Shown here piece by piece: positions 1 through 64,000 of a DNA stretch of 64,000 nucleotides. The notes below the pieces were generated by a model. The model made no database searches. It saw only the letters and a list, made by a program, of their open reading frames with translations, and was not told the origin of the DNA. The stretch is taken from NCBI RefSeq assembly GCF_001293525.1, contig NZ_BBYR01000006.1, positions 124,001 through 188,000 on the forward strand. The letters are read 5' to 3'. Origin of the DNA: Pseudideonella sakaiensis. Lineage in GTDB: Bacteria; Pseudomonadota; Gammaproteobacteria; Burkholderiales; Burkholderiaceae_C. Every line of letters begins with the position of its first letter. Position 1 is the stretch's first letter. A program made the translations under genes and the position numbers.

Positions 1-9
1 AGGCACGGC

Positions 10-1071
10 ATGAGCACCCCACCCAGCGAGCTCGTGTCGCACGAGGGGCCAGTTGCGGACAGCGCTCCCGGGGCCTTGCGGGTGCTCTTCATGGATGTCG
101 GCCCCGAAGACCAGGCCACGCTCGAGACACTGCGCCCGAGGTCCTGGTGGCCGCGCTTCGTGCCCGACGCGCAGCTCGACGCGGACGACGGAGCCGCAGC
201 GCTGGCCCAGGTGCTGTGCGTGTTCGTCCGCACGCCGGTGACGCGCGAAGTGCTGCAGCGCATGCCTGCGCTGCGCCTGGTGGCGACGCGTTCCGCCGGC
301 GTCGACCACATCGACCTTGCAGCCTGCCGGGAAAGCGACATCGCGGTCGTTCACGTTCCCGACTACGGGGCCGCCAGCGTCGCCGAACACACCTTCACGC
401 TGCTGCTGGGGCTTTCCCGCCACCTGTGCGAGGCACGCGGCAGGGCACTCCAGGGCAGCTTCTCGTACCGGGGGCTCACCGGCTTCGAGTTGGAAGGCAA
501 GGTGCTTGGAGTCGTTGGCTGTGGACGCATCGGAACGCAGGTGGCGCGCATCGCGCACGGCTTCGGGATGAAAGTCCTGACGTTCGACCCGCGACCGCGA
601 CCGGAAGCCACGATCGCCCTTGGCATCAACTTCGTCGGATGGTCCGAACTGCTCGAACGCAGCGACGTCCTGAGTCTGCATGTGCCGCTGACCCCGGAGA
701 CGCACCACTTGCTGGACGACGCCGCTTTCGCCCGTGTCAAACCCGGTGTCGTGCTGCTCAATACCGCGCGCGGCGGGTTGATCGACGAGGAGGCGCTGCT
801 GCGCGCGCTCGACCGCGGCAGCGTCGCCGCAGCAGGCCTCGATGTGCTCGAGCACGAAGGCGGCGCCGCGCCCGAGGCTCCGATGGGCTGCGGCGGGCTG
901 GGTTGCGACCGCGGTTGGGTTGCGTCGCACCCGCTGCTGCGCCACCCGCGCGTGCTCGCGACACCCCATGTCGGCTTCAACACCCGCGAGGCGGTCGCGC
1001 GCATCCTGCACGAGACGGTCGACAACATCACGGCCTGGCAGACAGGCCGGCCGCGACACCGCGTGGCCTGA
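10..1071 (+). CDS. D-2-hydroxyacid dehydrogenase (NAD-dependent)
   Basis: This 353-residue cytosolic protein belongs to the D-isomer 2-hydroxyacid dehydrogenase family, which reduces 2-keto acids with NADH. The Rossmann glycine motif GCGRIG is at residues 170-175. The family catalytic residues fit Arg254 (in NTARGG), Glu281 (after GLDV) and His320 (in ATPHVGF). A Gly/Cys-rich insert at about 284-303 lies just after the catalytic Glu and is unusual. The specific substrate (lactate, glycerate, phosphite or other) cannot be read from sequence. It ends one base before the start of the UbiB-like gene, so they are probably co-transcribed. The upstream region is outside the window, so a slightly different start is possible. 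Confidence 0.9.
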   Translation: MSTPPSELVSHEGPVADSAPGALRVLFMDVGPEDQATLETLRPRSWWPRFVPDAQLDADDGAAALAQVLCVFVRTPVTREVLQRMPALRLVATRSAGVDHIDLAACRESDIAVVHVPDYGAASVAEHTFTLLLGLSRHLCEARGRALQGSFSYRGLTGFELEGKVLGVVGCGRIGTQVARIAHGFGMKVLTFDPRPRPEATIALGINFVGWSELLERSDVLSLHVPLTPETHHLLDDAAFARVKPGVVLLNTARGGLIDEEALLRALDRGSVAAAGLDVLEHEGGAAPEAPMGCGGLGCDRGWVASHPLLRHPRVLATPHVGFNTREAVARILHETVDNITAWQTGRPRHRVA

Positions 1072-1072
1072 C

Positions 1073-2689
1073 ATGCTGGATACCGCACAGGCCACTTCCC
1101 GGCCGTCGCAACGCCGATCCCCGGTCGGGCGTGCGCTGCGGATCGGTCTGGCTCTCACCGGCTTCGTGTTGTGGTGGGCCTGGCACCGCGGCGTCATGCG
1201 TTGCGATGACCACCCCGTGGCCGAACGCTTCGCAGTCCTCCTGCAGGGGCTGGGCACCACCTTCGTCAAGCTCGGCCAGCACCTGAGCCTGCGCGCTGAC
1301 CTGCTGCCCGAGGCGGCCCAGCACGCCCTGGCGCGGCTGCAGGATCATGTCGGCCCGTTTCCATCTGAGCAGGCGCAGCAGGCTGTCGAAGCTGCCTTCG
1401 GTCGTCCTTGCTCGCAGTTGTTCGCGCGCTTCGACCTGTCGCCGCTGGCCGCAGCGTCGGTGGCGCAGATTCACCGCGCCGCACTGCCCGACGGCACCGA
1501 GGTCATCGTCAAGGTCCGCCGGCCGGGGGCCGCCGAGGCCGTCGAATCCGACATGCGCATCCTGCACGTGGTTGCCACGGTCGCGCAGGCCCTGCTGCCG
1601 CCGTTGCGGCGCTGGGGCCTCGTGGCGATCGTCGACGAGATCGCCGGCAACCTGCGGCTCGAGATGGATCTCGCGCGCGAGGCTCGCTTCGTGCGGCGCT
1701 TCGCGGATGCGTGGGGCGGTTCGCCTGACGTCGACATCCCCGACGTGGTCGACGGACTGTGCACAGCCTCCGTGATGGTGCAGCGCTACAGCAGCGGTGT
1801 GCGGATCGACGCCGTCGCCGCGCCCGAGCGCGAGGCCTGCGCGCGGCGCCTCGTCGACAGCTACGTGACGCAGTTCTTCGAGCACGGTCTGTTTCATGGA
1901 GACCCCCACCCGGGCAACCTGTTCGTGATGACCGACGGGCGGATCTGCTTCCACGACTTCGGCATCGTCGGCCGGTTGGACCGCCGCCTACGCCGGGCGC
2001 TGACGGCATTCGCCCTGGCCTTCGTCGAGCAGGATGCCGACTGGGTGGTGGACGCCTGGTTCGACATGGGCGTGGTGGGCTCGCAACTGGAGCGCCGTGC
2101 GTTCCTGCCGATGGTGCAGTCGCTGCTGGCCGATTGTGCGGAGCGGCCGCTGCGCGACTGGTCGCTGCCGGCGGCGCTCGGAAGGCTGGTTGCCGCCGGC
2201 CGCTCTCAGGCAGTAAGGCTGCCCGCGGACCTGCTCGTCCTGACGCGCACGATGCTGCTGCTGGAGGGCACCGTCCGCGCGTTGGCGCCAGCGTTTTCGA
2301 TCTTCGAGTCGCTGACGCGCCACGCCGCGGCCGGCTCCATCCAGCTTGCGCCCAAGCAGGAAGCTTCGAAGCGCCTGGCCTTCGAGATGGGCAGCGCGGC
2401 GAACGATCTGCCCGCAATGGTGGCCCAGCGGCTGCACGCCGCACTCACTCGCGAGCGCCTGCTCGAGATCGCGATCGTGCCCGACGCACGGCTGCAGGTA
2501 GGCGTCGACCGGGCGAGCCGCCGCATCGCGCTCGCGCTCGTGACGCTCGGGCTGTACATCGCCTCCAGCCTGCTGATGCAGCACGCCGTGGGCCCGCAAT
2601 GGGGCGGTATGCCGCTGCTCGCGCTGGCGGGGTATGCGCTCGCCATTCGATTCACGTTTTCCATCGCCCGCGGGCGCGCGCTGCGCTGA
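1073..2689 (+). CDS. ABC1/UbiB (AarF) family atypical kinase
   Basis: 538 residues. UbiB/ABC1 proteins are membrane-anchored atypical kinases or ATPases that support ubiquinone biosynthesis and lipid trafficking. Family hallmarks are visible: KLGQ in FVKLGQHLSLR, an Ala-rich loop followed by SVAQIHRA, the VKV lysine, the catalytic HGDPHPGNL, and a metal-binding DFG in FHDFGIVG. A hydrophobic segment lies near the N terminus and two near the C terminus, typical of membrane tethering. I start at the ATG one base after the dehydrogenase stop; a longer open frame upstream only overlaps that gene. In an oxygen-responsive metabolic neighbourhood it may be an accessory UbiB rather than the main ubiquinone gene (inference). 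Confidence 0.85.
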   Translation: MLDTAQATSRPSQRRSPVGRALRIGLALTGFVLWWAWHRGVMRCDDHPVAERFAVLLQGLGTTFVKLGQHLSLRADLLPEAAQHALARLQDHVGPFPSEQAQQAVEAAFGRPCSQLFARFDLSPLAAASVAQIHRAALPDGTEVIVKVRRPGAAEAVESDMRILHVVATVAQALLPPLRRWGLVAIVDEIAGNLRLEMDLAREARFVRRFADAWGGSPDVDIPDVVDGLCTASVMVQRYSSGVRIDAVAAPEREACARRLVDSYVTQFFEHGLFHGDPHPGNLFVMTDGRICFHDFGIVGRLDRRLRRALTAFALAFVEQDADWVVDAWFDMGVVGSQLERRAFLPMVQSLLADCAERPLRDWSLPAALGRLVAAGRSQAVRLPADLLVLTRTMLLLEGTVRALAPAFSIFESLTRHAAAGSIQLAPKQEASKRLAFEMGSAANDLPAMVAQRLHAALTRERLLEIAIVPDARLQVGVDRASRRIALALVTLGLYIASSLLMQHAVGPQWGGMPLLALAGYALAIRFTFSIARGRALR

Positions 2690-2717
2690 CCTGGGTCTCG
2701 ACGTCAAAGGAGCAAGC

Positions 2718-3788
2718 ATGGACAGGATCAGGGTCGCCATCAACGGCTACGGGGTCATCGGCAAGCGAGTCGCCGACGCGGTTCGCCTGCAAGACGACAT
2801 GGCGCTCGCTGGCGTGGCCGACGTCGTCAACGACTACCGGCTGCAGGTCGCGGCCCAGGCCGGACTGCCCATGCACGCGGCAGCACCGCAGGCCGAGGGA
2901 CCGATGCGCGCGGCCGGCATCGCGATCGCGGGGGGGCTCGCCGAGCTGCTCGCGAAATCCGACGTCGTCGTGGACTGCACGCCGAAGAAGGTGGCCGCGG
3001 TCAACAAGGGCGTGTACGAGGCGGCAGGCGTCAAGGCCATCTTCCATGGCGGTGAATCGCATGCGCTGACCGGCCATTCGTTCGTCGCGCAGGCGAACTA
3101 CGCGTCGGCGCTGCGGCGCTCGTCGACGCGTGTCGTATCGTGCAACACCACATCGATCGTGCGCACGCTCGGCGCTCTGCGGACGGCAGGCCTGCTGAAG
3201 CGTGCGCGCGGGACGTTGATCCGGCGCGCCTCAGACCCCTGGGAGGCACATGCCGACGGCATTGTCAACACGTTGGTCCCTGAGAAAGTCATACCCAGCC
3301 ATCAGGGTCCGGACGCCCGCACCGTCATCCCCGACCTCGACGTCGTGACGATCGCCGTGAAGGCCGCGCACAACTCCAGTCACCTGCACACCTGGTGGGT
3401 CGAACTGACGCGGGCGACGACGCGGGACGAGGTGCTCGCCGCATTCCGGGCGGCACCGCGGATCGCGTTCGTGCGTTCGTCGGACGGGATCGTGGCATTG
3501 AACAGCACGGTCGAGTTGATGGCCGACCTTGGCCGCCCGCGCGGCGACATGTGGGAGGTGGCGCTGTGGGAGGACGTGCTGGCCGTCGACGGCGACCAGG
3601 CGTACTACACCTACCAGGTCTTCAACCAGGCGATCGTGATCCCCGAAACCATCGATGCGATCCGGGCTCTCACAGGCATCGAGCCGGATGCGGCCAGATC
3701 GATCGCGAAGACCGACGCGTCGCTGGGCCTGACGCGCGATTTCCTGCGCGACCACGAAATTGTTCGACGAGAGGAACAGACGCCATGA
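2718..3788 (+). CDS. Type II (archaeal-type) glyceraldehyde-3-phosphate dehydrogenase
   Basis: 356 residues. It resembles the archaeal class of phosphorylating, NAD(P)-dependent GAPDH (type II), not the GapA family usual in proteobacteria. It has an N-terminal NGYGVIGKRVAD nucleotide-binding motif (residues 9-20), the nucleophile Cys142 in VVSCNTTS, and the PWEAHADGIVNT and SHQGPDARTVIPDLD blocks typical of the archaeal enzymes. The ATG at 2718 is preceded by AAAGGAG. The stop overlaps the DUF302 start (ATGA). Type II GAPDH is uncommon in bacteria. Its position a few kilobases from phosphoketolase and acetate kinase genes suggests a role in triose-phosphate use downstream of phosphoketolase (inference). 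A decayed partial copy lies at 6155-6441. Confidence 0.88.
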   Translation: MDRIRVAINGYGVIGKRVADAVRLQDDMALAGVADVVNDYRLQVAAQAGLPMHAAAPQAEGPMRAAGIAIAGGLAELLAKSDVVVDCTPKKVAAVNKGVYEAAGVKAIFHGGESHALTGHSFVAQANYASALRRSSTRVVSCNTTSIVRTLGALRTAGLLKRARGTLIRRASDPWEAHADGIVNTLVPEKVIPSHQGPDARTVIPDLDVVTIAVKAAHNSSHLHTWWVELTRATTRDEVLAAFRAAPRIAFVRSSDGIVALNSTVELMADLGRPRGDMWEVALWEDVLAVDGDQAYYTYQVFNQAIVIPETIDAIRALTGIEPDAARSIAKTDASLGLTRDFLRDHEIVRREEQTP

Positions 3789-4171
3789 GCTATCACTTCA
3801 GCAAGACCGTCGCAGTGGACTTCCAGGCGGCGGTGGACAAGGTCACTGCCGAACTCAAGGCGCGCGGCTTCGGCATCCTGACCCAGATCGACGTGCGACA
3901 GACGCTCAAGGCGAAGCTCGATGTCGAGTTCAGGCCCTACCTGATTCTCGGTGCCTGCAACCCACCGTTCGCCTACCAGGCGCTGCAGGCCGAAGATAAG
4001 ATCGGCACCATGCTCCCCTGCAACGTCATCGTGCAGCAGCACACCGACGGATCGATCGAGGTGTCCGCGGTGGATCCCGTGGCGTCGATGGCGGCCGTGG
4101 CCAATGCCGAACTGGTGGGGGTTGCCGAGGAGGTCCGGAGCCGGCTGCGTGCGGTCATCGACGCGATGTAG
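3785..4171 (+). CDS. DUF302 family protein
   Basis: 128 residues, no signal peptide and no membrane segment, so probably cytosolic. It matches the DUF302 fold (function unknown): an N-terminal KTVAVDFQAAVDKV segment, then GFGILTQIDV and the conserved LGACNPPFAYQAL and LPCNVIV blocks. DUF302 proteins often occur beside metal-resistance or sulfur/redox genes. The start codon overlaps the stop of the GAPDH gene by four bases, so the two are probably translationally coupled. Cys in GACNPP and LPCN could bind a metal or a thiol partner, but nothing here proves it. Confidence 0.85.
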   Translation: MSYHFSKTVAVDFQAAVDKVTAELKARGFGILTQIDVRQTLKAKLDVEFRPYLILGACNPPFAYQALQAEDKIGTMLPCNVIVQQHTDGSIEVSAVDPVASMAAVANAELVGVAEEVRSRLRAVIDAM

Positions 4172-4183
4172 GAGACGCGCGCG

Positions 4184-4780
4184 ATGGACATCGTTGCACA
4201 CTCGTTGTGGGCCGGCCTGGGCGCGGTGGCTGCAGCGCGCCGCTGGCCAGTCAGTGCCGACCAGGTGCGCTCGGCCGTGGCGCTGGCCGCCCTGCCCGAC
4301 ATCGCTCACCTGATTCCCATCGCCCTCTGGGGACTGTTTGGAGACGGCTCATGGCAGGCGCTCCAGGGCTATGCGTTCGCGACGCCGGGTGCCGAGCCCT
4401 GGTTGCCCACCGGAGTGCAGGCCTGGTCGCATACGCTGCACTGCGTGATGCACAGCGCCGTCGTCGCCTCTGTCGTTACGATGCTGGTTTGGTTTCGATG
4501 GCGATGGCTGCTGGTACCGCTGGCCGGCTGGTGGTCGCACATCGTGATCGACGTCTTCACGCATTCGAGCGAGTACTACCCGTCGCCGGTGTTCTATCCG
4601 ATCACCGACCGCGGATTCGACGGCATCGCCTGGCCCGCGCCGTGGTTCATGGCATTGAACTACGCGGCGCTCGGCATCGCAGGCCTGTGGCTGTTTCGTT
4701 CCTCGCGCACGCGCGAGGCGTCATGTCCCGACTCTGGGAACGTTGATCCAGTGCAAGGACCGGCCAAGCCGAAGCAATGA
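4184..4780 (+). CDS. YdjM/DUF457-like membrane protein
   Basis: 198 residues with about four hydrophobic segments, so an inner-membrane protein. Conserved polar motifs lie within or near the membrane: PDIAHL, HTLHCVMHS and a GWWSHIVIDVFTHS segment. This resembles the YdjM/DUF457 group of predicted membrane-bound metal-dependent hydrolases; the assignment is from pattern, not from a search. A ribosome site (GGAGA) precedes the ATG 12 bases after the DUF302 gene. The last codons overlap the next gene (ATGA). Substrate and function are unknown. Confidence 0.7.
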   Translation: MDIVAHSLWAGLGAVAAARRWPVSADQVRSAVALAALPDIAHLIPIALWGLFGDGSWQALQGYAFATPGAEPWLPTGVQAWSHTLHCVMHSAVVASVVTMLVWFRWRWLLVPLAGWWSHIVIDVFTHSSEYYPSPVFYPITDRGFDGIAWPAPWFMALNYAALGIAGLWLFRSSRTREASCPDSGNVDPVQGPAKPKQ

Positions 4781-5247
4781 CATTGAGCAGATCGTTGTTC
4801 GTGCAGCCCATGCCACTCTTCACGCGCATCCGCACCCGCCGACACACCGCCATCGTGATGCTCGGCGCGTGGATGCTGGCCTTGCTGGTCGGCATTGCCA
4901 GCGCGTGCGCGTCCGGCAGGTCTGACTCGTCGCATGCCAGCGACGCGCGGCAGCCGGTCCTGGCCGGGCATGACCACGACGCCCACGCGTCGACCGGCTC
5001 CGAACGGGCTGGCGGCGCCGACGGCTCACGCCCGCTCAAGCCGGCGTGCCAGAAGTTCTGCGACGACGAAGCCACGACGGTCGTCAAGCACGACAAGACC
5101 CTCAAGGTCACTCCCATGGCAAGCTCGACCGCGGCAGTGGTCTGGTGGTTGCCGACCTCCGCGGCTTGGCCCATGCCAACCCGCCTGGGCGCTGAGCCTC
5201 CTCCAGAGGCGCCGCTCACCATGCGATTCATGCGCTTGACCATCTAG
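4777..5247 (+). CDS. Small secreted/anchored protein with CxxFC motif, copper-cluster type
   Basis: 156 residues of no family I can name. One N-terminal hydrophobic segment (about residues 26-45) ends in IASACAS and could be a signal peptide or anchor. Then come a His/Asp-rich stretch (AGHDHDAH), a PACQKFCDDE motif, and a proline-rich C terminus. The layout closely parallels the protein at 31159-31575, which has the same order: Arg-rich N terminus, hydrophobic segment ending in NACA, His-rich linker, CLDFCE and a proline-rich tail. Small Cys/His proteins of this design recur in copper and zinc efflux clusters. The start overlaps the previous stop; an internal ATG at 4810 is an alternative. 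Confidence 0.6.
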   Translation: MTLSRSLFVQPMPLFTRIRTRRHTAIVMLGAWMLALLVGIASACASGRSDSSHASDARQPVLAGHDHDAHASTGSERAGGADGSRPLKPACQKFCDDEATTVVKHDKTLKVTPMASSTAAVVWWLPTSAAWPMPTRLGAEPPPEAPLTMRFMRLTI

Positions 5248-5296
5248 ACCCGGGACGGGTCGCTCGCGCCCCACGCGCGCTTCAGCCTCGCCCTGA

Positions 5297-6061
5297 GGCA
5301 CCAATCGCACCGGCTCGACGATGCTCGACATGCAGTTGAACTCGCAGGTCGGCGGGGTCACGGGCTATGCACTGTTCGACAACCTCGTGTATGCCGAGGC
5401 CGGCTTCTATCGGTCCGCGAAGACCGGCGTGATGAGGCCGCTGGGCTGGGGCGTCGAGAAGACACGCGTCGTCGACGGATACGCTCCCTACTGGCGCCTC
5501 GCACTCCAACGCGAGTTCGGTGCCCACAGCGTTTCCGTCGGCCTCCTCGGCCTCAACACGAAGGTGCTGCTCGATCCGAACGACGCCTCGATGTCCAGCG
5601 ACCGCTTTCGCGACATCGCGCTCGACGCCCAGTACCAGTACGTCGAGGGCGAGCATGCGTTCTCGAGCCAGGCTCTGTATATGCGCGAGCGGCAGCGTCT
5701 GGCGGCCAGATCTGCGCAAGGCATGGCCTCCAACGAGAGCAACACCCTCAAGACCGCCCGCATCGGAGCCCACTACGCCTACCGCCGCGTGCTTGGTGGC
5801 GGGGTTCAGGTGTTCTCGACGCGCGGGACCGCCGACTCGATGCGCTACGGAATGGGCCCGGTCATGGGCAGCGCAAACGGCAGGCCGGACACCGCGGGGT
5901 GGGTTGCCGAGTTGGACTACCTCCCCGTCGAGAACGTCAAGCTGGCCTTGCGCCGCACGGCCTACCGCAAGTTCAACGGCGGGACAAGCGACTACGACGG
6001 ATTCGGTCGAAACGCGACCGACAACAATAGCTGGTTCTTGATGGGATGGTTCATGTTCTGA
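5297..6061 (+). pseudogene. N-terminally truncated outer-membrane beta-barrel protein
   Basis: The frame is open from just after a stop at 5294-5296, and the first ATG is at 5321. The roughly 245-residue product has alternating polar/hydrophobic strands with aromatic girdles and ends in WFMF, the usual C-terminal Phe of outer-membrane barrels. There is no signal peptide and the sequence begins mid-strand (MLDMQLNSQVGG), so the N-terminal part of a longer porin-like protein is missing. I found no matching N-terminal segment in the preceding 75 bases. Without an export signal the product should not reach the outer membrane, so I treat it as a remnant. The parent family is not identified. Confidence 0.6.
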
Positions 6062-6068
6062 GCACAAG

Positions 6069-6107
6069 GGGCGGCGCGGTGCCCCGACGCTCTTTGGGGC
6101 GCCGCCC
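6069..6107 (+). terminator. GC-rich stem-loop after the truncated barrel
   Basis: GGGCGGCGC at 6069-6077 pairs perfectly with GCGCCGCCC at 6099-6107, and CCCC/GGGG inside can extend the fold. It starts eight bases after the stop codon at 6061. There is no T-tract, so it is a terminator-like hairpin rather than a classical intrinsic terminator. Confidence 0.45.
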
Positions 6108-6154
6108 AGCGACGCCTCGTTCCCTCGGGCTGTGGCTCGACACTGACGGGCCTC

Positions 6155-6441
6155 TGCCAACGACATCATCAACACGATGGTCCGGAAGAAGGTCATTTCC
6201 AGCCATCGGCGTCCGGACGTGCGCGCCGCCATTGCCCCCGTTCTCTGGGCGGCTCCACGAATCGCGTTGGTGCGCTCGTCGGAAAGGATCGTGGCGCTGA
6301 TCAGCTCGGCCGAGTTGATGACCGATCTTGGCCTCCTACGGGGTGACACGTGTCACTTGGCCCGATGGGAAGGAAGCGGCCATGCCCCATCGCGAAGACC
6401 GACGCGTCGCCGGGCCTGACGCGCGGTCTCTTATGCGGCGA
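6155..6441 (+). pseudogene. Decayed, internally deleted copy of the type II GAPDH gene
   Basis: Three blocks match the gene at 2718-3788 in order. Block one corresponds to the gene around IVNTLVPEKVIPSH and GPDARTVI (here MVRKKVISSHRRPDVRAAI). Block two corresponds to APRIAFVRSSDGIVAL to LGRPRGD (here APRIALVRSSERIVAL to LGLLRGD). Block three corresponds to the C-terminal IAKTDASLGLTRDF (here IAKTDASPGLTRGL). The stretches between the blocks are deleted and the last block is in another frame. The segment lacks the nucleotide-binding domain and the catalytic Cys. It is a dead partial duplicate, probably left by a segmental duplication or recombination that also created the truncated barrel next to it. 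Confidence 0.75.
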
Positions 6442-6574
6442 GGCCTGGAACGCCCCTTGCCCAGCAGGTCACCACGAAGCTCTCCTACGCCCGTCATCGC
6501 TGCCGTCCTACACCTCACGGGCGGCGTCTGGACGACCATCGTTCGATCCCGCCACACACACTTGGAGAACCAAC
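6442..6574. other. Non-coding stretch before the Cys-rich protein
   Basis: I see no gene. It probably holds the last decayed GAPDH sequence and the promoter and leader of the gene at 6575, with GGAGA at 6564-6568 as its ribosome site. No clear operator was recognised. Confidence 0.4.
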
Positions 6575-6904
6575 ATGCCCAGCCCACATGAGGAAGCCTG
6601 CCTGCGCGCGTGCCACGAATGCGCCGTCGCGTGCCTGCAGTGCGCCACCGCCTGCCTGAAAGAGCCGGATCCCAAACCGATGGCGCGTTGCATCGCACTG
6701 GATCTGGAGTGTGCCGACATCTGCCAGCTTGCCGTCGCCTCGATCGCCAGGGGGGACGAAAACGTGAAGGCAATCTGCACGGTGTGCGCGCAGGCATGCA
6801 GCCGCTGCGCCGCGGAGTGCGGCAAGCACGACATGGATCACTGCCAGCACTGCGCCGCGGCCTGCAAGCGCTGTGCGGATGCGTGCATCGAAATGTCGAA
6901 CTGA
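6575..6904 (+). CDS. Csp-like four-helix-bundle copper-storage protein (DUF326)
   Basis: 109 residues with about 19 cysteines in repeating CxxC/CxxxC spacing along predicted helices (CLRACHECAVAC, CTVCAQACSRC, CQHCAAACKRC). This is the pattern of copper storage proteins and DUF326, whose four-helix bundles hold many Cu(I) ions on inward-facing Cys. There is no signal peptide, so it resembles the cytosolic Csp3 type. The start is the ATG at 6575 with GGAGA upstream; longer frames run into the GAPDH remnant. Next to a DUF305 protein, it is likely a Cu(I) buffer. The binding capacity is inferred from the family. Confidence 0.88.
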   Translation: MPSPHEEACLRACHECAVACLQCATACLKEPDPKPMARCIALDLECADICQLAVASIARGDENVKAICTVCAQACSRCAAECGKHDMDHCQHCAAACKRCADACIEMSN

Positions 6905-6931
6905 GCCCCAGACACTCACAAGGAGATTGCC

Positions 6932-7333
6932 ATGAACCTCGCGACACTCAGACGCTTCAAGAGCCTCTCGCTGGTGCCGCTGGCGGCGCTGTGTCTTGCC
7001 ACGGCCCCGGTGCAGGCGCAGAAGGCGGTCGGCACGGCACCGGCGGCCAGCATGCCGATGGGACAGATGCACGAGGGTGCGGCCGGTGGGCATGACATGA
7101 AGGCGTCCATGATGATGGGAATGGACGAGATGCAGAAGATGCAGCCGTCCGGCGACGCCGACAAGGATTTCGCGATGATGATGAAGATGCACCATCAGCA
7201 GGCCCTGAACATGGCGGAGATGGAACTCGCGCACGGCAAGTCCGCGGAAATGAAGGCGATGGCCAAGAAGATCATCGCGGCGCAGAAGAAGGAGATTGCG
7301 CAGTTCGATCAGTGGCTGGCCAAGCAGAAGTGA
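6932..7333 (+). CDS. DUF305 family periplasmic protein
   Basis: 133 residues with a clear signal peptide (hydrophobic LVPLAALCLATA, cleavage after VQAQ). The mature part is rich in Met and His (MPMGQMHEG, MMMGMDEMQKM, MMMKMHHQQALNMAEM) and ends with helices typical of DUF305, a ferritin-like fold common in copper-resistance regions. Met/His clusters suggest Cu(I)/Cu(II) binding in the periplasm. AAGGAGA precedes the ATG, and the gap to the Csp-like gene is 27 bases, so the two form a small copper-binding unit. Confidence 0.85.
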   Translation: MNLATLRRFKSLSLVPLAALCLATAPVQAQKAVGTAPAASMPMGQMHEGAAGGHDMKASMMMGMDEMQKMQPSGDADKDFAMMMKMHHQQALNMAEMELAHGKSAEMKAMAKKIIAAQKKEIAQFDQWLAKQK

Positions 7334-7384
7334 CCCGCTGCCCCATGAAGTCCGGTCCCCGCCGGAGACCCTCCTGCCGCAGGT

Positions 7385-8545
7385 TCATCTGAAGAACCAC
7401 TGCAACTGCAGCTGAAACGCATCGGGCACCGCCACGAACTCGCTTCCCCTGTTGCCGTCATAGCGCTGCACGCCGACCGCCAAGTCCGCGGAGGGTGCGA
7501 CCGACCACACGAGGCGGCTGTCGATCGCGCGGCTGCGGTCGTCGCCATTGCGCACCGCGTAGCTCACCCACTTCAGCAGCGGCGTGAACTCGTATGACGC
7601 GTACAGCCCCGCGTAGCGGGTTGCGAGCATCGCCGCCCCACCCGAACGCAGCCCTGCCCTGTCGTAGCCGGCCGAATCGCGGGAGCCCGCACCGTTGTAG
7701 TACAGCTCGACGCTCAGCGTGAGCCCGTTCGCGAACGCATAGTCCGCACCGACCATCAGGCGATTGAAGGCGCTGCCGCCGGGCGGTCGCAGGCGCGCCG
7801 CCTCGCCGCGGATACCGGCGTCTCCGATCTGACCGGCCAGGTCCATGCCAACGATGTCCAGGCCCAGCAGCCGGCCGGCGACGAGCGACGCATCCACACC
7901 GCCCGCATTGCCGTGCCACTGCACCCCCCGGCTGGTCGAGCTACGGTCGGGCGCGGGGGCGACCACGAGGGATGCACGCGACAGCGGCCCGAGCTTGGCT
8001 TCGAGCAATGCGGCATCGACACCGACGCGCTCCTCGCGCTCCAGCGCCAGCGGGTTCACCGGGTTCAGGATGTCCAGCGGACTCCAGAAGCGGCCGGTCC
8101 CCCATGCGATGCGCTGGTGGCCGAGCTTCAGATCGACGTTGCCGCGGGTCAGGGTCACCGCCGCCCGATACAGGCGATGGCGGCCGTAGACATCGCCGCG
8201 CTCGACGTAGTTCGCGTCGGCCCGCCAATACTGCGGCTGCGCGGTGTCCTTGAGCGCACGAAACTCCACCGTGTCCAAGTAGCTGCCCAGCAGCAGTTCG
8301 TTGTCGTACTGCAGATCGAGCGCGAGCCCCGGCGCGAGATCGCCCTTGGCCTCGACGCGCAACCGGTTCAGGCTCAGCGCGTAGTCCTCACCTGTCGAGG
8401 CGCGCGAGCGCAGGAACACACTCTTCAGGCTTCCGGTCAGGTCCATCGGCCGCGTCTGCGCCATCGACGGGGCGGCACCGAACGCCAGGCCCACCACCAG
8501 CGCGGTCGCAACCCAGCCGAAGCCCCGCTGTCGACGCGTCATCAC
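7385..8545 (-). CDS. Outer-membrane beta-barrel protein linked to the ABC/LolA-like system
   Basis: 386 residues with a signal peptide cleaved near PSMAQT, then regular amphipathic strands and a C-terminal WFFR. It contains a KLGHQRIAWGTGRFWSPLDILNPVNP block found in outer-membrane proteins encoded beside LolA-like and FtsX-type ABC genes (my recollection of such clusters, DUF1302-like). It overlaps the permease gene by four bases, so they share an operon. I infer that it works with the ABC transporter and LolA-like protein in moving a lipid or lipoprotein to the outer membrane. The cargo is unknown. Confidence 0.7.
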   Translation of the reverse strand: MMTRRQRGFGWVATALVVGLAFGAAPSMAQTRPMDLTGSLKSVFLRSRASTGEDYALSLNRLRVEAKGDLAPGLALDLQYDNELLLGSYLDTVEFRALKDTAQPQYWRADANYVERGDVYGRHRLYRAAVTLTRGNVDLKLGHQRIAWGTGRFWSPLDILNPVNPLALEREERVGVDAALLEAKLGPLSRASLVVAPAPDRSSTSRGVQWHGNAGGVDASLVAGRLLGLDIVGMDLAGQIGDAGIRGEAARLRPPGGSAFNRLMVGADYAFANGLTLSVELYYNGAGSRDSAGYDRAGLRSGGAAMLATRYAGLYASYEFTPLLKWVSYAVRNGDDRSRAIDSRLVWSVAPSADLAVGVQRYDGNRGSEFVAVPDAFQLQLQWFFR

Positions 8546-11043
8546 GTGTGCCGAATCGCCGCGGTCGGGTCCAGCCTCGCGGCGCGCACGGCGGGGTACA
8601 GCGAGACGCCCACGCTGGCGAGGAACAGGCCGACGCCCGGCCCGACGAGGCTCCCGGCGACCAGCCTCGGATAGACGATGCCGGTCAGCCCAGGAATGGC
8701 GCTGTAGTCGCGGTAGAAGCCCGACAGGTCCAGTCCGACGTTACCCAACAGCGAGACGACCGCCGCTCCGACCGCGTAGCCGACGACAGACGCGACGAGC
8801 ATCAGCGCCACCGTCTCGTAGACCACCATTCGCACAATGGCGTCGGGCGGCGTGCCCAACGCCATCATCACGCCGAACTCGCGCGTGCGCTCGGCCACCG
8901 CCATGAACACGGTGTTCATCACCGCCAGCGCGACGACGAGGAAGAAGACCGCGACGATGACCGTGCGAATGGCGCGCACCAGGCCCAGCATGTCCGCCAC
9001 TCGCGGCAGCAGGCGCGGCCAGGGCGACGCGACCAGACCGTCCTTTCCCAGCGACGGCGTCAGTTGCGCAGCGACCCTGTCGACATCGGCGCGGTCCTCC
9101 AGGCGCAGGTTGATCGACGAGACCCGCTGGCCGAGGCCCAGCATGCGCTGGGACGCCCGCAGCGTGACGAAGACCATCGCACCGTCGAACGAACTGCTCT
9201 CGGTCGCGAAGACGCCCCGGACCCGAAACGCCGAGGTGCCGAGTTCGCCGGCCACGCCGGGGGCCATGACGACCAGCTTCTCGCCCAGGCGGATGCCGAG
9301 CTTTTCGGCCAGGCGCCGCCCGATCACGACGTCACGGTCCGCGCCGGCCTCCAGCGCCGATCCCTCCACGAGCGTCCGGTGCAGGATCGTGAGGCCGCGT
9401 TCGAGTGCGGGATCGACGCCGTACAGCACGACCCCCACCGACTTCGTGGGGCTGCTGATCAGTGCCTGCGCCTGCACCCGCGGCGCGGCGGCGGCGATGC
9501 CGGGCTGGCTGCGCACCGCGGCGAGCGCGGCAGTGGCATCGAAGGCCAGCTCGGGCGCGAGATCGCGCCGCAGCCCCTCGCGCTCGATCTGCAGGTGACC
9601 GGTGACGTAGCGCGTCGAATTGTCCACGAGTTGCTCGCCGAAGCCGTCGAAGAAGCCGTAGAGGAACACGTAGGCGACGATCGCGAAGGCGGCGCCGAAC
9701 ACCGTGATCGCGCTGCGCTTTCGGTTGCGCAGCAGGTTGCGCGTCGCGATCAGGGCGAAGACCGGCAACGGCGAGCGCGTCTGGCCGCGCGAACCGCGCC
9801 GGCCGCCGGAGAACTTCTCGCCGATGCCGCGGATCGCCGCGACCGGTTCGAGCGTCGCCGCGCGGAACGCCGGGTAGAGCGCCATGGCCAACGCGATCAG
9901 GAACACCAGCACCGAGATGGCCAAGCTGCGCTCGGCGCGCACGACCGGGTAGATCACGTCGGCCAGGCCCGGCATCGCCCGCAGCCCGGCTTCGAAGGCG
10001 CCAAGATCGATGCCCGTACGGCCGAACGCCGCCGTCGCGCCGAGCCCGATCGCGTTGCCCAGCAGCAGCCCGGCCGCGCCGAGGAGCGCGGCCTCGGCGA
10101 CGACGAGCCGGAACAGCATCGACTGGCCGGTGCCCAGGGCCAGCATGATGCCGAACTCTCGAGTGCGCTCGAGCACCGCCATCAGCACCGGGTTGGCCAC
10201 GCCGGCGGCGACCATCACGAAGAAGATCGTGAGGACCACGAAGCCCATCACCTCGTGGAAGCGGATGCTGATCGCCACCATCGGCAGCAGGACCGGCCAG
10301 CCCACCACCTCGTGATCGGCACCCACGCGCGCAGACAGGGTCTGGACTGCGTCGCCCAGCGCGCCGCGGTCACGCAGCCGCAGCGCCACTGCGGTGACGG
10401 CCTCGGGTGCGGCGAGAAAGTCGCGCATCGCCGCCATCGGCATCACCGCGACATACCCGTCCAGGTCATCGATCTTGGTGCGGAACACGCCGCGCACCGG
10501 TACACGCGCGCTGGCGACCGAGCCATCGTAAGCCTGGCCCACCAGCACCAGATCGTCGCCGGCCCGCAACGCGAGGGCCTCGGCCATGCCCTCGCCGATC
10601 AGCACCCCGGTGTCGTCGGCGCCGCTGAAACCGCGGCCATCCACCACCGCCTTGAACAGGTCCGTGACGCGCGCCTCCTGCGCCGGGTCGACACCGAAGG
10701 CCAGGATGCCGCGCGAGCGATCGGCACGACTCGCCAGCACGGTCGTCTCGAGGCGGACCGTCGCCGCGGCCACCGACGGATCGGCGCGCACCGTCTCGAG
10801 CACGCGCGCGCCGGCCTCGATCGCACGGTCCAGGCTCGGGTCGTCGTGGTAGCCCTTCAGGTGCACCTGCGCGTCCGCGGCAAAGTAGCGCGTGGTGTTG
10901 TTGATCATCTGCCGGTTCATGCCGTCGATGAAGCCCCACAGGAAGGTCAGCGCCGCCAGGCCGACCGCGATCGACAGCACCGTGATGACGGAGCGGCGGC
11001 GGTTGCGCATCACGTTGCGCACCGCCAGCGTCCAGATCATCAC
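8542..11043 (-). CDS. Fused tandem FtsX/LolC-type ABC permease
   Basis: 833 residues built from two homologous halves of about 415. Each half starts with a transmembrane helix next to an RNRRRS or RNRKRS motif, then a MacB-like periplasmic domain, then three more helices with a TREFGIMLALG or TREFGVMMALG signature. Normally two such four-helix permeases dimerise on the membrane; here both are in one chain. It overlaps the ATPase stop by four bases. With the ATPase, LolA-like protein and outer-membrane protein it forms a MacB/LolCDE-type export or lipid-trafficking system. Substrate unknown. Confidence 0.88.
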   Translation of the reverse strand: MMIWTLAVRNVMRNRRRSVITVLSIAVGLAALTFLWGFIDGMNRQMINNTTRYFAADAQVHLKGYHDDPSLDRAIEAGARVLETVRADPSVAAATVRLETTVLASRADRSRGILAFGVDPAQEARVTDLFKAVVDGRGFSGADDTGVLIGEGMAEALALRAGDDLVLVGQAYDGSVASARVPVRGVFRTKIDDLDGYVAVMPMAAMRDFLAAPEAVTAVALRLRDRGALGDAVQTLSARVGADHEVVGWPVLLPMVAISIRFHEVMGFVVLTIFFVMVAAGVANPVLMAVLERTREFGIMLALGTGQSMLFRLVVAEAALLGAAGLLLGNAIGLGATAAFGRTGIDLGAFEAGLRAMPGLADVIYPVVRAERSLAISVLVFLIALAMALYPAFRAATLEPVAAIRGIGEKFSGGRRGSRGQTRSPLPVFALIATRNLLRNRKRSAITVFGAAFAIVAYVFLYGFFDGFGEQLVDNSTRYVTGHLQIEREGLRRDLAPELAFDATAALAAVRSQPGIAAAAPRVQAQALISSPTKSVGVVLYGVDPALERGLTILHRTLVEGSALEAGADRDVVIGRRLAEKLGIRLGEKLVVMAPGVAGELGTSAFRVRGVFATESSSFDGAMVFVTLRASQRMLGLGQRVSSINLRLEDRADVDRVAAQLTPSLGKDGLVASPWPRLLPRVADMLGLVRAIRTVIVAVFFLVVALAVMNTVFMAVAERTREFGVMMALGTPPDAIVRMVVYETVALMLVASVVGYAVGAAVVSLLGNVGLDLSGFYRDYSAIPGLTGIVYPRLVAGSLVGPGVGLFLASVGVSLYPAVRAARLDPTAAIRHT

Positions 11044-11741
11044 GCCGGCCTCCGTTCGTCGGCCTCGATGTGACCGTCGCGCAGACGGATCACGCGGCGT
11101 GCACGCTCGACCACCATCGGGTCGTGCGTCGAGAACACGAAGGTCGTGCCCTGCTCCTCGTTGAGGCGACGCATCAGGTCCATCAGTGTCGCCCCCGACT
11201 GCGAATCGAGGTTGGCGGTCGGTTCGTCGGGCAGCACGATGACCGGCTTCGCCGCGATCGCGCGCGCAACGGCCACACGCTGCTGCTGGCCGCCCGACAG
11301 CTCGTTCGGGCGGCGGTGTTCCATGCCCGCGAGGCCGAGCGTTGCCAGCAGCCGCATGGCCTCGGTGCGGCGGAGCGCCTCCTCGACGCCCTGCAGCAGC
11401 ATCACGTACTCGACGTTCTCGAGCGCGGACAGAACCGGCACCAGGTTGTACTCCTGGAACACGAAGCCGATGCGGCGCAACCGCACCTCCGCCAGCGCCT
11501 TGCGGCCGAGGCTCGTGATGTCCTGCTCGCCGACCCAGATGCGGCCGCTCGTCGGCCGGTCGAGACCCCCGATGAGATTCAGCAGCGTCGTCTTGCCGGA
11601 GCCGGACGGGCCGACCAGCGCGACAAAGTCGCCTGCCAGGATCTCGAGGCTCGTCTCGTGCAGCGCCGGTACCGGGATGCTGTCGCGCTGGTAAACCTTC
11701 GTCGCCTTGTCGGCGCGCACGATGATGGAGGGCGTCGGCAT
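11040..11741 (-). CDS. ABC transporter ATP-binding protein (LolD/MacB type)
   Basis: 233 residues, cytosolic. Walker A GPSGSGKT, Q-loop FVFQEYNLVP, signature LSGGQQQRVAVARA, Walker B VIVLPDEPTANLD and H-loop STHD are all intact. The sequence pattern is that of the LolD/MacB group that drives FtsX-type permeases. The Walker B has Pro where Ala or Cys is usual (LPDEPT). I start at the ATG five bases after the phosphoketolase stop; a larger frame upstream merely shadows that gene. It drives the fused permease encoded immediately downstream. Confidence 0.92.
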   Translation of the reverse strand: MPTPSIIVRADKATKVYQRDSIPVPALHETSLEILAGDFVALVGPSGSGKTTLLNLIGGLDRPTSGRIWVGEQDITSLGRKALAEVRLRRIGFVFQEYNLVPVLSALENVEYVMLLQGVEEALRRTEAMRLLATLGLAGMEHRRPNELSGGQQQRVAVARAIAAKPVIVLPDEPTANLDSQSGATLMDLMRRLNEEQGTTFVFSTHDPMVVERARRVIRLRDGHIEADERRPA

Positions 11742-11746
11742 GATCG

Positions 11747-14176
11747 TCACTCGGACGTCATCACGGTGCGCGGATCGCCCTGCCCCCGCACGGCGGCCAG
11801 TTCGTCGGCGCGCAGCACCTGCGCCGCATCGACGCCGAGTGCGGATGCCGCCTCGGCGGCCACGTGCGCCCAGGTGCAGCGGTTGGCGAACAGCATGCCG
11901 GCGACATCCAGCGTGCCGCCGCGGGCGACATAGCCCAGCGCGCGGGTCCGCTGCGGCCCGGTGTCGATCCGGCGCAGCACGCCGAGCGTCGGCTCCGGCC
12001 GCATGTGGGAGACGAGCACGCGCGCCCCGACGGCCGCCGGGAATAACTGCTGCACCGCTACGTCGCCGGCCACGAAGGCGCGCTCGCGCTCGTCGCGTGG
12101 CGTCCGCAAGCGGCCGGGCTCGACAACGCAGGTCACCGCGGTGCGATGCCCCGCGGCATCGAGGCGATCGGCCGCGAGCAGCGCCTGCTGCAACTGGTAC
12201 GCGCCGATGGCGATCAGCAGCACCTCGGGCGCCGCGCAAGCCTTCACCACGCACGCGCCTTCTTCGACCAGGCGCTGCGCCTGCTCGCCGGTCAGGCGAT
12301 TGGCCATCGGCCGCTTCGGCACGACCAAGGTCCAGAACTGGCCATGGGTGGCATACGCGGCGCGCAGCGCGGCAGCGGCGCTGTTCGCATCGACCGGGAA
12401 CAGCACGCGCGCGGTGTCGGACATCTCGCCCAGCAGCGCCTCCGCCAGCGTCGGGTCCTGGTGCGACTGCTCGTTCTTGCCGTTTTCCCACGTGTGCGAG
12501 GTGGCCACGGTGACGACCGACAGCCAGCCCGGCGGAGTGCCCGCCTCCGCCTGGTGGCGGGCGAACAGGATCTCCTGGCGCAGCGCGCCGAGCATCTTGA
12601 CGGCGAAGGCTTCGTAGGAGACCACGAGGTTGATGCCGCCCTTGTTGCCGAGCGCCGCGCTGATCACCGCCTCCTCGTTGAGTGCGGTGATCACCGCGCC
12701 GTCGACCGCCTCCGCCAAGCCGGGCTCGGGCGCGAAGACGCGGTGTTTCAGCAGGTCGAGGGTCTGGCCCATGCGGTTGCTGCGCAGTTCGTCCGGGTTG
12801 CCGACGCGCGGGCGCAACTGGGGGTTCGCCTGCACGATGGCGGCGAAGGCGGCGTCCAGCGCGCCCATCGGGGACACCTGGCCCGCGCCGACGGCGTGCC
12901 ATTGCGCCGCAGGCAGCGCGGGCGCGTCGACCTGTCGATGCGCCAGAGGATGGTCGCGCTCGAGGGGGCGCTGCTGGTCCTGGTGATTGCAGAGCGCGGC
13001 AAGCGCCTCGTCGAGTTCGGCGGGCGGCACGAACAGCGCGCGGGCACCGTCGTTGAACTGTTGCCGCGCGGCCGGATCAGTGTGCGGGTTACCCGCCAGC
13101 GGCAGGTTGTGGGCCGCATTGGTCCCCGCCCCGGGGAAGCCGAAACCTTTCGGGGCCTCGGCGATGGTGTAGTGCAGCGGCACCGGATACTCGATGCACC
13201 CGCTGGCGACCGCCGCCGCGCAGGCCGCGAGCCGTTCCTCCATGGCGTGCACCGCCCAGGCGAAGGCAGCCGGGTCGGTGCCGTCGATCTCCATCGGGTC
13301 GAAGCCGTTCAGGCGCAGGTGCTGCTGGAACCACGCCTGGCCGCCCTGCTGCTGCATCGTGCTGCGCTGCTCGATGCGACGTCCGTTCAGGATCATGAAC
13401 GGGGCCACGAAACCACAGTCCTCGGCGCGCCACCAGCGCGGTGCCCAATCGCTGCCGCGCTGCTCCTCGAAGGCGCCGTCGCTGAGGAACACGACCAGGC
13501 GCTCGCCCGGCAGCGGCATGTGCACGTACTGCAGTTCCGCGAAACCGAGGTAGCCGCCCTCGGACAGGCCACCGGCGGTGTTCGGCCCGACGTGGCTGCC
13601 CAGCGGCGACGCCGGGCGCCCCGCCGCGTCGATCGCGTAGCTGTAGAAGTCGCGCGCGAAGCGCGTCAGCGCGCCCTCGCTGCGGGCGTAGCGTTCGGCG
13701 TGGCGCGGCGTCATGTTGCCCACCAGCAGGTTGCAGGCATCGATGCCCGCCACGCAGTGCCCCTGCCCCATCAACCAGCCGCGCGTCAGGCCGCTGAGCG
13801 CGTTCGCGGTGAGATAGCCGACGTAGGCCGGCACGATGTTCAGCGAGCCGCCGGTGTGGCCTTCGGGCGTCACCTTGAAGTCGTCGGCCGCCATCTCGCG
13901 CCCGTCGGGATAGACCCGGTCGGCGTAAGTCATGTGCACGGTCAGCCACATGCCGGCCGCAGCGAGCCGATCCGCGGCCCACAGCGTGCGGTAGACGCTG
14001 GCCGTGTCGCTCGCCTTGCCGCCGGCGACCAGGACCTGCGCGAGGTCGTGCACGCGCAGTTGAGTGAGGTCGTTGTGCACGATGGGTCCGAAACCGCGCG
14101 CCCAGCGCGCGAAGTCAGCATTGCTTTCGCGGAACAGCCGCACGCGCTCGGCGACCCAGGGAAGGTTGTGGTTCAT
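11747..14176 (-). CDS. Divergent phosphoketolase (XFP family)
   Basis: 809 residues, the length of phosphoketolases. These are thiamine-diphosphate enzymes that split xylulose-5-P or fructose-6-P with phosphate to acetyl-phosphate plus an aldose phosphate. The order of blocks fits: an N-terminal LTxHMTYADRVYPDG region, GHTGGSLNIVPAYVGYL, SEGGYLGFAEL (family EGGELGY changed), and a ThDP-type motif from LSDG to ILNG. The C-terminal HVRGY-type loop is replaced by a GYVARGGTLDVAG block. These changes place it in a divergent subgroup that some databases label xylulose-5-phosphate 3-epimerase, so the exact reaction needs testing. It is wedged between LolA-like and ABC genes with gaps of 4-5 bases. 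Confidence 0.8.
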   Translation of the reverse strand: MNHNLPWVAERVRLFRESNADFARWARGFGPIVHNDLTQLRVHDLAQVLVAGGKASDTASVYRTLWAADRLAAAGMWLTVHMTYADRVYPDGREMAADDFKVTPEGHTGGSLNIVPAYVGYLTANALSGLTRGWLMGQGHCVAGIDACNLLVGNMTPRHAERYARSEGALTRFARDFYSYAIDAAGRPASPLGSHVGPNTAGGLSEGGYLGFAELQYVHMPLPGERLVVFLSDGAFEEQRGSDWAPRWWRAEDCGFVAPFMILNGRRIEQRSTMQQQGGQAWFQQHLRLNGFDPMEIDGTDPAAFAWAVHAMEERLAACAAAVASGCIEYPVPLHYTIAEAPKGFGFPGAGTNAAHNLPLAGNPHTDPAARQQFNDGARALFVPPAELDEALAALCNHQDQQRPLERDHPLAHRQVDAPALPAAQWHAVGAGQVSPMGALDAAFAAIVQANPQLRPRVGNPDELRSNRMGQTLDLLKHRVFAPEPGLAEAVDGAVITALNEEAVISAALGNKGGINLVVSYEAFAVKMLGALRQEILFARHQAEAGTPPGWLSVVTVATSHTWENGKNEQSHQDPTLAEALLGEMSDTARVLFPVDANSAAAALRAAYATHGQFWTLVVPKRPMANRLTGEQAQRLVEEGACVVKACAAPEVLLIAIGAYQLQQALLAADRLDAAGHRTAVTCVVEPGRLRTPRDERERAFVAGDVAVQQLFPAAVGARVLVSHMRPEPTLGVLRRIDTGPQRTRALGYVARGGTLDVAGMLFANRCTWAHVAAEAASALGVDAAQVLRADELAAVRGQGDPRTVMTSE

Positions 14177-14180
14177 GGTT

Positions 14181-14938
14181 TCATCGCTTCTGCAGGTTAC
14201 GCTGGCTGAAGATCTCGTCGTCCACCGGACGGTCGAACGTGGCGTCCTTGAGCACCACCGTCGTCGAGTTGCCGGGCTTGGCGTCGGGCCGCATGTCCCA
14301 GCGCGTTGGCAGGATCCGCCCACCGACCTGCCGGACGTCGGAGAACGCCAGCACGCGCACGCGCTCGCCGCGCTCGCTGAAGAACTCCTGCTTGAGCGGC
14401 ATCGTGTCGGCGCGCCGCACCCAGTAGACGATGCGGCCCCAGACCACGGCCGAGTCGGGCTTCGGAACCGCCTCGATCTGTACGACAGTCTCACCATCGA
14501 GCGGCACCGTGCCGATCACCTTGTGGGTGTAATCCTCGAGGATGCTGCTTTCCTTGACCAGATCGTCGTTGGTGAAGTCCGAGCCCATCCACGGCTGCAA
14601 CATCATCGACGGCGGGATCTTGACGATGCGCTCCACGTTGGGCAGGTAGTTCCACATCTCGGTGCCGATGCGCAGCGAGCCGATGCCGGCCTCCTTGGCG
14701 GGCGAGACGATGCGAACGAAAGACCGCCGGGGCCGGTCCATCCAAAGCCGCAGGCCCAGCGTGCGCTGCCAGCGCGGCGTGGCGATCGTCATCTCGTAAT
14801 CGCCCTGCACGGTGTTGCCCCACAGCAGCTTCTCGACCTTGTCGAGGATTTCGCGCCCCTCGGACGGTTGGGCCCGGACGCCCGACACGGCGAGCGGGAC
14901 CGCAGCGGCGATCAGTCGGAGCAGCCTTCGACGTGCCC

Positions 14939-14942
<4 letters not shown>
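14181..14942 (-). CDS. Outer-membrane lipoprotein-sorting (LolA/RseB-like) protein
   Basis: 253 residues. The N terminus has Arg-rich residues followed by a hydrophobic segment ending in SGVRAQ, a likely signal peptide. The mature region is the half-barrel fold of the LolA/RseB superfamily, seen in the run LRLWMDRPRRSFVRIVSP, the MWNYLPNVERIVKIPP block and DRPVDDEIFSQRNL at the C terminus. Such proteins carry lipid across the periplasm. It overlaps ftsH by four bases and nearly abuts phosphoketolase. It probably works with the ABC permease and outer-membrane protein encoded further downstream. Confidence 0.8.
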
Positions 14943-16855
<1,913 letters not shown>

Positions 16856-16878
16856 CCTTGCTCCTCCAGAGTTTCGAT

Positions 16879-17097
16879 CTACGCGCCAGGACGCCGTCGC
16901 GAATGCCGTTCATCGAGTACCACCTGAATGGCGCCCCAAAGGATCAGCGCCGGGCACACGAGCAGCACTGCGGCCGACAGCGCACTCCACCACGACCACC
17001 CGAACGACCACAGGACGCACGCTGCAAGCAGCACCGCCGCCGCTGGGCACAACCACATCCAGCGGTTGGCGAACTCGGGCCACTTCACGAATCTCAT
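16879..17097 (-). CDS. Small two-helix membrane protein
   Basis: 72 residues, unrecognised. Two hydrophobic segments (about residues 13-30 and 35-57) are followed by a basic tail (DERHSRRRPGA). The chosen ATG at 17097 has GGAGG six bases upstream; an upstream in-frame ATG at 17115 would overlap copA. It lies between the copper ATPase and ftsH with gaps of 14 and 23 bases, so it is co-transcribed and may be a small partner of either one. Confidence 0.7.
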   Translation of the reverse strand: MRFVKWPEFANRWMWLCPAAAVLLAACVLWSFGWSWWSALSAAVLLVCPALILWGAIQVVLDERHSRRRPGA

Positions 17098-17111
17098 CGT
17101 GACCTCCGTCG

Positions 17112-19511
17112 TCATTGAAGGCGCGCCCGCTTCAGCAGCGCCGAGTTGACGATCACCGACAGCGAGGACAGTGCCATCGCCGCGGCGGCAATGATCGGGT
17201 TGAGCAACCCGAAGGCCGCGATCGGCACACCGACCGTGTTGTAGACGAAGGCCCAGAACAGATTGCGCTTGATCGTGCGCATCGTAGCCCGCGACAGCCG
17301 GATGCCGGTGACCACGTCGCGCACGTCGCTGCGCACGAGGATGATGCCGCCGGTCTCCTTGGCGACGTCCGAGCCCGACCCGATCGCGATGCCGATGTCC
17401 GCGGTCGCCAGCGCCGGGGCGTCGTTGACGCCGTCGCCAACCATCGCGACGACCTTGCCGGCCTGCTGCAGTTCCTTTATCACGCGCGCCTTGTCCGAGG
17501 GCAGCACGTCGGCGATCACGCGGTCGATCTCCAGCGCGCGGCCGATCGCCGCGGCCGTACGCGCGTTGTCGCCCGTCAGCATCACCACCTCGACGCCTTC
17601 GGCGCGCAGCGAGCGCACGGCCTCGCGCGCCTCGGGCTTGATCGTGTCGGCAACCGCGATCACGGCGGCGAGTTCGCCGTCGCAGGCGAGCAGCATCGCC
17701 GTCTTGCCGTCCGCCTGGAAGCGCTCCATGTCCGGGCCAACCGTCGCGACGTCGACGCCGGCCCCCTCCATGAGCCGCCGGTTGCCGAACAGCACCTTGC
17801 GCCCGTCGACCTGCCCGCGGACGCCATGCCCCGGTACCGCCTCGAACCCCTTCACCGCGCAGGGCGCGATGCCGCGCTCCCGGGCGCCGCGCAGGATGGC
17901 CTCGGCCAGCGGATGCTCGGATCCGGCCTCCAGACTGGCGGCCAGGCGCAGTGCCTCGTCGTGGTCGCAGTGCCCACAGGGCTTCAGATCGGTCAGGGCC
18001 GGCTCGCCGCGGGTCAGCGTCCCGGTCTTGTCGAAGACGACGGTGGTGAGCCGCTCGGCCTTTTCGAGGATCTCCCCGCCCCGGATCAGGATGCCGGCCT
18101 GCGCGCCACGCCCCACGCCCACCATCAGGGCCGCCGGGGTGGCGATGCCGAGCGCACAGGGGCAGGCGATGATCAGCACCGCGATGAAGGCGAGCAGGCC
18201 CTGCGGGAAGTTGCCAGCGAGCCACCATAGCGCGAACGACAGGATCGCCGTGCCCACCACCGCCGGCACGAAGTAGCGTGTCACCTGGTCGGCGATGCGC
18301 TGGATCGGCGCGCTGCTGGTCTGCGCGTCCTCGACCATCTTGACGATCTGCGCCAGCGCCGTCTCGGCGCCGATGCGCGAGGCCTGGAAGCGGAAGCTCC
18401 CCGTACGGTTCAGCGTGCCGCCGATCACCGCTGCGCCAGGCTGCTTGTCGACCGGCATCGACTCGCCGGTTAGCATCGATTCGTCGACCGCCGACGAGCC
18501 TTCGAGCACCACGCCGTCGGTCGCGATGCGCTCACCCGGGCGCACGACCAGCGTCTCGCCCACCATAACCTGCTCGGCCGGAATCTCGACCTCCTCGCCC
18601 CCGCGCAGCACGTGGGCGGTCGCGGGCTTGAGGTCGAGCAGCTTGCGCACCGCCGCGGAGGAATGCTTCTTGATGATCTCCTCCATGTACTTGCCCAGCA
18701 GCACGAAGGCGATGATCACCGCCGAGACCTCGAAATAGACGTCGCGTTCCTCCACCTTCACCGGCAGCACCGACGGGAAGAACAGTACGGCGACGCTGTA
18801 GAAGTAGGCGACCGAAGTGCCGAGGGCGATCAGCAGGTCCATGTTGATGGAGCGGTTGCGCAGCGCATTGAAGGCGCCGACGTAGAAGCTCCAGCCACCG
18901 ATGAACTGCACCGGCGTGACGAGCAGGAACAGCCACACGCCCCAGGTGAACCAGGGCAGCGCGGGAATCGGTACCCAGGTCAGCAGCGTTGCGCCGGTGG
19001 CCAGTGCGATGAAGGCGCCGGCGCGCATGATCGCCAGCGCCAGCACGCCGGTCAGCGCGATGGTGACGCGCGTGCGCATCGACTTCAGTTCGGCTTCCGG
19101 CGACTCGAAGGTGCGTTGGCAGCCGGCGCTGCAGAAGTAGTAGCTGCGCCCGGCACGGTCGGTGCGCAGCGCCGTCGCCTTGTCGACCACCATGCCGCAC
19201 ACCGGGTCCTTTGCCTGGCCCGACTCGGCGCGCCGCAGCACGCTCTGCAGCGGCCGGCCCGCCGCGTGCATGTCCGCACCGAGTGGCGGTGTGGGGGTGG
19301 CAGGCACCGAATCCGAACTGCCTGCGGTCACGCCGGCGTATCGCGCCGGATCGCGCTGGAACTCGCCAAGGCAGTGCGCCGAGCAGAACAGGTAGATTCG
19401 CCCCGCATGCTCGGCACGGCCTGCCGCGCGGGCGGGATCCACGGTCATGCCGCAGACCGGGTCGACGGACGCGGCGGCAGTGGGTTCGACGTGAAGCGCT
19501 GCCTGGGTCAT
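17112..19511 (-). CDS. Cu+-type P1B ATPase with two N-terminal YHS domains
   Basis: 799 residues. It exports Cu+ from the cytosol using ATP. Instead of HMA domains it starts with two YHS-like domains (about 17-58 and 102-142), each with DPVCGM and a downstream FCSAxC pair. The membrane metal site CPC is at 450-452, the phosphorylation motif DKTGT at 494-498, SEHPLAEAI in the nucleotide domain, and GDGVNDAPAL. The last helices have YNTVGVP and a MALSSLSVIVNS segment, the Cu+ (P1B-1) signature. Located upstream of ftsH and phosphoketolase, it may supply copper to envelope enzymes under low oxygen as well as detoxify. A second, HMA-type CopA is at 52200-54659. Confidence 0.93.
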   Translation of the reverse strand: MTQAALHVEPTAAASVDPVCGMTVDPARAAGRAEHAGRIYLFCSAHCLGEFQRDPARYAGVTAGSSDSVPATPTPPLGADMHAAGRPLQSVLRRAESGQAKDPVCGMVVDKATALRTDRAGRSYYFCSAGCQRTFESPEAELKSMRTRVTIALTGVLALAIMRAGAFIALATGATLLTWVPIPALPWFTWGVWLFLLVTPVQFIGGWSFYVGAFNALRNRSINMDLLIALGTSVAYFYSVAVLFFPSVLPVKVEERDVYFEVSAVIIAFVLLGKYMEEIIKKHSSAAVRKLLDLKPATAHVLRGGEEVEIPAEQVMVGETLVVRPGERIATDGVVLEGSSAVDESMLTGESMPVDKQPGAAVIGGTLNRTGSFRFQASRIGAETALAQIVKMVEDAQTSSAPIQRIADQVTRYFVPAVVGTAILSFALWWLAGNFPQGLLAFIAVLIIACPCALGIATPAALMVGVGRGAQAGILIRGGEILEKAERLTTVVFDKTGTLTRGEPALTDLKPCGHCDHDEALRLAASLEAGSEHPLAEAILRGARERGIAPCAVKGFEAVPGHGVRGQVDGRKVLFGNRRLMEGAGVDVATVGPDMERFQADGKTAMLLACDGELAAVIAVADTIKPEAREAVRSLRAEGVEVVMLTGDNARTAAAIGRALEIDRVIADVLPSDKARVIKELQQAGKVVAMVGDGVNDAPALATADIGIAIGSGSDVAKETGGIILVRSDVRDVVTGIRLSRATMRTIKRNLFWAFVYNTVGVPIAAFGLLNPIIAAAAMALSSLSVIVNSALLKRARLQ

Positions 19512-19554
19512 GTCCTACTCCTGTTCAATGCGTGAAAGGGGTGTGCGGCTGGCG

Positions 19555-20790
19555 TCATGGCGTGCGGCGCGCGGCGCCCTCCCATGCCGCCGCGCCGGCC
19601 GCAAGAGCCGTCAACCCGCCCGCGATGAGGAATGGCAGCGGCGGCGCCAGCGCGAACAGGCTGCCCGTGGCTGCGGCGCCGACCGCCTGCCCGAGGTTGG
19701 CCGCCGCGGCCTGCCGCCCCATCGCCCAGCCCTGGCGCGTGCCGGCTGCGCTCGAGATACGCACGGCCAGCGAGGGGATCAGCACGCCAATGCCGGCTGC
19801 TGCCAGCACGAACGCGGCGGCGGTCACGACACCCCCGTTCGAGCCGGCCTGCAGGCCGAGGCCTGCCGACAGCACGAGGAGCGCGGCGACGACGAGCCGC
19901 GGCTCGCCCAGCCTGCGCTCCAGGCGTGGCAGGGCCCAGAACTGCACGGCGATCATCACGCCGCTGCACAATGCGAAGTACAACGAAACCGGCCACGCGT
20001 CCGCGACCGCCACCCTGCGGGCCGCCAGGGTGGCACCGACCTCGGCCACCGTGATCGCCAGCACGACGACGGCCGTCAAAAGCAGCGAGCGGACGATGCG
20101 CCGCTCGTCGCCGGGCGCCGCACCGGCCAAGCCAGGGGGCACGGCCCGGTTGACCGGCAGCGTGAGCACGCCTGCGGCCGCCACCAACCCGACCACAGCG
20201 ACGACATGCAGCGCCAGTGCACTGAGCGCGCCATGGCCACCCACGGCGCGTATCGGCGCGGCCAGCCCGTCGCCGAGTGCCGGACCGAGCAGGAAGCCCA
20301 AGGCAGTGGCCGATGCGATCCAGGCGAAGCGGCGCTGCAGGCGGGACGGCGCCGACGCGGTGACGACATAGGCAAACACCGCCGGGAGCACCGCCGCCGC
20401 GGTCAGGCCGGCGATCGCACGCACCACGTACAGCCCGCGAAGTCCGAGCGAACCGGTCAGGGCCCACAGCGCCGCGCTCGATCCGGCCAGCCCGGCGACG
20501 AGCACCCAGCGGCGATCGATCCGATCGGCCAGCGCGCCCCAGGCGGGCGCAAACAGGAACAGGGCGAGCGTGTACGTGCCGGTGAGCCAGCCCGTGTGCC
20601 CTTCCACGTCGGCTGCCGAACCGCCCCCCGCGCGCTCCACCAACCCGGGCAGCACAGGCAATGTCACGCCATACGCCATCGACACCGCCATTGCGGCCGC
20701 GAGCAGCGCCGCGAAGGCGCCGGCCGAGAGATCCGAACGCATCTCGCCCGCCGGCCGCGGAGACGGCACCGTCCATGACCAATCACTCAC
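19555..20790 (-). CDS. MFS transporter
   Basis: 411 residues with about 12 hydrophobic segments. The loop 2-3 motif GALADRIDRR and the GFLLGPALG motif C of helix 5 point to the drug:proton antiporter branch of the major facilitator superfamily (TetA/Bcr-like). The start overlaps the CFA synthase stop by eight bases, so they are coupled. Forty-three bases separate it from the copper ATPase downstream. The substrate is unknown; export of a small organic compound is likely from the family. Confidence 0.85.
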   Translation of the reverse strand: MSDWSWTVPSPRPAGEMRSDLSAGAFAALLAAAMAVSMAYGVTLPVLPGLVERAGGGSAADVEGHTGWLTGTYTLALFLFAPAWGALADRIDRRWVLVAGLAGSSAALWALTGSLGLRGLYVVRAIAGLTAAAVLPAVFAYVVTASAPSRLQRRFAWIASATALGFLLGPALGDGLAAPIRAVGGHGALSALALHVVAVVGLVAAAGVLTLPVNRAVPPGLAGAAPGDERRIVRSLLLTAVVVLAITVAEVGATLAARRVAVADAWPVSLYFALCSGVMIAVQFWALPRLERRLGEPRLVVAALLVLSAGLGLQAGSNGGVVTAAAFVLAAAGIGVLIPSLAVRISSAAGTRQGWAMGRQAAAANLGQAVGAAATGSLFALAPPLPFLIAGGLTALAAGAAAWEGAARRTP

Positions 20791-22102
20791 GGTAGAGATC
20801 GCGGCGGGTCAACGGGACCGGCCACGTGCCGCGATCGCGCTTCGAGGCGACGATCTGGTAAATGCCCGTGCCGCCCGCCTCGAACTCGAGCGCACACGCC
20901 GCCATGTAGAGCCGCCAGATGCGGTAAGTGACCTCGCCGACCTCCTGCAGCGCCTCCTCGCGACGCGCCTCTAGCCGCTCGACCCAGTGCCGCAGCGTCA
21001 GCGCGTAGTGCGGACGCAGCCCCTCGACATCATGGATCTCGAAGCCGGCCCGCTCCATCCCGAGCTGGATGTTGCTGACGCAATCGAGCTCGCCGTCCGG
21101 GAAGACGTAGCGATTGATGAACTCGGTCGCAACGGTCCGGTTCCAGCCCTCCTCGTCATGGGTGATCCCATGGTTGAGGAACAGCCCGCCCGGCCGCAGC
21201 ACGTGCTGGACCGCGGCGTAGTAGGCCGGCAGGTTGGCCAGGCCGACATGCTCGAACATGCCGACGCTGGACACCTTGTCGTAGACCGCAACGCCGTCGA
21301 GGTCGCGGTAGTCGCGGAGCTCGACCGTGACGAGATCCTGCAGCCCTTCGGCCCGGATGCGCTCGCGTGCGTATTCGAGCTGCCGCTGGCTGAGCGTGAT
21401 GCCGTGCGCGCGCACGCCGTGGTGGCGCGCCGCCCAGCACACGAGCGCGCCCCAGCCGCAGCCGATGTCGAGCAGGCGCTCGCCGGGCTGCAGGCGCAGC
21501 TTGCGGCAGATGTGCTCCAGCTTGTTGCGCTGGGCCTGCTCGAGCGAGTCGTCGGCGGCCTCGAAGTAGGCACAGGAATAGACCCGCTCGGCATCCAGCC
21601 ACAAGCCGTAGAACGCGTTGGACACGTCGTAGTGGAAGGAGATCGCCGCCCGGTCGGTCTGGCGTGAATGGCGATGCGCGAACCGCCGGGCCATGCGCGA
21701 GGCCAGTCCCCCGACCGGCTTCAGGGCGTCCTGCTCGGACACCCGCAGCATCAACGCGTCACGCCACAGCGCCAGCTTGTCGCGCCAGGTCAGCGAGACC
21801 GCCCCGAAGTGGTCCTTCAATGCCAGTGCGCTGTACAGATCGCCTTCGACATCGATCACACCGCGGAAGTAGGCGTCGGCCAGCAACAGCGGATCGGGCC
21901 GCAGCACGAGGCGACGCAGCAGCCCGGGGTCGCGGATCACGAGCGTGTACTCGGGGTGGGTCTCGAGCTCGTGCAGGATCGCATCGCCCAGCCTCAGCGC
22001 CGGTGGCCGTTCGATGCCCGCCAGCAAGCGGCGCAGGATGCGCAGCGCCGGAGCGTGCAGGTCCGGCGGCAGGGGCCGAGCGAGCGTGGTCGAGTGGTCC
22101 AT
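20783..22102 (-). CDS. cfa: Cyclopropane-fatty-acyl-phospholipid synthase
   Basis: 439 residues. CFA synthase adds a methylene group from S-adenosylmethionine to unsaturated acyl chains of membrane phospholipids. The SAM-binding motif is DIGCGWGALV, followed by GITLSQRQLEYA and the conserved KVSSVGMFEHVG block. The N-terminal domain precedes them as in the E. coli enzyme. CFA formation is a typical stationary-phase, acid and low-oxygen membrane adaptation. It lies 12 bases after the phosphorylase-like gene and overlaps the MFS gene, so it is part of the merR-led run. Confidence 0.93.
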   Translation of the reverse strand: MDHSTTLARPLPPDLHAPALRILRRLLAGIERPPALRLGDAILHELETHPEYTLVIRDPGLLRRLVLRPDPLLLADAYFRGVIDVEGDLYSALALKDHFGAVSLTWRDKLALWRDALMLRVSEQDALKPVGGLASRMARRFAHRHSRQTDRAAISFHYDVSNAFYGLWLDAERVYSCAYFEAADDSLEQAQRNKLEHICRKLRLQPGERLLDIGCGWGALVCWAARHHGVRAHGITLSQRQLEYARERIRAEGLQDLVTVELRDYRDLDGVAVYDKVSSVGMFEHVGLANLPAYYAAVQHVLRPGGLFLNHGITHDEEGWNRTVATEFINRYVFPDGELDCVSNIQLGMERAGFEIHDVEGLRPHYALTLRHWVERLEARREEALQEVGEVTYRIWRLYMAACALEFEAGGTGIYQIVASKRDRGTWPVPLTRRDLYRE

Positions 22103-22114
22103 CGGCAGGTCCCT

Positions 22115-23266
22115 TCAGTGCATGTCTTGTGGTTCGGCCAGGGTCGCGGTAGAAAGGTCGTCAACGGAAATCAGCGGTACGCGCCGCAGTTCGCTCGTCA
22201 CGGCCGTGAGGCACTGCCGGCTCGCTGCGTGGACGGTGAACAGCGGTTGGCCCCGGTGCGCTCGCTCGCCGATCCGGGCATGCAGCACGACGCCGGCGCC
22301 GGCTCCTTGCGGTGCGCCAGCCAGCACCGCGACGCGCCGCACATGCGCGCCGTCCAGCGCCCTCACGTGGCCAGCGTGTTCGGCCGTGATGGTTTCGGCG
22401 ATCGGTGCCAGCGTCGGCTCACGCATCCCACCCTGAGCCTCGCACAGGGCCTGGAAGCGCGCCCATGCAGCGCCGCTGTCGAGCAGTCGCCAGGCGTCGA
22501 GCTCGCCATGTCCGGGTCGGCTCGCGCCGCACATCTCGAGCAACTGGCCGGCTTCGGCCAGCGCGTGCATGCGCAGGTCGACCGGCGCCGCCGCGGCGCC
22601 GCGCAGCACGGCCAACACGTCCAGCGCCTCGGGTGCCGGACCGATGCCCAGACCCACCGGCTGCGTGCCGGCCAAACGGGCGACGCGAACCTGCACGCCG
22701 ACCGCCGCGCCCACGGCCCTGAACAGTGCTTGCAGGCGATGGAAGCGTTCGTCGTCGGGCACGCCGGTACCCCGTCCGACCGCCACGTTGACGAGCAGGC
22801 TCCCCACGCCGGCAGCCACCCGGCGCGACAGTGCCGACGCCACGAGGCGGGCGTCATCCGCCGTGGGACTCCACGGCACGTTCGTTGCCACGCCCGCGGC
22901 GTCCGCGCGGGCGACGCACACACCCACGCGCGAGGTGATACTGGCCGCAGTCGCACGATCGAGTTCCACCCCGGTCAGCGTCGCCATCGCGTCGGCGCTG
23001 CTCCAAGCCCCCGTGGCAGACCGCAGCGAGAAGTGCGGCATCGTCGCGCCCGCTGCAGCCACCATCGCTGCAACGATCGGCGTCGTCCGGTGTCCGGGGA
23101 TCCGGTCCAGCCCGTGCCGATCGACGACGCGGGTCGACTCCCAGACAAGTGCCCGACTCGCTTCGGCCGTCCAGACGCGTGCAAGGGCGATGGCCTGCCG
23201 GACTGCCGGGTCGCTGTACGGCTCCGAAGTCCAGAGCTCGTGGGTCGGGCCGGCGGCTTGGTTCAT
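22115..23266 (-). CDS. Degenerate thymidine/AMP phosphorylase-family protein
   Basis: 383 residues, against about 430-510 for the family. Alignment by eye fits the pyrimidine-nucleoside/AMP phosphorylase fold: ARVWTAEASRALVWE, then VVDRH, then IVAAMVAAAGATMP, ATLTGVELD, LSRRVAAGVGSLLVNVAVGRG and PVDLRMHAL. Key residues are changed. The phosphate-binding KHSTGG is RHGLDR, the SGRGLGHTGGT loop is LRSATGAWSSA, and the SKK near the base site is SRR. The N-terminal helical domain is shortened. It may be a pseudoenzyme or have another substrate. The start overlaps the MerR stop (ATGA), so the two are coupled. Confidence 0.65.
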   Translation of the reverse strand: MNQAAGPTHELWTSEPYSDPAVRQAIALARVWTAEASRALVWESTRVVDRHGLDRIPGHRTTPIVAAMVAAAGATMPHFSLRSATGAWSSADAMATLTGVELDRATAASITSRVGVCVARADAAGVATNVPWSPTADDARLVASALSRRVAAGVGSLLVNVAVGRGTGVPDDERFHRLQALFRAVGAAVGVQVRVARLAGTQPVGLGIGPAPEALDVLAVLRGAAAAPVDLRMHALAEAGQLLEMCGASRPGHGELDAWRLLDSGAAWARFQALCEAQGGMREPTLAPIAETITAEHAGHVRALDGAHVRRVAVLAGAPQGAGAGVVLHARIGERAHRGQPLFTVHAASRQCLTAVTSELRRVPLISVDDLSTATLAEPQDMH

Positions 23267-23727
23267 CCCTCGCCCCTTCGCCGCGCGGAGGCTCCGCGGT
23301 CGCGTCGCGCGGCCGAAGCCGGGTCCTGCGCGAACCCCTCGATGAGGCCACACACCGAGTGGCCGTCGGGTACGCCGTCGGGACGCCGCTTCCAGTCGGC
23401 CACCGCCCGCTGCATGCGCCGATGCAGGCGCAGGGCGGCGTCCAGCTGACGACCCTGCTCCGCGAGGCGCTGGTCGAGCAAGGTGCGCGCACGCGGACAC
23501 GGCAGTTCGCCACGCTGCCCCATCTCGACGAGTTCGCCAGCGTCCCTGAGCGTAAAACCCAGCGCCAACGCGCCGCGGATGAAGCGCACGCGCGCGACGC
23601 CGCGCTCCGAGAACGTGCGATAGCCGTTCTCGGTCCGACCGTCCGCCTCCACCAGGCCGACCCGCAGATAGTGGCGCAGCGTGTCGGTGGTCACGCCGGC
23701 CTGCCGCGCGCATTCGATCAATCGCAT
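23263..23727 (-). CDS. MerR-family transcriptional regulator
   Basis: 154 residues. The N-terminal winged helix (LIECARQAGVTTDTLRHYLRVGLV, then RTENGYRTFSE) is typical of MerR. A dimerisation coiled coil (ARTLLDQRLAEQGRQLDAALRLHRRMQRAV) follows. Cys residues occur in GELPCPRAR and HSVCGLIEG, the positions used by metal-responsive MerR proteins, but there is no full CueR-type CX7C loop. The inducer is unknown. The ATG at 23727 has GGAGG at a good distance. A MerR-type promoter candidate lies at 23773-23803. It probably controls itself and the genes downstream on the minus strand. Confidence 0.88.
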   Translation of the reverse strand: MRLIECARQAGVTTDTLRHYLRVGLVEADGRTENGYRTFSERGVARVRFIRGALALGFTLRDAGELVEMGQRGELPCPRARTLLDQRLAEQGRQLDAALRLHRRMQRAVADWKRRPDGVPDGHSVCGLIEGFAQDPASAARRDRGASARRRGEG

Positions 23728-23772
23728 CGCATTCCTCCGTCGCCGCAGGGCCGCGCCGACTCCCGGGCAGCG

Positions 23773-23803
23773 AGTCTCGACCTGGGTGCTGCACATGGGT
23801 CAA
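23773..23803 (-). promoter_or_regulatory. Candidate MerR-type promoter/operator for the merR gene
   Basis: On the minus strand TTGACC (23803-23798) and GAGACT (23778-23773) are separated by 19 bases, the long spacer used by MerR regulators. An imperfect dyad spans 23779-23801 (GACC...GTGC / GCAC...GGTC). It lies 46 bases upstream of the merR start. The -10 match is weak. Confidence 0.45.
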
Positions 23804-23834
23804 GTCCCAGCGTGACCGGGCCGGCTTGCATTGC

Positions 23835-25019
23835 TCAGATCCGCTCGAGCGCCAGCGCAACGGCCTGGCCGCCGCCGATGCACAGCGTCACGATGCCGCG
23901 GCGCAGGCCGTCGCGCTGCATCGCGTGCAGCAGCCGGGTGGTGAGGACCGCTCCGGTCGCTCCGATCGGGTGCCCGTGCGCGATGGCGCCGCCCTCGACA
24001 TTGACCACGTCCTCGGCGAAACCGAGTTCGCGCTGGCAGGCCAGCACGATGGCCGCGAAGGCCTCGTTGATCTCGACCCGGTCGACATCCCCGATCGTCC
24101 AGCCGGCACGCTCGAGCGCCTGGCGCACGGCCGGCAGCGGCCCGAGCCCGAAGAAGTTCGGGTCCACGGCGCCGATGCCGAAAGCCGCCAGGCGCGCCTG
24201 CGGCTGCATCCCCTGGCGCTCGGCCCAGCCGCGCTCGGCCACCACCATCGCGGCCGCGCCACTGTTGAGGCCTGGCGCATTGCCCGCGGTGATCGTGCCC
24301 TCCTTGCGGAAGGCGGGCTTGAGCCGCGCCAGCGACTCCACCGTGGTGTCGGGCCGGTTGTGCTCGTCGCGCGCGAACGGCACCGGCCCCTTGCGACCGG
24401 GCACCTGCAGGGTGACGATCTCGGCGTCGAACCGGCCCGCCGCCTGCGCGGCCGAGAACGCCTGCTGGGAGCGCAGCGCCCAGCGGTCCTGGTCCTCCCG
24501 GGAAATGCCGCAACGGATCACCAGGTCCTCGGTGTGCCAGCCGGCATGCTGCCCGCTGACGGCGTCGTGCAGTCCGTCCAGCAGCATGCTGTCGAACAGC
24601 GTCACGTCGCCCATGCGCGCGCCCCAGCGCCCCTGCGGCAGCAGGTAGGGCGCGCGGTCCATGTTCTCCATGCCGCCGGCCACCGCGCAGTCGATCATGC
24701 CGGCGGCCACCTCGAGCGCTGCGCTGACAAGAGCTTGCGCCCCGGATCCGCAGACGCGGTTGACCGTCAGCGCGGGCACTTCGACGGGCAGCCCCGCGGC
24801 GAGACCCGCCTGGCGGGCCGGGTTCATCCGGTTGCCGGCCTGGATGACGTTGCCCATCACGAGCGACTGCACGTGGGACCCGGCAAGGCCGTTGCGCAGA
24901 AGCGTCTCGCGGATCACTGCGGCCCCGAGCTCGCTGGCGGGTACTTCCTTGAGCGCACCGCCGTAGGTTCCGATGGGGGTGCGGACGGCGCCGCAGAGGA
25001 CGACTTCGTGGGTAGCCAT
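23835..25019 (-). CDS. Acetyl-CoA acetyltransferase (thiolase)
   Basis: 394 residues, cytosolic. It condenses or cleaves acetyl-CoA and acetoacetyl-CoA. The acylated Cys is in NRVCGSGAQAL, the active-site His in GGAIAHGHPIGATGA, and the second Cys in CIGGGQAVAL, with EINEAFA present. The start follows AAAGGAGAGATCC. It sits 19 bases downstream of the AckA-PduL gene, which makes acetyl-CoA, so the pair fits carbon overflow into acetoacetyl-CoA (polyhydroxybutyrate or ketogenic routes). Whether it is biosynthetic (PhaA/AtoB) or degradative cannot be decided. Confidence 0.93.
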   Translation of the reverse strand: MATHEVVLCGAVRTPIGTYGGALKEVPASELGAAVIRETLLRNGLAGSHVQSLVMGNVIQAGNRMNPARQAGLAAGLPVEVPALTVNRVCGSGAQALVSAALEVAAGMIDCAVAGGMENMDRAPYLLPQGRWGARMGDVTLFDSMLLDGLHDAVSGQHAGWHTEDLVIRCGISREDQDRWALRSQQAFSAAQAAGRFDAEIVTLQVPGRKGPVPFARDEHNRPDTTVESLARLKPAFRKEGTITAGNAPGLNSGAAAMVVAERGWAERQGMQPQARLAAFGIGAVDPNFFGLGPLPAVRQALERAGWTIGDVDRVEINEAFAAIVLACQRELGFAEDVVNVEGGAIAHGHPIGATGAVLTTRLLHAMQRDGLRRGIVTLCIGGGQAVALALERI

Positions 25020-25038
25020 GGATCTCTCCTTTCGTGGA

Positions 25039-26811
25039 TCAATGCGCGTGCAGTAACGCGTGGTTCTGGTGCTCGGCCTCGGCGCAGACGCGGGCCGTGC
25101 ACTCGCTTCGCTGCAGCACGCCCTCGCCGGCGCCTTGCAGCCCGGCCGCGTTGGCTTCGTCGGTATCGAGGTGCAGCTCGAGCGCCGCGCCGTCGTCGAC
25201 ACGCAGGGCGACATGGCGCAGTACCGTGCCGCGCGGCGTGTCGAGCGCGACCTCGATCTCGCCACGGTCTCCGACGCCGAGCCGCCGTGCATCGGCGCTC
25301 GTCAGGTGCAGGTGGCGGCGCGCGACGATCAAACCCGTGCTGCGCAAGGTCCCGGCCGGCCCCGCCAGCGTGACCTCGGCGCTGCCCGCGAGATCGCCGG
25401 ACAGGCGCAGCGGCGCCTCTATGCCCAGCCGAATGGCCTCGGTGCGGCTGACCTCGATCTGGTTGGCCGCTCGGCAGGGCCCGACGACGCGGACGCGCTC
25501 GATCCGGCCGCGCTCGCCAATCACGGAAACCGTTTCCTCGGCGGCGAAGAAGCCGGGCTGGCTGAGCGGTTGCAGCACGCGCAGCGCGTGGCCGGCGCCG
25601 AACAGGGTCTCGACGGCGGCCTGCGTGAGGTGCACGTGGTGGGCCGAGATCGCCACCGGCATCGAGAAGTCCTGCCGCGACGCGGGGTGCTCGGCGTGGC
25701 GCAGCATCGCCGCGGTCTCGCGGGCGATGACCCACTGCTCGCGCGAGCGCACCGCCAGCACCGCCACCTGCGAGCGCGGTGCCTGCAGTTCGGCGACCGC
25801 GGCACCGGACGCGCCGAAGGATTCGTTGCGGTCCTCGTCGAGGCGCACGCCGAGGAACTCCAGGCCCTCCAGGATGCGCCGGCGCAGCGCGGCAGAGTTC
25901 TCGCCGGCTCCGCCGGTGAAGGCGACGGCGTCGCAGCCGCCCATCGCCGCGGCGTAGGCGCCGATGTACTTGCGCACACGGTAGGCGTGAACCTGCAGCG
26001 CCGTCTGGGCGCCGGCATGCCCCTGGCGCGCCCGGGCCTCGATCTCGCGCAGGTCCGGGCCGATGCCCGACAGCGCCTTCAATCCGCTGTCGTGGTACAG
26101 CGCCGCTTCGATCTGCGCCGGGTCGAGTCCCAGCGTCCGCGCGACGAACGCCGGCACGCCGGGGTCCAGATCCCCACTGCGCGTGCCCATCACGAGCCCC
26201 TCCAGCGCCGTCATCCCCATCGAGGTGTCGATGGACCGGCCGCGGTCAATCGCGCAGACGCTGGCACCGTTGCCGAGGTGGCAGCTGACGATGCGCAGGT
26301 CCTCAGGAGCCCGTTCCAGCGCACCGCTCACCGCTTCGAGCACGTGCCGATGCGACAGGCCATGAAAGCCGTAGCGGCGCACGCCGGCGTCGCGCCAGGC
26401 CTGCGGCACCGCATAGAGCGACGCCTGCTCGGGCATGCCGGCATGGAACGCGGTGTCGAACACTGCCACCTGCGGCAGGCCAGGCCAGCGCTCGCGCGCC
26501 AGGCGGATGCCGGCCAGCGCGACCGGGTTGTGCTGGGGCGCCAGCGGGGCGGCCTGATCGATCTCGCGCTCGGTGTCCGCGTCGACAAGCACGGCTTCAC
26601 TCAGGCGGGGTCCGCCGTGCGCGACACGATGGCCGACGGCATCGATCGCCGGCATGCCAGCATCCCGCAGTCGCCGCTCGATCTCGTCGAACGCCGCCAC
26701 ATCGACCGCGGGGCGTTCGATCGTCGCCTCCATCAGCGGCGTGGCCGACACCGGGTCGAAGATGCCGAACTTGAGCGTCGCGCTGCCGGCGTTGAGTGAG
26801 AGGATGTGCAT
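25039..26811 (-). CDS. Fused acetate kinase-PduL-type phosphotransacylase
   Basis: 590 residues with two enzymes in one chain. Residues 1 to about 378 are acetate kinase (N-terminal LNAGSATLKFGIF, VGHRVAHGG, FDTAFHAGMP, GFHGLSHRHV, HLGNGASVCAI, FTGGAGENSA), which makes ATP from acetyl-phosphate. Residues 384 to about 575 are PduL-type phosphotransacylase (MPVAISAHHVHLT, LSQPGFFAAEETV, GPCRAANQIEVSRTEA, RRHLHLTSADA, HLDTDEANAAG), which moves the acetyl group to CoA. The His residues that bind zinc in PduL are kept (HHVHL, RHLHL). The protein could send acetyl-phosphate from phosphoketolase to ATP plus acetate or to acetyl-CoA. I chose ATG 26811; a TTG at 26832 overlapping the FabI stop is possible. 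Confidence 0.92.
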   Translation of the reverse strand: MHILSLNAGSATLKFGIFDPVSATPLMEATIERPAVDVAAFDEIERRLRDAGMPAIDAVGHRVAHGGPRLSEAVLVDADTEREIDQAAPLAPQHNPVALAGIRLARERWPGLPQVAVFDTAFHAGMPEQASLYAVPQAWRDAGVRRYGFHGLSHRHVLEAVSGALERAPEDLRIVSCHLGNGASVCAIDRGRSIDTSMGMTALEGLVMGTRSGDLDPGVPAFVARTLGLDPAQIEAALYHDSGLKALSGIGPDLREIEARARQGHAGAQTALQVHAYRVRKYIGAYAAAMGGCDAVAFTGGAGENSAALRRRILEGLEFLGVRLDEDRNESFGASGAAVAELQAPRSQVAVLAVRSREQWVIARETAAMLRHAEHPASRQDFSMPVAISAHHVHLTQAAVETLFGAGHALRVLQPLSQPGFFAAEETVSVIGERGRIERVRVVGPCRAANQIEVSRTEAIRLGIEAPLRLSGDLAGSAEVTLAGPAGTLRSTGLIVARRHLHLTSADARRLGVGDRGEIEVALDTPRGTVLRHVALRVDDGAALELHLDTDEANAAGLQGAGEGVLQRSECTARVCAEAEHQNHALLHAH

Positions 26812-26828
26812 GGCCCTGCCCGATGGCT

Positions 26829-27608
26829 TCAATGGAACACCATGCCTTCGACATGGAAGCCGGCATCGACGTGCACGATTTCGCCGGTGATCGCCGATGC
26901 GTAGGGACTGGCCAGCAGCAGTGCCACGCGGCCGACTTCGCAGCCGTCCACGGTGCGCCGCTGGGGCGAGCGGCGCGCGGCCTCGTCGAGCAGCTCGTCG
27001 AAGTGGGTGATGCCGGAGGCCGCGCGCGTGCGCACCGGGCCCGCGGAAATGGCGTTGACGCGGATGCCGGCTGGCCCGAGCTCGTGCGCGAGATAGCGCA
27101 CGGAGGCCTCGAGCGCGGCCTTCGCAGGCCCCATCACGTTGTAGTGCTCCACGACCTTCTCGGCACCGTAGTAGCTGACCGTGGTGAGGCTGCCGCCATC
27201 GCGCATCAGCGGCTCGGCCAGCTTCGCCATGCGGATGAAGGAGTGGCAGGACACCAGCATCGCCTCGGCGAACCCGGCGCCCGAGCAGTCGGTGAGGCGG
27301 CCCTGCAGGTCTTCCTTGCGCGCCGACGCGATCGAGTGGAAGACGAAGTCGAGCTTCCCCCAGCGGTCACGCAGCGCGTCGAAGACCGTTTCCAGTTGCC
27401 CCTCCTGCAGCACGTTGCACTGCAGCAGCTGCGCCTGCACCTCCTCCGCGAGCGGCGCGACGAAGGGCCGGGCCTTCTCGTTGTAGTAGGTCATGGCCAG
27501 CTCGGCGCCGGCATTGCGGAAGTGCCGCGCCGCGGACCAGGCCAGGCTGTCGGCGTTTGCCACGCCGACCACGAGGCCTCTGCGGCCCGCCAGATCGATC
27601 ACTTCCAT
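26829..27608 (-). CDS. fabI: Enoyl-[acyl-carrier-protein] reductase, FabI family
   Basis: 259 residues, a short-chain dehydrogenase. It reduces trans-2-enoyl-ACP with NADH in fatty acid synthesis. GRRGLVVGVANADSLAW is the FabI-type cofactor motif, and the catalytic Tyr-x6-Lys appears in YNVMGPAKAALE, followed by GIRVNAISAGPVRT. AAGGAGG lies upstream of the ATG. It sits in the operon with acetate kinase and DUF3141, an arrangement seen in other Proteobacteria. It is therefore likely an extra, condition-specific FabI that may act on short enoyl-CoA/ACP as an electron sink (inference). Confidence 0.92.
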   Translation of the reverse strand: MEVIDLAGRRGLVVGVANADSLAWSAARHFRNAGAELAMTYYNEKARPFVAPLAEEVQAQLLQCNVLQEGQLETVFDALRDRWGKLDFVFHSIASARKEDLQGRLTDCSGAGFAEAMLVSCHSFIRMAKLAEPLMRDGGSLTTVSYYGAEKVVEHYNVMGPAKAALEASVRYLAHELGPAGIRVNAISAGPVRTRAASGITHFDELLDEAARRSPQRRTVDGCEVGRVALLLASPYASAITGEIVHVDAGFHVEGMVFH

Positions 27609-27648
27609 GAAGTCCTCCTTGTCCGGTCGATGCAAAGCCCGCGGGCGG

Positions 27649-27861
27649 TCAGCGAGGGCCGTCGCCACCGCTGTCGGCGCGGACCACGAGGTACAGCAGT
27701 ACGACGCACAGCCCGAGCAGCCCGTGCAGCCCCCAACCGAGCACATGGGCCCGGTGCTCCAGCACGAGCAGTAACAGCGCGACGCCAGCGAAGATCCAGA
27801 AGATCCATATCCGCCAGGCGCGGCCTGATTCAGTGCCGGTCTGCTTCTTCGGAGCGGTCAT
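27649..27861 (-). CDS. Small two-helix membrane protein
   Basis: 70 residues, unrecognised. A basic N terminus precedes two hydrophobic helices (about 17-34 and 42-60) joined by HRAHVLG. It lies between the periplasmic protein and fabI with gaps of 10 and 40 bases. By position it is part of the DUF3141 operon. Confidence 0.65.
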   Translation of the reverse strand: MTAPKKQTGTESGRAWRIWIFWIFAGVALLLLVLEHRAHVLGWGLHGLLGLCVVLLYLVVRADSGGDGPR

Positions 27862-27871
27862 GGCCTGTCCT

Positions 27872-28360
27872 TCAGCGCTCGTTGCGGTGCGGTGACCACG
27901 CCTGGACCGCAAACTCGATCTCGTCGGTGCGCTGCGGCAGCCGCACCCAGACCCGGAAGCGGTACGGACCTTCCTTGGCGACGCCGAAGACCTGTCCGTA
28001 GCTGGCCTGGTCGTTGACCTTCATCGGCAGCAGGTACTTCGGCGGCTCGTCGACGATGCCGGCTTCGCTGAGCTGCGCGCGCACAACGGCGTCCTCGATG
28101 CGACGGCCAGTCGCGCTGTCGTAGAGCGCCACGACGAGGTGGTGCACCTGGCCGCCGCCCTTGGGTGGGCCGCCGTGCAGCTCGGCCAGCGCGTGCTTGT
28201 CCGCCACGACCGCGGCCGGCACGAGCCCCCAGTAGAGGGTGACGCCGGACCGCTCCATCCGGCTTTGGGCCAGCGCCGGGCTCAGCATCGCGACCAGCAG
28301 CAACAGCCACATGGTGGCCGCAAGACGCCGGCATGTCTTTGGCAGCAGGATGGTTTTCAT
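27872..28360 (-). CDS. Periplasmic protein of unknown function
   Basis: 162 residues. A Tat-independent signal peptide (basic start, LLLLVAMLSPALAQ) is followed by a beta-rich domain. Distinctive blocks are TLYWGLVPAAVV, GGPPKGGGQVHHLVVALYD, PPKYLLPMKVND and PYRFRVWVRLP. I cannot name the family; the fold pattern looks Ig/cupredoxin-like without a clear copper site, though HH in GQVHHLV and Met in LLPM are potential ligands. The ATG at 28360 has GGAG upstream. It lies 31 bases after the DUF3141 gene. Confidence 0.7.
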   Translation of the reverse strand: MKTILLPKTCRRLAATMWLLLLVAMLSPALAQSRMERSGVTLYWGLVPAAVVADKHALAELHGGPPKGGGQVHHLVVALYDSATGRRIEDAVVRAQLSEAGIVDEPPKYLLPMKVNDQASYGQVFGVAKEGPYRFRVWVRLPQRTDEIEFAVQAWSPHRNER

Positions 28361-28391
28361 GGTGGGCTCCTCGTGACGGCCGGTCGGCCGG

Positions 28392-30068
28392 TCAGCGGGC
28401 ATAGAGCTGCTGGAACACCACCTCGGCCCACAGGTCGCGGCTCGTGCGCCACGACTCCCAGGCCTGGGCGCACGCGTCCGCGCCGACGCGCTCCAACTGG
28501 TACCAGGGGTTGGCCGTGCGATCCGGGTCGTGTGCGCCCCACTGGTCGAGCCACTGCTGCGTCCACGGCAGCCAGGCCAGGGCCGGCGTCGCTTTCTCGG
28601 ACCAGATCTGCCGGCTGACCCGCATCGGATGCAGTTCGCGCATCAGGCGCGCCGACTCGGGCGTGACCGCCATGCGGACCCACGGCGAGACCCATTGCGC
28701 ATAGGCACGCTCGGCGGCCTCGGACAGCGCCTGCACCTTGTCGAATCCAGCCGGGTTGGCGTCGAACGGCAGGTCCTCCAGGCGACGTGGTTCGAAGCGG
28801 GCCGCGGTGGCGCCGTCGCCCGTGGCGGCGTCGTCGAGAACCATCTCGTAGAGGCCGGGCGCAAGGTCCTGGATCGTTCCGGCGTGGTGCAGGATGGCGC
28901 GATGCTCGCGCCGCGCCACGCCCGCCGACACGAAGATGCCGAGGTGGCCCACCTGCTTGTGCAGCAGGTAGACGACACGCTGGCCGGCAGCCACCAGGTC
29001 CTCGGTCGTGGCAAACACTTCCTTCAGCCAGCCCAGCGCCTGGTGCGGCGGCGTGATGTTGTCGCCGTAGGAGCTGAAGATCACCAGCGGCGCCCCGATG
29101 CGCTTGAGATCCGCACGGCAATGGCCGTCGACCACGACCTCCCCGTCCTCGAGACGGTTGCCGACGAACAGCTCACCGGCGATGGCCAGCATCTCGTCGC
29201 CGGCCAACTGGTAGAAGCCGTTCCACCAGCGCTCGAACTCCAGGAAGCGGTCGCGCTCGGCCTCCGGCTGCGCAAAGAGCGTGTCGTACTTCCGGAACAC
29301 GCCCTCGGGCCGCAACGCCTCGAAGTTCTGCACCAGCCAGGCGCCATCGAAGCGGCCGTTGCCCAGGTCCGACATCCAGTGCGCCGGCCAGACGCCGCCG
29401 GTGAAACCACCGAGCAGGCGCATCGGGTTGATGCCGCGCTCGCCCGCCCAGTACGACAGCGGCGAGCCGTTCAGCACCGCCAGCGCCGCCCGGTGCTCGC
29501 AATGCGACAGGGCCAGCGTGATCGCCCAGCCGCCCTGGCAGTTTCCGTAGACGATCGGCGCCTTGCCGCGATGGCGCTTGGCAACGACGTCGATGAAGGC
29601 CGCCAGCGTCTGCACGACGGCCCCCATCGTCTGTCCTTCGACCGGCTCCGGGTCGAAGACGACGAAGTAGACCGGGTGGCCTTCGAGCAGCGCCATGCCG
29701 ACTTCCGAATCGCGCTTGAAGCCGCCGATGCCGGGGCCATGCCCGGCACGCGGGTCAACCACGATCACCGGTGCGGCGCCCTTGCGCACGTGCTTCTCCA
29801 GCGCGTCGGTGCCGCAGCGCGTGACGCGCAGCAGCCGGTAGTTCGACGGCGGATCGAGATCCCGCCCGTCCGCCACCGGCTCGGACTCGAAGTGCAGCAG
29901 GGGCGGCATGCCCGCGGCCTCGTGCGCACTCATGTTGGCTGCACGCTCGCGCAGCGAGTCTGCCGCCGCGGTGGCGCGCCACAGTGCATCCAGCCAATAG
30001 CGGAAGGCCAGGCGACCGGGCGCGAGGCCCGCAGAATCGGCCGCAACGGCGGTGTTCGGTGTCGGCAT
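28392..30068 (-). CDS. DUF3141 alpha/beta-hydrolase (PHB-synthase-like)
   Basis: 558 residues of the DUF3141 family, distantly like class I/III polyhydroxyalkanoate synthases. The nucleophile box is YGNCQGGWA, where Cys stands in the position used by PhaC. VIVVDPRAGHGPGIGGFK and HLGIFVSAGVARREH complete the hydrolase core; the Asp would be in FSSYGDNITPP and the His in KQVGHLG. The substrate is unknown; hydroxyacyl-CoA is plausible given the thiolase and FabI downstream. Genes of this family often accompany ackA/fabI in low-oxygen operons (established co-occurrence as I recall it, not searched). Confidence 0.85.
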   Translation of the reverse strand: MPTPNTAVAADSAGLAPGRLAFRYWLDALWRATAAADSLRERAANMSAHEAAGMPPLLHFESEPVADGRDLDPPSNYRLLRVTRCGTDALEKHVRKGAAPVIVVDPRAGHGPGIGGFKRDSEVGMALLEGHPVYFVVFDPEPVEGQTMGAVVQTLAAFIDVVAKRHRGKAPIVYGNCQGGWAITLALSHCEHRAALAVLNGSPLSYWAGERGINPMRLLGGFTGGVWPAHWMSDLGNGRFDGAWLVQNFEALRPEGVFRKYDTLFAQPEAERDRFLEFERWWNGFYQLAGDEMLAIAGELFVGNRLEDGEVVVDGHCRADLKRIGAPLVIFSSYGDNITPPHQALGWLKEVFATTEDLVAAGQRVVYLLHKQVGHLGIFVSAGVARREHRAILHHAGTIQDLAPGLYEMVLDDAATGDGATAARFEPRRLEDLPFDANPAGFDKVQALSEAAERAYAQWVSPWVRMAVTPESARLMRELHPMRVSRQIWSEKATPALAWLPWTQQWLDQWGAHDPDRTANPWYQLERVGADACAQAWESWRTSRDLWAEVVFQQLYAR

Positions 30069-30074
30069 GACGTC

Positions 30075-30380
30075 TCAACCGCAGCAGCAACCGCCGCGAC
30101 CCTTCGTGGCCGCACCGGCACCACTGCCACAGCCGCCGGTCGGATGCTGATGCGCGGCTTGCGCGCCGGTCGCAGCGTCGGCTTGATAGCCGGCCTCGCC
30201 CAGCGCGGCGACCAGTTCCGGCACCTGGTGCGCGGCATGCTCGCCGCGGACACGCGCGATGCCGCTGCCGAGATCGACCTCGACGTCCTGCACGCCCGGG
30301 ACGCGCTTGAGCGCCTTGGTGACCGACGCGACGCAGGACCCGCAGGTCATGCCGTCGACTTTGAGTTCAGTGGTTTGCAT
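30075..30380 (-). CDS. HMA-domain copper chaperone-like protein with Cys-rich tail
   Basis: 101 residues. Residues 1-68 form a heavy-metal-associated domain with the CxxC copper site in DGMTCGSCVASV. The C-terminal tail is His then Gly/Cys-rich, ending GGCCCG, unlike ordinary CopZ. The tail adds further thiols that may bind Cu(I). The gene is six bases upstream of DUF3141, linking copper delivery to the metabolic operon. It is a paralogue of CopZ at 54839-55096, which ends in LCCGSCH. Confidence 0.88.
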   Translation of the reverse strand: MQTTELKVDGMTCGSCVASVTKALKRVPGVQDVEVDLGSGIARVRGEHAAHQVPELVAALGEAGYQADAATGAQAAHQHPTGGCGSGAGAATKGRGGCCCG

Positions 30381-30398
30381 GTTGGGACTCCTTGGGTT

Positions 30399-30695
30399 TC
30401 AGTGCTGGTGGCCACCCTGGCCACCGGGGGGAAGCTGGCGCGCGTCGTCCTTGGGCTTCGTCTCCGACCCGCCGCCATGTCCACCGTGGCCACCATGCCC
30501 GCCGTGCCCGAACAGGTGCATCAGCGGGCAGGCCAGCAGGATCAGGAATGGCAGCAGTTGCCCGAGGTGCGCGTTGTGGCGGAAGAACATCCAGGCGACT
30601 GCGGCAGCCAGACCGATCCACAGCACCCATTGATTGATGCGGGACCAGTTCGGGCCGGACGGGCCGCCGTTGCCGTGTTCATGGGAGTGGTTCAT
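30399..30695 (-). CDS. DUF2933-type small membrane protein
   Basis: 98 residues. A His-rich start (MNHSHEHGN) precedes one or two hydrophobic helices (WVLWIGLAAAVAWMFF and LLPFLILLACPLMHLF). The C terminus carries a repeated GHGG motif and a His tail. The CPLMHLFGHGGH block is the DUF2933 signature, common in copper and silver clusters. Cys, Met and His near the second helix could hold copper. It lies 18 bases from the HMA gene. Confidence 0.8.
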   Translation of the reverse strand: MNHSHEHGNGGPSGPNWSRINQWVLWIGLAAAVAWMFFRHNAHLGQLLPFLILLACPLMHLFGHGGHGGHGGHGGGSETKPKDDARQLPPGGQGGHQH

Positions 30696-30726
30696 GGAAG
30701 ATCTCCTGGCTGCGTTGATGCGTCGG

Positions 30727-31017
30727 TCACTGGTTCTTGTGGAACTTCGCGTGGTCGTGCACGGGCTTGGTCCTGGCCTTGGACTTGGCGCCCGATGCCG
30801 CTTCGGCTGGCGCACAGGGCATGGACCTGGCCGAAGGCGCATTGCGCTCGGCGCCGTGGTCATGGCGCTTCATCGCGCCGGCATTGCAGTCCATGGGCAT
30901 CGGCACAGAAGCCGCGGCAGCGGCAGCCGGGTCGGCCGCGGGACGTTCCTGTGCCACCGCGGCAGAAGCGCCGACCGCGAGGGCGACAAGGGACGTCAGA
31001 AGGAAGGGGGTACGCAT
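30727..31017 (-). CDS. Small periplasmic protein with Met/His/Cys motifs
   Basis: 96 residues. A signal peptide (LLTSLVALAVGASAAVAQ) is followed by an Ala-rich linker, VPMPMDCNAGAMKRHDHG and a basic, His-containing tail. AGGAG precedes the ATG at 31017. No family recognised. The MPMDC and HDH groups suggest copper binding. By position it is in the FNR-box operon. Confidence 0.65.
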   Translation of the reverse strand: MRTPFLLTSLVALAVGASAAVAQERPAADPAAAAAASVPMPMDCNAGAMKRHDHGAERNAPSARSMPCAPAEAASGAKSKARTKPVHDHAKFHKNQ

Positions 31018-31125
31018 GACAAGACTCCTGATGTAAGGAACGACACGGAACGCAAACACGAACGGGGAATGCCGCTGCCTCACAGCGCCGCTGCGGGCGC
31101 GATGGCGAACGGAAGGCAGGGCGCG

Positions 31126-31144
31126 ACGCGGATCAGATCCGCGT
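31126..31144 (-). terminator. Perfect 19-bp hairpin after the CxxFC protein gene
   Basis: ACGCGGATC and GATCCGCGT flank a single central base. It begins 15 bases after the stop of the gene at 31159-31575 and precedes the gene at 31017. There is no T-run, so it may be a processing or attenuation hairpin that lowers expression of downstream genes. Confidence 0.45.
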
Positions 31145-31158
31145 GGCGTCCGGGGGTG

Positions 31159-31575
31159 TCAAAGCGCGAGGCGCTGGAACGCGATGCGCGGCGGGGGCCC
31201 GCCGGGCAGGGTCGGCGAGTCGACCATCAGGCGACCCACTGCGGGATCGGCCTGGCCGGCTACCGAAAGCGTGTGGGAGACCGGCAGCGCGAAACCCAGC
31301 GCAGCCAAGCCATCACCGACCACCTTCAACTGCGGAGCACCGAGAGAGGGCTTCTCGCAGAAGTCCAGGCAGTTGACCTTGGCGAGGTCACCTTGCTCGT
31401 CGCCGTGTTGGTGTTTCTGAACAGCGTCGGCGGCAACAGGCGTCGCCGCATCGGAGCGGTGATGCGCCGGCTCGCCCAGAGCGCAGGCGTTGGCCACACC
31501 CATCGCGAGGCCGAACAGCCACACGAGCAGCACCTGGGCTGCCCATCGGCGGAGACGTCGGCGATCGCTGAACAT
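31159..31575 (-). CDS. Small CxxFC protein, copper-cluster type (first gene of FNR-box operon)
   Basis: 138 residues, family not named. It has an Arg-rich N terminus (FSDRRRLRRW), one hydrophobic segment ending in GVANACALGE, a His-containing linker (KHQHGDEQGD), a VNCLDFCEKPS motif, and a proline-rich tail ending PPRIAFQRLAL. It is a parallel of the protein at 4777-5247. The DUF2946-like small proteins of metal clusters share this layout. No strong ribosome site precedes the ATG at 31575; a longer frame starts upstream but would include the promoter. Confidence 0.6.
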   Translation of the reverse strand: MFSDRRRLRRWAAQVLLVWLFGLAMGVANACALGEPAHHRSDAATPVAADAVQKHQHGDEQGDLAKVNCLDFCEKPSLGAPQLKVVGDGLAALGFALPVSHTLSVAGQADPAVGRLMVDSPTLPGGPPPRIAFQRLAL

Positions 31576-31606
31576 GATGACGCGGGGCGAAACAAGGCAG
31601 ATTCGT

Positions 31607-31655
31607 TGAATCGAGAATAGGCGCGGACTCGCCAACGCCGTTTGATCGGCATCAA
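31607..31655 (-). promoter_or_regulatory. FNR/FixK/Dnr-type box with class II promoter spacing
   Basis: TTGAT-N4-ATCAA at 31642-31655 is a perfect match to the CRP/FNR-family (FNR, ANR, FixK) consensus. On the minus strand TATTCT at 31619-31614 looks like a -10 box, its centre 32 bases from the box centre. That places the box near -41.5, as in class II FNR promoters, with a start near 31607. The first gene starts at 31575. Oxygen-responsive control of the copper/DUF3141/fabI/ackA-pduL/thiolase run follows by inference. Confidence 0.75.
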
Positions 31656-31662
31656 CAATGCC

Positions 31663-31680
31663 TCCGTAGTCGACTACGGA
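31663..31680. promoter_or_regulatory. Perfect 18-bp palindrome upstream of the FNR box
   Basis: TCCGTAGTC followed by its exact complement GACTACGGA, centred about 23 bases upstream of the FNR-box centre (near -64) and 55 bases after the PLD gene stop. It may be a second operator; the GTCGAC core is like ZntR-type MerR operators, but no long-spacer promoter frames it. It could instead be the end hairpin of the PLD gene. Confidence 0.45.
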
Positions 31681-31734
31681 CTCCGGTCCTGGGCGACCGC
31701 TGACGCCAACGAGTCGCGGTACCGCCCCATCGCC

Positions 31735-33024
31735 CTACTGCTGCCGCTCCACCAGCGCCCCGAGCAGCGCCAGCAGCCGCTCGGACATCGGCCGCCGGCG
31801 CCAGTCGCGCAGGTCAACGGACCTGCTGAGCGCGGCGTCGCGCTCGAAGTCCTCGCGCAGGCGTGCTACCAGCGCGCGATCGGGCAAGGCAAGATTGAGT
31901 TCGTCGTTCAGGCCGAACGACCGGTTGTCGAAATTGCTGGACCCGACGACGACCCACAGTTCGTCGACGAGCAGCACCTTGCAGTGGTTCATGCCGGGTT
32001 CGTACTCCAGCACTTCCACGCCGGCGCTGAGAAGGTCCCCATAGCGGCGCCGGCTCGCCCGCCGGGCGATCGGGTGGTTGTTGAAAGCGCCGGGCACGAC
32101 GACCTGCACACGCACGCCGCGGCGCACCGCCTTTCGCAGTTCGGCCCGCATACTGCGGTCCGGCAGAAAGTACGGCGAGGTGATGCGGATCGACCGGCGC
32201 GCGCCGGCAATCAGCAACTGGAACAACATGCGTGCCCGCGTAGCCCGGCCCGCCGACGGCGTACCTGTCACGATGATCGCATCGGTGCCCACGGCCGGCT
32301 GGCTGCCGAGAGCGCGGCAGTGGGCAAAGGATCCGGGGTCGGTGAGCAGCTGGCCGGTACTTTCGAGCCAGTTCTCGGCAAAGGCGGCCTGCACCGACGT
32401 GACGATGGTTCCTTCGAGCCGCACCATGGTGTCGCGCCAAGGCGGCTGACCGGGCGGCCCGGTGTCCCACCAGCTCGCAAAGCCGGCGCCGCCGACGAAC
32501 GCAACCTCGCCATCGACGACGATCAGTTCGCGGTGCGTGCGGTTGTTGAACCGCTTCAGCGTGTGCCACCGCACCGGCTGGTACCAGGCGACCTCGCCGC
32601 CGGCCGCGCGCAACCCGTCGAAGTACGTAGAAGGCGTTCGCCAGCTGCCGATCGCGTCGATGACCAGGCGCACGCGAACGCCGGCGCGCGCACGCTCGGT
32701 CAGCAGGTCGACGAGTTGGCCCGTCACGGCACTCACGTGGAACACGTAGGCCTCCAGGTGCACGCTGTGACGGGCGCGCGCGATGCTGGCCAACTCCTCG
32801 GGATAGAACGCGACCCCGTTCGTCAGCACCTCGATCGAGGCTGCCTTCGCGACGGGAGCGTCGACCAGCGCCGCGAGCAAGCCCATGAACTCGTGATCCT
32901 CCGGCGATGGGAGGCGGTCGTCGATGTCGTAAGGCAGACCGGGTTCGGCGAGTACGAGCATGACCAGCAGGCCCAGCAGCGACGCGCTAGCCAGCAGGAA
33001 CAGGTGCCACAGCTGGAAAGTCAA
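31735..33024 (-). CDS. Phospholipase D-like/cardiolipin synthase-like protein
   Basis: 429 residues. An N-terminal hydrophobic helix anchors it to the membrane. There are two PLD half-sites. The second, NHCKVLLVD with GSSNFDNRS, is a complete HxKxxxxD motif. The first, THRELIVVD with GGAGF, has Glu where the Lys should be. Both His nucleophile positions are present. Family enzymes join or cleave phospholipids, most often making cardiolipin. It ends about 80 bases before the FNR box, and starts six bases after the DUF4010 gene. Confidence 0.85.
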   Translation of the reverse strand: MTFQLWHLFLLASASLLGLLVMLVLAEPGLPYDIDDRLPSPEDHEFMGLLAALVDAPVAKAASIEVLTNGVAFYPEELASIARARHSVHLEAYVFHVSAVTGQLVDLLTERARAGVRVRLVIDAIGSWRTPSTYFDGLRAAGGEVAWYQPVRWHTLKRFNNRTHRELIVVDGEVAFVGGAGFASWWDTGPPGQPPWRDTMVRLEGTIVTSVQAAFAENWLESTGQLLTDPGSFAHCRALGSQPAVGTDAIIVTGTPSAGRATRARMLFQLLIAGARRSIRITSPYFLPDRSMRAELRKAVRRGVRVQVVVPGAFNNHPIARRASRRRYGDLLSAGVEVLEYEPGMNHCKVLLVDELWVVVGSSNFDNRSFGLNDELNLALPDRALVARLREDFERDAALSRSVDLRDWRRRPMSERLLALLGALVERQQ

Positions 33025-33030
33025 CGCAGC

Positions 33031-34293
33031 TCAGCGTAATGCGAACGCTGCTCCGACACCGACGAGCGCCATCAGCGCATAAGCCGGCAGCACCTTCAGC
33101 GCCAGCGATCGACTGTCGAGTGCCCACAACAGCCCGAGCTTGGTGACCTGGTTGACGGCGGCCGCGAGAAAGACCGCCAGGCCAGCGACCGAGCCGCCCA
33201 CGACCCCATCGCCGACCATGCGGCCCACCGACAGCGTGATGGCATCGACGTCGACCAGGCCCGAGATCGCCGCCGTGACCAGCAACCCGGCGTCGCCGAA
33301 CCGGTCGGCGAGGAATCGCCCGGCGAGCAGCACCGCGGCAAGGAACAGCGCGAACTGAACGGCCGCGGTCAGCTTCAGTGGGTTCTGTGTAGACAGATCG
33401 GGCAGATCCTGCGCATGTTCGCGAGTGGTCAGGTACGCACCGAACGCGGCCCCGGTGACGGCCATGGCACCCAGGGTCGCGACCGTCGCCATGCCGAGAG
33501 CCGGCGCGGCGACGCCGACAAGCACCGCCATGCGGCCGAACATGGCCGCGCACGCGAGGGTTGCCCCGCCAGCCGCCAGGGGCCGCCACTGCGGGGCTTC
33601 CTTGGCCCAGCGCGCCAGCGTCGCGGTGGTGGCCGTGCTGGAGACCAGTCCACCCAGCAGTGCGGTGAAGGTCAGACCACGCCGCGCGCCAAGCCAGCGC
33701 ATCAGAACGAATCCGAGGAACGAGAGCAACGCCAGCAACACGACCGCCCACCAGAGCTTGTAGGGATTCAGCGCCTCGAAGGGGCCGAACCCGCGATCGG
33801 GAAGGACCGGAAGGATGACGACGCTGATCAGCAGCAGCTGGATGCCGCTGGTCAACTCGCCTTCGGTGAGTTTGCCGATGCCACTGTGCATCGGCCGCTT
33901 GAGTTGCAGCAGCGCGACCGTCACCACCGCGACGGCAGCGGCCAGCAGTGTGCTGCCACCCGCTGCCAGCACGCCGACGAGGAACGTGGTGATGGCTGCC
34001 ATCGCCGTGGTCAGGCCCATGACGCTGTGCATGCGCGCCGTCACGATGTAGCCGGCCAGTATCAGCAGCGCCACCACGGCCAGCACGACGACCAGAATGA
34101 TCGCCCCCCATCGTTGCGCGAGCAGACCGCTCAGGCCGCCGAGCAAGCCGATCAGCGCAAACGTGCGCAGGCCGGCCACGCGGTGGCCGTCGGGCAGATC
34201 GCGCTGATGCCAGCCGCGTTCCAAGCCGATGAGCAGACCTGCCGCCAGCGCGATCCCGACACCCATCAGGTCCGACATGGACACGCCACTCAT
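33031..34293 (-). CDS. MgtC/SapB-DUF4010 family membrane protein
   Basis: 420 residues with about 12 hydrophobic segments. The N-terminal part has the MgtC-like motif GLLIGLERGWHQR and VAGLRTFALIGLLGG, and the C-terminal part is the DUF4010 domain (SGLVDVDAITLS). The family is an inner-membrane protein linked to cation stress; transport has not been shown. It overlaps the hydrolase stop by four bases. Confidence 0.88.
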   Translation of the reverse strand: MSGVSMSDLMGVGIALAAGLLIGLERGWHQRDLPDGHRVAGLRTFALIGLLGGLSGLLAQRWGAIILVVVLAVVALLILAGYIVTARMHSVMGLTTAMAAITTFLVGVLAAGGSTLLAAAVAVVTVALLQLKRPMHSGIGKLTEGELTSGIQLLLISVVILPVLPDRGFGPFEALNPYKLWWAVVLLALLSFLGFVLMRWLGARRGLTFTALLGGLVSSTATTATLARWAKEAPQWRPLAAGGATLACAAMFGRMAVLVGVAAPALGMATVATLGAMAVTGAAFGAYLTTREHAQDLPDLSTQNPLKLTAAVQFALFLAAVLLAGRFLADRFGDAGLLVTAAISGLVDVDAITLSVGRMVGDGVVGGSVAGLAVFLAAAVNQVTKLGLLWALDSRSLALKVLPAYALMALVGVGAAFALR

Positions 34294-35171
34294 GGGTGCG
34301 CCTTCACGCCGGGTCCTGCGGCGCGATCACAGGGCTCCGCGGGGCTCGCCGGCGCCTGCTCCCTGAGTCGCGACAGCCACTGCTCGATATACTGCAGGCA
34401 TTCCTGCGGCACCCGCAACCAGGGATGGTGGTCCACGCCGCCGAGAACGCGCATTTCCCACGTCGAGCGCGAGGCCGCCAGTTCCTGCGCCCCAGCCAAA
34501 GGCGCAGTCAGGTCCGCACCGCCGTGCAACATCAGCACCGGCAGGATCTGCGCCGTCGCCGCGGCCTCGGCGCGCAGGTCATGGCGGTACAGTGCTTCCC
34601 ACAACGACGAAGTCGACGACACCATGTTGTGTGCCACGAGGTCTTCGGCGACTTCGCGCGGGATGTCGCGAAGAAGACGCGGCAACAGGCGTCCGACCAC
34701 GCGCCGCGTCAGGATGCACGCGAGTGCGGTTGCCCACATGTTCGTGTAGATCCAGCCGCCACGTTGCCGGGCGAACCAGGCGACGGCTCCTTCGGCGCCG
34801 CCGAAGTTGGGAAGACTGATCAGCACCAGCCGCCTGACGACCGACGGATAGCGCGCCGCATAGGCAAGCGCCAGCGCAGCGCCGAGCGAGTGCCCGACCA
34901 GCGTCAGGGAGCGCTCCCCGGCCAGGCTCGCATGCAGAGCGGCGACGTGGCGCTCGACGCTGTAGCGCATCCAGGGCTTCGGCGACGCACCGAAGCCGAG
35001 CAGGTCGATCAGGACGGTGCGGTGCCCCGGCAGAGCGAACGGCACCGGACCGCAGGTCCAGTAGCGATGGGTCCCGCCCAGTCCGTGCAGCAGGACTGCG
35101 CAATGCTGACCGTGCCCCGCGTCGAAGCGCTTCAGCGGCAGTGTCTCGGTCCCCATCGCATCGGCTGCCAC
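34290..35171 (-). CDS. Alpha/beta hydrolase
   Basis: 293 residues, no signal peptide. The oxyanion motif HGLGGTHRYW, the nucleophile elbow GHSLGAAL (Ser) and the acid in MLHGGADLTAP are recognisable, and the catalytic His would be in GGVDHHPWL. Substrate unknown (ester, lactone or peptide). It is in an unbroken run of minus-strand genes between the copper block and the PLD gene. Confidence 0.83.
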   Translation of the reverse strand: MAADAMGTETLPLKRFDAGHGQHCAVLLHGLGGTHRYWTCGPVPFALPGHRTVLIDLLGFGASPKPWMRYSVERHVAALHASLAGERSLTLVGHSLGAALALAYAARYPSVVRRLVLISLPNFGGAEGAVAWFARQRGGWIYTNMWATALACILTRRVVGRLLPRLLRDIPREVAEDLVAHNMVSSTSSLWEALYRHDLRAEAAATAQILPVLMLHGGADLTAPLAGAQELAASRSTWEMRVLGGVDHHPWLRVPQECLQYIEQWLSRLREQAPASPAEPCDRAAGPGVKAHP

Positions 35172-35175
35172 GACC

Positions 35176-35562
35176 TCAGTTCTGACGCTGAAGCCGAACG
35201 TCGATCCGCGCCCGGCTCGGCGACTTGTTGCTCCACATCCAGCAGTAGTCCTCGCGCACCGCGACCCGCAAGGTGTCCTGTCCGGAACTCACCTGAGCCT
35301 GCTTGGCCGGAAACTCGGCCTCCTTGCCCACGTGATAGTGAATATTGAAGTCGACGGGTACGGACGCGGCGAACTCCCAGCGAATGGCGTCCCCCGGCGC
35401 GAGCTTGCCGCAAAGCTCGACGAACTTGCCCGGCTCGACGCTGGCGCCGTGAGCGAATGCGCCGTCCCGGCTCCAGGCGATGTCGACGATGTGGGAGGCC
35501 GCGAAGGCTTGGCTTGCCGTCACCAACGCAATGGCGGCCATGGCGATTCTGGCGGTCTGCAT
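35176..35562 (-). CDS. Periplasmic protein of unknown function
   Basis: 128 residues. Signal peptide (IAMAAIALVTASQAFAA), then a beta-rich domain with an ELCGKLAPGDAIRWEF block, VDFNIHYHVGKEAEFP and DYCWMWSNKS. The two Cys could form a disulfide, and HYH and MW may bind metal. No family named. The ATG at 35562 has AAGGA 11 bases upstream. The neighbours point to envelope copper stress. Confidence 0.65.
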   Translation of the reverse strand: MQTARIAMAAIALVTASQAFAASHIVDIAWSRDGAFAHGASVEPGKFVELCGKLAPGDAIRWEFAASVPVDFNIHYHVGKEAEFPAKQAQVSSGQDTLRVAVREDYCWMWSNKSPSRARIDVRLQRQN

Positions 35563-35645
35563 GAACTTTGGTCCTTGTTGGGTCAGCATCATCTTCGACG
35601 TCGCACGGTGCTGCCTTGACGCGCGACACGTTTCCCCACTCATCC

Positions 35646-35843
35646 TCATCGTCGCTTTCGGCGCTTCACCTTCCAAGGCTTCGGCCGCTGCGGCCGGCTC
35701 CCGTCGGCATTCTTGCGACGGTTCTTCCAGGCAAGGACCAGTGCCAGTCCGATGATGACCGCAGCGCTCGCCAAGCCGCCGACCAGCATGAGCCCCAGTT
35801 CGCCGTGCGACAGACTCGAGAGGTTTCTGAACTCGTGCGGCAT
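35646..35843 (-). CDS. Small single-pass membrane protein with basic tail
   Basis: 65 residues. One hydrophobic helix (LMLVGGLASAAVIIGLALVLAW) and a strongly basic C terminus (KPWKVKRRKRR). It lies four bases after the cytochrome c gene, so it is probably translated. Function unknown; it could be a cytochrome-associated subunit. Confidence 0.5.
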   Translation of the reverse strand: MPHEFRNLSSLSHGELGLMLVGGLASAAVIIGLALVLAWKNRRKNADGSRPQRPKPWKVKRRKRR

Positions 35844-35847
35844 CGGC

Positions 35848-36327
35848 TCAGCGCTGCTGTGGCGTGCTGCGGTTCATCTCGTCATGCTTGACCCGGATGC
35901 TGGCGGGCCACTGCGACTTGATCCAGGACAGCGCGGCCACGATTTCGGCATCGCTCAGGACACCCTCGTACGCAGGCATCGAAGACTCGTAAGACGCCAG
36001 ATTGGCCGCCTTGGCAACGCCGAACTTCGTGATACGCACGAGCGTCTCGTCGGGATGGTGCCACGTGTGCCCGGACGCATCGTGCGGCGGTGCCGGCAGG
36101 CGGCCTTGAGCGTCTCTCTGGCGCCAGTCTGGCTGGCCCTCGAGCTTGGCCCCATGACAGGCGGCACAGTGCGTCGCGTAGACCTGCCGGCCCAACGCCG
36201 TCACCTGCACATCGTCAGGTTTGAGCAGCCCGGTGTCTGCCGGCTTTGGCGCCAGGCTCGAGATGGCAACGACCAGGACCACCGCGCCGATCGCCGCGAC
36301 AGCCAGCAGCAACGGGCTTCGTTTCAT
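35848..36327 (-). CDS. Membrane-anchored class I cytochrome c
   Basis: 159 residues. An N-terminal hydrophobic anchor (LLLAVAAIGAVVLVVAI) precedes a single haem site CAACH within YATHCAACHGAKLEG. The probable distal Met is in SSMPAYEGVLSDAEI, as in mono-haem cytochromes c. It carries electrons in the periplasm. A nearby multicopper oxidase suggests a link to copper oxidation or to a terminal oxidase. ATG 36327 chosen. Confidence 0.87.
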   Translation of the reverse strand: MKRSPLLLAVAAIGAVVLVVAISSLAPKPADTGLLKPDDVQVTALGRQVYATHCAACHGAKLEGQPDWRQRDAQGRLPAPPHDASGHTWHHPDETLVRITKFGVAKAANLASYESSMPAYEGVLSDAEIVAALSWIKSQWPASIRVKHDEMNRSTPQQR

Positions 36328-36346
36328 GGGCTCTTCCTGACCTGAT

Positions 36347-36886
36347 TCACATCCGAGCATCCGAACGCAAGAGATCGCCCGCCTGCGTTCGGACCATCCG
36401 CCAGCTTGCCAAGGCCAGCCACATCCCGATGCCTGCGGATGCCAGGCACGGGAGCCATTCGAGGTCGGGCCGCCATGTCTCGAACGTCAGCGCGAGGCCT
36501 CCGGCGACGAAGGCCCAGAAGCGCGTTTCGGCCCAACGGGCCTGCCAGTCCACCTGGACAAGCACCAGTAGGGCGGCAGCGGCGGCCACCAACGCGAGCG
36601 TGGCGCGCGCGTGCTGATGCCCCATCTCCCAGTAGCCCGCCAAGCCGGCCGCGATGACGGCAAACAGCGCCACAGCAGCCAGCAGCCCGAGCAAACCCGC
36701 GAAGAGACATCGCACGCCGGCACGCCATGCATCCCATGGCGCGCCGTCGTCCATGCGCCACAGGAAGAGCCGATGCCCCACGGCCGCGGCGGCCGCGAGC
36801 AACACGCACTCATGCCACGCCATACCCGCGGCGCTCAGCGTGGCAACGACTCCGACGCTGAGTGCCTTGGCCGCCGAAGAGCGCAT
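36347..36886 (-). CDS. Hypothetical multi-pass membrane protein
   Basis: 179 residues with about five hydrophobic segments. There are a GMAWHECVLL motif in the first helix region and EMGHQHARATLAL in a later one, so His and Met face the membrane. No family recognised. It lies between the cytochrome c and CusF-like genes in the copper set, with gaps of about 17-19 bases. Confidence 0.6.
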   Translation of the reverse strand: MRSSAAKALSVGVVATLSAAGMAWHECVLLAAAAAVGHRLFLWRMDDGAPWDAWRAGVRCLFAGLLGLLAAVALFAVIAAGLAGYWEMGHQHARATLALVAAAAALLVLVQVDWQARWAETRFWAFVAGGLALTFETWRPDLEWLPCLASAGIGMWLALASWRMVRTQAGDLLRSDARM

Positions 36887-36903
36887 CGCGCCGCCTCGCA
36901 GTC

Positions 36904-37248
36904 TCAGCGAACCACCTTGAGGTCCGTGACAGTGAACTTGCCCGCCTCGTTGACGGCCTTGAACTTCACCTTGTCGCCGGCCTTGACCTGGCCGAGCATG
37001 GCCTTGTCACGCACGTTGAACACCATGGTCATGGCCGGCATCTCGAGGCTCTTGATGTCGCCATGCTTCAACGTGATCTTGGCCGCATCGATGTCGACCT
37101 TTCGGACTTCCGCGTCGGTCATCTCGTCGGCCGTGGCCGTCGGGCTGCTCGCGGCATGGTGACCCGCGTGCTCGTCGGCCTTCTGCTGGGCCCAGACGGG
37201 TGTACTCAGAGCGATGGAAGCCATCAGGGCGGCGAGTGCAAACTTCAT
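36904..37248 (-). CDS. CusF-like periplasmic copper-binding protein
   Basis: 114 residues. Signal peptide (LMASIALSTPVWAQ), a His-containing linker (DEHAGHH), then the small CusF/DUF1344-like barrel: KHGDIKSLEMPAMTMVF with LKVVR at the end. CusF binds Cu(I)/Ag(I) with His, two Met and a Trp. The two Met (MPAMTM) are kept, and Met replaces the Trp position (LEMP). It would ferry copper to an efflux pump or the multicopper oxidase. Confidence 0.88.
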   Translation of the reverse strand: MKFALAALMASIALSTPVWAQQKADEHAGHHAASSPTATADEMTDAEVRKVDIDAAKITLKHGDIKSLEMPAMTMVFNVRDKAMLGQVKAGDKVKFKAVNEAGKFTVTDLKVVR

Positions 37249-37265
37249 GACGATCCTTTCATGGG

Positions 37266-37757
37266 TCAACGATAAGAACTGAAGACGCGCGTGCTGCCGT
37301 CCTTGGCGACTAGCAGCACGTCGAAGGGATCCCGCTGGTCGCCGTAGTCCGGGCCGTCCATGCCGGGAGAGCCGACGGGCATGCCAGGGACCGCTAGGCC
37401 CACGGCGTCGGGCGCCTCCTTGATCAGGCGCAGCACATCGGCCGCGGGCACATGACCTTCGACGGCGTAGCGGCCGACCACCGCGGTATGGCAGGAGCCG
37501 AGATTCGTCGGCAGCTTCATGCGGGCGCGAATCGCCGTGTTGCCGACGTCGTGCACCGTCACGCGGAAGCCGTGCGACTCGACGTGCGCTATCCACTCCT
37601 TGCAGCAGCCGCAGGACGGGCTCTTCCACACCTCCATGTGGAGCGGCTGCGTCTGCGCACGCAGCAGGCTCGGCCCCAGCAATGCGACGGCTCCAGAAGC
37701 CGCCAGCAGTGCCCGCCGAGTCTGTCCTCTCCGCGTCACATCAATGCTTGTGCGCAT
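37266..37757 (-). CDS. DUF411 family metal-binding protein
   Basis: 163 residues. A signal peptide (twin Arg then ALLAASGAVALL) precedes a thioredoxin-like DUF411 domain. SPSCGCCKEWIAHV carries the CGCC site, and LGSCHTAVVGRYAVEGHVPAADVLRL is the family block. DUF411 proteins are linked to copper sensing or delivery. The ATG at 37757 has AAGGG upstream; the gene overlaps the cupredoxin stop by 17 bases. Confidence 0.87.
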   Translation of the reverse strand: MRTSIDVTRRGQTRRALLAASGAVALLGPSLLRAQTQPLHMEVWKSPSCGCCKEWIAHVESHGFRVTVHDVGNTAIRARMKLPTNLGSCHTAVVGRYAVEGHVPAADVLRLIKEAPDAVGLAVPGMPVGSPGMDGPDYGDQRDPFDVLLVAKDGSTRVFSSYR

Positions 37758-38265
37758 GCCCGTCACCCTTGGCGCTCGACGCGGCGACCTTGATCTTGCC
37801 GACCATTCCGGCCTGGTAGTGACCGGCGATCAAGCATGCGAAGTCGAAGTCGCCGGGCCGGTTGAAGGTCCAGACGATCTCGCCCGTCTTGCCGGGCGCC
37901 ACATGCGCCATGTACGGCTCGTCGTGTTCCATGTTCGGGAACTTCACCATCAGTTCGGCATGCTTGTCGTTCTCGGCCTTCGTGCCGATGACGAACTCGT
38001 GCATCACCTTTCCGGTATTGCGCACGACGAACTTGACGGTTTCTCCCTGCCGGACCTGGATGCTGTCCGGCGTGAAGCGCATGTTGTCGGCCATGCCGAT
38101 CTCGATGGTTCGCTTGGCGGACTTGGCATCGCCAGCGATGCCCCAGTCCTTCTGTTCCTTCTTGATCGGACCGGCCTTCTTGGCATGGTCCTCGTCGCCG
38201 TGCGCCATGGCAGTGGCGGAAATGGCCACGAGCGCGGCCGCGACAAATGACTTGAACTGCTTCAT
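37741..38265 (-). CDS. Periplasmic cupredoxin (CopI-like)
   Basis: 174 residues. Signal peptide ending AMAHG, a His-containing linker, then a cupredoxin fold. Type 1 copper ligands are visible: His in GKVMHEFVIG, Cys in FDFACLIAGH, the following His and then Met in GHYQAGM. A His-rich tail (GDGHAHKH) follows. It resembles CopI, the copper-induced periplasmic cupredoxin of Rubrivivax, which protects against copper. It is located between the multicopper oxidase and DUF411. Confidence 0.87.
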   Translation of the reverse strand: MKQFKSFVAAALVAISATAMAHGDEDHAKKAGPIKKEQKDWGIAGDAKSAKRTIEIGMADNMRFTPDSIQVRQGETVKFVVRNTGKVMHEFVIGTKAENDKHAELMVKFPNMEHDEPYMAHVAPGKTGEIVWTFNRPGDFDFACLIAGHYQAGMVGKIKVAASSAKGDGHAHKH

Positions 38266-38317
38266 CAGGATTCCTTCTTGTTGCCGATGGGACAGATGGA
38301 TGTCGGCTCGTGGCCGC

Positions 38318-39736
38318 TCAGTTGTGGCCGCCGTGCCCGCCACCGGGTTTGCGTACCTTGACCTCGACTTCTTGGGCCGGCTTCGAGACCGGGGACATCG
38401 AGCCTGTCCCTTCCGCCTTGAAGCGTGCCGGATCCGGCAGTTCGCCGGTGAACTCGTAGGCCACCGTGCCGGGTGGGTGCTTGAACCAACCCGGGTCGCC
38501 GTAGTCGCCGCGCTTCTGGCCTTTGCGAACCTTCACAACGCTGAACATGCCGCCCATGCCGACCGACCCGAAGGGACCCTGCCCGGTCATCATGGCCGCG
38601 GTGTTGTCGGGCAGAGGCATCTCCATCTCGGTCATGTCCTTCATGCCGCGCTCGCCCATGACCATGTAGTCGGGCACGAGCTTGGTGATCTGCTTGGCGA
38701 CGCCGCGATGGTCCACGCCGATCATGGTCGGCACGTCGTGGCCCATGGCGTTCATCGTGTGGTGGCTCTTGTGGCAGTGGAAGGCCCAGTCGCCCTCTTC
38801 GTCGGCGAGAAACTCGACCTGCCGCATCTGCCCGACTGCGATGTCCTCCGTCACCTCGTACCGGCGCGTGCTCTTCGGCGTCGGCCCGCCGTCCGTCCCG
38901 GTGACCAGGAACTCGTGCCCGTGGAGGTGGATGGGGTGGTTGGTCATCGTCAGGTTGCCGATGCGGATGCGCACCTTGTCCATGTGGCTGACCACGAGCG
39001 GATCGATGCCCGGGAAGATGCGGCTGTTCCAACTCCACAAGTTGAAGTCCAGCATCGTCATGATCTTGGGCGTGTAGCTGCCCGGATCGATGTCGTAGGC
39101 ATTGAGCAGGAAGCAGAAGTCGCGGTCCACCTCGTCGATGAGCGGGTGCTTGCCCTTCGGATGCGTGATCCAGAAGCCCATCATCCCCATGGCCATTTGC
39201 ACCATCTCGTCGGCGTGAGGGTGGTACATGAAGGTTCCGGGTCGCCGTGCAACGAACTCGTACACGAAGGTCTTGCCGGGTGGAATGCCAGGCTGTGTCA
39301 GGCCAGTGACGCCGTCCATGCCGCTGGGCAAGCGCTGCCCATGCCAGTGCACGCTGTGCAGCTCACCGAGCTTGTTGGTGACGAAGATGCGCACGCGGTC
39401 GCCTTCGACGACCTCGATCGTCGGCCCCGGGCTCTGACCGTTGTAGCCCCACAAGTGCGCCTTGAAGCCGGGTGCCATCTCGCGCACCACGGGTTCGGCC
39501 ACCAGGTGGAACTCCTTGACGCCGTTGTTCATGCGCCAGGGCAGCGTCCAGCCGTTGAGCGTGACCACGGGGTTGTAGGGCCGGCCCGTGTTGGGCACCA
39601 GCGGCGGCATCGTGTCGGGCTTGGATTGAATGACCGGCTCGGGCAGCGCCGCCATGGCGACTTTGCTGACCGCTGCGGCACTCACCGCAGCGGTCACCGC
39701 GCCGGCACCGCCGAGAAAATTGCGTCGGGAAACCAT
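38318..39736 (-). CDS. Multicopper oxidase with Tat signal
   Basis: 472 residues. The twin-arginine signal (SRRNFLGGAGA) directs the folded protein to the periplasm. All four copper-binding blocks are present: HSVHWHGQ, MYHPHADEM, NHPIHLHGHEF and AFHCHKSHH. A Met-rich C-terminal stretch (MVMGERGMKDMTEMEM) adds Cu(I) sites, and GGHGGHN ends the protein. It likely oxidises Cu(I) to the less toxic Cu(II), as CopA/CueO do. At 472 residues it is shorter than the classical CopA. The TolC-like and cupredoxin genes flank it. Confidence 0.93.
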   Translation of the reverse strand: MVSRRNFLGGAGAVTAAVSAAAVSKVAMAALPEPVIQSKPDTMPPLVPNTGRPYNPVVTLNGWTLPWRMNNGVKEFHLVAEPVVREMAPGFKAHLWGYNGQSPGPTIEVVEGDRVRIFVTNKLGELHSVHWHGQRLPSGMDGVTGLTQPGIPPGKTFVYEFVARRPGTFMYHPHADEMVQMAMGMMGFWITHPKGKHPLIDEVDRDFCFLLNAYDIDPGSYTPKIMTMLDFNLWSWNSRIFPGIDPLVVSHMDKVRIRIGNLTMTNHPIHLHGHEFLVTGTDGGPTPKSTRRYEVTEDIAVGQMRQVEFLADEEGDWAFHCHKSHHTMNAMGHDVPTMIGVDHRGVAKQITKLVPDYMVMGERGMKDMTEMEMPLPDNTAAMMTGQGPFGSVGMGGMFSVVKVRKGQKRGDYGDPGWFKHPPGTVAYEFTGELPDPARFKAEGTGSMSPVSKPAQEVEVKVRKPGGGHGGHN

Positions 39737-39760
39737 GTTCGAGTTCCTTGAATGAATGTG

Positions 39761-41212
39761 TCAGTGGCCGGCGCCGCCGCCATCCGCCGCCGCAGCTGCG
39801 GGGCCGGCGGGCGCGGCCATCGCCGCCTTGCCGATGAGCGCCATGTCGAGATCGGACTGGGCCAGCCAGAAGTCCCGCAGGGACTCGATGTACGCGTTGA
39901 CGCTCGTGATCTGGGAGCGCGCGTCGGCGAGGAGCTCGAACACTCCGATGATCATGCCGTTGTAGCGCAGCCCCTGTTCCTCCGAGATCCGCTTCTTGAG
40001 CGGCACGATCTCGTCACGCTGATGGCGCGCGATGTCGTAGGCGGAGCGGTAGTTGCCGTAGGCTTCGCGCACCTCCGAGCGGGCGTTGATCGCCGTCTGC
40101 GCTGCGCGGTGCAGCGCCTGCATGTAGATCGCCTCGGCGCGAGCCACCCGCGCGCCGCCCCAGTCGAACAGGGGCAGCTCCAGGCCGATCTCCCAGCCCG
40201 TTTGCCGCGGAGCCTCGTTGGAGGTGTTGCGCACGAGTCCGAGTTCCAGCACGTTGATGAAGCGCGTCGTGCGGGTCAAGCCCAGGTTCTTCGCGGTCTG
40301 CTCCGCGCCGAGCTTGGCGGCTTGCACGTCCAGTCGTTGAGCCATCGCAACGGCTTCGATGTCCGGCTGGTTGCGCGCCTCGGCGGGCAGGTCCGGCAGG
40401 CGCTCCGGCAACTGGAACTGGAGCTGGTCGCCCCAGACGCCCAGAAGACGCGCGAGCCGCTCGCGCGACGCGCGCTGCGCCTGGTCGGCACGTGCGAAGC
40501 CCAGGGCAGCGTCCGCATAGAACGCCTGCTCGCGGGCGCGCGCCAGCTTGCTGAAGTTGCCCACCTGCTCCATGCGGCGAGCCAGTTCGGCGCTGGCTTC
40601 GGCCGTCTGCTTCACCTGCCGCATGTAGCGCACCGTCTCCTCCGCCGCGACCGCCTGGAAGTAGGCCTTGCGCGCGTCCGCGGCCAGCGACAGGACATCC
40701 ATCGTGACCTCGCGCTTGACCTGCTCGAAGCGCCGCGCTTCCAGTTGCGAGACCATGGGCAAGGTCAACAGCCGCGCAAGGTTGAGGTGCAGCCCGCGTT
40801 CCAGTTCGACCTCGTCGCCCTGCCGAAGGCGCCCGAACGTGAAGCCAGGGTTCGGCAGGCGCCCGGCCTGCACGACTTCGGCCTCGGTGATGCCGAGATC
40901 CTGGAATCGAGCCTGCAGGCCGCGGTTGTTGAGCAGGGCCACCTGAACGGCATCGTCGACGCTCAGCGGCTTCGCGAGCAGCTCGCGTACGCGGCGATCG
41001 ATGGTGTCGACGTCGGCATCGCTGCGCGCCCAGCGCACGTCCTTGCCGAGCTTGTCCTTGGCCGCGGACTCGATCGACGAGAACCCGGCATCGGGGGAGA
41101 AGCTGGCGCATCCGGCCAGCACGGCAGAAACCAGGACAACGACGAGCACTCCCGAACGTCGCACGCTCGGGCGGTCGGGCGCGCCGCGCCCGGGATTGGC
41201 AGGTGAATTCAT
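39761..41212 (-). CDS. TolC-family outer-membrane factor (lipoprotein)
   Basis: 483 residues. A lipobox (VSAVLAGC) makes it a lipid-anchored outer-membrane protein. Two long coiled-coil repeats typical of the TolC/OMF family (LSVDDAVQVALLNNRGLQA; later LPLFDWGGARVARAEA) span the periplasm. No RND pump or membrane-fusion gene is adjacent, unusual for a TolC partner; it may act with the pump at 59433 or with the multicopper oxidase, as CopB does. It starts ten bases after the gene at 41223. Confidence 0.9.
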   Translation of the reverse strand: MNSPANPGRGAPDRPSVRRSGVLVVVLVSAVLAGCASFSPDAGFSSIESAAKDKLGKDVRWARSDADVDTIDRRVRELLAKPLSVDDAVQVALLNNRGLQARFQDLGITEAEVVQAGRLPNPGFTFGRLRQGDEVELERGLHLNLARLLTLPMVSQLEARRFEQVKREVTMDVLSLAADARKAYFQAVAAEETVRYMRQVKQTAEASAELARRMEQVGNFSKLARAREQAFYADAALGFARADQAQRASRERLARLLGVWGDQLQFQLPERLPDLPAEARNQPDIEAVAMAQRLDVQAAKLGAEQTAKNLGLTRTTRFINVLELGLVRNTSNEAPRQTGWEIGLELPLFDWGGARVARAEAIYMQALHRAAQTAINARSEVREAYGNYRSAYDIARHQRDEIVPLKKRISEEQGLRYNGMIIGVFELLADARSQITSVNAYIESLRDFWLAQSDLDMALIGKAAMAAPAGPAAAAADGGGAGH

Positions 41213-41222
41213 CCGCTTGACC

Positions 41223-41573
41223 TCAGTTCATCTTGTGCCCGCCATGACCGGCGGGTGCGCTTGCCGGCGCCGGCGTTGCCGGCTTCGGGGGCGCGTTGTT
41301 CGTGGCGGGCGCATCGGGCTGGCGCGCCTCGCGCGCGTAGGCCCGCCAGCCGCCGACGCGGTTCACGGTCTCGTTGGCTTCGCGCCAGGAACCCACGGGC
41401 TGTTCAGCGTGACGCTGGTAGCCCGTAAGCGTGGACTGGTACACCAGGGGCGCCACGGGGGCCGAAGGATCGAATGGATCGGCTCTCTTGCCGGGCACGG
41501 CTTGAGCCAGAGTCGCCGAGCTGACCGCGATCAGGAATGCCGGCACAAGCCAGCGGAACACGACAATCTTCAT
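41223..41573 (-). CDS. Hypothetical periplasmic protein
   Basis: 116 residues. Signal peptide (VVFRWLVPAFLIAVSSATLAQ), then a conserved-looking block APLVYQSTLTGYQRH to WREANETVNRVGGWRAYAREA, and a Pro/Ala-rich tail ending HGGHKMN. This type of protein is found before TolC/multicopper-oxidase genes. Function unknown; the His/Met tail suggests copper binding. Confidence 0.7.
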   Translation of the reverse strand: MKIVVFRWLVPAFLIAVSSATLAQAVPGKRADPFDPSAPVAPLVYQSTLTGYQRHAEQPVGSWREANETVNRVGGWRAYAREARQPDAPATNNAPPKPATPAPASAPAGHGGHKMN

Positions 41574-41678
41574 GACATCCTCGCGTGAGTCGGACCGGCT
41601 CGACACGCCTGCTGCGCAGGGTGCGGCGGTCTACGATGCCGGTCAGAGCGCCGCCAGGGCGATCGACCAGCGTGACGG

Positions 41679-42107
41679 TCAGGCGAGGATCAGGCGGGGT
41701 GGTCGATGCGGTACGTCCGCAAAGACGGCTGGAAAGCGAATCTCCAGAAAGGCGACGGCGCTAGACGCCGATTCCGCCTGCACCATGGTCGTCCGCGCGA
41801 ACGCGGGCGCTGCAACGCTGCAACACGGCGCGCAGCTGCTGCACTTCATCTTCAGCTGCGCCGAATGCCCGGTCGATGAATCGAGCCCGGTCTCGGCACC
41901 TTGGTTCCCGGCCACGACGTTGCCGGCTCCAAGCTCGAGCAGGACTTCGTGGAAGTCGCCATGCGTCGCGTGCGCGACGGTCGCCACAGCCTCACGAGGA
42001 GAGTGGTGCCCCGGCCCGCATCCACCCATGGTCACCGCAGCCAGCCCCTTCAGAGGAACGGCAGCAGCGATGAACCAGATCAGAAGGAGGCGAACCACAC
42101 CCGACAT
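41679..42107 (-). CDS. Small DUF2946-like secreted protein
   Basis: 142 residues. The N terminus is hydrophobic (LLLIWFIAAAVPLKGLAAV). The middle has MGGCGPGHH and a Cys cluster KCSSCAPCCSVAA, and the C terminus has PPRLILA. Small proteins with this CxxCxxCC layout accompany copper and Czc efflux operons. It is the first gene after the CusR-type box at 42193-42210, and 105 bases precede the next gene. No mechanism is established. Confidence 0.65.
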   Translation of the reverse strand: MSGVVRLLLIWFIAAAVPLKGLAAVTMGGCGPGHHSPREAVATVAHATHGDFHEVLLELGAGNVVAGNQGAETGLDSSTGHSAQLKMKCSSCAPCCSVAAPAFARTTMVQAESASSAVAFLEIRFPAVFADVPHRPPRLILA

Positions 42108-42192
42108 ACCCGGAACTTTACCTCAGCGCATTGAGAAAGATCAGCCTGCTCGGCAGTCTATGGACCGCATGCCGACACAATGCGCTCAGGAA

Positions 42193-42210
42193 CCTTACCG
42201 ATTCGTAATG
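42193..42210 (-). promoter_or_regulatory. CusR/CopR/HprR-type box upstream of the copper-detoxification run
   Basis: CCTTACCGATTCGTAATG. The complement reads CATTAC-N6-GTAAGG, the CATTAC-N6-GTAATG pattern of heavy-metal response regulators, with one half imperfect. It lies 86-103 bases before the start at 42107, in the 143-base gap. Confidence 0.55.
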
Positions 42211-42250
42211 TCCTCGGCTGCTCCGGCCACCCTGCCAGCGGCGGAGGATG

Positions 42251-42802
42251 TCAATCGATGTCGGCCACCATGCGAACCCGCAGCACACGCTCCCGGCTTC
42301 CCGCATCGCCTGGTTCGAACGCGTACGCGCTCCCCCAGGCCCAGGCCGAGCCAGCGAGTTCAATGACGCGGATCTCGCCGGCAGTGCCCCGAAACGCCAT
42401 CTGAGTCTCTCCCTCTGGCCAGCTCGCCCGCAGGACATGGTCGCCGGGCGGCAGCCTCATGCGCACGAAGGACTCGGGCACCGTTTCGGCCCGCGCACCG
42501 CCGTCCACAGTCAGCTCGACGACGTTGGCGGCGTCGGCCCACCGCTTGCGCACCACGTAGACCGTGACTCTTTCCGCAGATGCGGCAAACCGTTTCGCAT
42601 CAGCTTCCACGGCCGGCGGCGGCACCGGTGCACTGGTGCAGGTCAGCTTGTAGCGCGGCGCCTTGCCGACCCGATGGCACCAGGTGCCGTCGGCATTTGC
42701 CTGCCGAACGGGCTTGGACACACATGCGGCGAGGAACAGCGTGCCTGAGCCGAGTGCGATCAGCGCAACTCGGCGCCCTAGCGTGGACGGAGTGCTCTGC
42801 AA
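42251..42802 (-). CDS. DUF2846-like lipoprotein
   Basis: 183 residues. The lipobox TLFLAAC predicts an outer-membrane or periplasmic lipoprotein. A WCHRVGKAPRYKLTCTS segment with two Cys precedes a beta-rich domain (AERVTVYVVRKRWADAANV, FVRMRLPPGDHVLRASW, VIELAG). No ATG is available before the lipobox; a TTG at 42802 has TGGAGA six bases upstream and is my start. It follows the DUF4148-like gene at 42954. A truncated paralogue is at 51415-51663. Confidence 0.7.
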   Translation of the reverse strand: MQSTPSTLGRRVALIALGSGTLFLAACVSKPVRQANADGTWCHRVGKAPRYKLTCTSAPVPPPAVEADAKRFAASAERVTVYVVRKRWADAANVVELTVDGGARAETVPESFVRMRLPPGDHVLRASWPEGETQMAFRGTAGEIRVIELAGSAWAWGSAYAFEPGDAGSRERVLRVRMVADID

Positions 42803-42953
42803 GTGATTCTCCAGGCACTGACCGCGCAATCGAGATCGGGAACTCGAAGGCGCCAGCGCTTCAAGGCAAGGCCCGTGAAAGGCCGACGCGGACGCAGGGG
42901 CGACTCTGCCGATCGGCCAGGTCGCCCCGTCGTCCTCCGCCTCCCGGCAGGCA

Positions 42954-43439
42954 TTAGCGATGCCCGTGCGAGGTGGCGGTCACGCCGCTCTGGTGGCCGC
43001 TGCGACTCAACCCACCGGGGACGTTGGTCGCGCCGGCCCGGGAAGGCTTCTCGGCGTTCGCAGCGCTGCGCGTGTCGCCCTGGACACCGACGTAGACCGC
43101 TCCCGCTTCGCCACCGACATCGAGCCAGCCGTCGGAGGAAACCGGGTTGCGCTTGGCCTGCATCGTTTCGGCGATGACCGCCGCGCGTGTCTTGCCGGGT
43201 AGGTTGGTTCCGACGAAGACCCAACCTGCATCGCCTCCGACTTCGCGCCAGCCGTCAGCCGTGACCGGATTGCGCTTCCAGGCCTCGAGCTCCTTGATGA
43301 CGTCGGCACGCGACTTCGTCGACGGCATCGCATGGGTCGTGAAGCCGGCTTCACCCCCGACCGGGGTGATGCCTGAGGTTGCCAGCGCGGGCAGAGACAC
43401 GGCACTCACCAGCGCGATCAGACTGAAACGGAACTTCAT
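42954..43439 (-). CDS. DUF4148-like periplasmic protein with a tandem repeat
   Basis: 161 residues. Signal peptide (SLIALVSAVSLPALA), then two copies of a roughly 35-residue unit: ADVIKELEAWKRNPVTADGW followed by REVGGDAGWVFVG, and AAVIAETMQAKRNPVSSDGW followed by LDVGGEAGAVYVG. A GVTATSHGHR tail closes it. Function unknown. AGGAG precedes the ATG. The CusR-type box at 43550-43567 is 111 bases upstream, and the lipoprotein gene at 42802 follows. Confidence 0.72.
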   Translation of the reverse strand: MKFRFSLIALVSAVSLPALATSGITPVGGEAGFTTHAMPSTKSRADVIKELEAWKRNPVTADGWREVGGDAGWVFVGTNLPGKTRAAVIAETMQAKRNPVSSDGWLDVGGEAGAVYVGVQGDTRSAANAEKPSRAGATNVPGGLSRSGHQSGVTATSHGHR

Positions 43440-43722
43440 GATGGACTCCTGTTGCAGGTGCACCTCTCCAGGAGGTTCACCGGTTGCGGTGCCTTCGTGC
43501 ACCGTGGAGCCACTGTAGGAATCGCGCGCCGACAGACTGCTTGCCGATCCATTACATCTTCGTCATGCGGCGCCCCAACGACGTCGTGCCTGTGTCCTCG
43601 ATCGCATCTTCTGTTCGGCCAATGCGGAGGGCGCGTTTCGGCGCCGTTCGCCCGTGCTCGCCGCGGCGCACCCGCGCTGGCCCGTCGAGGTCAGCGCGGG
43701 TCACCGCACAACACATTGCCGA
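43440..43722. other. Intergenic region between the DUF4148-like gene and the porin
   Basis: About 283 bases with no gene. It contains the CusR-type box at 43550-43567 and presumably the promoter of the minus-strand gene at 43439. The porin stop is at 43723. Confidence 0.5.
43550..43567 (-). promoter_or_regulatory. CusR/CopR/HprR-type box upstream of the DUF4148-like gene
   Basis: CATTACATCTTCGTCATG, a CATTAC-N6-GTCATG dyad. It sits 111 bases before the start at 43439. Same form as sites at 42193, 45083 and 51015. Confidence 0.6.
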
Positions 43723-44760
43723 TCAGAAGGTGTGGCGAACGCCGAACTCGAGACCGGACGATTTCTCGCCGCCCAGCATGCCCGCCGGCGGTGTGTAGAG
43801 AACGGAGCTGCGCGCCGCGCCCTTGTTCGAGACCTGACCGTAGGTGGTGTACATCGCGGTGCGCTTCGAGAGATCGTAGACATACCCGATGCCGAGGCGG
43901 GTGCTGTCGTCGGCGTCGGAGAAGCCGGAACCGGCGGTGCCACCTGAGCGATCTGCCCTGGTGTAGCCGACCTTCAGTGCACCCGGGCCGACAGGCACCG
44001 TGGCGCCGATCGACAGATCCTTGGTCTTGCGCGGGCTCCACTCCTTCACGTCGTACAGCGTGTGCAGCGTGGCGAAGCCGAACTTGTAGTTGAACTGAAT
44101 GTTGTAGTTCTTGAAGTCCGGCGTGGTCGCCCCGGTCTCCGTCTTGCCGTAGGCAAAGCCGATATTGATCGGGCCAGCCTCGTATCCCAACCGCCCACCC
44201 ACGTACTTGTTGCCGTTGACGCCCTCGCCCGCGGCCATCTGCAGGTGGCCATACAGCCCGCCCATGTTGGGCAGGAAGTAGCCCACGGTGTTGTCGGCCC
44301 GCAGCACCGTCGTGGCGGGGCTGCCCAGGTTCGAACCCGCCCCGTAGCTGAAGATGCCGCGCGAGCCGACACCGACAATGCCGAACTCATCGGCGAAAGT
44401 GTTGTACGCGGTCGGCGTGTAGTCCCGACCCATGCGCACTTCACCGAAGTTGCCCATCAGGCTGACCGTTGCACGGCGACCCCAGAACTTGTTCGCATCG
44501 GCGGTGCCGTTGTCGAAGTTGATCTGGGACTCCAGGTGAAAGCCGGCCTTCATGCCACCACCCAGATCCTCTACGCCGCGCAGACCCCACCGGCTGGTGG
44601 CGTTCGAGCCCGATGCCAGTTGCTTCTGGGATCCGGCGCTTCCATTCTTGACTTGACGCACGGCGGCATCGGCGATGCCGAACAGCGTGACCGACGACTG
44701 CGCGTAGGCGCCCGCCGCAAAGGCGGACAACGCGGCCAGGGTGAACAAGGACTTATTCAT
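43723..44760 (-). CDS. Gram-negative general porin (OmpC-like, betaproteobacterial)
   Basis: 345 residues. Signal peptide ending AGAYAQ, followed by SSVTLFGIADAAVR, the usual start of Burkholderiales trimeric porins. Other marks are SRWGLRGVEDLGGGMKAGFHLE, GRRATVSLMGNFGEVRMGRDYTP, and a C-terminal GVRHTF with terminal Phe. It lets small solutes through the outer membrane. ATG 44760 chosen. The upstream region to 45230 holds its promoter. Confidence 0.93.
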   Translation of the reverse strand: MNKSLFTLAALSAFAAGAYAQSSVTLFGIADAAVRQVKNGSAGSQKQLASGSNATSRWGLRGVEDLGGGMKAGFHLESQINFDNGTADANKFWGRRATVSLMGNFGEVRMGRDYTPTAYNTFADEFGIVGVGSRGIFSYGAGSNLGSPATTVLRADNTVGYFLPNMGGLYGHLQMAAGEGVNGNKYVGGRLGYEAGPINIGFAYGKTETGATTPDFKNYNIQFNYKFGFATLHTLYDVKEWSPRKTKDLSIGATVPVGPGALKVGYTRADRSGGTAGSGFSDADDSTRLGIGYVYDLSKRTAMYTTYGQVSNKGAARSSVLYTPPAGMLGGEKSSGLEFGVRHTF

Positions 44761-45082
44761 GAGAGCAATCTCCGTTGTGGGACAAGGAAACACCTTCCAC
44801 GCGACGAACGAGCCATCGGACTCGGATGAAGTGCGAGGCGCGCTGCGGCACGAGACGTGAAGGCGCTGGCGAGCAGCCTAGGGACGAGGTGCGGCCGAGG
44901 CGACCTGCTCGCGAGAAGCGGCCCGGAGGTGGCTAGCAGACCCTCTTCGGTTCGGCGGGCATCCGTCGCCGCCCTTCCACAGCAGCTTGCACAGCAGCCA
45001 CCGCAAACGGCCCGACACGGTCGAACCCGAACGGGCCAAGGCCTCCGACGCAGCGGCGTGAAGGAGAGGCCCCGAGCATCAA

Positions 45083-45100
45083 CATGACCGGCCTGTCATG
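45083..45100 (+). promoter_or_regulatory. CusR/CopR/HprR-type palindrome upstream of the Sel1-like gene
   Basis: CATGACCGGCCTGTCATG, extended by AA/TT to a perfect 8+8 repeat at 45081-45102. It has the CAT[T/G]AC-N6-GT[A/C]ATG form. It lies 130-148 bases before the gene at 45231 and could also act on the porin promoter. Confidence 0.55.
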
Positions 45101-45186
45101 TTCCGGCAAGTGTTTTGTCAGTCGCTTGTTCCTATCGTTTTCGGACCGCAAAGTGGTGTGCCCTGCTAGCAACCCTCACGAGTTGT

Positions 45187-45216
45187 CTTTCGGGCCGTCG
45201 CATGCGGGCCCGAAAG
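45187..45216 (+). other. 5'-leader stem-loop before the Sel1-like gene
   Basis: CTTTCGGGCC and GGCCCGAAAG form a perfect 10-bp stem with a 10-base loop, ending one base before the AAAAGGA ribosome site. It may modulate translation or RNA stability; no T-run, so not a terminator on this strand. Confidence 0.45.
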
Positions 45217-45230
45217 AAAAGGACAACGAC

Positions 45231-46778
45231 ATGCGGAGACAAGACATCCAGCTGCTCGCCAGTGCCCGGCAGGGTGACCTCGAAGCGCGGTACGAAGTCG
45301 GCCGACGCTACCTGCTTGGTGTCGACGGCTTTCCGCAGCACACCGACACCGGGCTCGAGTACCTGGCGCACCCGTCGCTCGAGCCCTCCGAGCGAACCGC
45401 TCGCACGATCGCCGATGCGCTGCCCCTGCACGAACTGGTGCGCCGCAAGCTGCTGCTCCCGCTGGCAAAGGCGGCGCGCGGAGGGTCGATATCGGCGCAG
45501 GTGAAACTCGGTCTGTGGCGCGCTCTCACGAACGCCGATCCCGCCGAGACGACACGGTGGCTCGACGCAGCCGCTGCCGCTGGCGACGCCGGCGCACGCG
45601 CAGCCGCGCATGCGCTGCAAAACTGCCCCTCCAATGCGGCCGCCGGCGTACTGGATGCCTTGAAAGCGGCCCCGGGGATCGACCTCGCTCGCCTGGTACC
45701 GCTGGCCCTGAGCAATGCGGTCCAGTCGGACGATCCAGAGGAGATCGCGCGCGTGCTGAGCGGCACGCTGACGGCGCGCCTGCCCATCACGCCGGAACTC
45801 GCGGATGCCGCTTGCTCCGCCATCGCCCGCTTGGAAGACGAAGCGCAGCCGCGGCTCCCGTGCGCGAACGGCGCTGTCGAGGCTCTTCTCGAAGACTGCA
45901 TCCGTCGCGGCAATGCGACCGCGGAGTTGCTGCTCGGGCGCGCGCTGAGCGCGGTCGATACACCCGCACTGCCGGCGTCCTTGCTGACCACGGGGCAGAA
46001 CCTGCGCAGAGGCGCCGCGCTTCTGCTCCGTGCGGCCGATGCAGGATTAAGCGCGGCGTGGATGGTCCTCTACCGCATTCATGCAGACAACCATTCCTCG
46101 GTCTCCAATCCGCAGATGGCGCGGTTCTTCCTCGAGAAGGCCGCGCTCGCGGGCGAACTCTGCGCCCAGCGGCGCCTCGGCGCGCTGATCCTGCGGTCGG
46201 CGACCACCGTGCACGAATCCGAGCAGGGCATCCATTGGCTTCACCAGGCGGCACGCCGGCAGGATGCGCTGGCAGCGCAGTTGCTCGGCTCACTGGTGCT
46301 CCCGGTTGCGGGATCCGACGCCGAAGCAGACGCAGCCATCGATGCCGTACGCCGCGAGGATCCCTGGCTGGCCTGCCGCCTGCGGACGGCGCGGGACTTC
46401 GGCCTGACCAAGCTGGAAGCGATGAGCGTCGACATCGTCGCAGGGCTCAGGCCCTGGGGGCTGGTCGTCGGTCCCAACCCGTCCATTGCGCAGGCCAAGC
46501 TGGCGGCGCCTCGAGCCATCCCGGCACTTCGGCCCCAGGCCTTCGAGAACCTGCGGCGATCCGCTACCTTCCTCGAACAGTCGCGCCAGGACGGATCGCC
46601 GATCGAGGGCGACCGCCGCAAGCGCACCCACCGTCTGCGCTACTGCCTCGAGCGATCCGGCATCGACGAATCCCTGTTCTTTGCGAAAGTCAGGTCGACG
46701 GCGCTCAACGCCCTGCGACAGGGTCCCAAGTGGGCCTTCCATGCGCAGCAGCCTCTGCGCATGGCACTGGCCGCCTAG
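45231..46778 (+). CDS. Sel1/TPR-repeat protein
   Basis: 515 residues without signal peptide. Helical repeats of the Sel1-like type are seen at ARQGDLEARYEVGRRYLLG, AARGGSISAQVKLGLWRAL, LLRAADAGLSAAWMVLYRIH, KAALAGELCAQRRLGALIL and QAARRQDALAAQLLGSLVL. Such solenoids bind protein partners. It lies upstream of the copper-type response regulator and sensor kinase with a 49-base gap, so it may feed or modulate that system (inference). Start at the ATG after AAAAGGA; a longer frame upstream would contain the stem-loop. Confidence 0.72.
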   Translation: MRRQDIQLLASARQGDLEARYEVGRRYLLGVDGFPQHTDTGLEYLAHPSLEPSERTARTIADALPLHELVRRKLLLPLAKAARGGSISAQVKLGLWRALTNADPAETTRWLDAAAAAGDAGARAAAHALQNCPSNAAAGVLDALKAAPGIDLARLVPLALSNAVQSDDPEEIARVLSGTLTARLPITPELADAACSAIARLEDEAQPRLPCANGAVEALLEDCIRRGNATAELLLGRALSAVDTPALPASLLTTGQNLRRGAALLLRAADAGLSAAWMVLYRIHADNHSSVSNPQMARFFLEKAALAGELCAQRRLGALILRSATTVHESEQGIHWLHQAARRQDALAAQLLGSLVLPVAGSDAEADAAIDAVRREDPWLACRLRTARDFGLTKLEAMSVDIVAGLRPWGLVVGPNPSIAQAKLAAPRAIPALRPQAFENLRRSATFLEQSRQDGSPIEGDRRKRTHRLRYCLERSGIDESLFFAKVRSTALNALRQGPKWAFHAQQPLRMALAA

Positions 46779-46827
46779 GAACGGCGGTCGGCATCGCATC
46801 CCTTCACGCGCTTCGCTGCAGCCTCCC

Positions 46828-47526
46828 ATGCGAATCCTCGTCGTCGAAGACAACGCCAAGCTGGCAGGCCATCTGCATCGGGGGCTCGCCGAGAGCGGCT
46901 ACGTCGTCGATGTCGCAACCGATGGGATCGACGGGCGCCACATGGCGATGGAGGGAAGCTACGACCTGCTTCTGCTCGACGTCATGCTGCCTGGGGCCGA
47001 TGGCTTCACATTGCTCGAGACTCTCAGGCAGCACAAGGACACGCCGGTGATCATGTTGACCGCCGCTGACAGCGTGGAAGACCGGGTGCGAGGCCTGCGC
47101 GCCGGCGCCGACGACTACTTGGTCAAACCGTTTGTCTTCACAGAGCTGCTGGCGCGCATCCAGGCCGTCCTGCGCCGCGGTGCCGCAGGTGCGCACCACG
47201 AACCCGACCGCATGGTGCTCGGGGACCTGGAACTGGACACCATACGTCGACGCGCGTTTCGCGCCGGCACGCGCCTGGATCTCACGGCCCAGGAGTACAC
47301 GCTGTTGTCCGTGTTGCTTCGCCATCGCGGTGAAGTCATGTCACGCACGGTGCTCACCGAACTCGTCTGGGACATGAACTTCGACGGGGACTCGAACGTG
47401 GTGGAAGTCGCGATACGGCGTCTGCGCTCCAAGCTCGACGAGCCGTTCCCGACGAAGCTGCTTCACACGGTTCGAGGGATGGGCTACGTCCTCGAGCTGG
47501 ACCGCGGCAACGACACGGATGCGTGA
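46828..47526 (+). CDS. OmpR-family response regulator, heavy-metal type
   Basis: 232 residues. Receiver domain with the acidic pair ED (VVEDN), phospho-Asp in LLLLDVMLPG and Lys in YLVKPF, then a winged-helix DNA-binding domain (LTAQEYTLLSVLLRHRGEVMS, VVEVAIRRLRSKLD, VRGMGYVLE). The pattern is of CusR/CopR/CzcR. It overlaps the kinase gene start by one base (TGATG). It is a plausible binder of the boxes at 42193, 43550, 45083 and 51015. Confidence 0.92.
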   Translation: MRILVVEDNAKLAGHLHRGLAESGYVVDVATDGIDGRHMAMEGSYDLLLLDVMLPGADGFTLLETLRQHKDTPVIMLTAADSVEDRVRGLRAGADDYLVKPFVFTELLARIQAVLRRGAAGAHHEPDRMVLGDLELDTIRRRAFRAGTRLDLTAQEYTLLSVLLRHRGEVMSRTVLTELVWDMNFDGDSNVVEVAIRRLRSKLDEPFPTKLLHTVRGMGYVLELDRGNDTDA

Positions 47527-48974
47527 TGACCTGGCGCCATCCCTCGATCGCAGCCCGGCTGACTGCCGGCCTTGGCGTGGTCGCACTCGTCGTCTTCTCG
47601 ACTGCAGGTTGGCTGCTGCAACGGGCCCTCCAGTCCGAATTGGTCGATGCGGATCAAATGAAGTTGGCAGGCAAGGTCAGCGTCGTCCTTCACTTCATCG
47701 ACGAAGCCAATCGTTCAGGCGATCGTGCAGCCTTGTTTCATCACCTCGACGACCTACGCATCGGCCACGACGGCCTCCACATATGGCTGGTCAACGAAGG
47801 AGGCGACACTATCTACGGCGCGTCGAGCACCACTGGAACGACGGTCGCGCCACGGCCAGCGCCCGGTGTCCGCGCGGATGTGACAGAGGCTGCCCTGCCG
47901 TCGGCATCGTTGTGGCCGGCCGGCCGGTTGCGCGTGGCCATCGAGTCCGGCCCCCGCGATGAGCTCCTCCGTTCGCATCTCGCGACGCTGGTCCTGATCT
48001 GTGCCTTGGGCGTCGGCTCGACCGTGCTGCTGAGTTGGGTCGCCATCGGTCGCTGCCTCAGGCCGGTGTCGCAGCTCTCGGCGGAAGCCAGCGACATCAC
48101 GCCCAGTTCCATGGGACGGCGCTTGACCGTTCCTCCCGAAGGCGCCGAGCTGACAGGGCTGGTGCGCGCATTCAACCAGGCGCTTGACCGGCTCGAGGAC
48201 GCCTATGCGCAGTTGCAGGCCTTCAATGCCAACGTGGCTCACGAGCTGCGGACGCCCCTGGCTTCCTTGGTCACGGGCACGCAGGTCACGCTGTCGTCGC
48301 CAAGATCTCGCGAGGACCTGCGCGAGGTTCTGATGTCGAATCTCGAGGAACTGCAGCTCCTGAACGCGCTGGTCAACGACATGCTGTTTCTCTCCCGCGC
48401 AGATCGCGGCGACCGGGCGGAGGGACTGGAAGATGTCGCGCTCGGGTCCGAGGCGGACAAGGCCATCCGCTACTGCGACGCATTGCTGCAGGAAGCGGGC
48501 GTGGCCGCGGAACGCTCCGGCGACGCCACGGCGGTGTGCAACCCTCCGCTCGTGCTGCGCGCCCTCGTGAATCTACTCACCAACGCCATCCGCCACAGCC
48601 GAGCCGGGGACACGATTCAGGTCCTCATCGAGCCGGACCACGGGCTCGTCGCGCTGAGTGTCCTCAACCCCGGAATCGAGATACCGGCGCCGGTCCGAGC
48701 CCAGATGTTCGACCGCTTCTATCGTGCAGACTCCTCGCGCTCACGAGGGCAAGCGGGCCACGGCCTGGGATTGGCCATCGTCGCGGCCGTCGCACGGATG
48801 CACGGCGGGACTGTCTTCGTCGAACGCATCGGCCAGGCCAATCGTGTCGGATTGACGCTTCCGGCCGGAGACACCCCCTCGAGCGTGGACCCGGTCGAGG
48901 GAGTTGCCGTCGTCGGGACTGCGCCCGTTATGCCGTTGCCGAACTCGACGGCACGTCCAGCCCGATCGCTGTGA
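47526..48974 (+). CDS. Heavy-metal sensor histidine kinase
   Basis: 482 residues. Two transmembrane helices (about 12-32 and 153-176) flank a periplasmic sensor domain, then HAMP, the phospho-acceptor His in [12 protein letters not shown], an N-box NLLTNAIRHS, and a [19 protein letters not shown] lid. It is the CusS/CopS type. The stop lies inside the 3' end of the convergent kinase gene (47 bases overlap). GTG at 47523 is an alternative start. Confidence 0.92.
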   Translation: MTWRHPSIAARLTAGLGVVALVVFSTAGWLLQRALQSELVDADQMKLAGKVSVVLHFIDEANRSGDRAALFHHLDDLRIGHDGLHIWLVNEGGDTIYGASSTTGTTVAPRPAPGVRADVTEAALPSASLWPAGRLRVAIESGPRDELLRSHLATLVLICALGVGSTVLLSWVAIGRCLRPVSQLSAEASDITPSSMGRRLTVPPEGAELTGLVRAFNQALDRLEDAYAQLQAFNANVAHELRTPLASLVTGTQVTLSSPRSREDLREVLMSNLEELQLLNALVNDMLFLSRADRGDRAEGLEDVALGSEADKAIRYCDALLQEAGVAAERSGDATAVCNPPLVLRALVNLLTNAIRHSRAGDTIQVLIEPDHGLVALSVLNPGIEIPAPVRAQMFDRFYRADSSRSRGQAGHGLGLAIVAAVARMHGGTVFVERIGQANRVGLTLPAGDTPSSVDPVEGVAVVGTAPVMPLPNSTARPARSL

Positions 48975-50298
48975 CGCCATCCGCCGACCTGGCGAACGGT
49001 TCGCCTTGGTGCATTCGGGCGATGGCGGCGACGATGGCCAGGCCCAACCCATGGTTCGACGTCCCCGTCTGGCGCCGGGACCGCTCAGCCCTGTAGAAGC
49101 GGTCGAACAATCGCGGCAGGTGCTCCTGCTCGATCGAACTGCCCTCGTTCTCCACCGCGATCCGCACCCTGCCTGCGTTCGACGCGATCCGAACCTTTAT
49201 CGTCGAGCCGGTTTTCGCGTAGCGAGTCGCGTTGCTCAACAGGTTGGACAGCGCGCGACGCAGGAGTGACACGTCGAACGCACCCTTCGCATCCCCTTCG
49301 CAAACCGCTGACAGGCTTCGCTCCTGAAGCGCGGCCTCGTGGTACTCGATGATCTCGCCGAGCTCGGCAGCGAGGCTCGTGACCGGTGCGCGGCGCGCGG
49401 ACGCGCCGCGGTCCGCATGCGAAAGAAACAGCATGTCGTTGACGATGATCGCGAGCCGCCTCAGGTCCTCCAGGTTTCCGGCGATCACGTCCTGCAGTTC
49501 GGCAGCGGGACGGTTGCGCTGTAACGCCAGTTCGCTCGACCCGATCAAGGTGGTCAGCGGTGTCCGAAGTTCGTGCGCAACGTCGGCATTGAAGCCCTCC
49601 AACTGCGCGTACGCGCGTTCGACCCGCATCAGCAGCGCGTTGAAGCGATCGACCAGCGGCCGGAGCTCGAGTGGCTGCCCCGCTCCGTCCAGCCGCAGCC
49701 CCGCTCGTCCCAGAGCGACGGCATCCACTTGGGCGGCCAGGGCGTGCACCGGCAGGAGGCCCCTGCGGACCAGCAGGTACCCGGTCACGCTGACCAGACC
49801 CGCGCCGACGAGGGAGGCTGCCAGCAGGATCCAGCCGAGACGCTGGAGCAGATCCAGGTCGCGGGTGACATCCAACCCCAAGACGACCCGGACACCGCCG
49901 CCGGTGCCCGCGAGCCATGTGTCATCCCAGGAGCTCTGCTTGAAACGGCGGTTCGAACCCTCGTCGCCATGCCCGGCGTGCGGCGGAGCGCGGAAGAGAA
50001 CAAGCCCTTCGCGCGACGTGATGGACAGCGTCATGTCCTCATGGCCCGCCAGAAAGTCCTTCAGCTTGTGCTGCAGTTCTTCCGCTGCGGATGTCCCAGC
50101 CGCCTCGGCAAGCGCATGGCGGACAACCGCGCTCTTCAGCGCCAGTTCCTCGTGCTGGCGGCTCTGCAGAACCCACAGGTTGACGGCGTACACCGTTCCG
50201 GAGACCGCAAGCGCAGCGACCAACCCCTGCAGCGCCAGCCACCGGGACAGACGAGTCCCGAGGGATTGATCACCAGCGGCGACGACGCGCCACCTCAC
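48928..50298 (-). CDS. Heavy-metal sensor histidine kinase (second system)
   Basis: 456 residues. Two transmembrane helices, periplasmic loop of about 120 residues, HAMP, His in [13 protein letters not shown]-box [10 protein letters not shown], and [16 protein letters not shown]. The same CusS/CopS group as the other kinase, whose 3' end it overlaps. The GTG at 50298 overlaps the response-regulator stop (GTGA), the reason for choosing it. It senses periplasmic metal, probably copper. Confidence 0.9.
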
Positions 50299-50981
50299 TC
50301 CTGACGCTCCTCCATCACGTAGCCCATTCCGCGGACCGTGTGGATCAGCTTGAACTCGAACGGCTCGTCCAGCTTCGCGCGCAGCCGGCGCACCGCTACC
50401 TCGACAACGTTCGTGTCGCTGTCGAAGTTGATGTCCCACACCTGTTCCGCCATCACGGTGCGCGACAGGACCTCTCCGCGCCGACGCAGAAGAAGCACGA
50501 GGAGATTGAACTCCTTCGGGGTGAGTTCGAGCCGCTTGCCGGCCCGTGTCGCCTTGCGGCGTGCCAGGTCGACCTCCAGATCCGCCAGCCGGAGGCTGGT
50601 GGGAAGCTGCCCCTCCCGATCTCCCCCGCCGCGGCGCAACAGGGCCTGGACCCGCGCCGACAACTCGGAAAACGAGAACGGCTTGACGAGGTAGTCATCT
50701 GCGCCACCGGTCAGCCCCTTGACCTTGTCTTCGACGGCGTCGCGGGCCGTCAGCATCAGGACAGGCGTCCTGCGCTGCCTACGCAGCTCTGCGAGCACCT
50801 CGAAGCCGTCGCGGCCCGGCAACATCACGTCGAGGACGATCAGGTCGTACGTGCCCTCGACGGCGAGATGGAGTCCGTCGATGCCGTCGTGAGCCAGGTC
50901 GACCACGTAGCCGCTCTCTGACAGGCCCTTTCGCAGGTACTCCGCCAAGCGGACCTCGTCTTCGATCACGAGAATTTTCAT
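50295..50981 (-). CDS. OmpR-family response regulator, heavy-metal type (second system)
   Basis: 228 residues, the same domain order as the regulator at 46828: VIEDEVRL, phospho-Asp in [18 protein letters not shown], then a winged helix ending [15 protein letters not shown] lies upstream of the ATG at 50981. The box at 51015-51032 is 34 bases upstream, so autoregulation with the divergent DUF4148 gene is likely. Confidence 0.92.
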
Positions 50982-51014
50982 GGGCAGATTCTCCACCAGC
51001 CGTCGCGTCTCCTC

Positions 51015-51032
51015 GATTACGACTTGGTCATC
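51015..51032. promoter_or_regulatory. CusR/CopR/HprR-type box between divergent regulator and DUF4148 genes
   Basis: GATTACGACTTGGTCATC, a GATTAC-N6-GTCATC dyad. It is 34 bases from the regulator start (50981, minus) and 76 bases from the DUF4148-like start (51108, plus). Confidence 0.6.
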
Positions 51033-51107
51033 TTCCAGTCCGCATCTGGTCAGCACGCGGCCCATAGAGTGAAGCCTCGCATTCATCAACAACTCACGAG
51101 GTTCACC

Positions 51108-51395
51108 ATGCGTAGAAATACCATCTTCACAGCCACCCGCGCGCTTGCGGCCGCCGCCGTCATGGCCGGCTCCCCGCTCTTTGCAGCGGCCCAACACCAG
51201 ATGGCCCAGGGCGCGCCCGGCACTGCCAACACGACCGAATCGACCCGGCCCGCGGCGCTCACGCGAGAGCAGGTCCGCGCGGAGGTCGAGAAGGCGATGC
51301 GCGACGGCACGTGGCGCTGCCGGACCAGCAATCGCGGCTGGTGCTCGAACGAACCCGTGGCGACCGCCAAGCCCGACGCAGACAAGCGCCCGTAA
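51108..51395 (+). CDS. DUF4148-like small periplasmic protein
   Basis: 95 residues. Signal peptide ([18 protein letters not shown]), then [19 protein letters not shown], the DUF4148 pattern, and two Cys in [15 protein letters not shown]. It is followed by the truncated lipoprotein gene, the same order as 43439-42251 on the other strand. Function unknown; control by the box at 51015 is inferred. Confidence 0.68.
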
Positions 51396-51414
51396 GCTCG
51401 GCTGGGGCTGCGCC

Positions 51415-51663
51415 GTGACCACACGCCGGCACGTCCTGGCGCTTGCGGCATCGGCGACGTCGCTGGTGCTCCTGGGTTGCGCCAGTACGAACTCAGATGT
51501 CGGCCGGCGCGGCGGCCCCTACTGCTATCGAAACGCCCGAAAGCGTCCGATCGTCTGCACCTCGGAGTCGACTCCCGGCCTCGATGTCGAGGCCGGGGCC
51601 AAGCGATTCGAAGCGGATCCCAGTGCGTTGACCGTCTACGCGAGTTCTGTAGCCATCGCATGA
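51415..51663 (+). pseudogene. Truncated DUF2846-like lipoprotein
   Basis: 82 residues from a GTG start. The lipobox TSLVLLGC and the block YCYRNARKRPIVCTS to VEAGAKRFEADPSALTVYA match the N-terminal half of the lipoprotein at 42251-42802 (WCHRVGKAPRYKLTCTS to VEADAKRFAASAERVTVYV). The C-terminal half is missing. After the stop comes unrelated sequence and the 3' end of cueR. It looks like a deletion remnant; it may still be exported as a short lipoprotein. Confidence 0.65.
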
Positions 51664-51711
51664 GGATTCAGCGACAGCCGAGTCCCTCTGGCCAAGCCAA
51701 GGTACCCACGG

Positions 51712-52203
51712 TCAAGCGCTCTGGCGCGCTCGCCGTCCCACTTGCAGCCCCGTCGTCCTGCGGTGTCCGAGTCCGGTCGCCGCCGTAGGGCTCTTCTCCT
51801 GCCCCCGTCGTTCCTGCGCCAGCGAGTCAATGATCGGGCAATCGGGCCGGTCGTCACCATGGCAGCAATGCACGAGGTGCTCGAGCGTCGCCTTCATGGA
51901 CTGGAGTTCCTTGAGCTTCTCGTCCAGCTCTTCGATGTGAGCCTGCGCCAGCGCGCGCACTTGTCGGCTGGGGCGCATGCGGTCCTGCCACAGTCCAAGC
52001 AACTCGCGGATCTGCTCGATGGAGAAACCCAGATCGCGCGACTGTCGGACGAAGCGCAGCGTGCTGACTTCCTTGTCCGTGTACTGGCGGTAGCCGGACT
52101 CGGTCCGTACGGCTTCCGGAAACAACCCGACGCTCTCGTAGTGGCGAATCATCTTCGCCGAAACGCCCGAGGCCTTCGCCGCTTCGCCGATGTTCATGCT
52201 CAT
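51712..52203 (-). CDS. cueR: CueR-type copper-responsive MerR regulator
   Basis: 163 residues. Winged-helix start ([25 protein letters not shown]), coiled coil, and the Cu(I)-binding loop [14 protein letters not shown] with two Cys seven residues apart, as in CueR. It senses cytosolic Cu(I) and activates copA and copZ through promoters with 19-bp spacers (54692-54722, 54774-54804). The C-terminal tail of about 33 residues after SLAQE is longer than usual and may derive from a deletion junction. The start overlaps the copA stop (ATGA). Confidence 0.9.
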
Positions 52204-54659
52204 CTGGTGCTCCCTGACACGGCCACGGGCTGCGATTGCTCCGGGCGCTGCGCGGCCGGCGCGTCAGCGGCACCCTGCCAGCGCCGCAACGTCAATGCGT
52301 TGGCCACGACGCTCACGCTGCTGAAGGCCATCGCCGCGCCAGCGATGACGGGACTCAGCATCCCCAGCGCGGCCAGCGGGATGCCAAGCACGTTGTAGCC
52401 GAATGCCCAGAACAGGCCCTGCTTGATCTTCGAGTAGGTACGGCGCGAGATGTCCAGTGAATCCGCCACGAGCCGCGGGTCGCCGCGCATGAGCGTGATG
52501 CCAGCCGTCTCGGTCGCTACGTCGGCGCCGCCCGCCATCGCGTACGACACGGACGCCGCGGCGAGTGCGGGGCCGTCGTTCAGGCCATCGCCGACGAACG
52601 CGACCACGGCGCCGGCGTCGCGCAGTTCCTTCACGACGGCCGCCTTGTCGCCCGGCAAGACTTCGGCGCGCACGTCGTCGATGCCGAGTGCCTTCGCGAC
52701 AGCCTCGGCCGCGCCCCGGCTGTCCCCGGTCAGCATGACCGTCCTGATTCCCAGCTGATGGAGCCGCGCCACCGCTGCAGCGGCGCTTTGCTTGATCGTG
52801 TCACCGAACGCCAGCAATCCCAGCAGGCGCCACTGGTCCCCTTCCGAGCCGACCAGCCAGGACACGGTCTTCCCTTGCCCTTCGAGCCGCCGCGCCTCGC
52901 CCAGCAGATGGCCCTCGTCCAACTGGAGCTCGCGCAGCATCCGCGTGCTGCCCAGCGCCAGTTTCCGGCCTCGGACCGTGCCTTCGACACCACGACCCGG
53001 AAGCGCCTTCGCATCTTGGGCTTCCGGCACCGGCAGCCGCTCCTCGCGCACCTTGTCCATCACCGCCACCGCGAGCGGATGGCTGCTCGACTTCTGGAGC
53101 GCGGCCGCGAGGCGCAGCACCTCATCACGACTGGTCCCTTCGGCCGCCGCCACCGCCGCGAGCGAAGGCTTGCCTTCGGTGAGCGTACCGGTCTTGTCGA
53201 AGGCGACCACCGTCACCGCATGCGCGACCTCCAGCGCTTCGGCGTCCTTGATGAGGATGCCGTGTCGCGCGGCGACCCCGGTACCGGCCATGATGGCTGT
53301 CGGCGTCGCGAGGCCCAGCGCACAGGGGCAGGCGATGACCAGCACGGCTACCGCGTTGATCAGTGCGTGTTCCCAGTCCCCCGTGAAGGCCGCCCAACCG
53401 AGGAAGGTCGCCAGCGCGATCAGCAGGACGACCGGAACGAACACCGCGCTCACGCGATCGACGATGCGCTGGATCGGCGCCTTGGCCGCCTGCGCCGACT
53501 CGACCATGCGGATGATGCGGGCCAGCGTCGTCTCCGCGCCGATGGCGGTCGTGCGAACGGTCAGCGCGCCTTCGGCGTTGATGGCGCCGCCGGTGACCTT
53601 GTCTCCGGGGGCCTTGGGCACTGGGAGGCTCTCGCCGGTGATGAGCGACTCGTCGACGTGGCTGCGCCCCTCGACGATTTCGCCGTCGACAGCGACGCGG
53701 TCACCGGGCCTGACGACGACGAGGTCACCCACGACGACCTGCTCCACCGGAATGTCGACTTCCGCGCCGTCTCGGCGGACCCGGGCGGTGGTCGGCCTCA
53801 ACGCGTTCAACGCACGGATGGCGTCGGCGGTCTGCCGCTTGGCCCGGTGCTCGAGCCACTTGCCCAACAAGACCAGCGTGATCACGGCCGCCGAGGCCTC
53901 GAAGTACAGGTGCGGCATGCCGTGCCCGGCGTGCTTGAAGAGCAGGTAGACGGACAGTCCGTAGGCCGCGGAGGTGCCCAGCGCCACCAGCAGGTCCATG
54001 TTGCCGGTCTTGGCGAGCACGGCCTTCCAGCCGGCCCGGTAGAAGCGCCAGCCCAGCCAGAACTGGACCGGCGTTGCCAACGCCAGTTGTGCCCAGCCGC
54101 TGAGCATCCACTCGATGCCGAAGAGCGACAGCAGCATCGGAGCGACCAGTGGCAGGGTCAGCACAGCGCTTGCCGCCACTGGCCACCAGACCGGCAGCCG
54201 AGTGGCTGGCGGCGGCCTGTCGTGCTGAACGTCCTTCGCCGCGTAGCCCGCCTTCTCGATGGCCGCCTTCAGCGCCGAAACCGGCACGGTCGAAAGCGCC
54301 TGGATGGTCGCCTTCTCGGTCGCCAGGTTGACGGTGGCGCCGGAGACGCCGGGTACCTTGCGGAGCGCCTTCTCCACCCGCGCGACGCAGGACGCACAGG
54401 TCATGCCCTCCACCAGCAGCGTTGTTTCTGTGATGGCAACGTCGTAGCCGGCCTTGCGAACGGCCGCTGCCAGCGAGTCCGCCGTCACGGAGGGATCGGC
54501 GTTGACAGACGCCTCCTCCGTCGCCAGGTTGACGCTCGCCTCCTTGACTCCCGGAACCGCCTTGAGCGTCTTCTCGACGCGCGTGACGCACGAGGCGCAG
54601 GTCATCCCGGTGACCTGGAGCTTGATTCCGAGTGGGTTGGACAGTGCAGCGGTGCTCAT
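52200..54659 (-). CDS. copA: Cu+ exporting P1B-type ATPase CopA
   Basis: 819 residues. Two HMA domains at the N terminus, GMTCASC at 18-24 and 85-91, then eight membrane helices. CPC is in VIACPCALG, the phosphorylated Asp in [11 protein letters not shown], then SSHPLAVAV and [11 protein letters not shown]-terminal helices YNVLGIP and [13 protein letters not shown] are the Cu+ signature. GDGLNDG replaces the usual GDGVNDA. It removes excess Cu(I) from the cytosol. cueR overlaps its 3' end; copZ is divergent with CueR-type operators between. Confidence 0.95.
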
Positions 54660-54691
54660 GAGTGCCTCGATATGCCGTTCAGTGTCTACGC

Positions 54692-54722
54692 ATCGTCAAG
54701 GTTCCAACAATGGAAAGGTCAA
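54692..54722 (-). promoter_or_regulatory. CueR-type promoter/operator of copA
   Basis: On the minus strand TTGACC (54722-54717), 19 bases, then GACGAT (54697-54692). The dyad AAGGTTCC-N6-GGAAAGGT spans 54698-54719. This is the layout of CueR promoters with their long spacer. It lies 33 bases upstream of the start at 54659. Confidence 0.75.
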
Positions 54723-54773
54723 GAGTATCGTTGGCTTCTGCCTGCAGCTAGAGGGGTCTCTCCAGATCATCGC

Positions 54774-54804
54774 TTGACCTTACAACGATGGAAAGGTCGA
54801 CAGT
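54774..54804 (+). promoter_or_regulatory. CueR-type promoter/operator of copZ
   Basis: TTGACC (54774-54779), 19 bases, GACAGT (54799-54804). The operator GACCTT...AAAGGTC covers 54776-54798. It repeats the CAACxATGGAAAGGTC core of the copA operator. It lies 35 bases upstream of copZ. Confidence 0.72.
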
Positions 54805-54838
54805 ATGAGCGTTACCAACCGTCCCACTGGAGATAGCG

Positions 54839-55096
54839 ATGATCACCTTCGAAGTCAACGACATGACCTGCGGCCACTGCGTCAGCAACATCACCAAGGC
54901 GTTGAAGGCCACGGACAAGGACGCCAAAGTCGCTATCGACCTGGCCTCGCACCGTGTGCAGGTGGAGCCGGCCTCGGCCGACGCCGAGGAACTGGCCGAA
55001 GCCATCAAGGACGCGGGCTACACGCCGGTGCCCGTGCAGGCCGGTTCGGCCACTCCCGGCAAGCCGACGGGCTTGTGCTGCGGTAGTTGCCACTGA
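54839..55096 (+). CDS. copZ: CopZ-like copper chaperone
   Basis: 85 residues. HMA fold with the Cu(I) site in NDMTCGHCVSNI, then a tail ending LCCGSCH, so extra Cys lie at the C terminus. It would carry Cu(I) to CopA. GGAGA precedes the ATG. It is divergent from copA and under its own CueR-type promoter. Paralogue at 30075-30380 with a similar Cys tail. Confidence 0.9.
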   Translation: MITFEVNDMTCGHCVSNITKALKATDKDAKVAIDLASHRVQVEPASADAEELAEAIKDAGYTPVPVQAGSATPGKPTGLCCGSCH

Positions 55097-55491
55097 CGCC
55101 GCCAGAACCGATTTGCATACAACGCGTGCTGCAGTGGAGAGGCCCAAGCTGCGTCGCGCAATTTGCCCGGCAACAGCTCACTGCGATGGAAGAAGAGACG
55201 CTTGAGCAAACATCACTGGATTGGCATGTCGGCGCGCTCCCGGCACTCAGTGGCGCCGGGTGACCCGAGTGCCCCTGGCTAGCATCGGGCGAAGCAGGGC
55301 TCGTGGCCGAGCAGCCCCATCGCGCAGGGAGCGCGATTGACTCTGCACTTGCTACAGGGTTTCAAATCCACATCTTGCCGCCCGAAGTGGCCTCGTTTCA
55401 GTTTCGCATCCAGTTGCCGATAAACTCTCGACATGCGCCGTCTCGGTGAGCGTCCGGCCATCACATATTGACGGGCGGCCTGACCCGCTGC
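55097..55491. other. Intergenic region with no gene that I can support
   Basis: About 395 bases between copZ and the convergent gene at 55492. Short open frames are present on both strands but none has a good start, family motif or neighbour. The sequence may include debris from the element on the right. Confidence 0.4.
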
Positions 55492-55941
55492 CTATCGAGT
55501 CGGCTTGACCGCCCCGACGAAGGCGACGCATTCCACCAGGTTGAGCGCGGCCATCATCAGATACTTCTCTGCCTCGGTGCGCACAGCCATCAGGTCGTGC
55601 TCGTCGAGCCAGCTGTAGACGAAGGCCAGCAGGTAGCGCTCGGCGTGCTCGGTGTGGAACTGCTCGACGAGCTTGGTCGCCAGTTCCTGCGGCAGCCCTT
55701 CGTTGAAGCGCGCACGCGCCGTCAGGCGCTGCAGGCAGCCGTCCTGGATGTCCTCGGTGACCAGCGGCCACTGGTGGCCGCTGAGCTTCATCGCCTGGAA
55801 GGTCACGAACGGGATGTGCAGCGCGACCTCCAACTGCGCCATGTCCACCCCCATCCCCGGCAGCGCCAGGAACGCGGCGAGCGTGTTGGGCTGCTGGGCG
55901 TAGATCTCGTCGGCCAGGCGCACCTTCTGGTCGTGGCTCAT
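55492..55941 (-). CDS. Hypothetical protein next to IS66 remnant
   Basis: 149 residues from ATG 55941 (GTG at 55974 would add 11). It is predicted helical and soluble: SHDQKVRLADEIYAQQPN, LALPGMGVDMAQLEVALHIPFVTFQAMKLS, and EHAERYLLAFVYSWLDEHDLM. Not recognised. It starts about 57 bases after the transposase remnant and may be cargo of that element. No ribosome site stands out. Confidence 0.55.
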   Translation of the reverse strand: MSHDQKVRLADEIYAQQPNTLAAFLALPGMGVDMAQLEVALHIPFVTFQAMKLSGHQWPLVTEDIQDGCLQRLTARARFNEGLPQELATKLVEQFHTEHAERYLLAFVYSWLDEHDLMAVRTEAEKYLMMAALNLVECVAFVGAVKPTR

Positions 55942-55997
55942 GCGGCGCACGGCGACGTCGGCCTCGATCACCACCCACTGCGTGAGCGTCCCAATCG

Positions 55998-56200
55998 TCA
56001 GGCCGGCCGCCAGCGAAGCGGCAGCAGTTCTTCCAGCCGGTGGCTGGGGTGCGTGTGGATGCGCGCCAGAACGTCGCGCAGGTAGACCCGGGATCCAGGC
56101 CGTTGAGCTTGGCCGACTGCACCAGGCTCATTACCACAGCCGCGCGCTGCCCGGCCAGCGCGCTGCCAGCGAACAGCCAGTTCTTGGCGTCACGTTCATC
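55998..56200 (-). mobile_element. IS66-family transposase (TnpC) 3' remnant with a frameshift
   Basis: On the minus strand KNWLFAGSALAGQRAAVVMS then LVQSAKLNGLDP matches the C-terminal end of IS66-type transposases. At about 56090 the frame breaks; with one added base the sequence continues WVYLRDVLARIHTHPSHRLEELLPLRW and a stop at 55998-56000. The rest of the transposase is absent, so it is dead. Confidence 0.75.
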
Positions 56201-56442
56201 TGTGCATTAGGGAATCGCTGATCAAGTCCTCGGCTTTGTAACTGTGTGCGTTGAAGCTAGCGACGCAGGATGCGGGGGATGACGATGAAGCAGATGACGT
56301 TGGCAGCGGCGGCCGATGCGGCGGGACGTCGCTCCACTGGAACCGGCAACATGTCGCGCCAAGCGGGCGTTTGACTTCCACCGGAATGTCCGCCACGAGG
56401 CTCGGCTAGCAGGGTTCCGTCCACGTCCGCTAAACTCCGCCC
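56201..56442. other. Region upstream of czcI with possible IS5-family debris
   Basis: No gene supported. A frame at 56285 begins MKQMTLAAAA, like the start of some IS5-family transposases, about 75 bases after GGGAATCGCTGATCAAG, which could be an IS end; the frame stops soon after. The resemblance is weak. No CusR- or CueR-type box was found in front of czcI. Confidence 0.35.
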
Positions 56443-56802
56443 GTGCGTCGCTTGATCCTTCTGTTTTTGTTGTCCGTCCTGCCTCTCCAGTTTGCCTGGG
56501 GTGCGGCAGCGACGTACTGCGGCCACGAGCAGGCTCCGAGTTCAGGGCACTTCGGGCACCACAGCCATCAGCACCAGGCGAAGGCCGAGTCCGATTCAGG
56601 GTCCGCTGCCAAGAAGGCCTCGGTGCTTGCAGACGACCTTGACTGTGCGTTTTGTCACCTGGGTTGCGTGCAACCCTGTGCCAGTCAGACCGCTTCGGTT
56701 GCTGCGATCCGGTCCTCTGTCCTGGCGCTGCCCACGCTTCTTCTTCCGGATTCCGGTCGCCCTGGCCGGATCGAACGCCCCAAATGGCTCCTCGCCGCCT
56801 GA
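56443..56802 (+). CDS. czcI: CzcI-like small periplasmic protein
   Basis: 119 residues from a GTG start. It has a signal peptide (LILLFLLSVLPLQFAWGAA), YCGHEQ, a His-rich linker (HFGHHSHQHQ), DDLDCAFCHLGCVQPC and a proline-containing tail. This matches CzcI, the small protein upstream of czcCBA in Cupriavidus that is thought to tune the efflux operon. It precedes czcC by 99 bases that can fold into a stem-loop. Confidence 0.85.
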   Translation: MRRLILLFLLSVLPLQFAWGAAATYCGHEQAPSSGHFGHHSHQHQAKAESDSGSAAKKASVLADDLDCAFCHLGCVQPCASQTASVAAIRSSVLALPTLLLPDSGRPGRIERPKWLLAA

Positions 56803-56863
56803 TTCGGCGAGGGACTGTCACATCCATTGAGTTTGCCCCCTAGCGACTGACGCCTCGCCGAAT
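56802..56863 (+). other. Long-range inverted repeat between czcI and czcC
   Basis: ATTCGGCGAGG (56802-56812) and CCTCGCCGAAT (56853-56863) form a perfect 11-bp stem with a 40-base loop. It starts inside the czcI stop codon. It could be an attenuator, terminator or processing site that changes the ratio of czcI to czcCBA. Confidence 0.5.
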
Positions 56864-56901
56864 TCTTCCGCTTTGTTGTTCATAGCAACCTGGAGAATTC
56901 G

Positions 56902-58218
56902 ATGCGAACGAAGTCGCTGGCCCTTGCCGGTGCCCTGCTCTGCCTGTCCAACATCGGGCAGGCGCAAGTCCCGGCGCAAAAGCCTGGCGTCCTCCCCCCG
57001 GAAACCGCACCGATTCAGGCGCAGCCGCGTCTGAGCCTCGCGGAGGCCCTTGCGCTGGCCGAGTCGGCAAGCCCCACCCTGCGCTTGAAGATGGCCGAAC
57101 TGTCGGCGGCCGAAGGGCAGCGCGCCGACGCAGGCGCATGGCTCTACAACAACCCGCAGCTGTCCGTCGACCAGACGCGACGGTCCGTGCCTTCGACCAC
57201 CGGGTCGGAACGCCGCAGCGAGTGGGGTGCGGGTCTGTCCCAGACCTTCGAGGTGGGCGGACAGCCGTCCTACCGTCGCGAAGCCACCAGTGCTGCGCTG
57301 ACCGCCCTGCGGCTGGAGATCGCCGACGTCCGCCGCCACGTCCGCGCGGAGGTGGCCGAGCGACACACGCGCGTGCTCGCGCTGCAGCAGCGGGCCGACA
57401 CGGAGACGCAGGCACTGAAGCTGTTCGATGACACGGCCGTGGCGGTGCAGCGAAGACGGCAGGCGGGCGAGGACACGCGGCTCGACGCCAACGTCGCTCG
57501 CGTCGAAGCCGAGCGCGCGCGCAATCAGCTGGCCCAGATTCAAGAGCAACTGCTCGAAGCACGCGCCGAGTTGGCCAAGCAATTGCAACTGCCGCCCGGG
57601 AGCCTGCCGATGGCGACAGGTGAACTCTCGGCGCAGCGCGCCGGTTACTCCCTCGACGCCCTGCTTGCAAGCGCCGACAACCAGCCACGCGCCGGCGCTC
57701 TGGCCGCGCGCGAGACCAGTGCCGCCGCGCGGCTGAAGCTCGAACGGGCCAGCACCTACCCGGACGTGACCGTAGGGCTGAACGTCGGTCGCGAGGGGCC
57801 CGGGGCGGCGCGCGAACGCTTGACGACCTTGACCCTGTCCGTTCCCTTGCCGCTGTTCAAGCGCAATTCCGCAGGCATCGGCGCAGCCCAGACCGAGCTC
57901 ACGCAGGTCCAGATCGAGCGGCAGGCGGCGCAGCGCGATGCCCGCGCAAGCGTCAGTTCGCTGTGGGCGCGGCTGGCAAGCCTCGAGGATCGGATTCGCC
58001 GGCTGCAAGAGTCCGTGCTTCCTGCCCTGGCGGACAACCAGCAACTCTCCATCAAGTCGCAACAAGCGGGACAGATCGGCCTGCTCGAACTGATCGTCGT
58101 CAGCCGGCAATCCCTGGATGCCAGGCGCGACCTGATCGACGCGCTCGCCGACTACCAGAGCACCCGCATTGCCCTCGAACTCGCGGCCGGCTGGCCGCAA
58201 GAAGGAACCCAACCATGA
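56902..58218 (+). CDS. czcC: CzcC-type outer-membrane factor of heavy-metal RND efflux
   Basis: 438 residues. Signal peptide (LALAGALLCLSNIGQA), TolC-family coiled coils (LSLAEALALAESASPTLRLK; LSVPLPLFKRNSAGIGAA). It is the outer-membrane duct of the tripartite efflux pump. CCTGGAG precedes the ATG. Its stop overlaps the czcB start (ATGA). Confidence 0.92.
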   Translation: MRTKSLALAGALLCLSNIGQAQVPAQKPGVLPPETAPIQAQPRLSLAEALALAESASPTLRLKMAELSAAEGQRADAGAWLYNNPQLSVDQTRRSVPSTTGSERRSEWGAGLSQTFEVGGQPSYRREATSAALTALRLEIADVRRHVRAEVAERHTRVLALQQRADTETQALKLFDDTAVAVQRRRQAGEDTRLDANVARVEAERARNQLAQIQEQLLEARAELAKQLQLPPGSLPMATGELSAQRAGYSLDALLASADNQPRAGALAARETSAAARLKLERASTYPDVTVGLNVGREGPGAARERLTTLTLSVPLPLFKRNSAGIGAAQTELTQVQIERQAAQRDARASVSSLWARLASLEDRIRRLQESVLPALADNQQLSIKSQQAGQIGLLELIVVSRQSLDARRDLIDALADYQSTRIALELAAGWPQEGTQP

Positions 58219-59417
58219 AGAACTCGAAACCGCACGGCTCATCCGCGTCGCTGGTGCTGACGACGCTGGCCCTCGCTCTGGCAGGCGCCCTGACCGCCTG
58301 TGGCGGCGGCGAGAAATCCGCCGAGGCCAAGTCCGCCGAGAAGGCCGCTTCCGCTCCCGAGGGAGGGCACAAGGAGGAAGGCGGGCTGAAGCTGTCGGCC
58401 GAAGAAGCGCAGCGTGCCGGCATCAAGCTCGAGAAGCTCGCTGAGCAGGGTTTCGCCGACTCGGTGACCGTCACCGCGACGATCCGTCCGAACCAGGATC
58501 GCGTAGCCCGCGTGGCGCCGCGCGTCGAAGGGCGCATCGTGCAGGTCACCGCGAAGCTGGGTGACAGCGTCAAGGCCGGTCAGGTGCTGGCCGTCCTCGA
58601 CAGCCTGGCCCTTGGCGAAGCACAGTCTGCCCTGGAGCGGGCGCGATCGGCACAGCGCGTCGCGCAGGCCGACTACGCCCGTGCGGAGTCGCTGGCCAAG
58701 GACGAGATCATCCCGCAACGCGAACTCCTGCGCGCCAAGTCATCGCTGGAGACGGCAAACGCCGACCTCCACGCAGCGGAGGACAAGTTGCGCCTGTTGG
58801 GAGGCACCGCGTCGCACACGGAGCGTGCCGCATCGACGTTCGCGCTCACCGCGCCCCTGGCCGGAACAGTGGTCCAGAAGAAGGCCACGATCGGCGAACT
58901 GGGTTCTCCTGCGGAACCGCTGTTCTCCGTGGCCGACCTCTCGACGGTCTGGATCGAGGCCGATCTGACCGAGGACAAGCTCGCGCGCGTGAAGGTCGGC
59001 GCCGCGGCAACGGTCACCGTCAATGCCTACCCGAACGAGCGCTTCTCCGGTCGCGTGACCTACGTCGCCAGCATGCTCGACAAGGACAGCCGCACGACGC
59101 CCGCACGCATCGAGGTCCCCAACAAGGACGGCCGGCTGAAGCCGGAGATGTTCGCCAGCGCCACGATCGAGACCGGTGCGGCGCGTGCGCCGGCGCTGTC
59201 GGTGCCCAGCGCGGCGATTCTGCTGCTGCAAGGGCAGCCCACGGTGTTCGTGGCCGAAGGCGGCGGCTTCGAGCCGAGGGCCATCGAACCCGGGGACAAG
59301 GTCGGCGGACGCACGGTGGTCAAGGCCGGAGTCAAGGCCGGTGAGCAGGTGGTTGCCGAAGGGGCGTACGCCCTGAAGGCGCGGCTGCTGAAGTCGCAAA
59401 TCGGCGAAGGCCACTGA
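58215..59417 (+). CDS. czcB: CzcB-type membrane fusion protein
   Basis: 400 residues. A lipobox-like LAGALTAC anchors it to the inner membrane. A Glu/Lys/His-rich linker, then barrel-sandwich (VQVTAKLGDSVKAGQVLAVLDSLALGEAQ, FALTAPLAGTVVQKKATIGE), coiled-coil hairpin and beta-barrel (VSVPS type) follow. It joins CzcA and CzcC across the periplasm. It starts at the ATG overlapping the czcC stop. Confidence 0.92.
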   Translation: MKNSKPHGSSASLVLTTLALALAGALTACGGGEKSAEAKSAEKAASAPEGGHKEEGGLKLSAEEAQRAGIKLEKLAEQGFADSVTVTATIRPNQDRVARVAPRVEGRIVQVTAKLGDSVKAGQVLAVLDSLALGEAQSALERARSAQRVAQADYARAESLAKDEIIPQRELLRAKSSLETANADLHAAEDKLRLLGGTASHTERAASTFALTAPLAGTVVQKKATIGELGSPAEPLFSVADLSTVWIEADLTEDKLARVKVGAAATVTVNAYPNERFSGRVTYVASMLDKDSRTTPARIEVPNKDGRLKPEMFASATIETGAARAPALSVPSAAILLLQGQPTVFVAEGGGFEPRAIEPGDKVGGRTVVKAGVKAGEQVVAEGAYALKARLLKSQIGEGH

Positions 59418-59432
59418 GAAAGATCACCCATC

Positions 59433-62400
59433 ATGCTCAACGCCATTGTCGATGCCTCGCTTCGATACAAGGTCCTGGTCATCGTCGCCTTCCTGATCGT
59501 CATCGGTCTCGGGGTGCAGGCGTTTCGTCAGGTCCCGGTCGATGCCTTCCCGGACGTCACGCCCATCCAGGTCAACGTCTACACCGAGTCACCCGGCCTT
59601 GCAGCCGAAGACGTCGAGAAACTGCTCACGGCCCCGATCGAAGGCGCCCTCGCCGGCCTGCCCGGCGTTCAGGAGGTGCGGTCCGTTTCGCTCTTCGGCC
59701 TGTCCTATGTCGGCGTCTACTTCGATGACGACGTCGACATCTACTTCGCGCGCCGCCTCGTCGGCGAGAAACTGCAGGACGTGAAGGGCCGATTGCCCCA
59801 GGGCTACGGCGAACCCGTTCTCGGCCCGAACAGCTCCGGGCTGGGCCAGGTCTTCTGGTACACGGTCGAGTCGGCGGACAAGAACCTGTCCAGCATGGAC
59901 CTGCGGACACTGCACGACTGGACTGTCAGGCTGATCCTGCGCACGGCGCCCGGTGTGGACGACATCATTACCTGGGGTGGCGACGAGAAGCAGTTCCAGG
60001 TGCAGATCGATCCGAACGCACTCGTCAAGTACAAGCTGTCGTTCAAGCAGGTGATGGAAGCGCTGACGGCCAACAACAAGCAGGTCGGCGGGCAGTCCAT
60101 CAATCTGGGCCGCGAGCAGTACCTGGTGCGCGGCCTGGGCCTGGTGAGCAATGTGACGGACATCGGCGGCATCGTGGTCGCCGAACGCGGCGGTGCGCCG
60201 ATCCGCGTGCGCGACGTGGCCAAGGTCGTCGAGGCGCCGGCACCGCGCTTCGGTGCCGTCACCCGCGACGGCAAGGAAGCCGTGCTGGGCATGGCGCTGT
60301 CGCGCGTCAACGAGAACGCCAAGACCGTGGTCGACGCCGTTAAGGCCAAGCTCGCCATCGCGCAGGCCGCGCTGCCCAAGGGCGTGACGCTCAAGCCGAT
60401 CTACGACCGGACCGAGATTGTCGAGAAGGCACTGAAGACCGCAGAGAGCTCCCTGGTCGAGGGCGCGATCCTGGTGGCGGTGATCCTGTTCCTCTTCCTG
60501 GGGGAGTTCCGGTCCGCCATCGTCGTGATCGTCACGCTGCCCCTGTCGATGCTGATCGCCTTCATCCTGATGCAGCGCTTCGGGCTGTCGGCCAACCTCA
60601 TGTCGCTCGCCGGGCTGGCGATCGGCACCGGGATGATGGTGGACGGCGCCGTGGTCATGGTCGAGAACGCGTTCCGGCTGCTCTCGCATGCGCGCGAGTC
60701 CGGCAAGCCGATCAACAAGACGCACGTGATGCTGGAAGCCGCGCGCGAGGTGGTCAACCCGATCGCATTTGCGATCCTGATCATCATCGTCGTGTTCCTG
60801 CCGCTCTTCTCCCTGACCGGCCTCGAGGGCAAGCTGTTCAAGCCGATGGCCCTGACCATCACGTTCGCGATGGCCGGCTCGCTGGTCCTGTCGCTGACGC
60901 TCGTGCCGGTGCTGGCCGCATTGATCCTCAAGCCCAAGGAAGAGAAGGACACTTTTCTCGTTCGCTGGGCCAAGAAGGCCTATGTACCGCTGCTGGACTG
61001 GGCGCTGGAGCGCAAAAAGCGCGTGATCGGCACGGCACTCGTGCTGCTCGTCGGCACGCTGGCCCTGTTCCCCTTGCTCGGCAAGGAGTTCATGCCGCAG
61101 CTTCAGGAGGGGGCCATCATGTTCCGCGTCACTGGCATCCCGTCGACCTCGCTGGACGAATCGCTGCAGGTGTCCCAGGCGGTCGACACCACCCTGCGCA
61201 CGAAGTACCCGCAGGTTCGCTCCGTGCTCGCCACGATCGGCCGCGCCGAGAAGGGCGAGACCGCGGACGTGAACTACATGGAAGTGCTGGTGGACATGAA
61301 GCCGCAGGCCGAGTGGCCGGAGAAGACGACCTACTCGGCGCTGGCATCGCAGATGCAGGAGGACCTGGAGAAGGTCGTCCCGACTTCCGTCTTCGGTGCC
61401 ACGCAGCCGATCCAGATGCGGGTGGAAGAGCTCATCTCGGGGGTGCGCGCCACGCTGGCGCTGAAGTTGTACGGCGAGGATCTGGAGACCCTGGACCGCC
61501 TGACGGCGCAAGCCAAGAGCGTGCTGGAGAAGGTGCCAGGCGTCACCGACCTGTCAGCCGAGGCCAACAAGGGCAAGCCTCAGCTCGTCATCAAGGTCAA
61601 CCGCGAAGCGGCCTCGCGCTACGGCATCAATGCCGACGAGATCCTGGAGGTCGTGCAGGCCGGCATTGGCGGCAGCGCCGTGTCCACGCTCATCGATGGC
61701 ACCAAGCGCTTCGACATCGCCGTACGCCTGGCCGACGGCTTCCGGGCCGATCCGGAGGCCATCGGCTCCATCCCGATCCGCACCGCCGAGGGAGCGCTCG
61801 TACCCTTCTCGCAGGTGGCCACGCTGGAGCTCGACGAAGGGTATTCGTTCGTGCGTCGCGAGGCCCTGCAGCGTTATGCCGTGCTGCAGATGGACGTCAA
61901 GGGCCGCGATGTCGACAGCTTCGTGAAGGAGGCTGACGCGAAGCTCAAGGAAGCGGTGCAGATGCCGGCGGGCTACTGGGTCGAGTGGGGCGGCGCCTTC
62001 GAGAACCAGCAGCGCGCGCTGGCCCGTCTGGCCCTGATCGTTCCGCTGACGATCGGGCTGATCTTCCTCTTGCTGTACACCGCGTTCAATTCGCTGCGGC
62101 ACGCGACGATCATCATCGCCAACGTGCCCTTCGCGATCATCGGCGGCATCATCGGCCTGTTCGTCACAGGACAGTACGTCTCGGTCCCGTCGGCAATCGG
62201 ATTCATCGCGGTCTTCGGGGTCGCGATGCTGAACGGCATCGTGCTGGTCTCGTTCCTCAACGATCAGCGACGACACGGGCTGTCGGTGAGAGAGGCGGTC
62301 CGGCAAGGGGCTGCGCTCCGGCTGCGGCCCGTGCTGATGACGGCGTCGGTGGCCATCCTCGGCTTGATCCCCATGCTGCTGTCCACCGGCGTCGGCGCCG

Positions 62401-62561
62401 AGACCCAGCGGCCGTTGGCGACCGTCGTCGTCGGAGGCCTGATCACCTCGACGGCGCTGACGCTGCTGCTGCTTCCCTTGATCTACGAGTGGGCTGAACT
62501 GCGTGCCGAGCGCCGCCGACAGCCCCAGCCGGTTCCCGCCATCGAAGGAGCGACACCATGA
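59433..62561 (+). CDS. czcA: Heavy-metal RND efflux pump (CzcA family)
   Basis: 1042 residues. Inner-membrane proton-driven pump of the HME-RND group, two repeats of six helices with large periplasmic loops. The N-terminal motif VDAFPDVTPIQVNVYTESPG is typical. The key helix-4 motif is AIGTGMMVDGAVVMVEN, where CzcA has DFGxxxDGAVVxVEN. This places it outside the classical Co/Zn/Cd group; nickel or another divalent ion is possible. CusA's MVDAA is not present. It is followed by an overlapping PII-like gene. Confidence 0.92.
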   Translation: MLNAIVDASLRYKVLVIVAFLIVIGLGVQAFRQVPVDAFPDVTPIQVNVYTESPGLAAEDVEKLLTAPIEGALAGLPGVQEVRSVSLFGLSYVGVYFDDDVDIYFARRLVGEKLQDVKGRLPQGYGEPVLGPNSSGLGQVFWYTVESADKNLSSMDLRTLHDWTVRLILRTAPGVDDIITWGGDEKQFQVQIDPNALVKYKLSFKQVMEALTANNKQVGGQSINLGREQYLVRGLGLVSNVTDIGGIVVAERGGAPIRVRDVAKVVEAPAPRFGAVTRDGKEAVLGMALSRVNENAKTVVDAVKAKLAIAQAALPKGVTLKPIYDRTEIVEKALKTAESSLVEGAILVAVILFLFLGEFRSAIVVIVTLPLSMLIAFILMQRFGLSANLMSLAGLAIGTGMMVDGAVVMVENAFRLLSHARESGKPINKTHVMLEAAREVVNPIAFAILIIIVVFLPLFSLTGLEGKLFKPMALTITFAMAGSLVLSLTLVPVLAALILKPKEEKDTFLVRWAKKAYVPLLDWALERKKRVIGTALVLLVGTLALFPLLGKEFMPQLQEGAIMFRVTGIPSTSLDESLQVSQAVDTTLRTKYPQVRSVLATIGRAEKGETADVNYMEVLVDMKPQAEWPEKTTYSALASQMQEDLEKVVPTSVFGATQPIQMRVEELISGVRATLALKLYGEDLETLDRLTAQAKSVLEKVPGVTDLSAEANKGKPQLVIKVNREAASRYGINADEILEVVQAGIGGSAVSTLIDGTKRFDIAVRLADGFRADPEAIGSIPIRTAEGALVPFSQVATLELDEGYSFVRREALQRYAVLQMDVKGRDVDSFVKEADAKLKEAVQMPAGYWVEWGGAFENQQRALARLALIVPLTIGLIFLLLYTAFNSLRHATIIIANVPFAIIGGIIGLFVTGQYVSVPSAIGFIAVFGVAMLNGIVLVSFLNDQRRHGLSVREAVRQGAALRLRPVLMTASVAILGLIPMLLSTGVGAETQRPLATVVVGGLITSTALTLLLLPLIYEWAELRAERRRQPQPVPAIEGATP

Positions 62562-62893
62562 AGGAAATCAAGGCCTACGTCCACGCCAGCCGCATCGCCG
62601 ACGTCATCGCCGGGCTGAAGGGCTCGACGGTCTGGGGCGATCCGAATCACGACGAACACAACCTGGCGGTCTACGTGGTGAAGGGGTCACTCGTGCCCCT
62701 GGACGATGCCGAGCGTCACTACTCGCTGGAACTCGGTGAAGAGATCATCAACGAGTACAAGGTCGAGCTGCATTGCCACGACGAAGATGTCCCCGCGCTG
62801 GTGGACGTCATCCGGCGCACGGCGAGGACCGGGTCGGCCGTGGCCGGCTGGATTTACGTGATGGACATTGCTTCGGCCGAGCCGATCCGATGA
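62558..62893 (+). CDS. PII-like protein associated with metal efflux (PII-NG type)
   Basis: 111 residues. The C-terminal part VDVIRRTARTGSAVAGWIYVMDI follows the GlnB/PII pattern (IRRTARTG, KIFV). The N-terminal MKEIKAYVHASRIADVIAGL also fits. The T-loop region carries His (DPNHDEHN, VELHCHDED), so metal binding is plausible. PII-NG proteins are known to neighbour heavy-metal efflux genes and lack the nitrogen role. It overlaps the czcA stop (ATGA). Confidence 0.82.
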   Translation: MKEIKAYVHASRIADVIAGLKGSTVWGDPNHDEHNLAVYVVKGSLVPLDDAERHYSLELGEEIINEYKVELHCHDEDVPALVDVIRRTARTGSAVAGWIYVMDIASAEPIR

Positions 62894-62939
62894 CTCGACA
62901 GCAAGTCTGTCCGGCTCGGCCGCGCGAGAGGGTTGGGCG

Positions 62940-63887
62940 ATGAGCGCGGGGCACGACCACGCCTTGCCGGCGACGACCAAGGAGCGCTCGCTGCGCTGGG
63001 CATTGGTGCTGACCTCGGCCTTCCTCATCGCCGAGGTCGTGGGGGGCGTCGTCCTGAACAGCCTTGCGCTGCTGTCCGATGCCGCGCACATGTTCACCGA
63101 TGTGGCTGCGCTCGCGATCGCGTTGGCGGCCATCAGGATTGCCCGCCGGCCTGCGGATCAGCGTCGGACCTTTGGCTATCACCGCTTCGAGATCCTGGCA
63201 GCGGCCTTCAATGCGCTGCTGTTGTTCGGCGTCGCCGGCTACATACTCTTCGAAGCGTGGCAGCGCTGGCGCCAGCCCGAGGAGGTGCAGACGACCGGGG
63301 TGCTGGTGGTGGCAGCGCTCGGGCTGGTGGTGAATCTCGCGAGCATGTGGATGCTGCGTTCGGGCAAGGACGCCAGCCTGAACGTGAAGGGTGCCTATCT
63401 CGAGGTGTGGAGCGACATGCTGGGATCGATCGGCGTCATTGCTGGCGCGATCGTGATTCGCATCACCGGGTGGAACTGGGTCGATTCGGTGATCGCAGTG
63501 GCCATCGGACTGTGGGTGCTGCCGCGGACCTGGGTGCTCTTGAAGGACACCCTGAACATCCTGCTGGAAGGGGTTCCCGAAGGCATCGACATGGCGGCGG
63601 TCAGGCAGTCCCTGCTGGGCCTGCCGGGTGTGCTGGGCGTGCACGATCTTCACGTGTGGGCCGTCACCAGCGGCCGGCCCAGCCTCACGGTTCACCTGGT
63701 GCATGCCCGCGAGGTGACAGTGCCGGCAGATCTTCTCGAGCGGGCACGCGCAGTCCTCGCGGCGGAACATCACATCACCCACACGACGGTTCAGCTCGAG
63801 ACGCAGCCCTGCGCACAAGCCGGCGTGGCCGTTGGTCCCGGGGGCAGTGGCGACGAACCCGCATCGCGTGAGGATGCCCATGCCTAG
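62940..63887 (+). CDS. CDF-family cation exporter (CzcD-like)
   Basis: 315 residues with six helices and a C-terminal cytosolic domain. Helix 2 has the metal site SDAAHMFTD. Helix 5 has YLEVWSDMLGS, where many Zn exporters have HVLGD, so Glu replaces the His of the HxxxD pair. The C-terminal GVLGVHDLHVWAVTSGRP block is typical of CDF. It moves Zn2+, Cd2+, Co2+ or similar out of the cytosol by proton exchange. Start is the ATG at 62940. Confidence 0.9.
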   Translation: MSAGHDHALPATTKERSLRWALVLTSAFLIAEVVGGVVLNSLALLSDAAHMFTDVAALAIALAAIRIARRPADQRRTFGYHRFEILAAAFNALLLFGVAGYILFEAWQRWRQPEEVQTTGVLVVAALGLVVNLASMWMLRSGKDASLNVKGAYLEVWSDMLGSIGVIAGAIVIRITGWNWVDSVIAVAIGLWVLPRTWVLLKDTLNILLEGVPEGIDMAAVRQSLLGLPGVLGVHDLHVWAVTSGRPSLTVHLVHAREVTVPADLLERARAVLAAEHHITHTTVQLETQPCAQAGVAVGPGGSGDEPASREDAHA

Positions 63888-64000
63888 ACCCGCAGCGTGG
63901 GCAGCCGGACCGGCGTGCGCCATGGAGCCAGGTTGCGCCCGAAGCCGCGGCGATTGCAGCCGCAACCACCGACGTGTCAGGTCGTCAACGCGGCGACCAC
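63888..64000. other. End of window, no gene supported
   Basis: 113 bases after the CDF gene. No convincing gene; a small open frame on the minus strand has no family features. Confidence 0.4.

Follow-up and report, generated by a model that had tools for sequence, protein, structure and literature searches.

The ten-gene run described here reads best as an operon activated by FNR and headed by a CutF/CruR-like leader that would add copper control, giving copper protection together with anoxic metabolism; we put the probability of this reading at roughly 55%. In the proposed mechanism, low oxygen would lead FNR to activate the operon through a class II promoter, the nascent exported chain of gene 1 would sense copper through its CxxxC motif, and its C-terminal Pro...Arg-Leu motif, fixed in position, would act with the C-rich gap that follows to set how far transcription or translation reaches into the downstream genes. 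The Met/His protein, the DUF2933 protein and the HMA chaperone would serve copper binding and export-side protection, and the acetyl-phosphate, fatty-acid and PHA-related enzymes would provide energy and membrane upkeep without oxygen. Comparison among related sequences is the source of the predicted promoter and its geometry, their conservation, the gene order and the leader anatomy, while we infer the copper gate, its direction and protection as its purpose.

The genes lie on the minus strand of the window, the whole 64,000-nt stretch analysed (Table 1). An earlier sequence-only reading had assigned DUF2933, HMA, DUF3141, FabI, acetate kinase-PduL and thiolase products, all of which were confirmed, and had placed copper and carbon genes in one unit within 25039-31655. 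The single unit is supported by conserved gene order in relatives, and the interval does hold everything from the promoter to gene 9, but the thiolase gene (25019-23835) falls outside it, with a MerR gene following. We propose an operon spanning 31575 to at least 23835. Genes 2-10 are spaced 6-40 nt apart; the one wide gap, of 141 nt, separates gene 1 from gene 2. Neither a sigma-70-like promoter nor a terminator-like site was found on the minus strand between genes 1 and 10, where strong internal terminators had been named as evidence against the unit. The order of genes 1-10 or 1-9 is kept in G267, G389, G183, L120 and Roseateles puraquae, Hydrogenophaga and Diaphorobacter carry the operon in reduced forms, and the acetate kinase-PduL fusion also occurs in close relatives, Polaromonas and Paracoccus. 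Judged from the encoded enzymes, the fermentation via acetyl-phosphate suggested earlier is plausible. Two terminator-like matches were seen: one, a weak minus-strand stem (22186-22172), lies past the end of the run, and the other is on the plus strand at 25005 (chance expectation 3.0).

Table 1. Features of the proposed operon, in order of transcription (positions in the window).
Feature	Position	Strand	Remarks
FNR-type site TTGATGCCGATCAA	31655-31642	minus	perfect match, centre about -41.5, kept upstream of gene-1 homologues
-10 element TATTCT	31619-31614	minus	22 nt past FNR-type site; TAnnnT spacing shared by 23/34 clusters
Gene 1, exported Cys/His protein of 138 aa, putative copper-sensing leader	31159..31575	minus	C31, C69xxxC73, P128, ...IAFQRLAL stop
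Gene 1-gene 2 gap, 141 nt, C-rich	31018..31158	minus	
Stem in gene 1-gene 2 gap	31151-31119	minus	begins 7 nt past gene-1 stop
Gene 2, Met/His-rich exported protein	30727..31017	minus	
Gene 3, DUF2933 membrane protein	30399..30695	minus	E 2.2e-17
Gene 4, HMA/CopZ-like chaperone with His/Cys tail	30075..30380	minus	
Gene 5, DUF3141, PHA-synthase-like alpha/beta hydrolase	28392..30068	minus	
Gene 6, exported protein without known family	27872..28360	minus	
Gene 7, small membrane protein with weak resemblance to DUF2933	27649..27861	minus	19.8 bits, cut-off of 21 not reached
Gene 8, FabI (PRK07533 type)	26829..27608	minus	
Gene 9, acetate kinase-PduL (PTAC) fusion	25039..26811	minus	
Gene 10, BktB-like thiolase	23835..25019	minus	
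MerR-family regulator	23263..23727	minus	107 nt past gene 10

By analogy, gene 1 has the look of a CutF/CruR-type leader that senses copper instead of an ordinary protein, a point missing from the earlier interpretation. It has no match in Pfam or NCBIfam, and of the 401 family genomes sampled, 63 contain its protein family. C31, C69, C73 and P128 are invariant in 30 aligned members, in all of which a proline stands exactly 10 residues ahead of the stop (L098 judged by eye), and 31/34 members end in PxxxxxxRLxx-stop. Like most family members, gene 1 is without a Shine-Dalgarno sequence, and the gene downstream of its homologues is usually Met/His-rich or DUF2933. The rules for CutF-like leaders ask for fewer than 150 aa, a signal, PP in the last 15 residues and a same-strand gene within 1000 nt; gene 1 has 138 aa, a signal (judged by eye), an GGPPPRIAFQRLAL end and the 141-nt gap, and the CxxxC of such leaders is present in its mature part (C69 and C73, invariant in the 30).

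The gap itself has the long, C-over-G 'bubble' for Rho that characterizes DUF2946/CruR leaders. Behind gene-1 homologues its median length is 161 nt, and the excess of C over G is 0.082 in the 3′ end of the gene plus the gap versus 0.007 in the gene body (31/32), compared with -0.002 in 30 other genes of the window (p about 1e-7 for the skew against these other genes). The stem in the gap is strong and conserved in sequence, without covariation support, and its pairing with the Shine-Dalgarno region differs among orthologues. The strong stem has no T-run, and the idea that it is an intrinsic terminator was rejected. Even so, some transcripts might stop within the 141-nt gap with copper playing no part.

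It is also conceivable, though on balance somewhat unlikely, that the operon is of the FNR type but lacks a copper gate, gene 1 being just a copper-binding protein of the periplasm that does not act as a leader. The export signal, His-rich stretch and three invariant cysteines would suit such a protein, gene 1 is dispensable in some islands, and it shows no detectable homology to DUF2946; yet an ordinary periplasmic protein would not predict a C-terminus at fixed distance from the stop, a long, uniform, C-rich gap, or the usual absence of a Shine-Dalgarno sequence.

Membership of gene 1 in DUF2946 itself was ruled out by Pfam search and hhalign. PF11162 (DUF2946) gave no match for gene 1 and matched 4/30 relatives at E >= 0.13 only, hhalign returned a probability of 2.8% (homology not detectable), and in place of the C-terminal RAPP of DUF2946 the family has PPxxIAFLRLAL. 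CutF heads the cutFOG operon of Rhodobacter capsulatus as its leader, and 29 clusters have been reported for CutF-like leaders (PMC9973294). As CutF is described in the main text of that work, gene 1 resembles it in being a small exported protein that heads a copper operon, with CxxxC, a C-terminal proline motif and a structured gap ahead of the next gene; the CutF rules also ask for a stem-loop hiding the next ribosome-binding site, and the gap here has a strong stem after the gene-1 stop, without covariation support and with Shine-Dalgarno pairing that differs among orthologues. Unlike CutF as presented there, the gene-1 family has no detected DUF2946 homology and ends in PPxxIxFxRLxL, gene 1 heads copper plus carbon genes with a gap of 141 nt, and it stands behind an FNR-type promoter, whereas FNR or oxygen control is absent from the CutF main text (PMC9973294). 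In Bordetella pertussis, copper represses a TonB-dependent transporter operon that has CruR (DUF2946) at its head; the gene-1 family shares with CruR a length of about 140 aa, a Cys pair, a conserved Cys-to-Pro distance, a gap of ~160 nt and a C>G bubble across the 3′ end and gap, but gene 1 has CxxxC instead of CxxC, is without RAPP and is missed by the Pfam model (PMC9426467). No link of CutF/CruR leaders to FNR was found in the literature searched, where absence is not proof.

The promoter proposed in the sequence-only reading, a perfect TTGAT-N4-ATCAA with TATTCT at class II spacing, is present as described. FNR class II promoters have a site centred near -41.5 and a -10 element 21-23 nt downstream; the 22-nt spacer at this locus puts the centre at about -41.5, and from the position of the -10 element a transcription start is predicted near 31607. 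Only two perfect TTGAT-N4-ATCAA sites exist in the whole 6.14-Mb genome, both ahead of gene-1 family members, the second preceding a gene-1 paralogue. Relaxed matches to the motif lie ahead of ccoN, of fnr/hemN and of a third member of the gene-1 family. The genome encodes an FNR with the iron-sulphur cysteines CxxCxxxxxC ([4Fe-4S] type) and an ETVSR helix of the E--SR form, and given the sites ahead of ccoN and fnr/hemN, the gene-1 operon is probably regulated by FNR. Whereas the predicted promoter, its geometry and its conservation come from comparison, binding by FNR itself is what we infer from them. DNR/NNR and FixK proteins recognize half-sites identical to those of FNR, and at G000:C3 the genome encodes another CRP/FNR protein, likewise having an E--SR helix and also a CxxC stretch, that could read the same site. 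That this or another CRP/FNR-family protein, NO-sensing or otherwise, reads the site instead of FNR is nevertheless unlikely, given that the same motif stands ahead of ccoN and fnr itself, classical FNR targets.

As to what an FNR-activated copper operon would be for, defence against copper when oxygen is low is a better fit than oxidase supply, because the contexts of gene 1 are copper-resistance islands. Elsewhere, modules containing gene 1 keep company with multicopper oxidase, ICMT and copper P-type ATPases in resistance islands carried on plasmids, and the window itself carries a large metal-resistance block. The sequence-only reading had suggested a programme supplying copper to oxidases; on such an account FNR would co-induce copper delivery proteins and the cbb3 oxidase. 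The cbb3 oxidase does require copper and a site of this kind also precedes ccoN here, but neither the operon nor its conserved neighbours contain an oxidase or oxidase-assembly gene, and together with the resistance contexts this makes copper supply quite improbable.

The shared site that the earlier reading had proposed looking for in orthologous loci was found: within 200 nt upstream of gene 1, 29/34 family clusters have an FNR-type site at 9-10/10 (15 perfect, 14 at 9/10), compared with 1% of control windows and only 1/28 DUF2946 leaders, and in 23/34 the site is followed by TAnnnT at a spacing of exactly 21 or 22 nt. In islands of Pseudomonas, Stenotrophomonas and Achromobacter, gene 1 has decayed and TTGATCAAGATCAA-22 nt-TATGCT is kept ahead of DUF2933-HMA-DUF3141-AckA. 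The promoter probably serves the whole operon, because these gamma- and betaproteobacterial islands keep it despite the decay of gene 1. A chance palindrome, with genes 2-10 driven from elsewhere, is hardly credible: a single site in 64 kb would be weak evidence (0.27 matches expected in the window with at most one mismatch, mean of shuffles), but site and spacing are conserved across the family against both sets of controls and the promoter is retained where gene 1 is lost. Within 2 kb upstream of DUF3141, 80 loci hold 22 sites, about 1.4 per 10 kb versus roughly 0.2 elsewhere.

More broadly, we suggest tentatively, and at somewhat less than even odds, that in Burkholderiales nascent-chain copper leaders without detectable relation to DUF2946 are hard-wired to FNR-type promoters, forming an oxygen/copper gate over copper defence and acetyl-phosphate/fatty-acid metabolism on mobile islands. 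Copper is more toxic when kept as Cu(I) in the absence of oxygen, and to our knowledge most known bacterial copper switches respond to copper alone. If the proposal holds, an oxygen-sensor promoter and a copper-reading leader would integrate two signals in a single transcript, an unnamed protein family would gain a function, and there would be a reason for copper-resistance islands to carry acetate and fatty-acid genes along.

Parts of this arrangement have counterparts in other systems. The lxa locus of Burkholderia cenocepacia likewise combines a phosphotransacetylase with a PHB-type enzyme and is expressed at low oxygen, which is predicted here; unlike the present operon it has universal stress proteins, of which there are none among genes 1-10, and no copper genes appear in the lxa entries consulted (PMC6127331). 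In Bradyrhizobium diazoefficiens, the bsl7992 DUF2933-ICMT operon has TTGATCTGCGTCAA at -59 and is strongly FixK2-dependent in microoxia, so that there too a DUF2933 gene stands behind an FNR/FixK-type site, but it has no leader, no carbon genes are described and the regulator is alphaproteobacterial (PMC9104804). Copper operons of Alteromonas (MerR-CopA-cupredoxin-DUF2933-ICMT) differ in being headed by a MerR gene, with no FNR-type site described and no carbon enzymes, and resemble the present operon in that DUF2933 accompanies copper export (PMC8478169).

An FNR-type site with class II geometry precedes a run of ten minus-strand genes that opens with gene 1, a 138-aa exported Cys/His protein. 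Genes 2 to 10 are separated from one another by only 6-40 nt, the 141-nt interval between genes 1 and 2 being the sole wide gap, and neither a consensus sigma-70 promoter nor a minus-strand terminator-like site was found inside the run, internal terminators being what the sequence-only reading had named as evidence against its operon. The perfect repeat, the TATTCT and the gene names of that reading (DUF2933, HMA/CopZ-like, DUF3141, FabI, acetate kinase-PduL fusion, thiolase) were all correct, and its promoter and operon emerge stronger than claimed, given family-wide conservation of the site and a gene order kept in relatives. Counting gene 7, there may be two DUF2933 proteins in the operon.

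Positions of the features discussed, in window coordinates
Feature	Position	Strand	Remark
FNR-type site	31642-31655		perfect TTGAT-N4-ATCAA inverted repeat
TATTCT	31619-31614	minus	22 nt beyond the site
Gene 1	31159-31575	minus	start at 31575, without Shine-Dalgarno
Genes 1-10	31575-23835	minus	
Gene 7	27649-27861	minus	weakly DUF2933-like (19.8 bits)
Acetate kinase-PduL fusion	25039-26811	minus	
Thymidine-phosphorylase-like protein	22115-23266	minus	PYNP_C the sole recognised domain
Further gene-1 family member	4777-5247	plus	CQKFC ... RFMRLTI stop; degenerate TTGATCCAGTGCAA upstream
CzcI-like small exported protein	56443-56802	plus	before CzcCBA-like genes; DUF2946 match below cut-off (16.4 bits)
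Large copper/heavy-metal block	35848-63887		cytochrome c, cupredoxin, DUF411 protein

The genome itself yielded six detected copies of gene 1, and 63 of the 401 genomes sampled from the same taxonomic family contain relatives. Scoring the best site within 200 nt upstream of 50 members (34 clusters at 60% identity) gave a perfect site in 15 clusters, 9/10 in 14, 8/10 in 4 and 7/10 in 1, so that the motif which the sequence-only reading proposed to seek in orthologous loci is shared by 29 of 34 clusters at 9-10/10. Scores of at least 9 occurred in just 1.0% of 2592 control windows drawn from the same loci, and ahead of 1 of 28 DUF2946 leaders. TAnnnT follows the site at exactly 21 nt in 17 clusters and at 22 nt in 6; over the scanned offsets of 10-39 nt it occurred only twice more, each time at 39. 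The survey and both controls thus make the site and its class II geometry a conserved trait of the gene-1 family. The genome holds exactly two perfect sites, the second upstream of a gene-1 paralogue that is followed by a Met/His protein.

The order of genes 1-10 is kept in three relatives (G267, G389 and G183, the thiolase match being absent in G183), and Roseateles puraquae has genes 1-9 in order at 47-88% identity, without PduL. Hydrogenophaga and Diaphorobacter show the order box - gene 1 - DUF2933 - HMA - DUF3141 - AckA - MerR - CFA synthase. Records from Pseudomonas, Stenotrophomonas and Achromobacter carry a DUF3141 83% identical to that of the window and gene 1 reduced to a short remnant, with TTGATCAAGATCAA-22 nt-TATGCT preceding DUF2933-HMA-DUF3141-AckA; because the promoter was kept after natural loss of gene 1, this suggests that it serves the downstream genes. 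The near-identical DUF2933-HMA-DUF3141-AckA-MerR-CFA island with decayed gene 1 in these genera (loci L123, L125, L127) has probably spread by horizontal transfer. In 80 alpha-, beta- and gammaproteobacterial loci, the 2 kb preceding DUF3141 contain 22 sites in all, several-fold denser than in the rest of the loci. In Trinickia, in Microvirga and on a Roseibium plasmid, a site lies close to a DUF3141 gene that has no gene 1 with it. The acetate kinase-PduL fusion is also found on plasmids of Polaromonas and Paracoccus and, in part, in Sinorhizobium; AckA stands alone in R. puraquae (G307), Acidovorax and two further genomes (G105, G301). On a Variovorax plasmid, thymidine phosphorylase genes likewise accompany DUF3141.

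The relaxed site TTGAY-N4-RTCAA has 13 occurrences genome-wide; the reversed control pattern has 2. Reading the neighbouring ORFs by eye places it ahead of ccoN, of fnr (whose divergent neighbour is hemN), of a small cytochrome c gene and of a third paralogue of gene 1, which has a divergently oriented MerR gene beside it. The likely reader is FNR; the FNR encoded in the genome carries CSNCNLRELC and has ETVSR in its recognition helix. A second CRP/FNR-family protein of the source genome (L115, G000:C3:8938-9180), which has an E--SR helix and a CAGC stretch, possibly reads the same site.

In other settings, gene-1 modules are copper-resistance operons. Sphaerotilus plasmid pSna507_unt12 carries gene 1 - Met-rich - DUF2933 - ICMT - multicopper oxidase - P-type ATPase, and on Polaromonas pPNAP02 the copper operon runs on into FabI - AckA-PduL - DUF3141. 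These modules shift the likely purpose from the copper supply to oxidases proposed earlier to copper protection. Since the absence of oxygen makes Cu(I) more harmful, a protective role under low oxygen is a better fit than oxidase supply. In Alteromonas, DUF2933 is found together with copper ATPases (PMC8478169); in Bradyrhizobium it depends on FixK2 (PMC9104804). From AckA-PduL, FabI, thiolase and the PHA-synthase-like DUF3141 one may infer that the operon conserves energy through acetyl-phosphate and turns over lipid or PHA, in parallel with further low-oxygen loci, lxa (PMC6127331) among them.

Gene 1 had no match in Pfam or NCBIfam. Residues R9, W19, A30, C31, C69, C73 and P128 are common to the 30 aligned members, which also have a hydrophobic signal at the N-terminus and a central His-rich stretch. 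The invariant Pro lies 51-56 residues beyond CxxxC and exactly 10 residues ahead of the stop (29/30 by alignment, the thirtieth, L098, by eye), and 31 of 34 cluster representatives end in P-x6-R-L-x-x. A median of 161 nt separates gene 1 from the gene that follows, in most cases one for DUF2933 or for an exported protein rich in Met/His. C exceeds G by 0.082 in the 3' end plus gap versus 0.007 in the body (31/32), and by -0.002 in 30 other window genes (p about 1e-7 versus the family). Six orthologues keep the sequence of a stem directly behind the stop codon, for which covariation gave no support. Two copper-sensing leaders have been studied: CutF, with CxxxC and a C-terminal proline motif (PMC9973294), and CruR, with a Cys pair at fixed distance to RAPP, a 162-nt gap, a C>G bubble and Rho (PMC9426467). 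Gene 1 shares both CutF motifs and fits the rules published for CutF-like proteins (PMC9973294); like CruR it has a Cys pair, a conserved Cys-to-Pro distance, a long gap and a C>G 3' end and gap, and unlike CruR it lacks RAPP and detected DUF2946 homology. Assignment to DUF2946 was ruled out (hhalign probability 2.8%, RAPP absent). Given the matching anatomy, the lack of detected homology and the missing RAPP, gene 1 probably works like the CutF/CruR leaders yet cannot be placed in DUF2946. The likely second control of the operon is a copper-sensing leader. The CzcI-like protein is a possible second leader type in the window; by-eye reading of ORFs in the copper/heavy-metal block adds a multicopper oxidase, CzcCBA-like efflux, a copper ATPase, two two-component systems and a CDF transporter.
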